From Diospyros lotus (taxonomy: Eukaryota > Streptophyta > Magnoliopsida > Ericales > Ebenaceae): a stretch of DNA of 64,000 nucleotides. The stretch is from positions 25,646,493 to 25,710,492 of the forward strand of contig NC_068347.1 of NCBI RefSeq assembly GCF_014633365.1, given 5' to 3'. Both the position numbers and the translations under genes were made by a program. Of this stretch, positions 1-64,000 are shown piece after piece. The notes below the pieces were generated by a model. The model was not told the origin of the DNA. It worked only from the letters and a program-made list of their open reading frames with translations, and made no database searches. Positions within the stretch are counted from its first letter, which is position 1; each line of letters opens with the position of its first letter.

Positions 1-1055
1 CGCGACCCAAAAACAAATCGGGGTCGGCTGAAATCAAACGTCGACAACAGGTTAGCATGAAATATGCTACCATTTTCGAGATACCAATTTTTGTTGATTG
101 CGACCATTGGACTAAACATTTATGCTTGATTCCATAAAAAAATTTCACTTTTTTATTGTGTAAAAAACGAATATAGACGGAATATATTATTATGCTTAAA
201 AGAATAAATTTGTATATTATCCTCAAAATCTTTAGAAAAAGAAAACAAGAATAGCTCAAATTGTGATTCTTTGTGTATGCCATATGTTATGTCACATGGA
301 TTGTGACCAGCGAGAATATGTCTCTCTCTCTCTCATTTCGTTGCATCTTCAAATGGCACCTAATATTGGGAAAATGGTAGGAAACCACTCCTCATTGTCT
401 ACATATGTTCAAGGATATTCCCTTCCCCAACACTGCCCACCCAAGAAAAAGGGAAGCTCCAATTTTCTTTTCTCCATTGGGACACTTTCTCGGTGGATTC
501 TCATCTTCCAAACACGTTAATTAGGCTCTATCAGAATGAAAAGAGAGGAGGAAAATGCCAAAAGGTTCATGTGCATTATCTGTTCATGAATCCTTTCTTC
601 AACTAGATCTAACCACTCCAATCTGCATTGTTTATCAGCATATATCTTAAGCCCTACTTGCCAAGAGAATCTCAACCCCCACCCCCAATTCCTTGCTTTG
701 CTATCAAAAATAAAAAATAAGAACAAAATGTCAATTAAGCCATTATACTTTGATTAAGAGTTAAATTGGTCACTGCACTTTTAAAATAAGTTATTATATT
801 TGAAGACATGAGGTCAAATGAGTCTTGTTAACCATTTAACAAGACTAGTACAGTTATTGACTTTGACGACGCAGCCGGCCGGCTCACGCGGGCTGGCTCT
901 CTCTCTCTCTCTCTGGTCAATGCTTTCGGTCTTGGAAGTAAACCCAAATCTCCGGCAATTTTGGAATTTGACCATTTGTGTGTAACCAAATTAATAATAT
1001 TTTTAAAGGGACAATTGAATTGACAGTTCACTCCTTTCCCTTGTTATTTTAAATC

Positions 1056-1503
1056 AATATTTTAAAAATCGGACCAAAAAATGAACTGGCCTATTAATTG
1101 GGCCACGGGTCACTTGGTCCAACCGGTTAGACCGGATTAGTTCGACCGGATGATATCATATATATATATTTTATAATTAAATAATATATATATTAAATAT
1201 ATATTTAAAATACTAATATTTTATATATTATTATGAAAAATATTATTATTAACTAATATACAACTAATATTTCATATATAATTGTTATATATGTTATTAT
1301 AGAATTAATTAATAATTAAAAATTAAAAAATGAGTGAGGGGTGAAAAAAATCAGGGTCAATCCGATTTTCGGTTCACCGGTCCAACCGAATTTTGACCGA
1401 GTTGAAGAAGATTTGACCTTTTAAGTTAAATCGAACTGGATAGGCCATCGATTTCCAATTAAACCGGTCTGACCGACCAGTCCGGTCCAATTTTTAAAAC
1501 ATT
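1056..1503. mobile_element. MITE, about 448 bp, with ~10-bp target duplication
   Basis: The ends are an imperfect inverted repeat: the left end reads AATATTTTAAAAATCGGACC and the right end reads GGTCC(A)ATTTTTAAAACATT, two mismatches over 20 bases. ATTTTAAATC (1046-1055) and ATTTTAAACC (1504-1513) flank the element directly and differ at one base, so a 9-10-bp duplication of Mutator type is likely. The interior is AT-rich with internal copies of ACCGGT-type words. No coding capacity is seen. The superfamily is inferred from duplication length only. Confidence 0.6.
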
Positions 1504-1559
1504 ATTTTAAACCATTAACAAAATTAAAAATATATTTATTTGTATATTTTTTATTTAAA

Positions 1560-1790
1560 TAATTAAATATTTTATTATTTCAATTACACCTTCAAATTAT
1601 ATAATTTTAAGTCAATTATACTCCTAAATTTTTTATTATTTTAATTATATTATTAAACTATGTAATTTCGAGTCAAAACATAATTTAGAAGTGTAATTGA
1701 AATAATAAAAAATTTAAGGGTGCAATTGATTCAAAATTACATAATTCAATAACGTAATTAAAATAATAAAAATAAATAAATATTTTAATA
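1560..1790. repeat. Imperfect inverted repeat with ~105-bp arms
   Basis: The left half runs from words such as TTTATTATTTCAATTACACC to TATGTAATTTCGAGTC; the right half reads back as the reverse complement of the same words in the same order, with scattered mismatches. Each arm also repeats a ~50-bp motif (CAATTA-AC-CCT-AAATT followed by a TTTATTATTT run), so the structure is a palindrome made of tandem units. It could be a Foldback-like MITE; I see no clean target duplication. Confidence 0.5.
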
Positions 1791-3739
1791 AAAAAATATA
1801 TATAAGTATAGAAAATAAAATATATATTTTACCAAAGGAGCAATATTATATCTAGTAAGTGTTGTCCCCCTATTATTTATCATACACAAATATATATATA
1901 TATATATATCTAAAACATTATTTGGAGACCAATTTGGACACTCCATTCAGTATTAATGAGCAATTATTTATTAACTTGTGATTTATTCACTATATAAATA
2001 TACATATATGCACAGTACAATAATGTTGTCCAAGAGGTGGGGAATATTCCCAGGGCAGGTTACATAAAAAAATCATCATCACTTGTGGCATACGTGGATG
2101 CTAGTTTCATCATTGGATCAAAATTCTGATTTTTTTTTTTTTTTTTTTTTTGTTAAGTTGGAAAGAGAGAGTGTTGGACCGAAAATATAAAATTCAGTAG
2201 GAGAATGCGTGGGACCTTGTTAAGGTGTGCCCTACGGTTATTAGCATAACGATTTGGTTAGATTTTTGATATTGGTTGATTTTTTTTATCATGTCTTCAT
2301 ACTGTAGAATAGATTAAAGAATATATGAGCTCAACTCCCTTGCCACATAAAAAAGAGAGCAAAATTACGATTTATTCAAATTAATCGAATCAAATTGACT
2401 AAACTTGTCAGTTTGATTTGATTAATTTTTCTCAAATGTTTAATTTTTAATTTTTAATTCGATTCTTTGATTGAAAGAACCAAATTAAACAAATCGACTG
2501 AATTTTAAAATAATATTATTTTAATATTTATAAAACGATGTCATTTTCTTCAATTTTGTGTATTTTTTATTGGTTATTTTAACTTTCTTTAATTTTTTTT
2601 ATGGTTCTTCAATTTTATCAATTTGATTCAATTTATACAATTTAAGTTTAATTTTTTTTATTAGCAATTAATTTAATTGTTTGAGTTAGTCGATGAATTT
2701 AATTCAATTTTATTTATCAATTTAATTTAATTAATTAATAAATTTCAAGCGAATCAACTGTAACACTTGACATACCCACACCGCAAAATTGTAATTTGAA
2801 TCATGCTAGATGTACACCCATTTTGTACATCTTGGATTACATAAGAAGATATTATGATCAAAATACCATGCACCTCACATGCGCCTCATGAAGAATTTTT
2901 TTATCATAATACCCCTTTATGTAGCCCAATATGTACAAAATGAATGTACCAATAGCATTTTCCTTATAATTTTGACACTAATTTGGTTCTTCTCTCTCTT
3001 CTCTCCCACGTCTCCATGACAAATGACAGGTGGTTAAGACGTCGTAACAGTGACGGGGTGAACCATCAATTGTGAGACACACATATACAAATTATTCAGA
3101 AAGAAATCATTTTCTTCTTTCCCTTCTCCTTGGTGTATAGTATATAAACAAGATATGATTAGCCAATTAGGCACATCACCATCGAATACGTTCTCCCAAT
3201 CATATGATCAACGACAGACCATGTCATGGACGCGGCTATATGAATTCATCAGCCCTGCAACAACAAACCCAATAAGAACAAGACTATGATTACAGCAACA
3301 CTACTACTACTACTACTACTACTACTACATCAATCAACAATGTAGATTGAAGACAGCAGGTTAACGGGCCTTTTCACCTGCCAGTCGCCAGTCGTCATTT
3401 CTATCCATCTACGCCCAACGAACCAAACCCAACTATGTTTTCAGGAGGGGAGGGGGAAAAAGAAAAAAGAGATGAATTACTCAATTCACATTCCGAATTG
3501 ATAGAGAGCATCATCATCAACATCCAAGCTTTTGCAATACAACAAATATTGAAACTGTTTAATAACAACATGAAAGAAGAGAAGAAAACATCCATGAATC
3601 ACTGGCAGTCGATATAATAAAAACCCTGAATGATCATCATCATCATCATCATCCTCATAGTCACTGCTTCTGAAGATACTTGGGGAACTACTACTCTACA
3701 TCTTTTCCTTGAGGAAGGAACAAATAATAGCAAACCAGG

Positions 3740-6700
3740 TCAAAAGAAATCGAATTCAAGATAATTATCAGAACCTTTCTGATCAGGGTTGGCTGCAACG
3801 ACAGGCATGGCCTTGTCGCTGGTTGATGTGGTTGGAGCTGGAATTCGTTCTATCTCAACTGGCTTTGGGATCTCGGGTGGGCTTGCGCAACGAATCAATG
3901 CCCAGTTTACACCTTCGAAGAAGGGGTGCTGTTTGATTTCGGTTGCTCCTCGTTTGTATGCCAACCTATGCTGTGGTTCTTTCACCAGCAACCCCCTTAT
4001 CAGATCCCTCGCTTGAAAGCTGACGACAGGCGACTCTGGAAACCGCAGAGGCTGACCGACAACATTGAAGAGTGTGGCCCTGTTTCCAGGTCCCTTGAAA
4101 GGCGTTTTGCCAAACAATAACTCGTACAAAAAGATGCCTAATGTCCACCAATCCACCGCACTGCCATGCCCTTCGCCTTTAATGATCTCTGGCGCCAAGT
4201 ACTCGTGCGTTCCAACAAATGACATTGAGCGCGCTCCTGTTGGCTCAGCAATAAGCTCGGGCAACGGGTTCACTTGGTTCCCAATTTCATTCTTGGGTTT
4301 GCGTTCTTTCTTGGACTTACTTTGAAAGATGCGGGGAGTGAAACAAGTGGTTGAGACCATGCATGATGGCTGGATACAGGATGGCTCAATGCAAGCGGGT
4401 TGGACACAATAAACAGCATTTTTCCGCAACGGGTCAGTCTCCATGGCGGTGGACTTGACGAGCGTGGGGCTGACAGTGCAGCGGAGAGAGAGGTCAAAGT
4501 CGGAAAGCATTACATGTCCATCTTCCCTCACAAGGACGTTTTCGGGCTTGAGGTCACGGTAGACAATCCCGAGCATGTGGAGGTATTCCAGAGCAAGGAG
4601 GACCTCTGCTACATAGAACCTGCATATGGCCGTTTGTAAGTTTGATGATGAAAACCCATAAGCAGAAACAAAAGAACCTAATGGTTTCTAGCAAAAAATA
4701 AAAATAAAAAAGAGAGAGAGAGAGAGAGAAATATCAAATGCATTTAAAAGATTTAACCTAAGAAAGAATTTGAAAAGACCTGGGTTTGCATTAGTAGATT
4801 ATCTGCATTCTAACTGGTTACATACATATTGTTCGGATTCCAGTAACTTTTGTAACTTGCAATTCCAAAATGTCATTTGTCAGTTTGAACTCCAAATGAC
4901 CAAATCCAGATTTTCCCACTTCGATGGCACTAATTCTACAACTTCTCATGCCATGGGCAAAACGACCCAGTGACCAAATATGCCTTCTTTGAGACAGCCC
5001 CAAATTAGACACTGATATTCATGGAAGCAATTGCTTAAAATGTAGCTAATGCATATGCTAACAAGCATGCTGATCATCCTAGAATTGTAGAACCTACTAG
5101 TACTAACAGATGGGCATTCTCCATTCCATCTGAAACCAACTCAAGACTGTAGAGAAGAGAAGAAGAAATATAAGAAAGCATTCATCTGTGTGATATACAG
5201 ATATAGAAAACACAAAAAAATCAAGTTTTTCTTCCCAAAGCCATATAAAAATAGCAGCTACATTATACTCGAGGGCAAAATTCCCCTTTTGCATAGTTCT
5301 ATGGTGCTTGGCTATCATTTTTTTTACATTTTCCCATTTGTTGATGCTTATGGCAGGCACCATTTATAAAAATGAGAATTGGGGCAACTGCACCAGGAAG
5401 TCACTAGAGGCAGGGTTGCAAAAGCAGATTTGGGAGGTACCTGTTTTTGCACAGAGTATGGCTCCATTTATCAAAGTTCAATAGGAGTCAGACTCATCAT
5501 AAACCGGCAATTTCATCAAACTCGAGCTTGCAAAACTATGAGAGAGCATGTCAGTTCACACTGGTCTAGTTGTAGGTCTATAATATTTTGTTGTTACTAG
5601 AAAATTTAATGTTTATGGCAGGTTGCTTAGATTGATGACTCCTAGGAAAGAAACAAGAATGTTAGCCGTGACAAAGGTGCATATAAAAGAAAAGCCAAAG
5701 ATCTAAAAGTGTCAACCATTTGAGCACGCATCTAGAAATAGGTAAAAACATAGGGGCAGCAACAGATGGATCAACATGATTTTTGGTTAAGGCTAATGGA
5801 AAGCCCAAACGTAGTGTGAAGACCTATCAACAAATTCAAAATTCAATTTCACAACCATCAGTAAGGTGGCAACTATTGATCAAAAAAAGAAAGATGGTAA
5901 AACTAGGAGCATCATCTAGTGCTGAATTTGGAAATTCCCATCTGTTTAATGAAAAATCAAAAAACCAAACAAAGGTTTTACCCAGCTGTTTAAGAAAAGC
6001 CAAAAAGGTTTCCATGGAATTACAGGCAAAGTTTTGCCTCCTTTAGCTTTTACCTATTTACTGCCATTAGGAGGTCACAACAGAAAGGGAAACATACACA
6101 AGGTCCAAAACTATGAATGACATATCACAATATCATTTTGCTCTCAGCTCCTCCCCCTCTTTTCCCTTCAAATCCAGTGCCATGGTTCAAAAATTACATT
6201 AAACAGCATCCAGTGAAAGATACAAGCACTTGAATATCATCACTACAGAATTATTGGTGTCATGATTATAATCTATTTATCAATTCAAAGAGAGATTGGC
6301 AAAACATACAAGGAGAAAATCTCTGGGTAGCCAAAAAACATGTAAGAGAAAGACGTCTGTGGATTTCCTAATATTATAGACAGTACTATTAGATGAACAA
6401 GACTAGAAATTAAGAACCTTACTAACAAGAATCAAAGAGCCCTGTTGAAAGGACAAGAACTTTTAGAACAAGCTGCAATAGTTTCTTCTATACATTAACA
6501 AACTTAACATCATCCATGCAACATGGATCTACAACAACCTAGGGAAGTTCCCAAAAGAGTGAAAATTGCCCAAAGTGAAGTTCAAAGAGAGAGGGTGAAC
6601 ATTGGTGGCAACAATAAGTTTGATCCTTTGTGACTAAAAATTCATGGGCTCAAGTTCTGAAAACAACCTCTTCATGAAATAAAGGAAACACTGTACAAAA

Positions 6701-7739
6701 ATGACCCCCGCAAAGTGAGAATCTCATGTGACACCCTTTTAAATGACGTTCAAAGAGCATTTGACTTAAAGCCATGACTTGATCATCAAGACATTTATCC
6801 AACACTAAAAGTGGAGTGCAAACACTGCATGGATTGATCACCATGCATTGGTGAACAAGTTATGCATACAGAAACATATACACACACAGACATAGAGAGA
6901 AGAGGGGGGTGGGGGATAGGGAGGTTGATGGGAGTTTTGAATGTGGGATTTGGAGAGTAAGGCCTCAAGCAACAGTATCTGTAAAATGCAATGCTGAAAT
7001 TCTCTCATAAAGAAAATAATCAATTTTGAACCACTTAGAACATTCAATGAACAATAAGAAAATTGCAACCTATGACAGAATGCAAGCTTTCCCTTCTATA
7101 CTAGTCCTGTTAAATACCTTGATATTTTAGATAATATGGAATTACCTGTAAGCCAATTTCCATGAGAACATGTTCTATTTCATAACAAATTTGGCAAACT
7201 AAGTCTGCTTCACCATCTAAATTCAATACCAGTTGTGGAAGCCATGCCTTCCCATCAACCTATCACCAACCCCCATACCTTAAGTTCAAAATTATGAATT
7301 GTTCACAAACACGAGTGCCATACCATAAAATCAGAATTGAGCATGCACGAAAATTTTAGTTAAGAGCTCATAAAAGTTTATCCATCCTTTCTCTCTCCTC
7401 CCTACCTTCTTAAATTCTCTCAGAAATACCCTTTTCAAAAGAAAAGAAAGATATAGCTATTAGAAGAAGAATCCTAAACCCAAATTTATTAGTGCCAAGT
7501 AACTGTGACACCCTCAGCTAGCAATAATTTTTTTCCTGTAAAGTCTCAGCAAAGATTGACTCGTGCAAAAAGCCTATCAGAATCAATCAACAAATTTACA
7601 AAGTGAGAGTGGCATTACAAGGGGCCATTGTTCTCTAGTGGAGGTTTCTTACAGGTCCATAAGTGAAGAGGTAGTGGTTTAACTGTTGTCCATTTGGATC
7701 AGGGGAAGGGGAATGAATACCTCAGCAAGACAGCAACCA

Positions 7740-7779
<40 letters not shown>

Positions 7780-10433
7780 ATAAGGATAAAAAATCAAGTT
7801 TGGTGAGACAGGAAACAAAAAACAAATGCCTTATGGTATAGAGTCCCAAATGTATGGTATAGAGTTCCAAATGTATCAAGGCAACCAGAGCTAACATTGA
7901 AATCCAACATGGTACAAGACCAGAAAAAAGAAATATAATCTAGAGTGAAAAAACCCAAGATTATGCATGCATAAACCTATCCAACATTTGTTTATCAATA
8001 TTCTCACTTAGCATTCAATATATTAACTGGGGGGTAAGGATGCATTTCAGTACACCTACACAAAGAAAAATGTGGCTTAAATCTGAAGATGACTACATTG
8101 GGTAAACAGTACAGAAGTTTAGCTATGCACCATGGTCAGTCCCTTCTATAGCTCTGTACTGACAATTCCTATACAACTATGAGTGCAAGCTATCCTTGTT
8201 TCTTTTTCTCTAATGTACATATTCAATCCTTCTATAACGTGAAAGAACCGTATTTCAAGTGGTCAATAGAAGATGATCAAATGTGCCATTCAAATTTCTT
8301 GCCTAATTTACTTATATAAGGGGTCAAAGTTTATATAGACCAATAATTATGAAGAAAAATGCTCCAGGAAGTATGCCAATCAACAAGCATTATATATTCT
8401 CTTGCTAGAGGGACACTCTAGAAGAGACGGCTACAAAACCAACCATGCTCTATAAGACCAAAGAGTAGAATATCAGAAAGTCTAGTTGATAAATGAAAAT
8501 GACATAGACGTGTATTAAAATAGCCTAGTGCCAAAATGGGCGGGAGTGGGGGGGAACACTCAACGAATGACTACATTTGTGATAACTGTTGGTAATACAA
8601 GAAATATAGAGACAACCTCATTGGGCAGAAAAATAAAATAATGTGCAAAAGAGGAATAGCAAAAAAGTCCGATACTGTGCTAGCCATATTAATGAAATAG
8701 CCATCTATGAAAAATAGAAAGAAACAAAGGAAAGTCCAAGATCCAACAAATTGTAAGAAGAAAAAAGGTGAACCCAGTGCACTAGGCTCCCGCGTTGAAG
8801 GCTCTAGGGAAGCTCAATTGTACTCAGCCAGACAGCCTTACCCTTGCTTAGCAAAGAACAAACTCTAGGAAGGCAGCACTAAAATCAGGTGTTGAGATGC
8901 ATCCACTTCCATCCAAGGGAAGGAGGCCAAACTCGAAGAGAAGTTCTTTTACCATCTTAAGAATACTATGAAATTGCTAACATTATCTATTTGGAAGACC
9001 TACAATATTGAAGGATTTTGAAATGCAAAGCTTCATTTTCATGCCAACCCTGTAGAAGAGAAAGCTTATGATAATTCTGCATCTAGCTGTAAGAAAATGT
9101 GATACCATATTCCAAAGAACACAGTGTTTCTATGTGGAACAAGAAGAGGTTGAGCCATATGCCCTAGAATGTGTTGCCATAATTACACTTTAATTATCTA
9201 CATTTAGAAAAGTGTGTAATAAAATGTGTGATCTAAACATAAACCACTAGATTTAGAAAAGTGTATAACAAAATGTGGTGACATAATTACTTAATAAGGC
9301 AGTTATATAAATGCTGGAACCTTTTTTTAACATTGAAATTAGAGACAATAGAAAGTACAATAGCACTGTTGAGAGACATATTACTAAATCATGCAACAAA
9401 AAGAGTTAAAAGACACGATAAAAGATGAGCTATGTTAACTTTACGAAGAGGAACGAGTCTCATACTTAACAGCCTGCTCACAAAAATGCTTTCCTGGTTG
9501 CCTCTGCCGAAGTGTGTGCAAGTCACCTCCTGGGCAAAACTCCATCACCAAACATGAGAATTTGTCAGTCTCAAAATGAGAATACAAGGTTGGAAGGAAC
9601 GGATGGTCCAAACATTGTAGTATCTCTCTTTCTGTCTGAGCCCGGAGCAGTTTCTTACGGCTTGCCAGTTGTGCTTTGTCCATAACCTTCATAGCAAAAT
9701 AAGACTTAGTGCCACTCAACTCTGAGAGATAGACACTTCCGATATCCCCGCATCCCAACCTCTTTAGCAATCTGAAATGACTCAAACCCAAGACCCCGTC
9801 TTTTGCTCGGACAACTTGGACGGCTTCCCACCTCGAGTCATTTGCCTTGTGAGGTTTGTTAATACTGCTACTTAAGCTGCTACAAGTACTTTCATCACTT
9901 ACATCAGTGCTTGTGCTACCCCTGCACATGCTGCTCTTTCCACTCTCAACAAGCTCAGCTCGATCGCTAATTTTAGCACTTCCACTTGTCTTTGCAAGGC
10001 TATTGGTTCCATCACTAACTTTCGCAGAAGCTGAGCTATCCTTTACAGTTCCAGAGTCTGATGCTTTCTTGTCCTGATAAGTTCCAGCCTCAATTGAACC
10101 CCTATTATCACTGACTGTGGGGTTCCCATTCATTGGCATGTGTTTCAGATCATCCAAAGATAATCCTGAATGCAATTTATCAGCTAAATTATTGGAAGAC
10201 CCCTTTTGTTGAGAATTCAGTGCTTTCTTGTCCTCTATTGCTTCCTTGCTGACCTGCTTAGGGGTAGCTTGATGCACACTTCTAGGAAAATTTTTGGCCG
10301 TGACAGATTCTGATTTACTTGTTTTTGAAACCTGCAAAGGTGAAGGCCTGCGAGAATTTCCTTCTAACATTTGGTTATCAGTGCCGTTTCTCTGCTTTCC
10401 AGGAGAAGTTCTGACGCAAGATTTTGAGGCCAT
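3740..10433 (-). CDS. D6PK: AGC VIII serine/threonine protein kinase, D6PK type
   Basis: Two coding exons, 10433-9466 and 4619-3740, join in phase through a split Lys codon to give 615 aa. ATG 10433 (Met-Ala-Ser-Lys, as in many relatives) is the first ATG in frame. Residues 1-215 form a Ser-rich, low-complexity N-terminus. The kinase domain follows: glycine loop G227-G232, ATP lysine K249, catalytic YRDLKPEN at 343-350, and DFD (363-365) in place of DFG, the AGC VIII hallmark. A Cys-rich activation-segment insertion of about 85 residues (370-453) precedes GTHEYLAPE. The C-terminus FDFF fits a PDK1-docking hydrophobic motif. Family members act at the plasma membrane and phosphorylate PIN auxin exporters. 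The lone intron falls between subdomains V and VI. All catalytic residues are present, so it is probably functional. The exact D6PK versus D6PK-LIKE identity is inferred. Confidence 0.93.
4620..9465 (-). other. 4.85-kb intron of the kinase gene
   Basis: The donor is AA|GTATGA at 9466/9465 and the acceptor TGCAG|GTTC at 4620/4619, read on the minus strand. The interior holds (GA)n tracts near 4711-4729 and 7741-7776 and otherwise unremarkable AT-rich sequence. I recognise no transposon protein or long terminal repeat. Short open frames here have no family signature and look random. Confidence 0.85.
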
Positions 10434-11650
10434 TGGCAAAAGCAAAAACTTGTTGAATTAACCAAACTAAACAAACCCATCAGTCAGACTCCCAGTTCAT
10501 CATGCAGCTCTCTCCATTATTTGTGTCAATTTCACTCATCTCCAACTCCATCAACAAAAGAAAGGTATCTACGCAATCAAAGAAAAAAAAAAATTAGAAA
10601 TCCATATATTAATATGGTGTATGCCAATAATCAGGAAATAAATAAAAACAACAGGAAAATACTTTAACATCTAGGTCTAGATCGCATGGATGATGAATCC
10701 AGTGACAATATTTCATGAAAAAAATAAGGGGAGCGAAGGAAGAAAAGCTCCAGAACCAAATCCACAGATTCCAGAAATCAGATCATATACCCAGATCAAG
10801 ACAGCATCATATGAAGCCAGTGGTAGATCTAAAATTTATCTTTGTTCAGGAAACCCTAGAGATAAAAGTAAATAGAAACAATTCAACATTGAATTAACAG
10901 GACCAACAAACAGTAAAATAAACCCCAAGAGAAAAGGAAGATGAACCATACTGTAAGGACAGTATATGAAAGTAAAGAATAACATGCAGAACCAGATCAA
11001 TTGCCGTCTGCATAAAACATCACAGAAATACAAGAATGGAAACCTTCTACCTCAAAATGCAAATACAGGAATCATAGTCAAAACGAAGTTTAACAATGGG
11101 TATTAGTGATCGCCAAACACCACAAATCAAAGGATAAGAACGAACCCTAGAAGGTAGAGAAAGGGAAATAGGAAAGGGGCAGATGAAAAGCACAGATCTT
11201 GAACAGAGACCCCACCTCCTCATACGCAAACCCTACCAAAAGGATCTAAAAACCCACAAAAACCCAGATGCAAAAAAACAAAGTAGACGGCATGGAACAG
11301 CAAACCCACAAAGCAAATCACAGGACCAGCTCAAAAGCATGGGGAAAAGGAAGCCCGGAAAAGTACCTGAAGCTACAAAGGTCAGAACTTGGCTTTTGCT
11401 CCTCCAGCAAATGCAGCAAGAACGGCAGTATGAAGATAAAGAGAGTGTGATCTCTCCGCCAAGAGGGCCAAATGTGTGGAGAGAGATGGAGAAATGGAAG
11501 AAGAAAGAGTAAAGGAGGAAAGAAAAGGAAAAGCTTTGAAGAGTGTTGGAAAGAGTAGAGAGAGAGAGAGAGGGGGGGGGAGAGGGAGAGATTGGAGGGG
11601 TCAAAGCTAAAGTAGAGCTTTTCACGTTCAATAATTTCATTGGTATTTTG
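10434..11650 (-). promoter_or_regulatory. Probable 5' leader of the kinase with a UTR intron
   Basis: Read on the minus strand, a CT-rich tract (11552-11592) of the kind common in plant 5' UTRs is followed by a good donor, CTTCAG|GTACTT, at 11367/11366. Acceptor candidates lie just upstream of the start codon, for example TTTGTTTAG ending at 10467. A spliced leader is therefore likely, but the transcription start and acceptor are inferred. Long open frames on both strands at 11180-11660 are by-products of GA/CT richness. Confidence 0.4.
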
Positions 11651-13570
11651 TCCCAAACACAAGGGTCTGAATCAACATCTGGGCCTCCAATGGCTCCACC
11701 CTGTCTCTCATGCCTTGCTTCTTTCTTTTGATTTTTCCATTTAGGGCTTTCATGACCTATGAATCACCTAATTATATCACCTAATTATATCCAACCCCTT
11801 TTATCAAACACAAGTATTAGCGTTTGTTTATTTTCTTCCTCTACCAAACCAACTCACAATTCAATTTTTTAAATGGTGGTCCCTAAAGCTAAAGTTTTCT
11901 ATGCCAAACATATGTTGTCCATTCAACTATAGTTTTTAAAACCATTTTCTAGTAAATTTATAGGCACGACGCTACTACTTTTATAATTATAAACTATTCC
12001 TTTCAATAATTATTTTATTACTTAAAAATATATGCACAAAAATTAACCTTGTTTTTTAAAATAAAAATATCATTTGCCTATCATCATAACAATTGAGTTT
12101 GGTTCGTAAAAAACAGTATCCATAAAATTACTCTTATATAACATCATAAATTCAATTCAATGTATAAAAATATTCTTTATTAAGTAGTGATAAAGTTTTG
12201 AAAAAGTCTTATTTTAACACAAAGCTTCATTTTAAAAATAATGTCCTGGTTGCGAGGCTATCGTTCTTGTGTAAAAGCTCATCAAATTGCATTTTTAATT
12301 GTAAGGACAACTATTTAAGAAGGATTAGTTTTACCTCACAAATTTGATAAAAATGTAGGAAGAAAATCTATTTGTTAGTATTGTAACGTCAAGAAAAATA
12401 TAATAATAAGAAGTCGTCATTATATGAACGAGAAACTTGTTAAATGATACAGTTTAATCTTCAAAATCTTTTTATATTTTCATTATTTATCACGGTTACG
12501 ACTAATTTATCTTCGAAACAATTGTTGATTCCTCTCCAAACCCAGTGAATATAAGAATAGCAATTTCTTTTTTGGAATTAGCTGATGATTTCATAAATTT
12601 GATCATCTGAACATTAATTTCAATCTTGAACTCAAATAACGAAGATTTTGTCTGGACGCAGCGGGGGATCTTTATTTTTTCCATTATAAGTGCAAGCATC
12701 TTGACTGAATCGATGGCTGTCCAAGCAGCAAAGTTATTTGTCGATATATATATATATATATCCCAAGTCAGTAAGCAAGCATCGTTCAAAATTTGGTAAC
12801 AAGAACATGGATGGACTCCATAAAAGAAAAGAAACTGAGGATTGAATCTTTGTGGCTCTCTCTCGGTAACTCCAAAGCCAGCCAGCCAGCCTGCTCGCTC
12901 TGTTTTTGATAATCAATTTTGCAAAGGCGGACACACTGCCCAATTACACTGCTATTAGTTTAATACCTAATGTTTATCCACAAAACCTTATAATAATAAT
13001 AATAATAATGATCAGACGGATGAGATTCCACCATTTCTTTGATGGAATTCAGATCATGGAGGAGGCATGGTGCCACTTGCCGGACAAATAAATGGCTTTA
13101 TAAATGGGAAAGATTTTTGTATATATATATATATATAATAGAGTATGTATTTAATTAATTAATTAATAGTTATTAAAATGGAATCAATTGAGATGGTTTA
13201 CAGAGTTGGACTAGCAATTGAGGGACCAAATTGCTATTTTAAAATTTTAAAATTATTTTTTAAGAACTGATTTTTTTTTTCCCTTTTGGATTATCAATCG
13301 GTTAATTTAATCTAATTGACGGAATTAGTTCGATTTTAAAAAAGTATGGATTTGTATAATGTGAAGATCCAAATCTGAACTTGTATTCCCAAGGAGAGGA
13401 GGCTAAGGCTAAGCGTGAGTTAAAATGATGAGACGGATATAAGCTTTGTGTTTGAACTTTGAAAGTAGTTTATGGGAATAAAAACAAAAATAAGAAATAA
13501 GAGAGACTGAATTGTTCTCTTATTATTCTTCTTTTATTACATATTTTTTCCTTAAAATGGAAAACAATAC

Positions 13571-13618
<48 letters not shown>

Positions 13619-14818
13619 AAGAGAGAGAGAGAGAGAGAGAGACTTTCCACAATTTCCAAACACAATTAGTTGGGCTGTCATATTGGGAAGCACTAAAATT
13701 TATGTTGACATTAGACTTGCTAACCATTAAGGATTGCATTCCTACCATTTCATAAATATATCATCAATCCTTTTCTTCTTCTTTTTTCTGTACAGCTAAC
13801 GGACACAAGTGTTTTAAATATTTTTGTGATTTTTTAATATAAGTTCACTTAAATCTTAATATATTTTATTAATTACATTTAATATTTATCATACATTCAA
13901 TTTAATCAAAATTTGATAACTCATTTAAGTGTAACCACCCCCCCCCCCCCCCAACACACACACACACACATTGAATTTTCCATAAACAAGACCACATCCA
14001 ATCAATCATTTATGGATCTCTTTAAATTTTATAAAATCATATGAATAATCTCTTCAATTCTTAATTGGCAAGCGAACAGAACACTAAACAAGAAAACTTG
14101 GTCTAATAATATGAAGAATATATATTGAGCATTTAATCGTCATTCATTTTCCTAGCCCATAGCACATAGTATGATGAAGCAGGCGTAACTAATAGATTAT
14201 TAATGCTATCTATTATCATCGTGGTCTTATAATAAAATCACGTGCAGAAAATTAACTATAGAGTGAGATAAGTCTCTATTTTGGGCTTTTGACTAGAAAG
14301 AATAGTTTTCTTATCAAGAAGGTTAAACAGAAGCAGCGGCTTAAGTAGGATTCCACCACTTTCCTCATTTCTTTTTCATTCCATAAATGCTAATTCCAAA
14401 CATAGAGAATAAATGTGAGCTACAACCTCACAACTAACCACATAAATGCATAACCAACATGCTCATGCTCCCTCATCTCAGCAACAACTGGCATATTATT
14501 TATTGATTTCATCTACAATGAAAACGATTAAAGAATTGAACTAATCTTGCATACTACTATAAAAAAAAAAAAAAAATCAAATGATTAAAATAGCAGAATC
14601 AAAACCATGCTTGATTTAGAGAAAGATAAGAAGGGCAATCCAGGGAGGAAAATTACACAGCTTTAGCAAATAATTTAATAAATTTAAATTAAGAGAGAGA
14701 GAGAGAGAGAGAGAGAATCCATAATCAAGACAAAAAAAATGCATATATATTAGCAAATCCTTGCTTTGTGACAGTCATTCCGCAGTAGGCATTTGACATT
14801 TAACTTGAGACAAAAACA
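11651..14818. other. Intergenic region between kinase and RPAC1
   Basis: No gene is supportable. The kinase promoter should lie at the left; a duplicated word (ACCTAATTATATC, about 11766-11791) sits there and contains TATA-like sequence. The rest is AT-rich with (TA)n at 12744-12761 and 13120-13137, the CT/TA/GA hairpin at 13575-13642, a C-homopolymer running into (CA)n at about 13937-13970, and (GA)n at 14694-14716. The RPAC1 3' UTR should lie just left of 14819. Confidence 0.55.
13575..13642. repeat. Compound microsatellite (CT)n(TA)n(GA)n forming a perfect hairpin
   Basis: About 26 bases of CT repeat, about 17 of TA and about 24 of GA follow one another, so the two flanks are reverse complements around a self-complementary centre. 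This is typical of slippage-prone DNA and no function is implied. Confidence 0.9.
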
Positions 14819-17800
14819 TCACGAGAGCTCGGTTATCACACGCTCACACTTGTCTTCCAAAATCTTTACAGCTTCAGTGAACAGCACTTGGGGGGGTAAT
14901 GCTCCCGTCGCCTCTATGGTAACTAGAGAGGTGGGGGGAAACAACAAATATATTTTACAACTTTTATCATCAAAATCTCGCAAAAACATGGCTAAGTTTG
15001 TGTGCAGACACGACCCAAAATATGGAACCCCCCCAACGTATTTAAAGTATATATTAGGTCCCTATTCCAGACAAGATTCAGACAAAAAGCTATTTTCATA
15101 CTTGTAGCGATGGCGAATTGCACATAAAAGTGTAAATGCCACGAGGACTACAGCTGGACGATCTAGCAGTATGTCTGACTAGATCGAATAAGAAAATCTA
15201 TAAAAAAATAAATGAAGGGTCCTCCATGGGAATAAATTTCCGGAGGCGTGGCAAGTTGATGCCTTGAAATCTCTATAGCTGGAATATTGTCTCTTTATAA
15301 TAATAAAGGATAAAGACGGCAAAAAAAAAAGAACACCAAAGCAGACACCTAAACTACATGTGACCTGTCATAAAATGCCTCAGTTATTCCAACATCCATA
15401 TTAGTTAGATCTCTTAGAAGCCCGGGAGGGATAAAGAAAAAGAGTGGTTCCAACCACCAAAATGAAAACCTGTGTTCATTAGTCATTACCAAACATGTTT
15501 TGCCCATAAATTGAAACTTTACTATTACCCATACTCCATCAAGTACAGGCATCAAAGTTCTAGATTTCAATAAGATGTCAAACTCACTGGTCAGACTACA
15601 ATAACGAGGTACATAAATTTGGAAATCTAATGAAGTCTTTCATCCAGCTACACGTGAAGTCCCCACTAGCAAAGTTCTCCGCTTTGCATGGGTTGGGGAA
15701 GGGTTGTTTTTGTTCCCAGCCTTACTCTTTGCTTTGCAAAGAGGCCGTTTACACAACTAGAGCCCATGATCTTTCCCGTCACAAAGAGGAATCTTACTAT
15801 TACTAACAAGGCTCCCACTCTTTAGTTATAGGTGGAGGAAGATAAATTCAATGGCTATCACTTTATATGCTGAGGGGGTTTGAGTGATGCAAACAAAGTC
15901 TAGAAGTGTATTACTTACAGATGAAATGATCTTTCACACGACGTACTGCAACATACTTGTCCCATTCATCCCCGCGAATGCATTCCCTACAAAGTGTACA
16001 AGCTCGTGGTCGAGCCACAGTTGCCCTCCTCTTACCTACATAGCAACCAGACATTAATCAGGACAAGGCAAAAATGTATACATAATTAGCTAATCTACTA
16101 GAGTAGTTCTCACATGTCTCATTCCACACTATGCTGAAAGATAACCAGCATATCATGTCAAGCATTTTGAAGGAGGGAAAAAAATTTGGACCATCTTCTT
16201 GGAGAGAATAAGAATCAATTTACCTTTACCAATATCTTCAATGTCAAATACATTGACAGGGCACTTCTTAACAAGTTCTTCTGCCTTCTTATTTTCAACT
16301 TCCTGCAACAATACAATCTATCCCCAAAAAATAATAATAATAATTACTTTTAACAAAAATCTGGAAATGCATTTTAGACAAAATGCCAGAGAGCCACTAA
16401 ATTAACATTTTTTTATACCTCAGGGAGCATCCTATACCATGCAGTCGCCACAGGGGACCACTTTGCATGTGTTTTACCCATGCCTTTAACAGCATGTGCT
16501 TCCAGCTCAATTTCCTATAAACAGGTTTCACAACATCAAGAGATCTCAAAAATAAATTATGTTTTTCAAGTTGTGCAACTATTTTATTTGTTTTCACCTT
16601 TTTGGGTTGATGACAAAGAAATTTAGATCAATGACCTAAAAAATCTGAAGGAACGTGGGGCCATATGGCAATACAAAGATTAGAAAGAAACACCTACTTA
16701 ATTTGATGAACTACTAGCATCAAGCTTTCATGGGCTAAAATTCTAATTCATCAGAAGAATCAAAATATATAAATGCTAGATCTATAGATAATATCAAGTC
16801 CAGATGATCTCAATCAAAAAATCTTTTTCCTTTTTGGGTAAGTAAAGAAGATGCCATTAGATATTCATTCTTATTACAGCTGGTCTCAGAAGCCTGGATA
16901 AAAGAAAAAGAAAAAGAAAAAGAAAAAGAAAAAAAAGAAAAGAAAAGAAAAGAAGGGTTGATCTAGGTAACCAACCAACTAGACACATAAGATGGGAAAA
17001 GATATATATATATATATACATATAATCTGGCTAAACTAAGAGAAATTAAAACAAGAATTGGAGCCAAGTGAAGTTTATCAAGAACAAAAATCAAAAGTGT
17101 TCATAAATGAGAGGGCAATCGAGAAATTGCATGTTCTATAAATGGATTTTGTCCAATGAAGAAGTGAAACAAGCTACAAAAAAGATAAAGAAAGAACATA
17201 TAGTTGGAATCGATAATATTTGAATAAGAACATGAATGGAAGAAGAAAGCATTTTATGATTAATGAAATTGTTTAGCATGACCCTTAAATTGAGGAAACC
17301 ACTCCAATGCCTATTTATAAAAATAAGATGATATTCAAAATTATGAAAATTATAAAAGTATCAAGCTAATTAGCCATACTATCAAACTTTAGGAGAGGGT
17401 GATTAAGCAAAGATTAAGAGCCTGATTGGATTAGCTCAATTCATCAGAGCTCATAAGCTCTAAAGGCTTATTTGCTAATAAGTTGTTAAAGTGTTCAGAT
17501 AAAATATGCGATAAACTGTCAGTTGTATGGGTATGTGTTTGGTAAAAGAAAAGCTTATAAGATGTTAGAATTATTAAAATGTGCAAAAAGGATAAACCAT
17601 TATTTTAGTAAATAAAGTATCTAAATGCAACTTTTAAATAAGGAGTTTTATTCATTGTACTTTGAGACAAATTACAACATATATTAAGTTTAGTGTAAAA
17701 AATTTATATTTAATTAATAAGTCTCTTAAAATTTTTAATTACACGTTTGACATATTAATTTAAAGAATTTTATAATAATTTATGATTGTGATTTTATTAT

Positions 17801-20800
17801 GACTTTATAATATTTTATGATTTCATAATAATTTTTATGATTTTACAAGTATTCTTATAATGATTTATTATGATTTTATATTGAGGGTGATCTGATCATT
17901 TTCTGGGTCAACAAGAGCTTATTTTAAGTGAGCTTATAAGCTATCAAAAAATAAGCTAACCTCTACCAACTTCTGAAATAAGGTGTTGAAAGAGCTTATT
18001 TGCTGGGTAGCTTGTTAACTCTTCATGATTTGCCAAATAGATAGGAAAAACTTTTAAGCTGTTGAAGAGCTTATAAGCTCCGTTTGACCCAAAATATAAG
18101 CTAAGGCAAACACACTCTTAAGAAGAGAAACAGTATCTCTGAAAGCCAATTTGGTCTTCTGCCTAGTAGATCAACCATGAGATAAATTTGCATACTAAAA
18201 CATCTAAAGAAAAGGATCTAGAGATAAACAAAAGAATTTGCAAATAGTATTCACCGCGTCACAAGCTCACATCCTAAAAGCAATTGTTTTTAGGTGTGGT
18301 TGACCAGCCCAGTATCTTACACACCCCTATAACATTCTATCCCAACCAATGTGGGATGTTACATTCTCCTGCACCTAATTATGTAACACCCTATCATGCT
18401 GGATCTCACTTCCCAAGGAGTGGAAGAGCTCTCCTGACCCAAGTCTACCTTGACTCCAATGTCTCCAACGAGGCCCACAATAATAGTATTAGGAGAGGAA
18501 TGAGGCAATTAGGTCCTTGCTGTATTACCCTTTTTCACGAGTCCCATCCTAAAAGCACTGTTGTTAGGAGTGATTAACCCAAAATCTTGTGTACCCCTAT
18601 GGCATTCATCTCCAATCGATATGGGACATAACAATAAAAAAGATTATGACATGGTCCCCAAAGAAGTTTTGTGGAGAATTTTGAGAAGAGAAGCGTGTGA
18701 ATTGCTTATTTACAAATTATTAGATACATGTACCATTAAGTAAAAAGATGTCTTAAAACTTGTAAAGGAGATACTAAAGTTTTCAGTTCCAATTGAATTT
18801 CATCAAGGATATGCACTGAGCCCTTACCTCTTCACTTTCATAGATAAATTCATAATCACGTCTAAAATGTACCTTGGTGTAATATGAATCCAGTACCAAG
18901 CATAATGCACTGTATTATATACTGCCTAAATTCACCTACTGTTGTGTATTTTGTAATTAATATGTCAAGTAAACATAATTTAACATGAAACTCAAAAGAC
19001 CCTTTTGTTTTCTTTGTGGTAAGCCAATATGGAGTAATCTCAATTCTTGGGCAAAATATGGATCCAAAGCCATAATATGCAAGCTCTCTAGAAGTACCCA
19101 TAAAATCATATATTTTATGTTGTACATGTTTGAGATTTTCCAATACTGATATGAATATGGTTAGGAAGACAACATAGAGTGAAATGGATACACTGTTCAA
19201 GAATCATCAACCTTCAGTCCAATGTCAACAAAGTAGCCTCTAGAGAAGCAAAAACAACCGAATTACCGGAACCAGCATTAAACTAGTTATGAATCTAATT
19301 TTGACACCTTTCTTGGTTGTTTCTCAAGTACCCTAAGTTAACAGAGCCAAGTTTTGGAGAGAATTCAACAATCCCAGTGAATGTTTACAACAGTAACATA
19401 CTTTTTAAGCCCAAATACAACTGGTATGTGAATAGGGAGATAACAGCCATTAAAAACATAAAATTGAAAAGCATATTACCTGGCCTGGTCCAAGTAAATC
19501 TATAAGGATGTCCGGACATGTGGCAATTGGATTTTTTGAAAATTCTGGCAAGGAATCTTGTCTGCAAGTGAATGAAGTGTAGGTCTTTGGTTTTGAGGAT
19601 GAAGTTGAAGTTGGATTTTCTGTGGCCAATGGAAACTCACTCCCATTTGGTAGCCATTTCAAATCTTCTGATTTTACTGCATTTTAGGCCACAAAATTGC
19701 CAACAATAATGCATCTAGGATTCAAAAAGTGACAATAATCAACAGTGGAGAAACATATGAAGCTTTATATATCATGTGAATGAGCACTGACTGTAGACCT
19801 TTAAGACGTGGGCCACCTCGTTCACAACGGATGTGGACTTTGAAAACAATGGTGTTTTTTTCATTAGGCACATCACTTTCTGCAAATGTTAAGGGAATAA
19901 ACTTTTTGATTTACAACCCATATAAACTCACCAGTAACCAGGTATGTGTTAAAGGAATAAATCATCAAATTAACAACAAAGGATAAGATAAAACCTGACA
20001 TATAATCAAACAGACGTGGATCAACCTTGATTGGGATGAGACCCAATCTATGTGCAAGCACTTCATCTTGGACTACAGATGTATTATTTGCAATAAGAAC
20101 CTTTTCAATAGCCATTGTGGGAAGCTGCAATCAAAACAGGAAAAGATAAAAGCTATTTCACAAGCCAAATCTGCCACGAACCTTAAGCTATGTTAATAAA
20201 AGGGGTATCATAGAAGGCCCTGCAGACATAAATATGGGGCAGGTTCATTTCTCTCTCTGTGCATGTGCATCTACTCATCAACATCTAAGACAGTATTAAT
20301 AATTCTTTGCTCTACTAGAAGCAAAGATTCAAAGGTGTAATGAATGAGGAAGGGTAAGAAAGCAGAAACTCCTTTTCTTTTTACAAGTAAGCAAGTAGTG
20401 AAGACTATCAGAACAAAACTTGAAATAGAGACATTGAAATAGATACATTAGTTTATGAAACTCAAGGGAAATAGAAATAGAGAAAGGGAAAATCAGGGGG
20501 GTGAAGTTCAAAAATTTTGATAGCATGTTTCAAATCACAAGCTAACAGATCAAGAAAAATCTGATAGGAATTCTAGGAACATCAGCAGCAACTCAAGATC
20601 TTCATAAATTATTACACAAAAGAGCCATATAATAAAAAATATGGCAAATAATACTGCCCTGAAGATGCTTATCTGATTGCCTTGTAAAATACCTATCTCA
20701 ACAAAACCTTGATCTGGAGCCTCATCTCTAACAATGAATTACAAGGATCCCAAACTAGACCAGAGAAGAGTGAATGTTGTTCCACCGTCGTAAAACATAC

Positions 20801-23800
20801 CTAGTGCTTGAAAGTACAGCTATTTTTACAATATAAATTATAGAGGTTGTAGACTGTTCACTATGCAACGCACTGTATACAAGATTGAAAAGAAGATAAC
20901 AGTAAAATATGAGGGGGGGGGGTTATTGACAAAGCTTCCAATTAGCTGTTTGGTTGTATTTTTTTCCTTTTTTTGTTTAGTTTTTGTTTTAATTAAAAAA
21001 GAGAAAACTTACATGTTACTTAATGCAGAAATATTTGAGAAAAAGAACTCACTTTATGTATCATTCTGATCAGTATAAATATACAGAATACAATCCTGAC
21101 TTTAGGAAACCTACAGCTAATTAGGAAACCTAAACTGAGAAGATACATCTATACTAATTAGGTAACTTACAGCTCCATACAAAGATTTATTCTTTACACA
21201 AAAAGGAAACACGTTGACTTTACAGAATTTACAAAATAAGGAAACTCGGTGATTAGGAAACACACTAATTTAAACAGCTGAAAAAGGATCAATTAGTCAG
21301 CCACCTGTAATCTCCACTCTCCCCTCAAGCTGGGCTGAATATATTGTTCAGACCAAACTTGCAACTCAACTCTTCGAATGTTTTCCTTGGCAATGCTTTA
21401 GTGAGAATGTCTGCAATTTGGTTGTTTGAAGGTGTATAGATGAGTAGGAATACCCCTTTTTCTAGCTTCTCTTTGATGAAGTGCCGGTCAAGTTCCACAT
21501 GTTTTATTCGGTCATGATGCACCGAATTTTTTGCAATGCTAATATCATATTGCTTATCACACATTACCTTTACTGGTTTATCAACATTGATTTTAGATCA
21601 AGTAGTAATCTTCTCAAGAATCTCAACCATATCCCTTCACAAAACCTCATGAGCCATGGCTCTAAACTCAACCTTTGCACTACTTCCAAAAACCACATAT
21701 TGTTTTTTACTACGCCATGTAACAAGATTTCCGCACACATATGAACAGTATCCATAAGTTGATCTTTGGTCTTGAATTAAACCAGCCCAATCTGAATCAC
21801 CATAAATTTCCACATCTCTGCTGGTAGTTTTTCTAAACATCAATCCTTTGCCTGTAGTTAACTTTAGATACTTTAGGATGCAGTATACTACTGCCATGTG
21901 TTCTTCTTCGGAGTCATTTATGAATTGGCTCACCATACTTACAAAAGAAACTTATATCCAGTCTAGTACATGACAGGTATATAAGTTTTCCTACCAATTT
22001 TTGATATCTCCCTTTATCAACCGGAACACTTTCCTTACCAATGTCTAGTTTTGTGGTGGATTCCATCGGAGTGTCAGCTGGTTTACAACCCATCATTCTA
22101 GTTTCATTTAGGAGGTCTAAGATGTACTTCCTTTGGGAGACCGAGATCCCATCTCTTGACCTTGCAACTCCCATTCCTAAGAAATATCTTAGGTTTCCCA
22201 AGTATTTAATTTTGAATTCTTTTGCAAGAACCTCTTTAAGGCATCTCATTTCAGAAAAATCATTTCCTATAATAATAATATCGTCCACATAAACAATGAG
22301 GATGGAAATTTTACCTCCCAAGGTATGTTTGACAAAGAAAGTGTGATCAGCTTGGCATTGAACATATCCATGCTTCCTGACTGCTTTTGTGAATCTTTTG
22401 AACCAGGCTTTAGGTGACTACTTGAGTCCATAAAGTGATCTCCTTAGTTTATAGACCTTGTTCTATGTGGTTTCTAGATCTTCATTTAGAAAAGCATTTT
22501 TTACATCCAATTGGTGGAGTGGCCAATCTAAATTGGCAAAAAGGGAGAGCAATACCCTAATAGTGTTTAATTTAGCAACTAGGGCAAAGGTCTCCTGGTA
22601 ATCTATACCATATGACTGTGTAAAGCCCTTTGTCACTAGACGAGTTTTATATCTTTCAATTTGTCCATCTTCTTTGTACTTTACTGTGAATATCTATTTG
22701 CTGCCCACAGGGGTTTTTCCAGCTGGTAATTTTGTTATGTCCCATGTTTCATTCTTTTCCAAGGTTTGAATTTCCTCAAGAATCGCCTTCTTCCATTTTG
22801 GTTGTTTAAGGGCATCTTGTATATTGCGAGGCACCTGCACCTTGTTTAAACTTAAAACAAATGTACTAAAACTAGATGAAAGACCCTTGTATGAGGTGTA
22901 GTTCTGAATTGGGTGTTTTGTACATGATCTAACCCCCTTTCTCAATGCAATAGGCCAATGTAAATCATCATCAATAGACTTATCATTAGAATTACCTTCT
23001 CTTACCTCCATATTCGAGTCAAGTTCTTGATCAGTGTCTAGACATGTTCGTGGCTCAATCTCTTCTTGATTAGGTTTCCTCTGAGAGTAGACTTGGAGTT
23101 CAATGTTGGTTGTCGATTGCCTAGGTTGTGAAGGATGTTGATCCAGTGGGTTTGGTTGTTGCAGTGGGCTAGGAGTGGTTGGAATATTCCAAAAATGATA
23201 TTCCTGAGAGTTATTTAGAGGTTCCTCCCCCTAAATATCAATTTTGGAATAATTGGGTTGATTTTTAAAGAGGATTACATCCATTGAGGTAGAACCATTT
23301 GTGTTCAGAAGAATAACATTTGTAACCTTTTTTATAGGGAGAATAGCCAAGAAATATGCATTTAATGGATTTGGGATCAAGTTTGATGCAGAATTGGTGA
23401 TGAATATGGACAAAAGTAGAACAACCAAACACTTTTAGGGGAATGTTTGAGATAACCCAAGAGTGAGGGAATGATTGGAGAAGAATCTGACTAGGAGTTT
23501 GATCATTAAGGACTTGTGAGCAAAGGTGGAGCCACATATGGTAATAGCCCACCCTAAATTTCTATTTTTTTTAGTTAGTTAAAAATTAATTATTAAAAAT
23601 AATTAAGAAATAATAGACAAAAGTCACAAAACATATTCAACATGCCATCCAAAAGCCTTCACTCTCCACCTCTTTCACTTCATTGGTCTCTCATCATTCT
23701 CTTTCACTGTCGCTAATCAATCAAAATTGGTCGCTAGATGCTGGTCAACGGTAGTGTTTTCTCCTTCTTCAGCATCTATTTTTCTATTTTGGATGTTTTG

Positions 23801-26800
23801 AAGAGATTTAGGACTAAATTTTAGGGCTTTTCAAAAAAAATTAGGGGCTTAAGGTTGGGGCTTTTTTTGAAGAATTTAGGGACTGAATTTTGGGGCTATT
23901 TTGAAGGATTTATGGACTGATTTTTTTAGGGTTTTTTGAAGTATTTAGGGACTGATTTTTTGCGACATTTTTAAGAATTTTAGAATTGCAATTTGAAGGA
24001 TTCTTAAAGGATTTTGGAACTACATTTTGAGGCATTCTTGAAAGATCTTGGGTTTGTTTTTTTTTTTTTTTTTTTTGGCATTCGTGAAGATTTTGTTGGT
24101 AGCCTAGTAGGAAGATGGCAGTAGCTTTCTGCCTTTCATGCTCATTCAGTCATTCCTCCACTTACCTCTCCATCAAATGCCAAGACAGCTATTTTGAGAT
24201 TGTCTATTGGGATTGTAAGTTGGATTGTAATATTTGAGATTGTTTAGTTGTGCATATTGAAAAGAATACATTTAATGAAATTGATAATGAAACAAGCAAA
24301 AAAACAGAATGCTTGATTAATTCATTCTAGAGGAATAGATAAGAATATATACACAAGGGTGCCTTATCTTATCTCCTATAATTTAGGAGAAGATTTAGGA
24401 TTCTTTATCTCCTAAAAACTAGGAACAAACCAAACTTAAAATTACAAACTTTAAATATAAATTTACAACTACTACTCTACAAGGATAATGACTTGTACTT
24501 ATCTTATCAATCTCTTATTTTAAATTTCAAATCTTCTTGATCACATCCAACACTCCCCCTCAAGCTTAGGAATAAATGCAAGTCATTCCTAGCTTGACTA
24601 TTAGAGATTCGAACCCAGGTTTCATCATAACTTTTGTGAACACATTTGCAATTTGATCCATGGTTGGAACATAGGATAGAATTATTCCCCCCTTCCTCAA
24701 TTTCACACTTTATAAAATTCTTGTCAATCCTTACATGTTTCATATAATCATGTTGGACAGGATTTCTCACAATACTAATAGCAAACTTACTATCAATACC
24801 CTTGTAGGTTGAGTCAAATGTATCCTTAGGTCCTCCATTAACCTTTCTAACCAAATTACCTCACAAATGCCTTGGGCTATTTGCTCAAAATTATGCCTCA
24901 ACACTACTGCGAACCACCACTAATTGCTTTTTACTTCTCCAGGTCACAATATTTCCCCATTCCTTAATGCAATAACCAGTTGTTGAAGAGCATGACCAAT
25001 CTACATCAACAAACCCTTCAATTTCTCATTACTTGGTTTTTTTAAGCATCAACCATTTCCCAGGTGACCTTTTTAGATATCTAAGCACATGAAACACAGC
25101 ATTCTTATGCTTCTTTGTAGGAGCATGCATGTATTAACTGATCTTGCTTACCACGTAAGTTATGTTGGGCATGGTAAGAGACAAATAGATCAATCTACCC
25201 ACTAGTCTTTGGTATCTCTCTTTTTCAATTGGTATATCATCATTCTGCTCTTCAAATTTCCAGCCCTTGTCTAATGGGATACCCTCTGGTCTACATGTCA
25301 GCATACCCATGTCCTTGAGTAAATCCACAATGTACTTTCTTTGAGAGATAAATAAGTCTTCCTTGCTTCTACCCACCTCCATTCCTAGGAAGTACCTCAT
25401 GAGTCCTAGGTCTTTCACCTCAAACTCAGCTCTCAATTGCTCTTTCAGTATCTTGATACCTTGCTCATCATCATTTGTTACAATGATATCATCAACATAG
25501 ACAATTAGTATAGACTTTCCTCCATTTTTTGTGGTTTTGATAAACAAAGTATGGTCAGCCTATCCTTGTTTATATCCAAGTCAGATTAAGGTTATGCTAA
25601 ATTTCTTAAACCAAGCCCGAGGTGACTACTTCAAACCATACAGAGATTTCTTCAATTTACAAACCTTTCCTCCACAGCTCGTTTCATCTTCAAAGCCTGG
25701 TGGAATTTTCATGTAGATCTCCTCATCTAAGTCCCCATTAAGAAATGCATTTTTTATATCAAACTGAAACAAAGGTCAATCCAAATTTACAGCAATTGAG
25801 AGTATTACCCAAATAGAATTGAGTTTAGCTATAGGGGCAAAGGTTCTTTCATAGTCTATCCCATAGGTTTGAATAAGCCCTTGTGCCACTAACCCTGCCT
25901 TATACCTTTCAATACTACCATCTGCATTGTGCTTGATGGTAAACACCCATTTGCATCCCACAGTTCTCTTATCTAGGGGTAATTCAATTATACCCCAAGT
26001 GTGGTTTCCAACCAAGGCCTTCATTTCTTCCATCACAGCTACTTTCCACTTAGGATCTCCCATAACTCCTTGAATATTTTTATGAATTTCAGCACTGTCA
26101 AGCCTTGCAATAAATGCTCTAAGTTGAGGAGACACTTTTGCATAAGTTAAATAATTGGACAAAGGATATTTAGGATGTTTAACACAAGATCTTACACCCT
26201 TTTGGAGAGCTATAGGTACTGCCCAATCTAGCCCATCATCTTGAATAGAACCACTGGGTTGATCCTCAGTTTCTTCTATTAATTCAACATCATTCCCTGT
26301 TAAATCAACACCTGCTTTATTGTCTTCTAATAGACCATTATCGAGGGAGGATGATTGACCTTGCTGGACTTCAAATAAACCTTTAGGTCTTCGGGAAAAC
26401 ACAAGCCAGGGAGGACTGGTAAGCTGTTGAGTTTGAGACTGAGGAGATAGGGTGCACAGGTTTAGAGATGGGTGACTGAATAGGAGTTGGAGAAATTGGC
26501 TTAGGGCCTATTGCTGACAGTATCTTATCAGGGATTAATTCTCCCCCTTGAGAAGATTCTGGCAGTAGGGGAGGAAGAAATGAAGAAACCAAAAGGGGAT
26601 CAGCAGGATTGGTTTGAGAACCAGTGTGTGAATAATAGGCAAGATCCTCATAGAAAGTGACATCGGTAAAGGTATAAAACCGCCGATTGATGGGACAATA
26701 ACACTTATAGCCCTTTTGCGAAGGAGAGTAGCCAATAAAAACACATTTTAGGGCTTTTGGATCTAATTTTGTTCGAGACACACTGTGATTGTGAACATAC

Positions 26801-29800
26801 ACTACACAACCAAAAACTTTAGGCTCAACGAAAGGAAAGAATAGTGTATTAGGATATGATTCACAAAGGGTTTCAAGAGGGGTTTTGAATTTGAGAGTTT
26901 TAGAAGAGAGACGATTTATCAAATATCCAGCTGTAAGAAAAGCCTCCCCCTAAAATGAATGAGGCACGTGAGTGATGAACATCATAGCCATTGCCACTTC
27001 TAAGAGAAGTCAATTTTTTCTTTCAGCCACACCATTTTATTGTGGTGTGTAGGGACAAGAACTTTGATGCAAAATACCATGCTCAAGTAAGTAGTTGGTC
27101 AAGTCATGAGAAAAATATTCTCGACCATTGTCGGTTCGAAAGATACGAATAGAGGTTTGAAACATATTCAAAACAAACTTATGAAATCTTTTGAATATGC
27201 TACTTGCTTCTGATTTATCTTTCATAAGATACACCCAACATGCCCTAAAATGGTCATTAATAAAAGTTATAAACCATCTTGAACCGGAAAGATTAGGACC
27301 CCAAATGTCACTATGGATTAAATGAAACGGTTTAAAAGGTTTATAAGATTGAATGGGGTGATGAGCTCTTGATTGTTTTGCAAGAGTACATTGTTCACAA
27401 GAAAGAATATGGTCCTTATTGATAAAAAACTGAGGATACAAGAATCTAAGATAGGGAAAGCTAGGGTGTCCTAATCGTTTATGCCATAACATGATTTTGG
27501 CATTGGAGGTAATAGTTAGGACTATTTTATTCGAATGAGATGAGGCTGAAGTATTCTTCGTCAACCAATTGAGTCCAGCTTTTGCTTCAACACTGCCAAT
27601 CATCATCCCTGATGCTTGGTCCTGAAACACACAACATGAAGGAAGAAATATCACTCTGCAATTCATATCTTTTGTAATCCTACTCACTAATAAGAGATTA
27701 TAACTCAACCCAGACACATATAAAACTAATTCTAGCTTTAGATTTGAAAGACAAACAGTCCCATAACCCACTGCAGGAGATATAGTACCATCAGCCATTG
27801 AAATATCAATTGAATCTTTACAAGGAGTGTATTCAGTTATATGCTTAGTAGAACTAGACATATGGTCGGATACCCCTGTGTCTATTATCCAAGCGTCCTT
27901 AGGCAGTCTATGTGTCCTCAAGGAGAGATAGGGATTACCTTGTAGTGCCATGGATGTAGTAGGTTGATGTATAGAGCGGTTGGTAGGGCTGGTACCTTGA
28001 TTTAGCAATCAATAGAGGGCCTGAATTTGTTCTTCTGACAGATTTAAATATGTCCTACTTCTATCCTCACTGGATGCCTCGGTAACATAGGCTGATCAGG
28101 TATTATCTCTCTTGTTTTTAGGCTTCCAATTTGCAAGTTTACCATGGATCTTCCAACAAGTATTCTTTGTATGATACGACCTTTTACAGTGGTCACACCA
28201 CTGTTTTTCTCTTCCTTCTCCTTTTGAGAAATTTTCCCTTGGTTAACAGTTGCAAGGGCAGAATTTTGTTGGTTTATACTTAGATCATTGAGTTGATGAA
28301 GCATTACATTTCGTCGACTTTCTTCTCTTCTCACCTCGGCAAAGACCTCCCTGAGAGATGGCAGGCGTTTTTGTTCCTAAAATCCTACCTCTTACTTCAT
28401 CTAAATCAGTGTTAAGTCCATGAAGGAAATCAAATATCCTATCTTTTTCAATCATCTTGTAATACCTCTTATTGTCAGCAATACACTTCCAATTTATAGT
28501 ATGAAATAAATCAATTTCATGCCATAACTCAACCAATATATTAAAGTAATATGTAACACTCATGTTACCTTGCCTTGTTGTCCTAATGGCTAACCTTATT
28601 TCAAAGCTTTAAGAGGAGTTCTCCAGGTCAGAATACATCTCATGGATTGAACCCCAAATCTCCTTGGCGATTTTGTAAAATAGGTAAGTCCTCCCTAGTC
28701 TTAGCTCCATCAAGTTGATCAACCATGCCATTATGGTTCAATTTTCTGCTTCACAAGTGCCATAGGTGGTAGAATCGGTAGGAGAAGCAAGAATATCTCC
28801 AGTGAGATAGCTGAATTTTCCTTTCCCTTTGAATACCAATAAAATAGACTAAAACCATTCCCTAAAATTACTATCATTTTAACTTGTGGTGAGTAATTTG
28901 TATGAGATGGTTATCAATAGAGGCAATTGGTAGATTTTGAGAAGAAAGGGCTCAACCAGAAAGAGGAAAAGGGTTCGGAGAGCTTGTAGCGGAGGCTTCA
29001 GTTAGGGTAGGATTTTGGTGAATATCAGCCATGATTTTTGAGAAAGAGAAGAAGAGCATCAAAGCCTTGATGCTATTTATCGGACCTTGGCTCTAATACC
29101 ATGAAACAAGCAAAAAACAAAATGCTTGATTAATTCATTCTAGAGGAATAGGAAAGAATATATACACAAGGGTCCTATAATTTAGGAGAAGATTTAGGAT
29201 TCTTTATCTCCTAAAAACTAGGGACAAACCAAACTTAAAATTACAAACTTTAAATATAAATTTACAACAATTACTCTACAAGGATAATGACTTATCCTTA
29301 TCTTATCAATCGCCTATTTTGAATTTCAAATCTTCTTGATCTCACCTAATAGATAATGATGTCATTATGTGACGTTATCAAAATATGAAAACGCATCGAG
29401 AACAATTGTAGTAATTTATTGATATATTTTCTTTAGTATTATGTTATTTCATTTTTTTTTTTTTTTTTGCTATTTAATTTTTGCCCACCCATGTAAAAAC
29501 TTCTGGCTTTACCACTACTCGTGAGGGCATTCTATTAATGATATAGGTTGTCGTAAGAATGACTTCATCTCAGAAATGTTTAGGGACATTGGAGGAGAAC
29601 AAAAGAGATCTAGCAACTTCCAAGAGATGTTGGTTTTTACGTTTAACAACCTCGTTTTGTTGGGGGTATCCACGCATAAACTTTGATGAATGATCCCCTA
29701 ACTTGAAAGATAGTTACCAAGAATAGAATTAAAATATTCCTTGGGATTTATCAGTTCTCAAGATTTGAATTTTGGTATGAAACTGATTTTGGATCATAGA

Positions 29801-31785
29801 ATTGAAGCGTTGAAAGATCTCACTAGCTTCATATTTCTTTCATAAGAAATCCCCAAATAAGGCGAGTAAGATCATCAATAAATAAGATAAACCAACGAGA
29901 ACCAATAACATTTTTTATCCTAGAAGGGCCCCACACATCACTATGAATCATAGAAAAAGAATGAGATGCTTTGTAAAGTTGAATGGGATAATTGTTCCAA
30001 ATATATTTAGAATACTGACAAATTTCACATTGAAACAAATGTGGGTCGTTATTCTTAAACAATGAAGGCAACAGTTTGTGAAGATAGACAAAATTTGGGT
30101 GACCTAACCTATAGTGCCATAACATAATTGCACCATTATTATCAAAAGGAAAAACAGAGGAAGAAACAAAACTTTTTGAGGTTAAGCAACTATTGGGATG
30201 AATTGGTTTGCTCTAGAGGCCCATTGTCTTGAGGAGATAAAGTCCTTATGTACCAAAATCTTTTTCACACCACTTCTGATGTAGGATGCAGCGGAGATCA
30301 GCTTGGAGTCTAAATTAGAATTTTTCTCATAGCTGTCCCTTTCCACTATTGTTGGCCTTATCATATGCAACATAAAAATAGAAGCTTTTCTTGCTTGGCA
30401 CCCCTAGTGCACTATGAGCATTAAGGGTAATAGTGGTAGGTCTTCACTTTACTTTCACGTATGGCACCATGGAAGGGAAATTTTGCATTATCCCTAAATA
30501 ATAGTGGGAGAAGATACATTTAGTTCCTACAATTGTTACTTGAGCTACTGTAGTTGATCTTTACAAACTGCCATGTGGCGGCAATGAAAATTTTTCCATC
30601 TAAACATGGGCAGGAGTTGAGAATTTTTCTCACAATTGGTCCCCTCTATGGAAATAAAACAAAATCCAGCCACTGTTGATCAGATGTGTCGACAGCATAT
30701 GATAGGTGCAAATCAAGAGAAATTCCATTTTCATCCCATTACAATATTTTAGTGAAAAATTAGCCCAGGATCCAGACCAAATCTATAGACCAGTTATCAT
30801 AGTACTTAATCCCATGGTGGAGGTGTATGAGATGCCCGAAATATATAAGTGAAAGTAAAGAGCTTAATTGTCAACTCCTTCACCAATTTCTTCTGGATGA
30901 GTTGACGTAATTATTTTGAATGCTACCAAATCAATCCTTATGCACAACCAAGTGAAGGCTTTACACCCGTTGTGGGAACAAAGAAAAAGCATTCCATTGT
31001 CAACTCAAGCATCAACATCGCGATGATAAATACAAAACTGCGTACAGCCAATGCAACTGGAGGCAGTTGTCTATGAAGATTTAGTCTAAGTTCGAGGCAG
31101 AATCTGAAAGAATGATTAACTAATATCAAATTGCATGTTTTTCACTATACAATAGACATTATATTTTTACGAGTAACCAAACCAAAAAAGTTGGATACTT
31201 TGACAAATATCTATTCATGTTCTTCCTCAATCAAAAATAAATAAAACTAGCTTCAGTTCTCCACTTTGTTTTCCAATCTGTTCTCTTTTCTTTGGTTAAA
31301 ACCCAAGCTCCTAGAGACCCCTTGTATGACATATAATTCCAAACATAATCACAAACAAAAACATGAGAAAAATGCACCTCGGCTATGAGAATCCTCCTAA
31401 ATGCGTTAGCGAGCGCAGCGTCAATACCAATCAAATCGACCTCCATTTCGTCCTCGGTAAGCCGAATCACTTCTACTCTAAAGCCATTGCGGAATTGGTC
31501 CAACCTCAAGCTGTTATCAACTCCCATGGCCGCATAAGCGCCAGAGTATTGTATGTTGTCCGTCTGTAATCCAAAGTAAAAAAAAAAAATTAAAAACCGT
31601 AAACATAAGTTGCCAACCAAATCAATAACACTGTGAAATGTCAGTGCTTCTGTCTAAGCCGGTATACGTACATGAGTAGGAGCATCGGAGTTGCAGAAGA
31701 CGCGAGTTCGCTGGAGATGGAGGTGCGGAGGAAGCTCGCCCTTCGGCACGTCCGGTAACTCCCAAATCGGAACCTTATTAGCCAT
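14819..31785 (-). CDS. RPAC1: RPAC1, shared subunit of RNA polymerases I and III (AC40 type)
   Basis: Nine exons on the minus strand: 31785-31672, 31563-31378, 20124-19995, 19879-19799, 19676-19480, 16514-16419, 16302-16224, 16035-15919, 14922-14819. They total 1104 nt, phases close exactly, and the product is 367 aa, close to plant orthologues. RPAC1 pairs with the AC19 subunit as the alpha-like assembly platform of Pol I and Pol III in the nucleus. Visible family marks are NAFRRIL (residues 92-98), PTMAIEKV after the exon 2/3 junction, [29 protein letters not shown] in exon 6 and STG-like ATGALPP near the C-terminus. Exon 8 carries Cys307, Cys310 and Cys313 (CTLCREC), part of the metal-binding insert seen in D/AC40-type subunits. 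Intron 2 is 11,253 bp of nested transposons, yet no exon is damaged. Telo-box motifs lie upstream. Confidence 0.95.
17418..18117. mobile_element. MITE-like element, ~700 bp, in RPAC1 intron 5
   Basis: The termini are imperfect inverted repeats: the left end reads GAGCCTGATTGGATTAGCT and the reverse complement of the right end reads GAGTGTGTTTGCCTTAGCT. TTAA flanks both sides (17414-17417 and 18118-18121), consistent with a TTA-type PIF/Harbinger (Tourist) duplication. Inside, words such as AGCTTATAAGCT recur near both ends in inverted order. No coding capacity is seen. Confidence 0.55.
18271..18631. repeat. Pair of ~90-bp direct repeats, possible TRIM-like element
   Basis: A segment beginning ATCCTAAAAGCA and ending with a CCAATGTGGGATGTTAC-type word (18271-18362) recurs in diverged form at 18548-18631 (ATCCTAAAAGCA ... 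GATATGGGACATAAC). The spacer is about 185 bp and non-coding. The size suits a miniature LTR element, but the ends are not clean TG...CA, so classification is open. Confidence 0.4.
18628..18850 (+). mobile_element. RTE-clade LINE reverse transcriptase fragment
   Basis: The plus-strand frames read like the central part of plant RTE reverse transcriptase: a [14 protein letters not shown] motif, then after a frameshift [11 protein letters not shown]. Only about 70 codons survive, with stops and at least one frameshift, so it is a dead fragment inside RPAC1 intron 5. Confidence 0.65.
21014..21316 (-). repeat. 3' LTR candidate of copia remnant A
   Basis: It begins (minus strand) TGGAGATTACAG directly after the polypurine tract that follows the RNase H stop, and ends in AAGTAACA at 21014, giving TG...CA termini over about 303 bp. 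There is no partner LTR for comparison, so the outer boundary is inferred. Confidence 0.5.
24288..24552 (-). repeat. 3' LTR of copia B
   Basis: 265 bp, reading TGTTGGATGTGATC...GCTTGTTTCA on the minus strand. It aligns with the 5' LTR over its length with about 15 substitutions and one 15-bp length difference (hand count, roughly 94% identity). Confidence 0.85.
29102..29351 (-). repeat. 5' LTR of copia B
   Basis: 250 bp. Its first bases are TATTAGGTGAGATC, so the canonical TG start has mutated to TA. It ends GCTTGTTTCA immediately before the tRNA-Met primer-binding site. Confidence 0.85.
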
Positions 31786-31990
31786 CGGTCTCTGTCTGGC
31801 GGGGAAAACGTGAATTTTTGTACTTGGGAGAGAGAGAGAGCAGCACGGCGGTTGTAGCAAGGGATGATTGGCGGTGAGAGGAGATGTCAATGGAAGCCTG
31901 TAGAAGTGGGGGTTGCTGATATGGAAGCACTCACCATTGATGGTTTGATGTAGGGTTTAGGGTTTTAGAGAGAAGGGTTGGCATTCGCAA
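31786..31990 (-). promoter_or_regulatory. RPAC1 leader and promoter with telo-box motifs
   Basis: TAGGGTTTAGGGTTTTAG at 31951-31968 gives two overlapping telo-box cores (AAACCCTA on the minus strand) about 170 bp upstream of the RPAC1 ATG. Telo boxes are enriched in promoters and leaders of plant ribosome-biogenesis and translation genes. A short GA/CT tract (31831-31840) lies in the probable 5' UTR. An open frame extends upstream of the ATG to 31890, but it starts at a non-conserved position. Confidence 0.6.
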
Positions 31991-33236
31991 GGCCGTGTTT
32001 GGTGTTTGGTTTTTATCATATGAATTTGAATGAATCAAGAACTCCCTTATTTTCTTGGTTATTTTTACGATTTTTTTAATTTTTAATTTTTTAAAATAGT
32101 GAAAATATATTTATTTTTATATTTTTAAAAACACATTTTTAAAAAATAAGAAAATTATAAAAAAAACTCAAAATAACAAAAAAAAATTAACTATTTTCAT
32201 CATATGTTCAAAATTTTCAAAATACAAAAAATATTACAAAAAAAATAATATATTTTTAACAATTTCAAAACAGATACTCAAAATTAAAATTAAAATATGA
32301 AAAGAATAGCCCCTACTTTTACTAAATGCTAATAATCTATTCATAATTTTACCAATTAATTGATTAAAAGTTTGAATTTTAATTACGAATACACAAATAA
32401 CTGTAAATAAGGTAAACTTCCTTCTTTTTATTATTTTTGTGGTTATGTATATTTTTAATTTTGTTTTTTGGAAATGGATTGATTTTTTCATTGCAAAAAC
32501 TGGTAAAATATTTCTTTTGGAATTTTCTTAATTTCTGAAATTTGAAATGGGGATTTATTCATAAATAATATTTTTATCATTATCACAAATATTTTCATTT
32601 TATTTATCAACAAGAATGGTAAAAAAATATTCACTTTTGACTACAACAATAACAAGAAAATAATTTAACTTTTCCAAAAGTTTTCACTTTTAATTTTAAA
32701 AAAAAAATCAATTTTTTTTATTTTGTTGATAAATTTACTTTTTTTCAAAATAATTTACTATCAAACAATTTTTACCCTTTATTCTAGAGATAGTGATATT
32801 GATTATAATCAATTTACACATAACACAAAGATAATGACTGAACTGAGTGTCAACTTTTCAACCTTCAACACACCTCTTTGTTTCAACATGATAGATCATT
32901 TGTATTTTAAAATTTTTTGTGTCTTTTTATTTGAAATATGAGAAGTCTTTTTACATATGTCTTCTTAACTATCGAGTAGAGACAAATATTTTCATCACGA
33001 GACAATTAATTGTATTTCAAAAGGACAATAAAGTCTGTAAAACTAATCTCAATAATGATAATTGTTAGAAATTTGAGTTTTGATTTATAGATAATATATT
33101 TTTGAAAAATATTTGTTCAATAAATTTAGTTTATTGATAATTTTCAAATCATTTTTCTCTAAATAATTTTGTATTGAAAATTTCATGTTCATATACTTGT
33201 GTATTTCTAAGAATAGCAAAATATATTCATATAAAT

Positions 33237-34030
33237 CAATCGAGTATGATCAAATTTTAAGAAAATATTTTTTAAAAATCGACTAAGTATAAAAGCCTTC
33301 TAAAAAATGTTGGTCAATTTCATTTTCATGCCTAATCAAGTGTTGAAGTGATTCAATCAATTTTTGCAAAGTTTCAACTCAAGTATGTGTTATTCAAGTA
33401 TATTCTTCTAAAAATTTGAATCGAGTTTGACACTTCATATAATTATATATAAATACTTCTTATACTCTAATGTGTTTTTAGATTAACCGAGTATCAAAGT
33501 TTGAGCATATATTGAATATAGTAAAGTTGTTACTATAATTGACTAATATGCTTGGATCAATCAAGTATCCGTGGGTTAAGCGTTTTACGTATTTGTTTCT
33601 ATTTGAAAAATCATTTGAGTATTTTTTTTTATGTGATTTTCAAGTTAGTTGGTTACATGCTTTCTCAATATATAGTTCAATAGACTATTAAAGATTTATC
33701 AGTCGAGCGAGTTATGCATACTCTCTGTATCTTTTAAACTCATTTGAGCATTTTCATGAGTTAGTCAAGTAAAGTTTTGACTGAATATGGTTAAGTTTAT
33801 GTGCTTCAAAATTAATTTGGTATAAAATATTTATATTTGGGTATACACTTCCATTAGTCAAGTAAGTATAGTTTAATAGTTGAGTATTTATTATGTGCTT
33901 TCAGTGGTTTCGTTAATCGAGTATTGGTTGGTCATATTCGAGTAAACTCTACATAATCGATTACCTACTTTATTCAATCGATTGGAAGGTTTTTCATTAG
34001 TCGAGTGTTTTTTTAACCCAGTCAAGTAAC
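33237..34030. repeat. Tract of degenerate TCGAGTA / TCAAGTA words
   Basis: Variants of (A)TCGAGTA, TCAAGTA and GTCGAGT recur about every 30-60 bases for 800 bp, for example AATCGAGTAT at the left edge, AACCGAGTATC, AATCAAGTATC, TAATCGAGTATTGG and AGTCAAGTAAC at the right. Spacing is irregular, so this is not a simple tandem array. I do not recognise the element. Confidence 0.45.
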
Positions 34031-34282
34031 TGTCATCTGAATTTGAAATTTATAACCATTGAGTGCATTCAATGCTTGACAATTTACACCTTTCAAATCA
34101 TTAAATACTAATCAAACAACATAGATTTATTTGCATGAATTATTAAATGTTGTATAAAGCTATTAGAGACAAAATGTGGCACTTGTGAGACAAAATGGAT
34201 CATTCATTTTTAAATTTGTTATGTCAACTAACATTCAGCACAAGAACTCTATATATATAGGAGAAATGGCTACTTGAAAAAT

Positions 34283-34362
34283 GTTACATCCGAACAACAC
34301 ACGTGTTATACTACTTCAAACAGTTACATCTGAACAACACACGTGTTATACTACTTCAAACA
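34283..34362. repeat. Two tandem 40-bp units, each with an ACACGTGT core
   Basis: The unit starts GTTACATC(C/T)GAACAACAC and ends TACTACTTCAAACA; the second copy starts exactly 40 bases after the first, with a single visible difference. Each copy contains ACACGTGT, a palindrome with a CACGTG (G-box) core. Confidence 0.85.
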
Positions 34363-35859
34363 AATTTCACGATTTCTCTTTATTCTCTAATCTTGTTTCT
34401 CATGAGCTATTCATTCTAAAATATTTATGTGATAAATTATTTGAGAGTGAGCATCATTTCAAATTTTGTAACTCTCTTAGTTAAGAAAATAGCTTTCGTG
34501 CTTACTATATCATTCATCATTCTCTTTAAATATTCTTTCATAAACTCATTATGAATTTGTAAAAAATTACACCTTAGCCTTTAAAAAGTAGTGGTTATGG
34601 TTTAGCCTATTTGAAAAGCCAACTTGTAAAAGTAAAACCTTATCTCGTAAAAAGATTATGATTGTGGCTGAACCATTTGTAAAAAAACTAAGTGTAAATA
34701 TTTGTAGCGAGTCTGCTAAAACTACAAGGTAATAAAATACACTAGTGGACGTGCTTGCAAAATCATTGGTCGTGGATCAAAATAATGAATTAGGCAGTTA
34801 AGACTGAAGCACTATATATTATGTGTACCATTTTTTTATTTATTTACAACATTATTTTTTAGTTTATTTCAATCAACTTTATTTTATAAAAGGTGAAAAA
34901 ACTTAATTCATCTCTCATTAACTTTTCTATTTATCTTAAGATAACATATATTAAAATTATACATAGATAGTGAAAAATGACACAGAAAGTTAATAAACTA
35001 AAATAAGAAATATCTTCAACTTTTTAACTTATTTGTAAATAAAAGAGATAATTAGGACAGAATCTTGAAGAGAGACTAAAGTTCCGCTCTCTTTGTTGTT
35101 TTCATACCAATTTTAGTTTTTAATTTTCTAAAAGAATGAAAATGGGTTTACTTTGTCATTTTTAAAAATACTTTTTGAAAATAAAAAAATTATAAAGGAA
35201 ACTCAAAACAACAAAATTGTTTTGGTTATTTTCAGGCAAAACAATCTCTAAGTCCAAAATATGGAAAATACAATCCATTTTTCATGTTTTGCATCTAAAA
35301 AAGAAAGAGAAAAAAAGAAAAAAAATATTCTTAAGTTTCAAAAATAAAATTATATATTTATTTAAAATTTTAAAAATATAGTATATCTATATTATAATTA
35401 AAAATATAGGATAACATAGTATATTATTAAGTATATTAAATATATTATCTGTAATAATATTTAATATAAATTATCATTTAGATGTTAGTAATTTATTAAT
35501 TAAATTTATTATTTTATTTTAATATTAAAATTAAAATTTTATTAAAAGTAGTTAATTTTATCATTTAATAATCAAATTCATTGAATTAAATATCATAAAA
35601 TAATTTTTCTCAAATTTTTAAAGTAAACACATTTTTTTAATTTCTTGTTTTAAAAACGATAAAAAGAACACGTTTTTAATTTTTTGAAAACAGACTATCA
35701 AAACAAAAAATTCAAAATGAATTTAAAATTCAAAATTAAAAATAAAAAACGTAAAGAAAATACAGGCTAAGTGTTTTAAACATATAAGAATTAGATGAGA
35801 GTTTGGATCTAAGTGTCCAGGTAACCTTAAATTAAGAGTGTTTTTTGTAATAACTGTTT

Positions 35860-36340
35860 ACATGTTTGTATGTTTTTAAGATGTTTGAAGGAAAACATTT
35901 ATAAGTTTTTAAGATGTCTGAAGCAACCCTTTAAGATGTCTATAAATTTTTTAAAATGTATGTTCTTAATTTGAATAAATTTCAAGAATAATAACACTTA
36001 TTAGACATTATTTGAACGTTTATCTCCCTTAATCCAAATATTTGTGTAGGAAATATTTTGGACATGCTTAAGATGTTTGTAGTTTAGGTTTCAAACGTTT
36101 GCTTGAAAATATGAGATTAGATCAGATATTGGACACTTTTAAGATGTCATGACACAACTTTCAAATATTTGTATGAAATCTTAAAATTAAGCTACATTCT
36201 AGCTATTTTTTTAGATGTTTGAGATGTCTATATCAAAGTTCAAACATAGTTAATTAGTTCAGACATCTATTAGTATTCTTTTCAATCATCCGTTGCTTTT
36301 TAAATATTTGAGTGTTACTGTTCAGACATTTACAAAGTTG
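35860..36340. repeat. Tract of degenerate AAGATGTTTG / AGATGTCTG words
   Basis: AAGATGTTTGAAGG, AAGATGTCTGAAGC, AAGATGTCTAT, AAGATGTTTGTAG, AAGATGTCATGAC, AGATGTTTGAGATGTCTAT and the reverse form CAGACATCT recur over ~480 bp with irregular spacing. The texture is like the tract at 33237-34030 but with a different word. Confidence 0.4.
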
Positions 36341-37690
36341 TAAAATTTGTAGAACCCAATTTTAGATTTGATATAAAATATCTTTGTTATCGTCAAAATC
36401 AAAATACTTGAGAACAACAATATATTTTAAAATAATAACTTCATTTTATTTTAATTTAATATTAAAACTTTTAATATATATATATATATATTTCAATTTA
36501 ATATGAAATTTCCATAAGTAATACTCAATCGAGTGACTTTACTAATTTGACTTTTTATTTTATCTATTTATTTTTTATATGGAATAAATATTATTATTAT
36601 AACAAGTTAATTCAATAATGAAAATTAAAAGATATATGTATTTTTAATTAAAATCAATGCTTCCACATTGCAAAGTATATAGTTAGTTGCTACATGTGAT
36701 TTTTTTTTTTTATATTATATGATTTTTTTAGTTTTTGTCTTATAATATGTTGACTCAAAAATAATTTGTTAAAATTGGTTCGGACAATTTATAAATTAAT
36801 AATTACTTATAAATTTAATAGTAGTTACACAGTGTAAAATGACCATTTTATAATTTTTGTATTTATTTATAACATGGTTACATGAAACTCTACATTCTTG
36901 ATCTCTTCTTTAGGATGATGAACTATATAAATCCATAAATTTTAATTAATTTTTGTCAAGTTCTCATAATTAACATGAATTTAGCACAAACACATAACTT
37001 CTCATTTTATAAAAATATTTAGTATCAATCGAGTCAATTACCAAGATATTTGCTTCTTGTATGAGAAAACAAACAAGTACATTAAAAATAATAACATTAA
37101 CAAAGTTCCAATATATATATATATATATATTTAAGTTCCGACGGGCTTTTGATGAACAGTAAATTAAAGTTTTCACAAACAAACTGAATAATTTTCTTTT
37201 ATCGATTTTCATTCCATGGACCTCCACAATTTATACCAATCTTCATGATGGTATAATTTTGGTCGATTTATACCAAAATGCTAGGAAATTCATGTAATTT
37301 TGGTTCAATTCAAATCAATCAACCCACTCGTGAATCTGATAATTGAATTCGTTAGAGATCCTGATCCAACATAAACAATACGAATAAAAAGAACTATTGA
37401 GAATACAACAGCTGCATAGACTAGGGAAGAATGCAAAACTGACAAAAACTTTCGGCCTTCCATGGCCTAACCTCTGCCCCCATTACTATGTTACAGGAAA
37501 TTGGAAGTTTAGATAGGCAGCCAATGCCTGAGGCCGCCATAGCAGATTGAAGTAAAGTGACATGGTCCTGTGGTTGGTTTTATATCGTATTGCAGAGGCT
37601 TTAGCCCTTAAATTCTCTTTGGATACCGAGCAATGATTGGTGGTCCACGAATACCCCAGCCATTCCTTCATTTGCCTCTGCCAAAATCGG

Positions 37691-40600
37691 TCATTTCTTC
37701 TTTGCCCTCCCAGCTTTTCGCTTGTCTTGTTTCAAAGCTTGTCGCTTCTCTTTTCTGAAAGAATTTGGAAGAGATCAATATGTATGTAGCTTCTAACTGG
37801 TACCAAATCCGAGGTTGTTTCTTCCAATCAAAGGGAGAATATGTTTTGTTTAAAGAGGAATGTGGGATTCCAAATGCCAAGTATTAGTTCAATAGTGACT
37901 TGACGGTTGCTAAAAGGCAATTATTTTAGTGAAGAGAGGCTCACCTTGCTTTTGGAATTCTCTTTACAGAAGGATTCTTCATTGTCTTCCTCTTTCTGGT
38001 GGAAGATGGCGACGTATGTTTCTCATTTCCAGGAAGGCCTTTGCCCTTCTCCAATTTCGCACTGTCTTCAGGAAGGGCTGCTTTCCGTGAATGTAGCTGG
38101 GCTTCCTTTCCAGTATTCTCGGTGACCGTGGAATCAATTGGCTCAGCAACTTGTTCCTCTGTTGCTGATGGCTCAGAGCCTGTTTGATTTGGCTTGGAAT
38201 TGCTCAGTTTCTTCAACTGCAAGAAACAAATACAAGTAACGAACTTTTTCAGCCAAGGCAACCATTTCTTCTACTGGATTGTAGAGAACCAGAAAATATC
38301 TCCAAGTCCAACCAGCAGCATACCATAACAAATTCCAATTATTTTTAGATAAAATAATTTAATATGAACCGAAGCTGCACATATTTGGGGAATGCATTTA
38401 AGCCAGCAGACTGTCCCTTACTTCTCAATTACTGTGGAAATGCACCACAGCCTTTGGGTTTTCTCCAAATAGGCAAAATTATCAGTTATCAAATCATTGA
38501 AGTTATAAAGCAAAATTCAAGGCTCCTCCAGGGGTGTTATGCCTCCATCACTCCATAAAAAGAAAAAGTTGTCCCCCATGTATGAGACTCTCCTCTTTGC
38601 ACGGGTTTGAAGAGGATCATTTTTGTATATAGGCTTACACTTGCCACTGCTAAAGGAAGGAAACAAAGAAAAGGGTGTGGGAGCTCATTCCAAAACTAAC
38701 AAGAAGTAAATTCAATAGTAAGCAGAGGTCATGATTGGCAATCCAATCTAAACTCATGCCCTTGCCAAGCTGTAAATTGCCACATCAATATGACAGTCCA
38801 TAATCAGTTATTTCACAAGGACCAGAGGCTAGAAAGGCTTCCAAGAGTTTGCTTAATAACTCTTTCCACAAGCCACTTTAACAGAATTTTAAACTCATAG
38901 ACTCTATATGAAATGCAAAAAAAAAGAAAAAAAAAAAAAGGTCAAAGGCTTTCCACGCTGCTCAGATATTGAATTTGAATATGCATTCATAGGCATGAAA
39001 TGGAAAACATTGAACCATATGAGATAATCAACGTGCATTTAGCAAGTAAAGCATCATTATGAGAAATTCAACTACATATAAAAATATGTATAATGAACTA
39101 GTGGTCCATGCATAAAAACCATGACCAACAGGAAAAACCCATACAATATTAACAACTAGAGCAATAGAAATTACAAACTCTGGAGTGTGGAGTATCATTT
39201 CCAGGGGAAAATATATACCTTAGCCACAAAGAATCCATCCATGTTGTGAACATGGGGATAGAATCGCCTTGTCTTTTCTAAAGAGGGGTGAAATCTGCCT
39301 TCTCTAAAGCGAATAAACCTGGCAATGCATAGAAGTATCATCAAATAAAATTTTCAATTGCTAAACTTATGTTTTATTTGTTAATTTCATGCTAGAAGAT
39401 ATCAGCAATACCCAGGTCGTCCAAAGTCCAGGCCACAAGGCACAAGTTTTACATCCCTCTTTTTCAGAGCATAATCTATAACTGCTTCATTCTGCAAGAT
39501 TCAGTATATCTAGTAAATCCTCAAGCAAGAAGCCTTAGGAATCATTATTGAGTATCCAAGGGTCTCCTCATACACAGACCTCGGGAATCATTATTGAACA
39601 TGTGGAATAAACTATGTATCCCCCAGATTTTGAATTAGCATCAACCATGTCAATGGCAGCAAGAAGCAGCTCCTGCACACAAAACAGGAGAATGAAAAAA
39701 TCTCTCATCATAAAACCAGTGAAACAGATAAGCAAATAGTAAATGTTTGCTAAAAGAAAAAATAGGAGATAAAAGCACAGAACGTTGCACTATATCCAGG
39801 AAGATACAAATTTTAGTGATGAGCTCCACTGGAAAGAGGAAGAGGCTCAAGTGCCATCCAGCTAAATTCTTGTGTTTTAAGCAATAACAGGAGTTATGGG
39901 CCCTTAATCAATTTGTAAAAATTATTGTACCTACAGATAGGAGGAACATCAGTAGTGTAATATTAGTTCTCTCAATGAAGCCAGGACTTTCAAAGTATTT
40001 CCCTGTCAAAGTATGCTAAAATCTTCTTCATTATGAAGGTTTTTTTTTTCCCCAAAAGTTGAACAAGCTTAGTGATTCTACCTGTTTCAGGCAGAAATGT
40101 TTATGCTTAGAAGCACAAACATAAACGCATGACATGGTTATGATGCCACAAACATCAATACTTGGGCATGGCACAACAACAACAACAATATATCAAGTTT
40201 TTATCCCATTATGTGGGTTCAGCCAGATGAATTTTAGATTCCCATTTATTTCTATCCAATGCCTTTTCTTTAGTAAGGGCCCATATACTGAATACCAAAC
40301 CCAAGTGTCTCCCACCAAGTTGTTTTTGGTCTCCTCTACCTCTTTTGCTAACTAGTTGTTCCATGCCATCAAGTTGCCTCACATGAGCCTCTATTGGCCT
40401 TCTTCACACATAACCAAATCATCTTAATCATGTCTCTTATATTTGATCTTCAATATGAGCCACTCCAATCTTATTAAGAATAATCTCATTTCTAATTTTA
40501 TCTTCCCTTGTATGGTTGTACATCCATCTTAGGATATGGCAGGTACATAGCATATAGCATACATGTAGCCAATAACTTTTCACATCTTACATTCATTCAC

Positions 40601-43600
40601 ACAATATCAAAAAGTAAAAATTAGCTTTCACATTCTACATATTGGAAAAGAAGTGTGAAAAAAACAAAGTTAATATTTATCTTAAGAGGGCTTCAAGAAC
40701 AAACAAACAAACATATCAAGCCTTAATCCCAATAGGTCGGACAGATATATAGATTTTAACTTGCTAATTATCTCCATCTACGAATGTTACAATTGTGACC
40801 CAGAATTCAAATTTAATTGAGATTAAGACTCCTAATTCGACTATGATTATAACTTCAAATTTGACTACAATTAGAACGTTAAATTTGATTTTGATTAGGA
40901 TTTATCTCATATGGAGAAATACCCTCTTAGCTCATCTTTTAATCAAGATACAATTTCATGTGCACATCTACATGTGTTTAGGTCTATAAATAGGTGTCCA
41001 ATGCCCTGAAATTAGTGTAGCTACATTACTCTTATTGTACCAATATCATCATAGTGATATTTTGTTCTTTCTGCCAGTTGTTTTCTTTTATTTGGATTTT
41101 TCACATTAAATTCTATATTCGTTTTGTGTGTTTGATGGTTTGATTGTGGTTTGTTTTCGATCCAAAATCATAACAAACTGGTATCAGAGTCGTTAGATCA
41201 AACCATCAACTATTGGCGAATCTCAACCATTGGATCTGCACTTTTTCATCATCTTCCACAACTAAGGTTTTGTTGCCTAGCCACCATCGTTGTCTCTACC
41301 ACCTCCACCTCTGTTGTCGTCTCCTGGCTTGCCACTGTCGGCCTTATTCTTTGTCGCCGCCAACCACCATCGATCTCCTTCCTTTCAACGTCAATTTTCG
41401 CTTTTGGAGCAACCATTGCAAACCGTCTCTTAGCCTTTCCCTATCATCAATCTCCACCATTACAACCACCGTAGATTGACACCACAGTTGACCTGCCAAG
41501 GTCTAACTCGCTTTAGATTTGGTTAGTCCAGATCTGATCCATTAAACCAGATTCGACCTACCATATCTGTCCAACCTATATTTGCCCCGATTTACTATCC
41601 AAATCCGATATCCTAGTCTAATAAAGTTTTATTTATCAATCATTTGAAATTATTTGGGGTTATTTGATCTTCGTAATGGCTACCTTGAAATATGATACTC
41701 TATTGTTGGGCCGAAATATTAGATTCTTGCTATGGCAAGTTATTATGCGTGCAATTTTGGCACAAATAGTTTTAGATGAAGGTGGAGTCATTAAAGTGGA
41801 TTCACATTGGTGAATGTGGAGTCATTAATGTCAATAAAGATATGTTGAGGCTGATCTTGTTATCTATACTTTGAGTGTAGCTGAAGAGTGAAGATATCCA
41901 CTGCAATAAACATTGTGTGGATTTAGTTAGTATTCCCCGTGATGCGGTTTTGATTGGCATTCGTTAAAGAGATTAATTCTCTGTGATTTTGCTAGAAAAA
42001 AGAATTATGAATAATTTCATATTTAAATTTCGTGTCAAGGTTGAGCTTGTTATAATTGTGATCCAGAATTCAAATTTGACCGTGATTGTGATTTCAAATT
42101 TGACTATGATTAGGACATCAAATTTGATTTTGATTGGGATTTATCTCATCTAGAGAACTATCCCCATGGCTCATCTTTTGATCCGAATATAATTCCTTGT
42201 GTACATCTACAAATGAGTTTAGATCTATAAATAAGTGCTCAATGCCTTGGACTTAACGCAACTATATCACTATTATTGTACCAATATCATCATAGTGATA
42301 TTTTATTCTTTCTACCTGTGATTTCCAATTTGGGTTTTCCATGTTAAATTTTGCATTCGTTTGTGTGTTTGATGGTATGATTATGGTTGGTTTTCGATCC
42401 AAAATCATAACGATGGCCATATCTTATGCAAAGCCATAATATCATATATCATCCATAAGAGTTTCCCACCATGTTTTTTGGTCTTCCTCTACCTCTTTTA
42501 CTAAAAACACCTCCCATTTCATCAACTCCCTTCACAAAGGCATCTATTGGTTTTCTTCTCACATAACTAAATTATCTTAATCATGTCTCACACATCTTAT
42601 CTTTAGTAGAAGTTAAACTAACCTTATGATATGACATATAATCATATACCAATTCTAACATTTATTTTATGGCCACATTCACTATAACATCATCATCGTC
42701 ACACCTATAATTTGCACATGTTGCTCCTTAATTCCCCAACGATTTGTACCATACAACATAGCTAGTTTAATAGTCACCCCATAGATTAGCTTTAATGGAA
42801 TTTTACTATTGCACAAAACAACAAATGCACTTCTCCATTTTAACCATCTTGTATTAATTCTATAGGTAACATCCTCAATGATCTTCTCATCATTTTGGAT
42901 AATTGATCCAAAATATTTGAACTAATATTTCTTTAAATGCTATGACTTGCTCTTTAAGCCTCACCATGACAGCATTTACATTTCTATTTTTACTAAATAT
43001 ACATTCTATATATTTGATCTTGAATCATCCCAACTTGAAGCCTTTAAATTCTAAGGTGCCCATCTATATATGAATCTTAGTATTTGTGCCTTCTTCTATC
43101 TAATCCATCAACACAACGTGGCATACAAATAGCATATGCCAAGGCGCTTCTCTTGTATGTGATTAGTGAGATTATCCATCACTAGAGCAAAGAGAAAAGG
43201 GCTTATTGCGGATTTTTGATATAATCTAATTGTAATGGAAAAGGCTCAATATCTTTGTTAGGTTTTGCATTGAGTAAACTATCTAGAAGGTTAGAAGAAA
43301 TTAGGAAATCCTTCGGGTGATTGAACCAGCAAAGTAAACTAAGTTAGGGAGAGGCTAGCTTGTGTGTTTATTATGAGGGGTATTTTAGTCTTTATGTAGC
43401 CTAATATTAAACCTTGTAATTTCCACCCAAATTGTCTATAAAAGGAAGGCAGGGGGCAATCATTTAGATGATCATTAATTTTATTTTCTGTATATGAGAG
43501 AATTGTTGTGAGAGGAAAGGCTTGTGTCCAAGAAAATACTTTGTAATCTCGGTAAAAGCAGTGTACTCGTGTGATAGAGAGTGGAGGGGTATTTCTTGTA

Positions 43601-46600
43601 CTGATTCATACATTGGTTTCTAGTGGAATTGCTCTCGGACCGAGACTGGATGTAGGGCTGTTTCCGCAGCCTGAACCAGGATAAATTGCGCTTGTCTCTT
43701 GTTGTGGTTTGGTTGTTTCTTTCCCTTATTCTTTTACTAATTTAATTCTGTTTTCAATTCAGTTTTTCATTTCTATTGTTGTGATTGATTTTGAGTGAGA
43801 GAGTGTGTGAGATTGGCATTGAATTGAGAGGATCCTAGCGCTCCTAATCCTAACAATCCCCTCCAAAAAATTCTAACACATGTTTTTGCTCCTTGACGCA
43901 TATCTTTAATAATCTGTACACAAGTAATTTGGATTGTTTTCTTCTATAAAACCCTTTATAAGACTTCTTCTGAAACCCTCCTTCAACCTTGTTTGGCCCA
44001 ATGGTGAGGTGAGGTTTGGTTTGATCATGCAAAAGTTTTTGGTAAAATACAAAAGTTGAGTTGAATTAGAATGTTAACTAAAAAGGACATAAAAATTATA
44101 ATTGTATACTAAATATGTATAAACTAACTTATATATATAAACTAATTATATATAAATTAATCTTTGAATAATTTGATCAAATTGAGTTGAGTTAAAATGT
44201 TAAGTGACTAAAAAGATTAGTTACTTAAAAAATATTACAAAAAAAATATTTTTTAATAAAGTACGGAAAATAAATTACGAAAAATATTTTTGATAAATTA
44301 TGATCAAATTGAGTTGGGAATTTTACAAAAAATATAGTTATGGAAATACATTATTTAAAAATGTGTTTTAATAAATTTGTGTATAATTTATAATTATAGA
44401 ATATGTAATTAATATGAAAATATATTTATTTTAACAAAAAGAAAGAAATTTGGTTAGGGTTTTTATTGGGACAAAGAGGGAATTAAAATGTGTATTAGTT
44501 CTCTTAAAAGGGTCAAATGGATATATTTAAGGAAAATTTCATAACTGACCCCAACCTCACCATTTTGGTGAGGTTGAGTTCAGTCATATCAACTCAACCC
44601 AAACGAGCTTGAGTTGAGAAATTTGGAGTGTTACCAAACGCTCAATTTTGGAATTGAGGCTTAAATTCAACTCCCGCCTCATTGCCAAACACTCCTTTCA
44701 TCTAGCAAGTTTTTGTAGTTCAGTTATCATTACAAAAAGGATTTAATTAGCTAACAAGGGCATTTGCAAATTCCAAAAGGTCACCTCATAGACAGCTATA
44801 TGGATTTTCATACTCCAAGCAAATTGAGGCTTGCAAGCTGAGATGTGGACAACTCAGTTATTAGTAGGAATTCCAAAAGGTCACCTCATAGACAGCTATA
44901 TGGATTTTCATGCTCCAAGCAAATTGAGGCTTGCAAGCTGAGATGTGGACAACTCAGTTATTAGAGTAGGAATTCAGGAAAAGATTCAAAGAGTTTACAT
45001 AGATCCCCCAAACACCTTAAAAGGTTTAAAATGCATGACAAAACAAGAGTGAGAAGTCAGCACAACATTATTTCAAGCTATCTGGATCAATCAAAGAAGA
45101 TTAACTCCATCCTTCATTATCCATAAGAAGTTGCGACAATGAATTGAAACTATTCATCAATAAACAAAATATATATTATATTGATGGGTATCACATATAT
45201 ATATATACCTTCTGTAAATGACAGCATTTCTGTATATCATCCAAGGTCTTAGAGGTCTTGACGGACTCATCTTTAGAAATAACCTGCAAAACAAGTGAAA
45301 CTTGAAATTTATTTTAAGACAAAATGACAAGGATGGATAGAGTATAAATGGGTAAAGAGACTGGCTTCTTACCCCTGTACCGCTGCAAGGGGCATCTAGC
45401 AATACCCTATCAGCTGTATTCTGACCCAAAACTTTGGGCAGCTGGACTTAGAAGACAAACCAAAGAATATAAAAGCATTAGACCATATTTATTGGGATCA
45501 AAGAGAACCTCAAGCAATTGCCATGGAATAAAATGGACTTTCTTCTGAGAGTATGCAGAGTGTCAGGGTGGAAAAGGGAGATAAGAAGCATCCTTATGAG
45601 AATATTTAAAATATATATATATATATATATCACTTGGTACTGATGCATGAACAATGAAATTTAATGCAAATTATTAAATGAAGATCTGAAGCCAGGTCTG
45701 CCTTTTACCACCTCAATCAAGACAGTTTTTCAAACAAAAGAAACCAAGTTTGGGAACAACAATTATCACTCATGAACACAAATTTTGATAGACCCACAGA
45801 AAAAGTGGCATTTATATTGTTCTAGATAAGAACTAAGAAGGAAACAAAACAAGATGCATCCCTATCTCCCCTTGTGGAGAAAATGACTTTACACTCAAAC
45901 TAAATAAGAATTAAGAGTTAAAAGTAAGATGCTTACCTCTCTCCCATCATAACTGCTAACAATGGTGTTTGTAACCCCCATACGATGTAAATTAGCAGTG
46001 AGCGACTTGAGTCTCGACTCCTTCATCTCATTTGCATAAATTATACCTAGGAATCATTGGATTAGAAAATAAACAGGAAAGGGTCACTGATATTTGTACG
46101 GATGAGAGAGAGACAAAGAGAGAGAGAGAGAGCACAAAAGATAGTGATGCACGAACAGTTTAACATCAGAACACAGGAAGCTTCACTTTTAAAACAAAAT
46201 TAAGGTCTTGTAATGAAAAAGGAAGTGAAAAAATATGCCACCTGGTTAAAAAATTCCTCCTGTTGGCTCAATTAGCAATTCCACGCATAAAGAGTAGGTC
46301 ACTGTATATTTTTGATGGCTTGATATGAATTGTTGGACCCCTCTCTTCATAACTTAAGGCTATGTTTGGATTGAGAGGATGAAGGGGAACTGGGGAAGGA
46401 AGGGTTTGAAGAGAGAAGGGAAAAGAATTCCCTTGTTTGGAAGATATTTTAGAAGAAGAGGGAAAGGGAATTGGAGGGGACCCAATCCCCCTCCTCCCTC
46501 CTGCTTTATCTAAAATCTCGTCGTCCCCCACCCCCCCCCCAAAAAAAAATAAATAAATAAATAAATAAATAAAAACAAATCAGAGGGTAGGGGAGGGGAT

Positions 46601-49600
46601 GTGAGTCTTTTTTAATTAAAAATTTGTTCTTTTACTTTCTTGCTCTCTATGCTATGCTTTGAAATATAAAATATAAGGGATACATTGAAATTTTAATATT
46701 ATAACCCTTCCCCCTTACCTTTCATTTTTACTTAAACTCCCAAACAAAGGAAGAGAACCTTTTCTTCATTAAACAACCAAACAAAAGGTAACTCCCCCTC
46801 CTTTCCTCTCCTTTCTTTTACAAATCCTTCCTTCCCCTTGCCTCCAGAACTCCCAAACATAGCCTAAGCTTTTGGGGCTAGAGGGTGTCTTAACATGGTA
46901 TCAGGGTTATGATTCCAGGAGTTAACAGTACAAATATTATTGTGTATATTTTTCCACATTATTGTGCTTATTGTGAAATCTTTTGTAGGGTATGTTATTC
47001 CAACTTGATTTAGTTTGCCCATGTCCAACCACAAAATTGCATTTGGGAGAGTGTTCGAGAGCTTAATATTCATTTTTGGCTCCCTTTCTAATAGTTTAAG
47101 GGCTCAAGATTCTGACTTAGCGGTATCATAACAAAGATAACTACTTTGCTCCATGCATCTTTGCCCACCTCAATAATTAAACAAATTAAGACAAACTAAT
47201 GCACAATGCAGAGATTAAACTCAATCCAGCAAACTATAACAAGAATATTAAGTAAATCAGGGATTTAACCCTTCCCCCTCCCGCAGGAAGGAAACAAAAT
47301 AAATGGACAAAAAAGATAAAGGAAGACCACACCAATGAAAAGGTGCAATTTAAATAACTGAGTCAGTCTGTTTAAATATACCACTGTTTTTCATAAGAGA
47401 AGCAATGTAGGTTGTTTTACCACCAGGAGCAGCCCTGCAATGAAGTACAAGTAGTGATTAACAGATAAAGGAAACAGAAAGAAGTAAACACATGACATGA
47501 TAGACATAGATAGCATATACAGTTAAACTACACCTATATGACTGCATGAATGCCAAAGAGTGTGTCTCAGATGGAAATTGTGAATGCACCCCAATCAAAA
47601 TAATCCATTTCAACACAATGAAACTTCCATTACATCAAACTGAATACAAACAAGTGTTGAGGAAAAATGTTATAGTCAGTAAACAGAACTTGCTTATAGG
47701 GTTTAACCACAGGTTATAACAAAGTTATATTATGCAACAAATTTGACATAGCAAAATGTGTAGAATGAATTGAAAGCCAGCTACAAGTTTTCAAAGCTAA
47801 AGTAAGCAGGACACTTTTATAAGTTACCAATCAATATATTAAAATAAAAGAAGAAGAACTAGAGCAAGACAAAGGTAATAAAAATAAAGGAAAGATTAAA
47901 AAAATGCATTTTTTAACTGGAAAGAAATATGTATAATAAAACAAATGAACAGAAAGCCTTAGCCATGAAATCTGCTCAAGTGAAAAAAATAAACTAAATT
48001 TAGGATCATGCAAAAAGTTTTAAGTACAATCTAGACATTGCTCTTTAAAAGGATACAGTTACTTACGCCATATCAACAATCCTTTCCTTCTCTTGGGGAG
48101 CAAGGGCCATCACAGGCAAAAATGAGCTCGCACCTTGCAACTGTGAGCAAATTTACTATGAGCAGTAGCATATCAATAAATAAGAAGCATTGACTAATTC
48201 ACTGAAGTTAGGGGTGGTATTGTAAGGTGGGTTGGTGGAAGAAGAACAGCAGTACCAACTTAACAACTCAAAATACCATGTAATAACCAGCCATATATTC
48301 AGGAGTGGCACCAATAGGAACTTGTGAGTCATATACAACCAGTCCAACCTGCAATTTTGGGAGACAGTGAACCGAATAAATTACATAAATGTCAAGGAAG
48401 ACAAAAAGTCTGACATAAACCAGGCCTTACTTTTGACCACTTGCTTAAGGGGTCTAAGTTTACGCCTCTGTTCAATAAAACGCCAGCCAAATCCCGTCGG
48501 CGTGTCTGAAATTTTAGCCAGACAAATTAATTAATTCAGTATGCAACCTGGTCAACAATAAAACATAAAACAAATACATGTCCAAACTCAGGAAAATGTT
48601 AGTTTCACCTTCAGTGTATTGGTTCTGAGACATATTGGTCGAGGCTTCTCAAAAGCTTCAATAAGTTCCATAAGTTCATTAACTGCAAACATCTGCAGAA
48701 ACAAATTCGCACAACAGAAATCCTCATAAACCATAAAATTAACTGATAATTTACTCAGATTTCTGATTACCTCCACCAAAACTCCAATCAGGAATTCATT
48801 GTAACCATAATAGGTGCCTAAATCCCTCGTGAGCTGTTCCACATAATCCTTCCGCGATGCTCCCTCTTGTCTCAAAGCCTTAAAATTTGAAAGTACTTGA
48901 ACAGCTGCAATGCAAATAATTTTTTTTTTTTTTTTTTTTAGGTAAGGCAGAATGTAATACACACACATACAAGAAGCAAGTAATTTTGATAAAAAAAATG
49001 AATGAAGTCTTAAATAGACATATGACTCACTCTCTTTTATTCTCCTTTGAAGACTTTGAAGAACTGGAGGGCGGTCTGCCTCTTCTTCAAGCTCCTATGA
49101 AATTTGCATAAAGAACCCACCATTAAGCATGACCAGGAATCTCGTGCGATAATAAATAGGAAATTCAATAAAAACAATAGCAGAACAATAAGTGTTTAAA
49201 TTATAAGACCTCCTTGGATGGTAATCGGAATTCATCAGCTTCTTCTTTAATGTTTAGTTGCAATTCAGCCTCTGCTTCCTCTTCTTCTCTTGCCTTCTCT
49301 TCTTCAATAGCTCGTGACTTCTGCTCAATGTCAGACTCATCAGAATCAGAATCCATATCCGAGCCTTTATCTGCAACAAATACAAATAATCAAAACATGA
49401 AATCAATAAACATTAACAAAAAAGTATCTGAAATTGTCTCACCAAGAAACATCAGTACCTTCATCATCATTTCCTTGGAGAAAATCATCTGCTAACGGAT
49501 CATCCCCATCAGAAGACACCTCAGAACCTGAATCAATTCTTTCCTCTTCTTCATCAAATGGGCCATGCTCTGTTACTTCTTCATCTCCAGTCTCAGAATC

Positions 49601-49720
49601 ACTAGAAAGATTATCTTTTTCTGTATGTCCAGTAGAGAAAGACTCATTCCTTTGCTTCTTCCTAGGATGAAGTTTTTGTGACTTTGATCCCTTTTTCTTA
49701 CTAAAAGCTGTAGCAGCCAT
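37691..49720 (-). CDS. NOP2: NOP2/OLI2-type 25S rRNA (cytosine-C5) methyltransferase
   Basis: Seventeen exons on the minus strand: 49720-49459, 49370-49210, 49094-49031, 48904-48771, 48692-48609, 48505-48431, 48348-48277, 48140-48067, 47434-47382, 46046-45937, 45441-45373, 45283-45209, 39672-39580, 39491-39412, 39318-39219, 38216-37945, 37754-37691. They total 1842 nt, phases close, and the product is 613 aa. It starts with a Lys-rich stretch and an acidic D/E-rich region (about 45-140), as in nucleolar proteins. The methyltransferase core shows the S-adenosylmethionine loop AAPGGKT (about 309-316), DAPCSGTG with Cys382 and YSTCSI with Cys436, the two-cysteine signature of RNA m5C enzymes. 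The C-terminus ends in a basic tail (AGRAKKK). NOP2 proteins modify 25S rRNA and support 60S subunit assembly in the nucleolus. No coding lesion is visible. Confidence 0.95.
40172..40560 (-). mobile_element. RTE LINE 3' end with (TTG)n tail
   Basis: Read on the minus strand, the text [16 protein letters not shown] leads through [16 protein letters not shown] and SKRGRG to a DRNKW...IHLAEPT terminus and a (TTG)n tail (ACAACAACAACAAC at 40173-40187 on plus). This is the characteristic C-terminal block and tail of plant RTE LINEs. It is 5'-truncated and contains stops. Confidence 0.75.
40697..43215 (-). mobile_element. Second RTE LINE fragment, split by an LTR element
   Basis: The minus-strand reading from 43215 to 42413 follows RTE reverse transcriptase in order: [17 protein letters not shown], a ...[11 protein letters not shown] block, [16 protein letters not shown] and [14 protein letters not shown] then KRGRGRPKN. 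After the interruption at 42412-40785 the last ~90 bases (40784-40697) give the LINE 3' terminus with a (TTTG)n tail (AAACAAACAAAC on plus). It is strongly degraded. Confidence 0.7.
40785..42412 (+). mobile_element. Internally deleted LTR element, 1.63 kb, copia gag remnant
   Basis: The 5' LTR is 40785-41175 (TGTTA...TAACA, 391 bp), followed two bases later by the primer-binding site CTGGTATCAGAG (initiator tRNA-Met). The 3' LTR is 42049-42412 and ends TAACG. The two LTRs align throughout but differ at many sites. The 873-bp interior keeps a copia gag-like start at 41676 with the motif [12 protein letters not shown] and no protease, integrase or reverse transcriptase, so it depends on other elements. 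No clean target duplication is seen (ACGAA on the left against ACGAT overlapping the right LTR end). Confidence 0.75.
43256..43855 (+). mobile_element. Solo LTR, 600 bp
   Basis: The ends are perfect 7-bp inverted repeats, TGTTAGG and CCTAACA. TATAAAAGG near 43437 is a likely LTR promoter, followed by a transcribed-leader-like region. No primer-binding site or internal region follows, so this is a recombined or truncated single LTR. The flanks ATCTT and ATCCC match at three of five bases, a weak duplication. The orientation is inferred from the TATA box. Confidence 0.6.
44771..44968. repeat. Near-identical 100-bp tandem duplication
   Basis: The unit begins TTCCAAAAGGTCACCTCATA and ends near CTCAGTTATTAG. 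The second copy starts at 44871, exactly 100 bases on, and differs by about one base (TACTCC against TGCTCC) plus a small difference at its end, so it is recent. It lies in NOP2 intron 12. Confidence 0.9.
46358..46864. mobile_element. Tourist-like (PIF/Harbinger) MITE, 507 bp
   Basis: The termini GGCTATGTTTGG and CCAAACATAGCC are perfect 12-bp inverted repeats, extended inward by imperfect GGGAAGGAAGGG / CCTTCCTTCCCC-type pairing. TAA flanks both sides (46355-46357 and 46865-46867), the 3-bp duplication of PIF/Harbinger elements. A C-homopolymer running into (AAAT)n interrupts the middle. It sits in NOP2 intron 9. Confidence 0.85.
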
Positions 49721-50720
49721 TTATACTGCAAAAAGTAAAGATCAGTTTATAGATATGAGAGGTAACAGAGCAGACAACCAGCCAAAAATATTTCAGGCTA
49801 TAAGTTTTCTGCATGAGATAAGAACTAGATTGCTGCATTTGGTTGCAGCTAGGGGTGAGCAATCAGTTTTTACAATCAGTTATTGGCCAATATGGAACTG
49901 ACACAAAATAACTGGTCTTATTCGTAATATAACCGAGCCAAACCAAAATTTTGAAGAAATCAAAATTACCCAAATCATCAAAATAACCAGAATATAGCAA
50001 AATAACATAGGAAGCAACAAACGGGTTCCAAAAGCTAAACGGATAAATCAGGAACCAAATTTGAAAGAAACGATGACGATAGCAACTGAAGAAATCCGAT
50101 TAGAAGTTCACAGGTCTTAAAATAAGTTGAGGCATTCATAGCAAAAAAACAAAGATAGTCAATGTGTTTTCAACTCAGCAACAAGTGTAAACCAACATGT
50201 TTCCTTGGTCATTCATGAAGTGTAAGAAGCACAAGTGCCATTTTTCCTCCATATGAACAATTCGAACAAAAGTCTCGAAGAAACAGATTAAGACAATATA
50301 GTAAAGTAAAAGAAAGGTTGCAGAAGCCAGATGGTACTGATATCTTCAAATAGAAAAAATATATATACATATAATCAGCAGCTGAGTTCAAAACCAGATT
50401 AATCCCAATGGATATGTGGTTCCTCTACAAAATGAGAAAAATATTGTACTAAAGGAATATGATTCCTCAATGGACATGTACTAAAGGAATTTAAAAACGC
50501 AAGGAAATGGACTCACGCGGTGAATAAAACAATTATTCTGAAATTCACCACGCTTCTGAGGCAACAATGGCTTCAGCGGCGTGGATTGCAGCAAGCGCCG
50601 AATCCAAATTGGGAATTCTCTGCGTCTTCGTGTTCTCAATTGGGATGGCTAGGGTTTTGGGAAAAACCCTCCTTGAAGTTCGGATTCCGCTTGATTGAAC
50701 CCCCAGAGAGTAATATAAAT
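49721..50720 (-). promoter_or_regulatory. NOP2 5' leader with probable UTR intron
   Basis: Just upstream of the ATG there is an acceptor, TTTTTGCAG|TATAAATG. About 790 bp further up there is a strong donor, CCGC|GTGAGT, at 50517/50516, preceded by a GC-rich exon-like block (50517 to about 50700). A spliced leader is therefore likely. Telo-box cores AGGGTTTT (50651-50658) and AAAACCCT (50663-50670) lie within the leader block. Confidence 0.5.
50567..50698 (+). CDS. Possible small protein of 43 aa with one membrane segment
   Basis: The ATG is in an ideal plant initiation context (AACAATGGC). The frame gives 43 residues starting MASAAWIAAS, with a hydrophobic stretch at about residues 16-26 (GILCVFVFSIG) and a basic/hydrophobic tail to a TGA. 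The block is markedly more GC-rich than its surroundings. I do not recognise a family. The same DNA is equally well explained as the NOP2 5' UTR exon on the opposite strand, and no downstream exon is evident, so this is tentative. If real, it would share a bidirectional promoter with NOP2. Confidence 0.25.
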   Translation: MASAAWIAASAESKLGILCVFVFSIGMARVLGKTLLEVRIPLD

Positions 50721-50831
50721 TGGGCATGTGGGCCAGACAACATGGGCCCCAAGCCCAGGAAGAGCCATCCAGTAGTATGATTTGCTGTCAGTCAGGCCCA
50801 ACTAAATCACATAGATCTTAAAGTTGGCCCA
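50721..50831. promoter_or_regulatory. Cluster of TGGGCY site II cores upstream of NOP2
   Basis: TGGGCC-type hexamers occur at 50729-50734 and 50743-50748 on plus, and AGCCCA or GGCCCA (the reverse form) at 50752-50757, 50795-50800 and 50826-50831, with TGGGCA at 50721-50726. Site II plus telo box is the known promoter signature of plant ribosomal and ribosome-biogenesis genes, which fits NOP2. Confidence 0.65.
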
Positions 50832-51892
50832 ATTTTTGCCCCCTTTGTTTTTTTCCTACCTGGTGCCCGGGCATTTAGCCGACTGCGACTGGTCCCTCAA
50901 ATACAGAGACAAGGTTTGGTAAGCCTTTCTGAGTAAACTTTTTTATAGAGAGATAATTACAATTAAGGGACTTGAATTTATTTGGACTCCTAATGATATG
51001 TTTAGCATGAAGTGTTATTATGTTGCCTCAATTTTATCAAATAAAAGTCACATCTAAACACGTGTAAATTAGTGTAAGATTCAATGCTTATTTTTATTTA
51101 TGTCTATCTTATGTGGTTTGGATTTTTTTTTACATGCTTTATCCTTATCTCTTTCATTTTTTATTATTTTTTTTTTCCTCTTTCATTAAATTTAGTATTT
51201 CATTACTATGACACAACAATATATGTGCAATTGGAGAATTATTAATCATGTCATTATGAATCATGTAGTAGATAATACAGTTAGATGACATAGTTGGTCC
51301 CTGCATGAACACTTCAATGCTTGAATTACGCACTCGATTTTGTAGAATGTTTGCAAATAATATTGAAACTAGCATAAGATACATATAGTTTTCGAATGAG
51401 AGTCCACCTATTTATAAAGGAATGCAAAAATTCATGATAAACATTATTGGTATTTCGAGATCAACTACAATTATGACTATTATGGATAATGACTATCATT
51501 TACGAAATTTTCGAATAGATTTTTAGATATCGAAATTTATCATGTTTGCATTTTATTCGAGACTTCCCTACAAGAGGGGGAGGTACTCAGAAAACCTTTA
51601 AGTCTATTGGAATCTTTCTTACTATTGAGATTGTCAACAATTTCTCCAGTTTGTCGAAATAATCGACGATCTTTCGGAATTGTTGACAGTTTTCTCGAAT
51701 TGTCAAAACTCTCCCATAGATAACGTCCTAGAGATTCAACAATTTCATGAGTTTTGAGGCATATGCCTCATCCTATTATTGGACTTGACTTTGTCTTTAG
51801 TGGGTTTGATTGATCTTTAACACACCAAAGACATTGAAAATGTCAAAAATGTCAAACTCCATATGCAATCATTGAAACTAGCATGTGAACCC
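50832..51892. other. Intergenic stretch between NOP2 promoter and the MULE
   Basis: AT-rich sequence with no supportable gene. Short TCGAA/TTCGAAT-like and TCTCGAATTGTC-like words recur near 51440-51740, without a clear element boundary. Confidence 0.5.
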
Positions 51893-52341
51893 ACCAAATG
51901 GGGGGAAATTCTATTCACAGCGAGATTTTTACTATTCGCAACAATAATTAAAATAAATTTAATAATTACTCTTCGTAGCCAGAATTATTACTTGTTGCAG
52001 CCAACTATATTCCAAAATTGCCCTCATATATCCATACATCTCTACCGCCACTCGCCACCGTTCTCTACAGCATTTGGGCTTCTCTGCAATCTCCACTCGC
52101 CTCTGTCGCTTCCCTACAGTCGCACTTGCCGCCATCGCCTTCCCTACAGCCACATCTCTCTACTGTGCGCTTGGTGAGGTAATTTTTACTTATATGTTTT
52201 GATGTTTTGATTTTTTGGGTTGAAGATTTGAACTTAGAGGCTAGAAAAGGAGAGATTGGATGGGGCAAGGTGGTGGCAGCCTGGGTTCAGAGGCGGTGGA
52301 GGTGGCGGTGGCGACTGCCTCTGATCGGGCAGTCGCCCCTC

Positions 52342-52367
52342 GCCTCCGAAACCCAGGTTTCGGAGGC
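52342..52367. repeat. Hairpin: 12-bp perfect arms, 2-base loop
   Basis: GCCTCCGAAACC pairs with GGTTTCGGAGGC around a CA loop, inside a GC-rich block of the MULE (about 52260-52385) just downstream of a possible 5' UTR exon of the PMD gene (GGTGAG|GTAATT near 52177). Confidence 0.8.
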
Positions 52368-52723
52368 ATGTGCTACGTCCGAACCCTTTCATTTATTTTA
52401 TATTTTATTTTTTATACAAATATTTGAAAAAAAAAAAACTTAATTTTTTAATTAAATAGTGCTAATTAACATTTTTTTATACTTAATTTTTTATTTAAGT
52501 ATTGGAATTGAATAATTTAATTTTTAATACAAACAAATACATATTTTTTACTTAATTTTTTAAATCTAATAATGGATTTCCCAACTCACTGAACATATTT
52601 TATATTTTATATAATTATATTAACATATTTCTTATACTTAATTTTTATTTAAGTATTGGATTCGAATAATTTAATTTTTTTAAAAAATAAATATATATTT
52701 TGCACGAACTTTATCTAGTGTTT

Positions 52724-52810
52724 CCCGAACTCTAGAGTTCGGGGAAGCTGGAATTTCTCGAACTCTAGGATTCAGGAAATATGGATTTTCCCGAACCTCG
52801 ATGGTTCATT
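52724..52810. repeat. Palindromic CCGAA/TTCGG repeats 5' of the PMD gene
   Basis: CCCGAACTCTAGAGTTCGGG at 52724-52743 is a perfect 20-bp palindrome. Two degenerate units follow (CTCGAACTCTAGGATTCAGG and CCCGAACCTCGATGGTTC). The same kind of unit recurs upstream of the transposase gene at 58262-58440. Confidence 0.75.
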
Positions 52811-52894
52811 GTAATGTTAATAATTTTTGTTTAATAATTTTTTTATTGTAATGTTCTGCTTAATATTTTTTTATTTTTGTGTTATTTTGTAAAT

Positions 52895-54973
52895 ATGGTA
52901 CGTGGTAGAAGAGGTGAAGCTTCTTCATCTCGCCAGTCTTCTTCTTCTCAAGAGCGTTCTACTGCGTCGACTAGAAGAAGAAGGAGAATCTAGCGTTCTA
53001 GTGAATCGACTATTTTAGAGGTAGTAGAAGAGCCAGTAGCAGATTATGGGACACTAGTTGAGGAGCATCCCAACCCTAATCAAGGGGAAACAACTGACCA
53101 ACCATCTTCCTCTCAACACGATGATGATATTTCTGAACCACTACCTGGGAGCCCTAGTGATAGATCTATTCTAAAAAGTTTTAAAAATCATGTTGCATTT
53201 GTAATATGGGCAGGAGAGGTAAGTTATATTAAATTTTTTAATATTTATCTTTATAATTTAAATAATTACTTACTTCAAGTTTTTATAATTTAAATAATTA
53301 GGTATTTGAATTTTTTAACAGGAAATAGGCATATTAAAATATAGAAGTCATGGCCTTAAAATTCCTGAATGGCAATTGGATAATCAGCCTCGTGTTCGTG
53401 ATATTGTTATAAGTTCTAGTTTATCACCATTGCTAGAGTGTACTTATCGATATACAAATCATGCTATAGTCTCAACATTTACAGAGAGATGGCATCCTGA
53501 GACTAATACATTTCATTTACCATTCGGAGAGATAAGTATAACATTATATGATGTTGCTGCTATTTTGAAGATTCCAGTAACAGGAAGATCTATATCTGTG
53601 CCTCATCATTTGACACCTAGCGAAGCTAGTGATTTATTATGTAGGTTACTTGGGGTTTCATTAGATGTAGCAACACAACAAATTAAAGAGAATCGAGGAG
53701 CATTTGTAAAATTAGATTGGTTGAAAAGAACATTTATGCATCTACCAAATGAGGTTTCGAATGAAGAGATTGAACATATTAGTAGAGTATATCTGTTATT
53801 TTTATTATATTGTACTTTATTTGTAGATAAGAGTGGGACATTAGTTTCAGTACCGAATTTGACATTATTAGATGATTTAAGTATGATCGGTAATTATGCA
53901 TGGGGAGCTGCATGTCTCGCATATTTGTATCGATAACTCGGCATTGATACTAGACGAGAGGCGAAGAGTATCGCTGGATATCTTACTTTACTTGAGGTAA
54001 TTATTTTAATTTCATAATTTTATATCATATATTTATATATATTTAACATAATTATTTATATTAAATTTACAGGCATGGGTGTACGAGCATTTCCCTTTTA
54101 CGAGAATTAAATGTAACTTATTATATAGTGACGATCAGCCACGAGCTCTCCGTTAGATACCTGTTCGTGATACTGTTTCTTTACAATATATCAGGGAGCA
54201 GCTTGATGCTTTATCACCGGATTAGGTATTTATCATATATATGATTTGCAAGTTAATTAATATATTATAAAATTTAATTTCAAGCTAAATAATATTTACA
54301 GTTGATTTGGACGCCGTACCAGAAGGTTCAGGCACACCACCCATTTCTAAAAATTATATTTTTCTCAGGTTGTCTGAAATGTGGAAATATTATAGAATTA
54401 TATCATCCTGAAAGAGTTTTACGACAATTTGGGCATGTGCAAACTATTCCTCCACCCCATTATCACATGTTGAAGCTAGGCGGGGTCCGGGTACGGCTTC
54501 ATATCGGGTAATTTATACATTTGTTGATGATATTTGGAATCGATGGGATATGCATTTATTACCACCACGTCGACGTGGTAAATATTCTAAATTTCCATGG
54601 CATTTTACGCCTGAATATTTAACGTGGTATGGAGCTATTACACATCTAATTGTACAAAATCCTATACATCGATCAACTTTTGATAGAGGTGCAGAAGATA
54701 TGCTCAGTCTTGCTGAATCAGTAGGTTTTTAAATTATATTTAAGTTATTATTGAATTTAGTTTATTTAAATTAAAAAAATGATATAATTATTTTTGTTTC
54801 AGCGTAATCGACTAACATTATATGCTTTCGAACAGACGATATCAAGTACCGAGCTTGTATCTGCTGATGCATGGAGGGAGACATGTCTTGGGGTGAATAC
54901 CATTCTAGGCTCTCAGCATCCTGATGTTGATAATATTGGAGCGTCCACATCTGGTACATCTCCTCCAAGATAA
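52895..54973 (+). pseudogene. Plant mobile domain (PMD, MAIL1/MAIN-like) gene, MULE-borne, decayed
   Basis: Five exons fit GT-AG junctions and stay in phase: 52895-53218, 53322-53996, 54073-54225, 54302-54720, 54803-54973. Family text includes HVAFVIW at the end of exon 1, LDNQPRVRDIV and ERWHPETNTFHLPFGE then TLYDVAAIL in exon 2, and RVLRQFG and WDMHLLPP in exon 4. PMD proteins such as MAIL1 and MAIN act in plant nuclei on gene and transposon silencing with PP7L; related domains are carried by transposons. Stops at 52991 (TAG), 53934 (TAA), 54154 (TAG) and 54223 (TAG), and a frameshift near 54470-54485, kill this copy. Exon 1 encodes a Ser/Arg-rich basic start. Its place inside the MULE repeats argues against a host gene. 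Confidence 0.85.
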
Positions 54974-57900
54974 TCAATATCAAGTTCACTTCGGACTAAT
55001 TATAGCACCGAGTTGCTTATAGTTGTTGTTTATAGCACCGAGTTGCTTATAGTTGTTGTTTATAGTTGTAATTCGTAAATTATAATTTTGAATTGTGTAT
55101 AACTTGTAATATTATTTTATTTTAATATTTACTGTTAAATTTTATTATGATTTATCTAATTTTAATACCATTTACACAAAAATTAAAAGAATAAATTAAT
55201 GAAAGAAATAAATATAACTTTGTGCAATTTTGACACTTCTAACAAAATAAAGAAATATTACAATCATATAATATAAAACATATATTCATCAATTAAATAA
55301 AAAATATATAATGTAAAACATACATATTGGTCATTCTTCATTTATCAGTTAAATCAAAAACATCATTTGTAATAACATTTTTGTTAATAAGAGACAGAAA
55401 TGCTTAAATTTGAGTTATATACGGTGTTTCTCATTCACGTGCAATATCATATCGATATTTATGTCAATTGCGTGCAACGGGAGGAATTGGTGACTCTGAT
55501 TTAAGAGATACCTAATAAAATGATAAGACAATATTGTTAGTACCAAATTTATATTAACATAATTATAGGAATATATAAATAAATTATTAAATAATAATAC
55601 CTGTACAAAATGACAATCATCTACAAAACCAATAGTAATAATTCTATGTTGTATAACTGAAGGGGCGACTGATCTCAATGGAAGGTAGGTAAGACACTAC
55701 ATTCGAGATAAATGAACCAATATAACATTATATTTTGAAGCAATCAAATGATTCATGTCAGGTAAAGTCATCCAATGTTGAGGAGGTGCAACACACTCAA
55801 AGCAAGAAAATGCGTGCATTAATTCATCTACACGCATAGTAGATCCATATAACTCTATATACTCATCACGAAAAGTATGCAACTCTTCAATCAGATTCAT
55901 ACGAATATCCCTCCAGTTGTGCTCACTCATTCCAAACAACGCAACAATAGCACGAAATCCACAATGTCCATCCGACTCCACATTAACAATATTATGTATA
56001 AAATGATGTATTTTTGATGGGAATGAAGCATCATAGCCTAGCAATCTGTGTTTGACACTGGTACGATAAAGTTTACCTTCATTCGGTGTCTTAACTGAGT
56101 TTTGTGTTGTTGGAGATGTACTGTCATGAATAGACTGTACTATTTCAAAATATGATGGATCACGTCAAGTGGATGTATCAACCTAAATGTTATTCTTTGA
56201 TGATGGCTTACATTTTGTCCGAACTTTCACACTTGGTGGGATCAATGAAGTCGTAGTTGGATCTATTAATTCTCTCAACTTCTGTTTTAATACGATTTTA
56301 CCTTCTGGTGGTTCTGACTGAAATATATTATATATACTTTCTAATTCTGGATCAATAGTTAACACTGAGTACGTATCAACAGTTTGCACTAAATCTAATT
56401 TTGTCCAATAAGGGTGCACAAACGATAAAGGAATTGGTCGTCCCTCCATCATTAATTCTGCAATTTCATGTGCACAAGGTAAACCATGTGTGCTTCTTAT
56501 CACACATCCACATGCAACCTTATCCACCCCAATTTTTTGAGCTATCTGTGTTTGCTTTAACACCATATTCATTGCATTTCTTGATATAATACCTCTCAAT
56601 TCTCTAAAATTTGTTGCCTGAAATTATGTTGTACCAACATTAAACTCTTCTCAAAAGACCTCTTGATCTCGGTATGTTGCAACTCAATAAGAGAATTGAT
56701 AATTTTTCATGATGACTCAAAGTCACCTTGAGATGATCCCAGATATCTCTTCAGCTTCGCATGTGCACTCTCAGCCCTTTGAATACAAACATAAGCAGTA
56801 TTAAATTAATAAAAGATTAATTAGAGATATTATAATAAAAATAATAACAACAACATTTGAGTTTACTAAAGAATACCTGTTAGTAGTGACATTGCCAAAA
56901 TGTAATACTTTATTTGTCCACGCTGCAATAAATTTTTCTTTATAATCATTAATAAAGTCTTTCTCACATAATCAAGTGCTTATTCATATGCATGATACTC
57001 AATCATTAAGTCACATAGCAGACTTTGATACTCAATCTCAGCAGGGGCAAAAACAAGAAGATTCCATTGTAACATAAACTTCTCCCATGTCTCATTTCTA
57101 TCAACAAATTTCTTACACTTAGCAAGTACATTTTTAGATACATGTCACCTACATAATAAGGTCCTCGTACTTGGAAAGACTTTATGTATTGCATTCATCA
57201 ATGCTAATTCTCTATCAGTGACAATTACTCCTGAAAATGTATTAGATCCAATCACATTCTTTAATCTCTCCATAACCCATGTATAGTTATCCTCGTATTC
57301 ATGGTTCATAAATACAAATGCAACAGGAAAAGTTAACTCAGTAGATGTTACACTAACAATCTCAAGAAGTGGATACTTATACCTGTTAGTTTTGTATGTA
57401 CAGTCCATTATTAAGACATGTGGAAATACTTTTAATAAATCTATAGACATCGAATGAGCCCAAAATAAGTCTGCAATACAATTTATTGATCCATCGCTTC
57501 TGTGTCACTCCACATAATTACATTCTCTTAATTTCTTCATCAACTGTTGCATTTGTGATCTACCACATTTCTCAATAAGTTTGTATTTTTGACGCGCATT
57601 ATATATAGTTTTGATAGTTGTAACATTATTCTCATCATCTACCTTTAGGCTCATCAAAATATTTATAGGTTTCACAAGATTCTCAGACATTGTTTTTAAA
57701 ATTACTTTCTCTTTTTCTATAAGCCTCCCTGCATATGAATGACCCTCCAGTTGAACTACTAGTGCATGATTGTGCAGCCCACATACAACTTTCAACACCC
57801 ACTACTCAAATTTCATACCAAATAATTCAAACGGACAATCACACTTTTTTGAACTTGTGTACTTGCGTTTTAATTCTCCTATTGTTCTTTCTTTCCTTTT

Positions 57901-58261
57901 CGATAGTCTATACTTTTCACTACATTCACAAGCAAGACGAACTCTAAGTCTTTTTCCAGGACCCCCAGATTCTGAACTCTTGATCATAATCACAATTCCA
58001 TTTTCTTTTCCAATTTTCCTAGCCCATCCAATGAGTGCTTCTCTAGTATCAAATAGCTAATACAACAAAAAATATTCAGATATATTTTTATCTATAATTA
58101 TATATTTCAAACAAAATTATTAAAAATCTATCATACCTCATTAGTAGTAAATTGTTCAATAACATCAAATTGCTGGATTGCACAATTCGATTCCTATAAA
58201 AAAATCAATAAAAAAAAAACAAAGATTGCAACCGTAATTTGAAATTGAAAAAAACCATATT

Positions 58262-58440
58262 TCCCAAAGCCTAACATTCGGGAAGTCCCAACTTTTTCGA
58301 ATGCTAAGGTTCGGGGAGACTAGCCTTCCCCGAAGGCCAGCGTTCGGGAAGGATAACCTTCCCTGAAGGCTAGCATTTGGGGAGGCCAGCTTTCGAGGAA
58401 GGCTAGCCTTCCTGAACGCAGGAGTTCGGGGAAGTTTGGG
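58262..58440. repeat. Array of palindromic CCGAA...TTCGG units 5' of the transposase domains
   Basis: About six units of ~25-30 bp, for example CCCCGAAGGCCAGCGTTCGG near 58337, CCTGAACGCAGGAGTTCGGG near 58410 and TTCGAATGCTAAGGTTCGGG near 58297. Each has a CCGAA-like left arm and TTCGGG-like right arm. A long minus-strand open frame here is a by-product of the repeat. Confidence 0.7.
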
Positions 58441-58576
58441 GAAGAGTTTGAGAAAGTTTGGGGAAGCCTTGCCCTTTTTCAATATATTAAGAAACAAACA
58501 CTTCTTAATCCATTTTTCAACGGATTCCAACACAACCTATATTACTCTTACAAACACAAACACATATTTTAGAAAC

Positions 58577-61500
58577 TGTAAAGATCCGAAAAAGAAAAAT
58601 AATAAAAAAATAATTAAATTAAATTATATATATATAATAATTAAAAAAGGTAAAAATATAAAAAGAAAAGGGGGAGGCGCTCGGCAACCCCCCCAACAGA
58701 AATCAACTTTCTCTCTCTCTCTTTTATTTTCTCTCTTGCTCATTCTCGGATTTTCTTCGATTCCAAACGATCGAACCATTCGATCTTCGATCCGACTTCA
58801 TTTTTACTGTTAAAGCGCCCCCGATCTACAAAGAGGTAATTATTTTGGCTTCATCTTTACGGTTTTTCTTGTTGTTTTCGTGAAATGTGGGTTGAGGCGC
58901 GATGGGGCTTTTTGGCCGAATGTTTGAGGTTAGATCTACGAAGATCCAACCGTTGGATTTCTGTGATTTTTGGATATGATGGTTGGTTTACTTGAGGGAG
59001 TTGGGTGGCAGTCTTGGATCGCCGGAAATCGCCGGCCACGGGGGCCGGCGAAGTTGGCAGTTTGTTTGTCCATTCTGGCCGAGAGTTTGACTCTAGATCT
59101 ACGAAGATCTAGCCATCCGATCTTTCTCATTTTTGGGTATGTCGCTCTCCTTGGTGCTGCGCACCTCGGGGTAGCCTCTAATCGTTGGAAAAATAGCCGG
59201 CCAGCAAACGGCAATCGCCAGATTTCGCCCCTATTTTGGCCAAAAATTAATTCTCAGATCTATTAAGATCTGACCGTCCGATGGGTTTCATTTTAAGGTA
59301 TGTTGTTATTCGTGGCGAGGGCTTCGTATCGGTATATTGATCAGCTGTTTTTGGCAGGCCGACGGTGGTCGCCGACGGTGGTAGTTTGCTGGGAAGGAAA
59401 AGAAAGAAAAGAAAAGGAAAAGAAAGGAAAGAAAAGAAAAGAAAAAAAAAAGAATAAAATAAATAAAATATAAGGAAAAAAGAAATGAGGGCTTTTGGGA
59501 TTGGGCATGTCGGGTTAGGTTTTGGCCTAGGATGGTGGGGCCCAATTGAGTTTTAGGATGGCCCAATGTGTTGGGCATGACTAACTCAGTTGTGGCAGCC
59601 CTTGGGCTGGCCCACTTGGCTTGTTCTCCCTTGTCGTTTGTCCGTGGACCTAGGATGACTTGGTTAGGTTGGTCCTACTCAGGATATCGAGGTTGATCTA
59701 ATTTGAGTTCTCTTTAGGTCTCCTAGAATTGGCAATATGATTGGCGAGTCATTTTGTTGATCGGAGTCCTAAGGACGAAGCCCTATTAGATGACTCGAGG
59801 CCGAGCAAGATTGACCCAGAGTGCGTTCTAGGCTAGCTTATGATGATGACATGGGTTTATTTCGAATCCTGATTTCTGATGGATTCCTTTTATTTTGAGG
59901 CTAGAATATTGCAATTTATTCCTTTTAAACCATTTATTAAATTATTAATTAATTATTAAGTTTTTAAGAAAATTTATCAATTTAGTTATAAATATATATA
60001 TATATGTATGTATTTTTGATAAATGAGGAATTTAGATAAAAAAAAATATTATCTATATTAAAAGAAAACTAGTTTATAGGTAAATATATATATATATATT
60101 ATGATATTGCAGCTTATAAGTGGGTGTGTGGTTCCACTATACACTTACGCGTAGCATGCAAGACGAGGCATGATGACGTAGTTGATGGCCTAACTCGACG
60201 AATTCCATGACGCCAGATTTGAATATTGTGCGGGCCAAGGTATTAAATAATCAATTCAGGGTATTAGGTAATGGTTAGGGTTTTCGGTAATTTCATTTCA
60301 TCGTTATTCTTATTAAGTAAATGTGACCACCCCATTCTATTTATTGTAGGATCAGATTCTCAGGATTTTGTTCGATCTTCACCCTAGACTCAGACTTTAG
60401 TCATCGTTTCCCAAGCGAATAGACATGATATGTTATGTTTACCATATTTTTATGCACGTATATAAATTGTTCTATGCATATCTTGTAAATGATTTCTATA
60501 TGCGAATCATAGAAAATATTCTCTTTTAAATGTTCCTAAATTACATGAAATATTTTCATCCTACTAGGAGAGACATAACAGAAAGATACCCTAACTGAAT
60601 TCTTATCTTGAGCATGTGAAATATATGATGATATGGTGTATTTTAGGCACCACTTAAATTGATAAATGGTTATGACTTGTGCATAAATTAGGGTATCATT
60701 TGCATTATTATTAGAGGACTATATAGTAGATTCCATGGTGACTCACAGTAGGAAAAGATCATGGTACTGTGAGGCTTGGCATGCCAAGGCCATGAGAGAC
60801 ACGGATAGTATGTTTCAGCACTGCTATCACGTGGGCCTTTATGATGATATTGTGTGATGATGATGTATGTGTCGATATATATACTTGTGTGCATGTGTAT
60901 ATAGGCGTTATGCCAGTTTCTACTAGTGTGTCCTCAAGATCAGTGCATGCATCTCTTACAAAAGTATAGAAGACTTAGGTGGTTAAGGAACAACTTATGG
61001 GGGTTGTCTTTAGGCACCTATTTTTCCTACACTATGTTTTCTTTTGAAACTTCAAATTATTTAAACTTATGATTCATATTTTCGCTGTTTATACCGTTAT
61101 TATGTTATTGTACTCATAATGATCATCTTAGCATTTTTATTGTATACTCTCATAATGGGCATGACATACCTTATACTCGCGAGTCCACAAGACTCACCCT
61201 TTTTTATTAAAAATATTTTCAGGGAATTCTCCTTTTGATTATTGGTCTAGCAGATCTTATGGTATGATATCATACCTTCTTTTTTATTCTGGACGTAATA
61301 TAGGATGCTCTGTGGAGATATACACGTGTTGTAGAGTCTGATGTTTTGTCCTTTATTTTTGTTGGCACATAATTGTGCCAAGGGCTCGAGGTACGGGCAC
61401 AGATATGTATTTATGATAGCAGTGTGATAGATATTTTGTACAGTTGCTATATATGGAATATTGAGATATTATGTTAGAAGGTGAATTGGTATTTTATTCA

Positions 61501-61630
61501 TGTTTTATATCTTGTCAGTAGTATTGTCTTATTCAAATCAAGCTAGAGAAGAGACTTACTAGTCTATTGTGGGGCCGCTGGGCCTAGGGATTAGTGCCGG
61601 TCATGACATATTAGATTTCAGGTCGTGACA
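58577..61630. mobile_element. Solo LTR of 3.05 kb inside the MULE transposase gene
   Basis: The ends read TGTAAAGATCC and GGTCGTGACA, imperfect inverted repeats of the TGT-A-GA-CC type common in large plant Gypsy LTRs. The flanks GAAAC (58572-58576) and AAAAC (61631-61635) form a 5-bp duplication with one transition. It lies between transposase exons 61746-61657 and 58193-58137. No gag or pol is found. Inside are a duplicated motif (AGATCTACGAAGATC and relatives at about 58932, 59095 and 59256), GA-rich tracts and scattered ATG-poor sequence. The Gypsy assignment is inferred from size and ends. Confidence 0.7.
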
Positions 61631-62034
61631 AAAACACGCATTTACAGATTACTTACCTGTGCATAATATTCTTTTTCTAAATAGTTGTTCTGTTCTTCCT
61701 CAAACTCTTCCTAGTTCTTCGTCAATATTTTAGTGTAGTAATTCATGAACGATCATAAAATGGATGAGTCACTGATATGTATTTGAGAGAAAATGGGTTA
61801 GTATGAGTGTGAGTCTGAAAGTGGGTCTGAGAGGGAGATGGATGAGAATAGATTTGATTGGGATATGAGCTATTGTGAAGAAGAAATTACAGAATTTCGA
61901 CAGCGAAAGACGACATGTCAGGTAGTGGTTGAGTATTGAAGGTAAGGGTAAAATTGAACTTTTATTTGAGGGTATTTTAGATATATTTAAAAATGATTGC
62001 GAAGAGTAAAACGCTCACTGCGAATAGAATTTCC

Positions 62035-64000
62035 ACCAAATGGGTCATGGTGTTGGAAGTTTCATTAAGCTATTTATTTTTATTTATTTTAATTTAAATT
62101 AATTTAAGATATTAAGTCTTATTTGATCTTAATTAATATTGTTAGTAACATAGGGAGTGTTTTTACAATTTAAACAAAATATATGCTTTAACAAAAAGTA
62201 CAAACTACATAGGGATGTACAATGAAATTATCTTTTGTTTAATTAAGAATCTTACCTTCAACTATACTTGTCTACTTTTAACCATGGTAAAAGTAATTAT
62301 GTATTTTGTTTTCTTTTTACATGAAATATTCGGATCTCGTTTGGATCAAGTAAAGAGACAAAATTTGATGTGTAAGCAGGGGCGGATGCAAAGGGGCCTG
62401 GGGTTGGACTGTGATTGGACTTTTATATATTTATATATATATATGTATTATTGTTTAATATATATATTTTACTGTTTAGTTGGGCCTGTCCGTGCCAACT
62501 CTTGTACATCTATCCTTGTGTGTAAGTTCAGTCTTAAAAATTCATGTCATGATTTTAGATTTAGTTACACATTATTTGTCATTATAGGTAACCAGTGGTA
62601 AACCCTTGTGATACACGGGAGAATTTAATTTAAAAGTAAAAGATTAAACTCGTTATTTTAAATAATTATAATATAATTGATAATTATAGTTTCTTTTTCT
62701 TTTAATACTTAGTCTTTTATCAAAATTTAAATTTAATTAATTATTCGCTATTCAATACATTAATGGAGAATACTCTTAATTCAAAGTACCACCATTTAAT
62801 ATGTTAAAGAATAATTAACACATTAAGTATGTCATTTGGCAAAATACTTATAATTTTTTATTTATTATATTATATTTATTTATAAATAAATATTATAAAA
62901 TCTATAATATATCCACTTTCATTTTTTATATTTATTATATTATAAATATAAATTAAAATTCTTAAATGTGAGTAAGAAAAAGTTTTTCAATAATAACAAA
63001 ACTTTAAAAAAAATAATTTTGATTTCTTCCATAGTCTTAAAAATATGATACCTGAAATATTAATTAATATTGAAAAACTCAAGCACTTGACAACCTTAAA
63101 TATTTTTTTTATGAATCTGTTAAGATATCACATTTCAAGACTATAATATAATTATTAAAGTAAAATTAATAATTAATTAATTACTACATTTGATTTAATG
63201 CAAGTTTTTTTGAGAGAACAAATTCACCATTAATTGACACTTGGCAAAATATTTTGCCTGACTATATTATTTTAATATTATATATATATTTATATAGAAT
63301 AAAGATATAAATATAAGATTTTAAATAAATAGATAATTTTCTATGACTTAATTAATAGTTTAAGTTGACTATTAATATTTCTCATAAAACTCATGTAAAT
63401 TTAATAAAAATTTTAGAGGCAAAAGCAGCTTGGCAAATTTTTGGAGGGAAAAAAAAATTGCAAACTATTATAATTTAATATAATATATTATATATTATTA
63501 TATTATATTAGGATTAGATTTTATTTAATGGACAGTTTTTTGTGACCTAATTTATACTTTAAGTGTCTATTCATATTCCTCTTAAATAGTATTTATTTTT
63601 GATTGATTGACAGAATAATTAAATATTTAATATTCGCATAATAAAGTATTAAAAAACCCATAATTAGTATTGAAAAACTCATGTATTTAAAAGTTATTAT
63701 TAATTTTACAGTAATTAGTACTTATTATTTCAAAATAATTAAAAATTTTAAATTATTAATGCAAATTACTAAATATAAATTATTAATACAATAAGTATTA
63801 AATGTAAATTATTAATGCAAGTTTTGGGGGGAAACTTTTTTTTTTTCAGACTATCCTACTTTTATATATATAAAGTCAGTCTTTTATAAAAATTTAAGTT
63901 TAATTAATTATTCACTATTCAATATGCTAATGGAGAATACTCTTAATTCAATATATTGTCATTCAATGTGTTAAAGAATAATTAACACAATAAGTAGATC
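62035..64000. other. AT-rich intergenic region at the right edge
   Basis: No gene is supportable; the open frame at 62215-62601 has no family signature and a composition like its surroundings. From about 62600 on, the sequence consists of degenerate repeated blocks, the clearest being the 119-bp direct repeat entered separately. The block probably continues beyond the window. Confidence 0.5.
62711..63996. repeat. 119-bp direct repeats 1,167 bp apart
   Basis: AGTCTTTTAT...TTAAGTA at 62711-62829 recurs at 63878-63996 (AGTCTTTTAT...ATAAGTA) with about a dozen substitutions. Between them other words repeat in order (for example TATTGAAAAACTCA near 63070 and 63670, and TTTAAGT-GACTATT-type text near 63360 and 63560), so the region looks like diverged copies of a larger unit. 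The right copy ends at the window edge. Confidence 0.75.

Follow-up and report, generated by a model that had tools for sequence, protein, structure and literature searches.

A two-gene Mutator-like transposon family of Diospyros lotus with a convergent plant mobile domain gene that may encode a VANC-type helper

At positions 51902–62034 of the window, the 64 000-nucleotide stretch of Diospyros lotus DNA that was analysed, lies a Mutator-like transposon (MULE) of two genes, in a decayed copy bounded by terminal inverted repeats (TIRs) and 9-bp duplications. The two-gene unit, a transposase gene and a gene for a plant mobile domain (PMD) protein, has spread as a whole in the D. lotus genome. 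The explanation we put forward for the whole, to which we give an even chance, is that PMD serves this MULE as a VANC-type anti-silencing DNA-binding helper.

The element in the window and its younger relatives

The 10-mer ACCAAATGGG flanks both ends of the element (51893–51902 and 62035–62044) and, as it is present on both sides, the target duplication is 9–10 bp. A preliminary description had claimed TIRs and a perfect 9-bp duplication, and both are present with this small adjustment of length. The left end (from 51903) could be aligned with the reverse complement of the right end (to 62034/62035) over approximately 65 bp, the first 39 or so free of gaps. The left TIR (51903–51966, plus strand) has 39 other scored genome copies at 87–93 %, and the right TIR (61970–62034, minus strand; query 61950–62034) has 39 at 84–95 %. 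The 10.1 kb span includes a 3054-bp nested solo LTR (58577–61630, plus strand), a later insertion outside the MULE proper that sits upstream of the transposase gene, and the element proper is therefore about 7.1 kb long. The LTR has the form TG...CA, is flanked by GAAAC and AAAAC (one mismatch), and 39 other scored places in the genome match its final 400 bp at 90–94 %. In other copies the joined sequence was matched across the junction, revealing the empty site, so that a uniform 10-kb element was ruled out. The two features by which MULEs are recognised, the PF10551 domain and TIRs with 8–11 bp duplications, are thus both found here.

As had been claimed, two decayed genes converge, a plus-strand PMD gene (PF10536) facing a minus-strand MULE transposase gene (PF10551), and both are broken. 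The PMD gene (52895–54973; its limits, like the start codon at 52895, are as we read them) has at least 150 scored genome matches. It includes a main exon at 53319–53933 (PF10536, E 3.8e-32), a continuation at 54293–54508 (PF10536, 5.9e-8, below the cut-off) and further open reading frames at 54065–54241, 54412–54729 and 54788–54973. The transposase gene, with an OTU-like C-terminal part, occupies 55415–58056, again with limits of our own reading, and contains a core exon at 57148–57504 (PF10551, 4e-23) and an OTU-like exon at 55700–56164, recognised from a motif in the alignments of relatives. Three in-frame stops interrupt the 358-codon transposase exon of the window copy. In the younger subfamily B (below), an intact copy matches PF10551 at 1.3e-26, and in intact-looking copies the MULE domain lies in one open stretch of 895 codons and PMD in two, of 227 and 244 codons.

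The signature of OTU proteases is Asp-Gly-x-Cys with a downstream His. The OTU-like part of the transposase includes a DG[H/N]CGFR motif, and the D, the C and a downstream His are near-invariant in alignments of 31 and 41 rows, with one relative (P0008) lacking the motif Cys and the window exon stopping before the His. This motif, together with five listed relatives that bear the database name 'OTU domain-containing', agrees with the earlier label of OTU transposase, but no Pfam OTU or otubain match was found over the window exon or an intact copy, and Peptidase_C65 (otubain) matched weakly in two of the 31 rows (best 0.047). Judging from the motif, the tail may add a deubiquitinase-like activity. 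Four transposon-type proteins (P0001, P0003, P0121 and P0124) are annotated as 'PKS-NRPS hybrid synthetase cheA-like' and 'MAIN-LIKE 1-like', apparently in error.

The window copy belongs to subfamily A. Two younger subfamilies, B (L009–L019) and C (L020–L028), supplied 20 full loci in which we looked for the ends. Perfect 9-bp duplications were found at 19 of the 20, with boundaries picked for the best duplication match among approximately 30 choices in one run and several hundred in the other, and the TIR ends resemble GGGAAATTC or GGGTAATTC. The duplication of L023 is of low complexity, and for L028 the end search did not recover a right end. L012 and L016 are 99.96 % identical over 9.7 kb and represent one insertion duplicated together with its surroundings. 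L019 is a 4977-bp derivative that has kept PMD and lost part of the transposase (187 of 358 query residues covered), and it too has a perfect 9-bp duplication. Whole-copy identity, from summed BLAST pieces, reaches 98.9 % within B and 98.8 % within C. In subfamily A, all five of the end pairs taken have perfect duplications. Two subfamily A elements on different chromosomes, L029/L030 (C12) and L031/L032 (C11), have the same 9-mer duplication, TAAGTTTTA, which reflects either segmental duplication or coincidence.

Palindrome arrays and a possible role for PMD

Palindromes of 20 bp with the pattern CCCGA[A/C]-N8-[G/T]TCGGG were found in noncoding DNA beside both genes. A pattern search of the window placed two units (52724 and 52757) and a half-site (52790) upstream of PMD with a period of 33 bp (52724–52795), an isolated unit at 52345, and an array of five units (58263, 58296, 58329, 58362 and 58411) upstream of the transposase gene (58263–58433). 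When up to two mismatches were allowed, there were 10–19 sites in each of ten B elements, 13–23 in each of eight C elements and eight in the window, and five dinucleotide shuffles of each element gave means of 0–0.6. Among pairs of neighbouring sites less than 150 bp apart, a spacing of exactly 33 bp was seen for 99 out of at least 130 in B, 82 out of at least 112 in C and four out of five in the window. Palindromes lie upstream of the transposase in 19 of 19 elements, and upstream of PMD there are 2–11 in C, three in the window and 0–6 in B. The C elements have an extra array mid-element, probably between the two genes. The half-sites are mainly CCCGAC in B and CCCGAA in A and C, and the left regions of C copies contain anything from two to 18 CCCGAA/TTCGGG words, though no listed pair of C copies is less than 95.4 % identical. 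A simpler word, CGGGG/CCCCG, is in B clearly enriched on the right and mostly not on the left.

Genome-wide, the exact palindrome pattern was found 1851 times, compared with 141 for the reversed control. Several clusters lie outside the known pairs (among the places listed, all on C1 up to 18.07 Mb), and hence the palindromes are not exclusive to the listed two-gene copies. Arrays at C1:2263248–2264111 and C1:15187432–15188495 lie outside the listed PMD–transposase pairs and possibly belong to non-autonomous members or to other families.

A relative of the window PMD protein is predicted to resemble in its fold VANC21 (structures 9lnj/9lnk), the helper protein of the Arabidopsis MULE VANDAL21/Hiun. 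Publication of 9lnj was not found in a literature search, and a meeting report described the structure when it was unpublished. According to the passages of PMC5735166 on VANC targets, VANC21 binds sequence-specifically to motifs that diversify by tandem repetition, and the targets are short motifs in fast-changing noncoding tandem repeats located in upstream regions and introns. The D. lotus elements resemble VANDAL21 in being MULEs with a putative helper gene and with dense arrays of a repeated short motif in noncoding DNA, a likeness of architecture in which binding is predicted. By this analogy, the palindrome arrays may be targets bound by PMD.

The two systems differ in domain and in motif. 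VANC proteins carry DUF1985 (PF09331), whereas among 42 PMD proteins 26 match this domain at E<=10 with a best score of 25.5 bits against a cut-off of 35.1, and as these scores are below the cut-off the element PMD is not classed as VANC. The motif of VANC21 is the 9-bp YAGTATTAY (PMC5735166, same passages), whereas here 20-bp palindromes recur every 33 bp. VANDALs are described as non-TIR elements in one review and are given TIRs of 46–174 bp in a table of Dupeyron 2019 (PMC6446971). DUF7745 was matched in two of the 42 PMD alignment rows (best 3.9e-4), and is perhaps another branch of a PMD/VANC superfamily. DUF1985, the VANC-type domain, is abundant in the D. lotus genome (at least 150 scored places), and PMD-type and VANC-type MULE helpers may therefore coexist in one plant.

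In the helper explanation, the PMD protein would be a VANC-type, sequence-specific DNA-binding protein that binds the 20-bp palindromes, spaced by 33 bp or about three helical turns, in noncoding element DNA mostly upstream of both genes. PMD bound at the arrays would counter silencing and so make both the transposase and PMD expressible, and the arrays would change from one subfamily to the next, in the manner of VANC targets. The preliminary description had already suggested a helper that perhaps counters silencing; that suggestion is strengthened by the palindrome arrays and by the predicted likeness to VANC21, and the role itself is one that we infer from them. More tentatively, and somewhat short of an even chance, PMD and VANC (DUF1985) proteins could form one ancient superfamily of sequence-specific DNA-binding plant MULE proteins, with two anti-silencing branches, host MAIN/MAIL proteins as members of opposite effect on silencing, and the 33-bp arrays as the targets of PMD. 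No paper treating both DUF1985 and the 'plant mobile domain' was found in a literature search that had most subscription papers outside its reach.

The arrays could instead be subterminal sites of the transposase, via an N-terminal FAR1/AFT-like zinc domain, with PMD a mudrB-like transposition helper that acts in insertion and not in silencing. The N-terminal parts of the transposases match FAR1 in 24 of 31 rows and AFT in as many (E<=1), the arrays are located towards both element ends, and mudrB is, in the wording of PMC6446971, 'apparently required for integration'. However, the C elements have their mid-element array too, the predicted PMD fold resembles that of an anti-silencing protein, and VANC motif arrays occupy similar places in the passages cited above, and we consider this reading rather unlikely.

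A further possibility, also unlikely in our view, is that PMD acts as a decoy: it would titrate or poison the host silencing complex of MAIN, MAIL1 and PP7L and would not itself bind the DNA of the element. Counter-silencing has been suggested in passages of Ikeda 2017 (PMC5418596) and of a review (PMC8616336), the latter also reporting that MAIN and MAIL1 work with PP7L in the silencing of transposable elements. Core PMD residues are common to the element-clade and host forms, and over the part that aligns, the PMD of L009 shares 33–45 % identity with the MAIL2 proteins tested. Yet a decoy leaves the subfamily-specific palindrome arrays and the VANC21 match unexplained, and the identifiable host gene is of the MAIL2 type, for which the relevant passage of PMC5418596 records no silencing role in Arabidopsis.

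Pairing, co-inheritance and selection

The D. lotus genome (630 Mb) was searched with the transposase core, the OTU-like exon and the PMD exon, giving at least 150 scored matches each, and the listed transposase and PMD matches were merged into at least 144 loci each. A convergent transposase lies within 12 kb of 110 of 144 listed PMD loci, with a same-strand one at three, a divergent one at none and no transposase at 31, and conversely 108 of 144 listed transposase loci have a convergent PMD within 12 kb and 36 have none. Extending the distance to 30 kb gave, for the listed PMD loci, 115 convergent, three same-strand and 26 without a transposase, and for the listed transposase loci 114 convergent, one divergent and 29 without PMD; the extra partners fit nested insertions in some copies. 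At 6 kb or less only convergent partners were found, at 95/144 listed PMD loci and 94/144 listed transposase loci, and the remainder had none. When loci were placed at random (200 times), the number of PMD loci with any transposase at all within 12 kb averaged 1.0 and never exceeded five. The convergent pairing, together with the copies of the ends found genome-wide, rules out a one-off capture of PMD. The preliminary description had proposed to ask whether other copies carry both genes in this orientation, and the convergent pair does recur in the family with the same kind of ends. At C10:5988403–5989017 and C10:5989961–5990575, two PMD copies on opposite strands lie back to back, separated by 0.9 kb, with no listed transposase within 12 kb. 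The PMD at C8:31347064 has a right TIR 2.0 kb further on and no listed transposase, and may be another PMD-keeping derivative like L019.

Co-evolution of the genes, the other check proposed, was examined in 51 elements, namely the window, the 20 full loci and 30 further pairs chosen to span the range of similarity. Protein distances of PMD and of the transposase match (r=0.911; none of 2000 permutations as high), and clusters of the two proteins agreed with adjusted Rand values of 0.92 at a cut of 0.20 and 0.96 at 0.28; at 0.35, where the transposases all fall in one cluster, agreement was 0.00. Median dN/dS (Nei–Gojobori, binned by PMD dS from close to distant) was 0.42, 0.53, 0.35, 0.37, 0.23, 0.22 and 0.25 for PMD and 0.70, 0.53, 0.55, 0.39, 0.42, 0.27 and 0.26 for the transposase, in comparisons that are non-independent as element pairs have branches in common. 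In both genes, close copies are decaying and distant ones are constrained. As dN/dS is low among distant copies, element-level selection has kept PMD, and purifying selection on it is about as strong as on the transposase. Captured gene fragments are common in MULEs (PMC6446971 and a review) and 36 of the 144 listed transposase loci lack PMD within 12 kb, but a passive passenger of the Pack-MULE kind, captured once and then copied along without element-level selection, is very improbable given a PMD dN/dS of ~0.2 between subfamilies, near or below that of the transposase, long PMD exons retained between subfamilies with 64–70 % protein identity, and partners within 6 kb that are exclusively convergent. 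PMD dS exceeds transposase dS in all nine of the pairs printed from the 51 elements, for which recombination or conversion between transposase genes is a possible cause.

Relation to other MULEs and to host PMD genes

Maize MuDR carries mudrA and mudrB in a convergent layout. The D. lotus element is likewise a two-gene MULE, in which the second gene is PMD. The convergent pair had been thought perhaps undescribed, but antisense PMD is already tabulated in Table 1 of Dupeyron 2019, for MULE group 42 and, in groups 47–50, for many or some of the members (PMC6446971). These groups are alike by table description: PMD is on the strand opposite the transposase, as it is within the element here, and several have TIRs and 9–10 bp duplications. 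The Dupeyron 2019 passages on them do not deal with selection, co-inheritance, a relation to VANC or motif arrays. Nor is the anti-silencing idea new, as Ikeda 2017 (PMC5418596) speculated on it for MULE-borne PMD; in the grasses and Amborella described there, PMD-C is fused to the transposase, whereas here PMD is a separate gene on the opposite strand.

The element PMDs of D. lotus cluster with PMDs of Camellia, Cinnamomum, Stephania, Prunus and others (support 100/100, and 100/99 in a second tree), those of the other species being taken as proteins, whether or not they lie on transposons. Host MAIN/MAIL proteins have the PF10536 domain in common with the element PMDs, but the element clade is separate, split by long branches from the MAIL2 orthologues, which include L005 of D. 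lotus, as well as from another five PMD loci of D. lotus (L001–L004 and L006). The proposal that host PMD genes descend from such elements gained no support from this clear separation, and passages of Ikeda 2017 (PMC5418596) argued the reverse, that host PMD-C was captured by MULEs. The trees are unrooted, so the direction of descent cannot be read from them.

Camellia sinensis, the tea plant, belongs to the same order as Diospyros. A passage of PMC10673657 reports 175 phasiRNA-producing loci at PMD genes in tea, and many of these may be PMD copies carried by elements and silenced by the host. What PMD does at the molecular level, whether on transposons or in MAIN/MAIL1, is called unknown in passages of PMC5418596 and PMC8616336. 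With a possible relative among DNA-binding proteins whose structure is known in complex with its target, and with candidate sites, the function of PMD becomes directly testable; the link, if true, would join two plant-transposon counter-silencing systems that have been handled separately in the literature passages.
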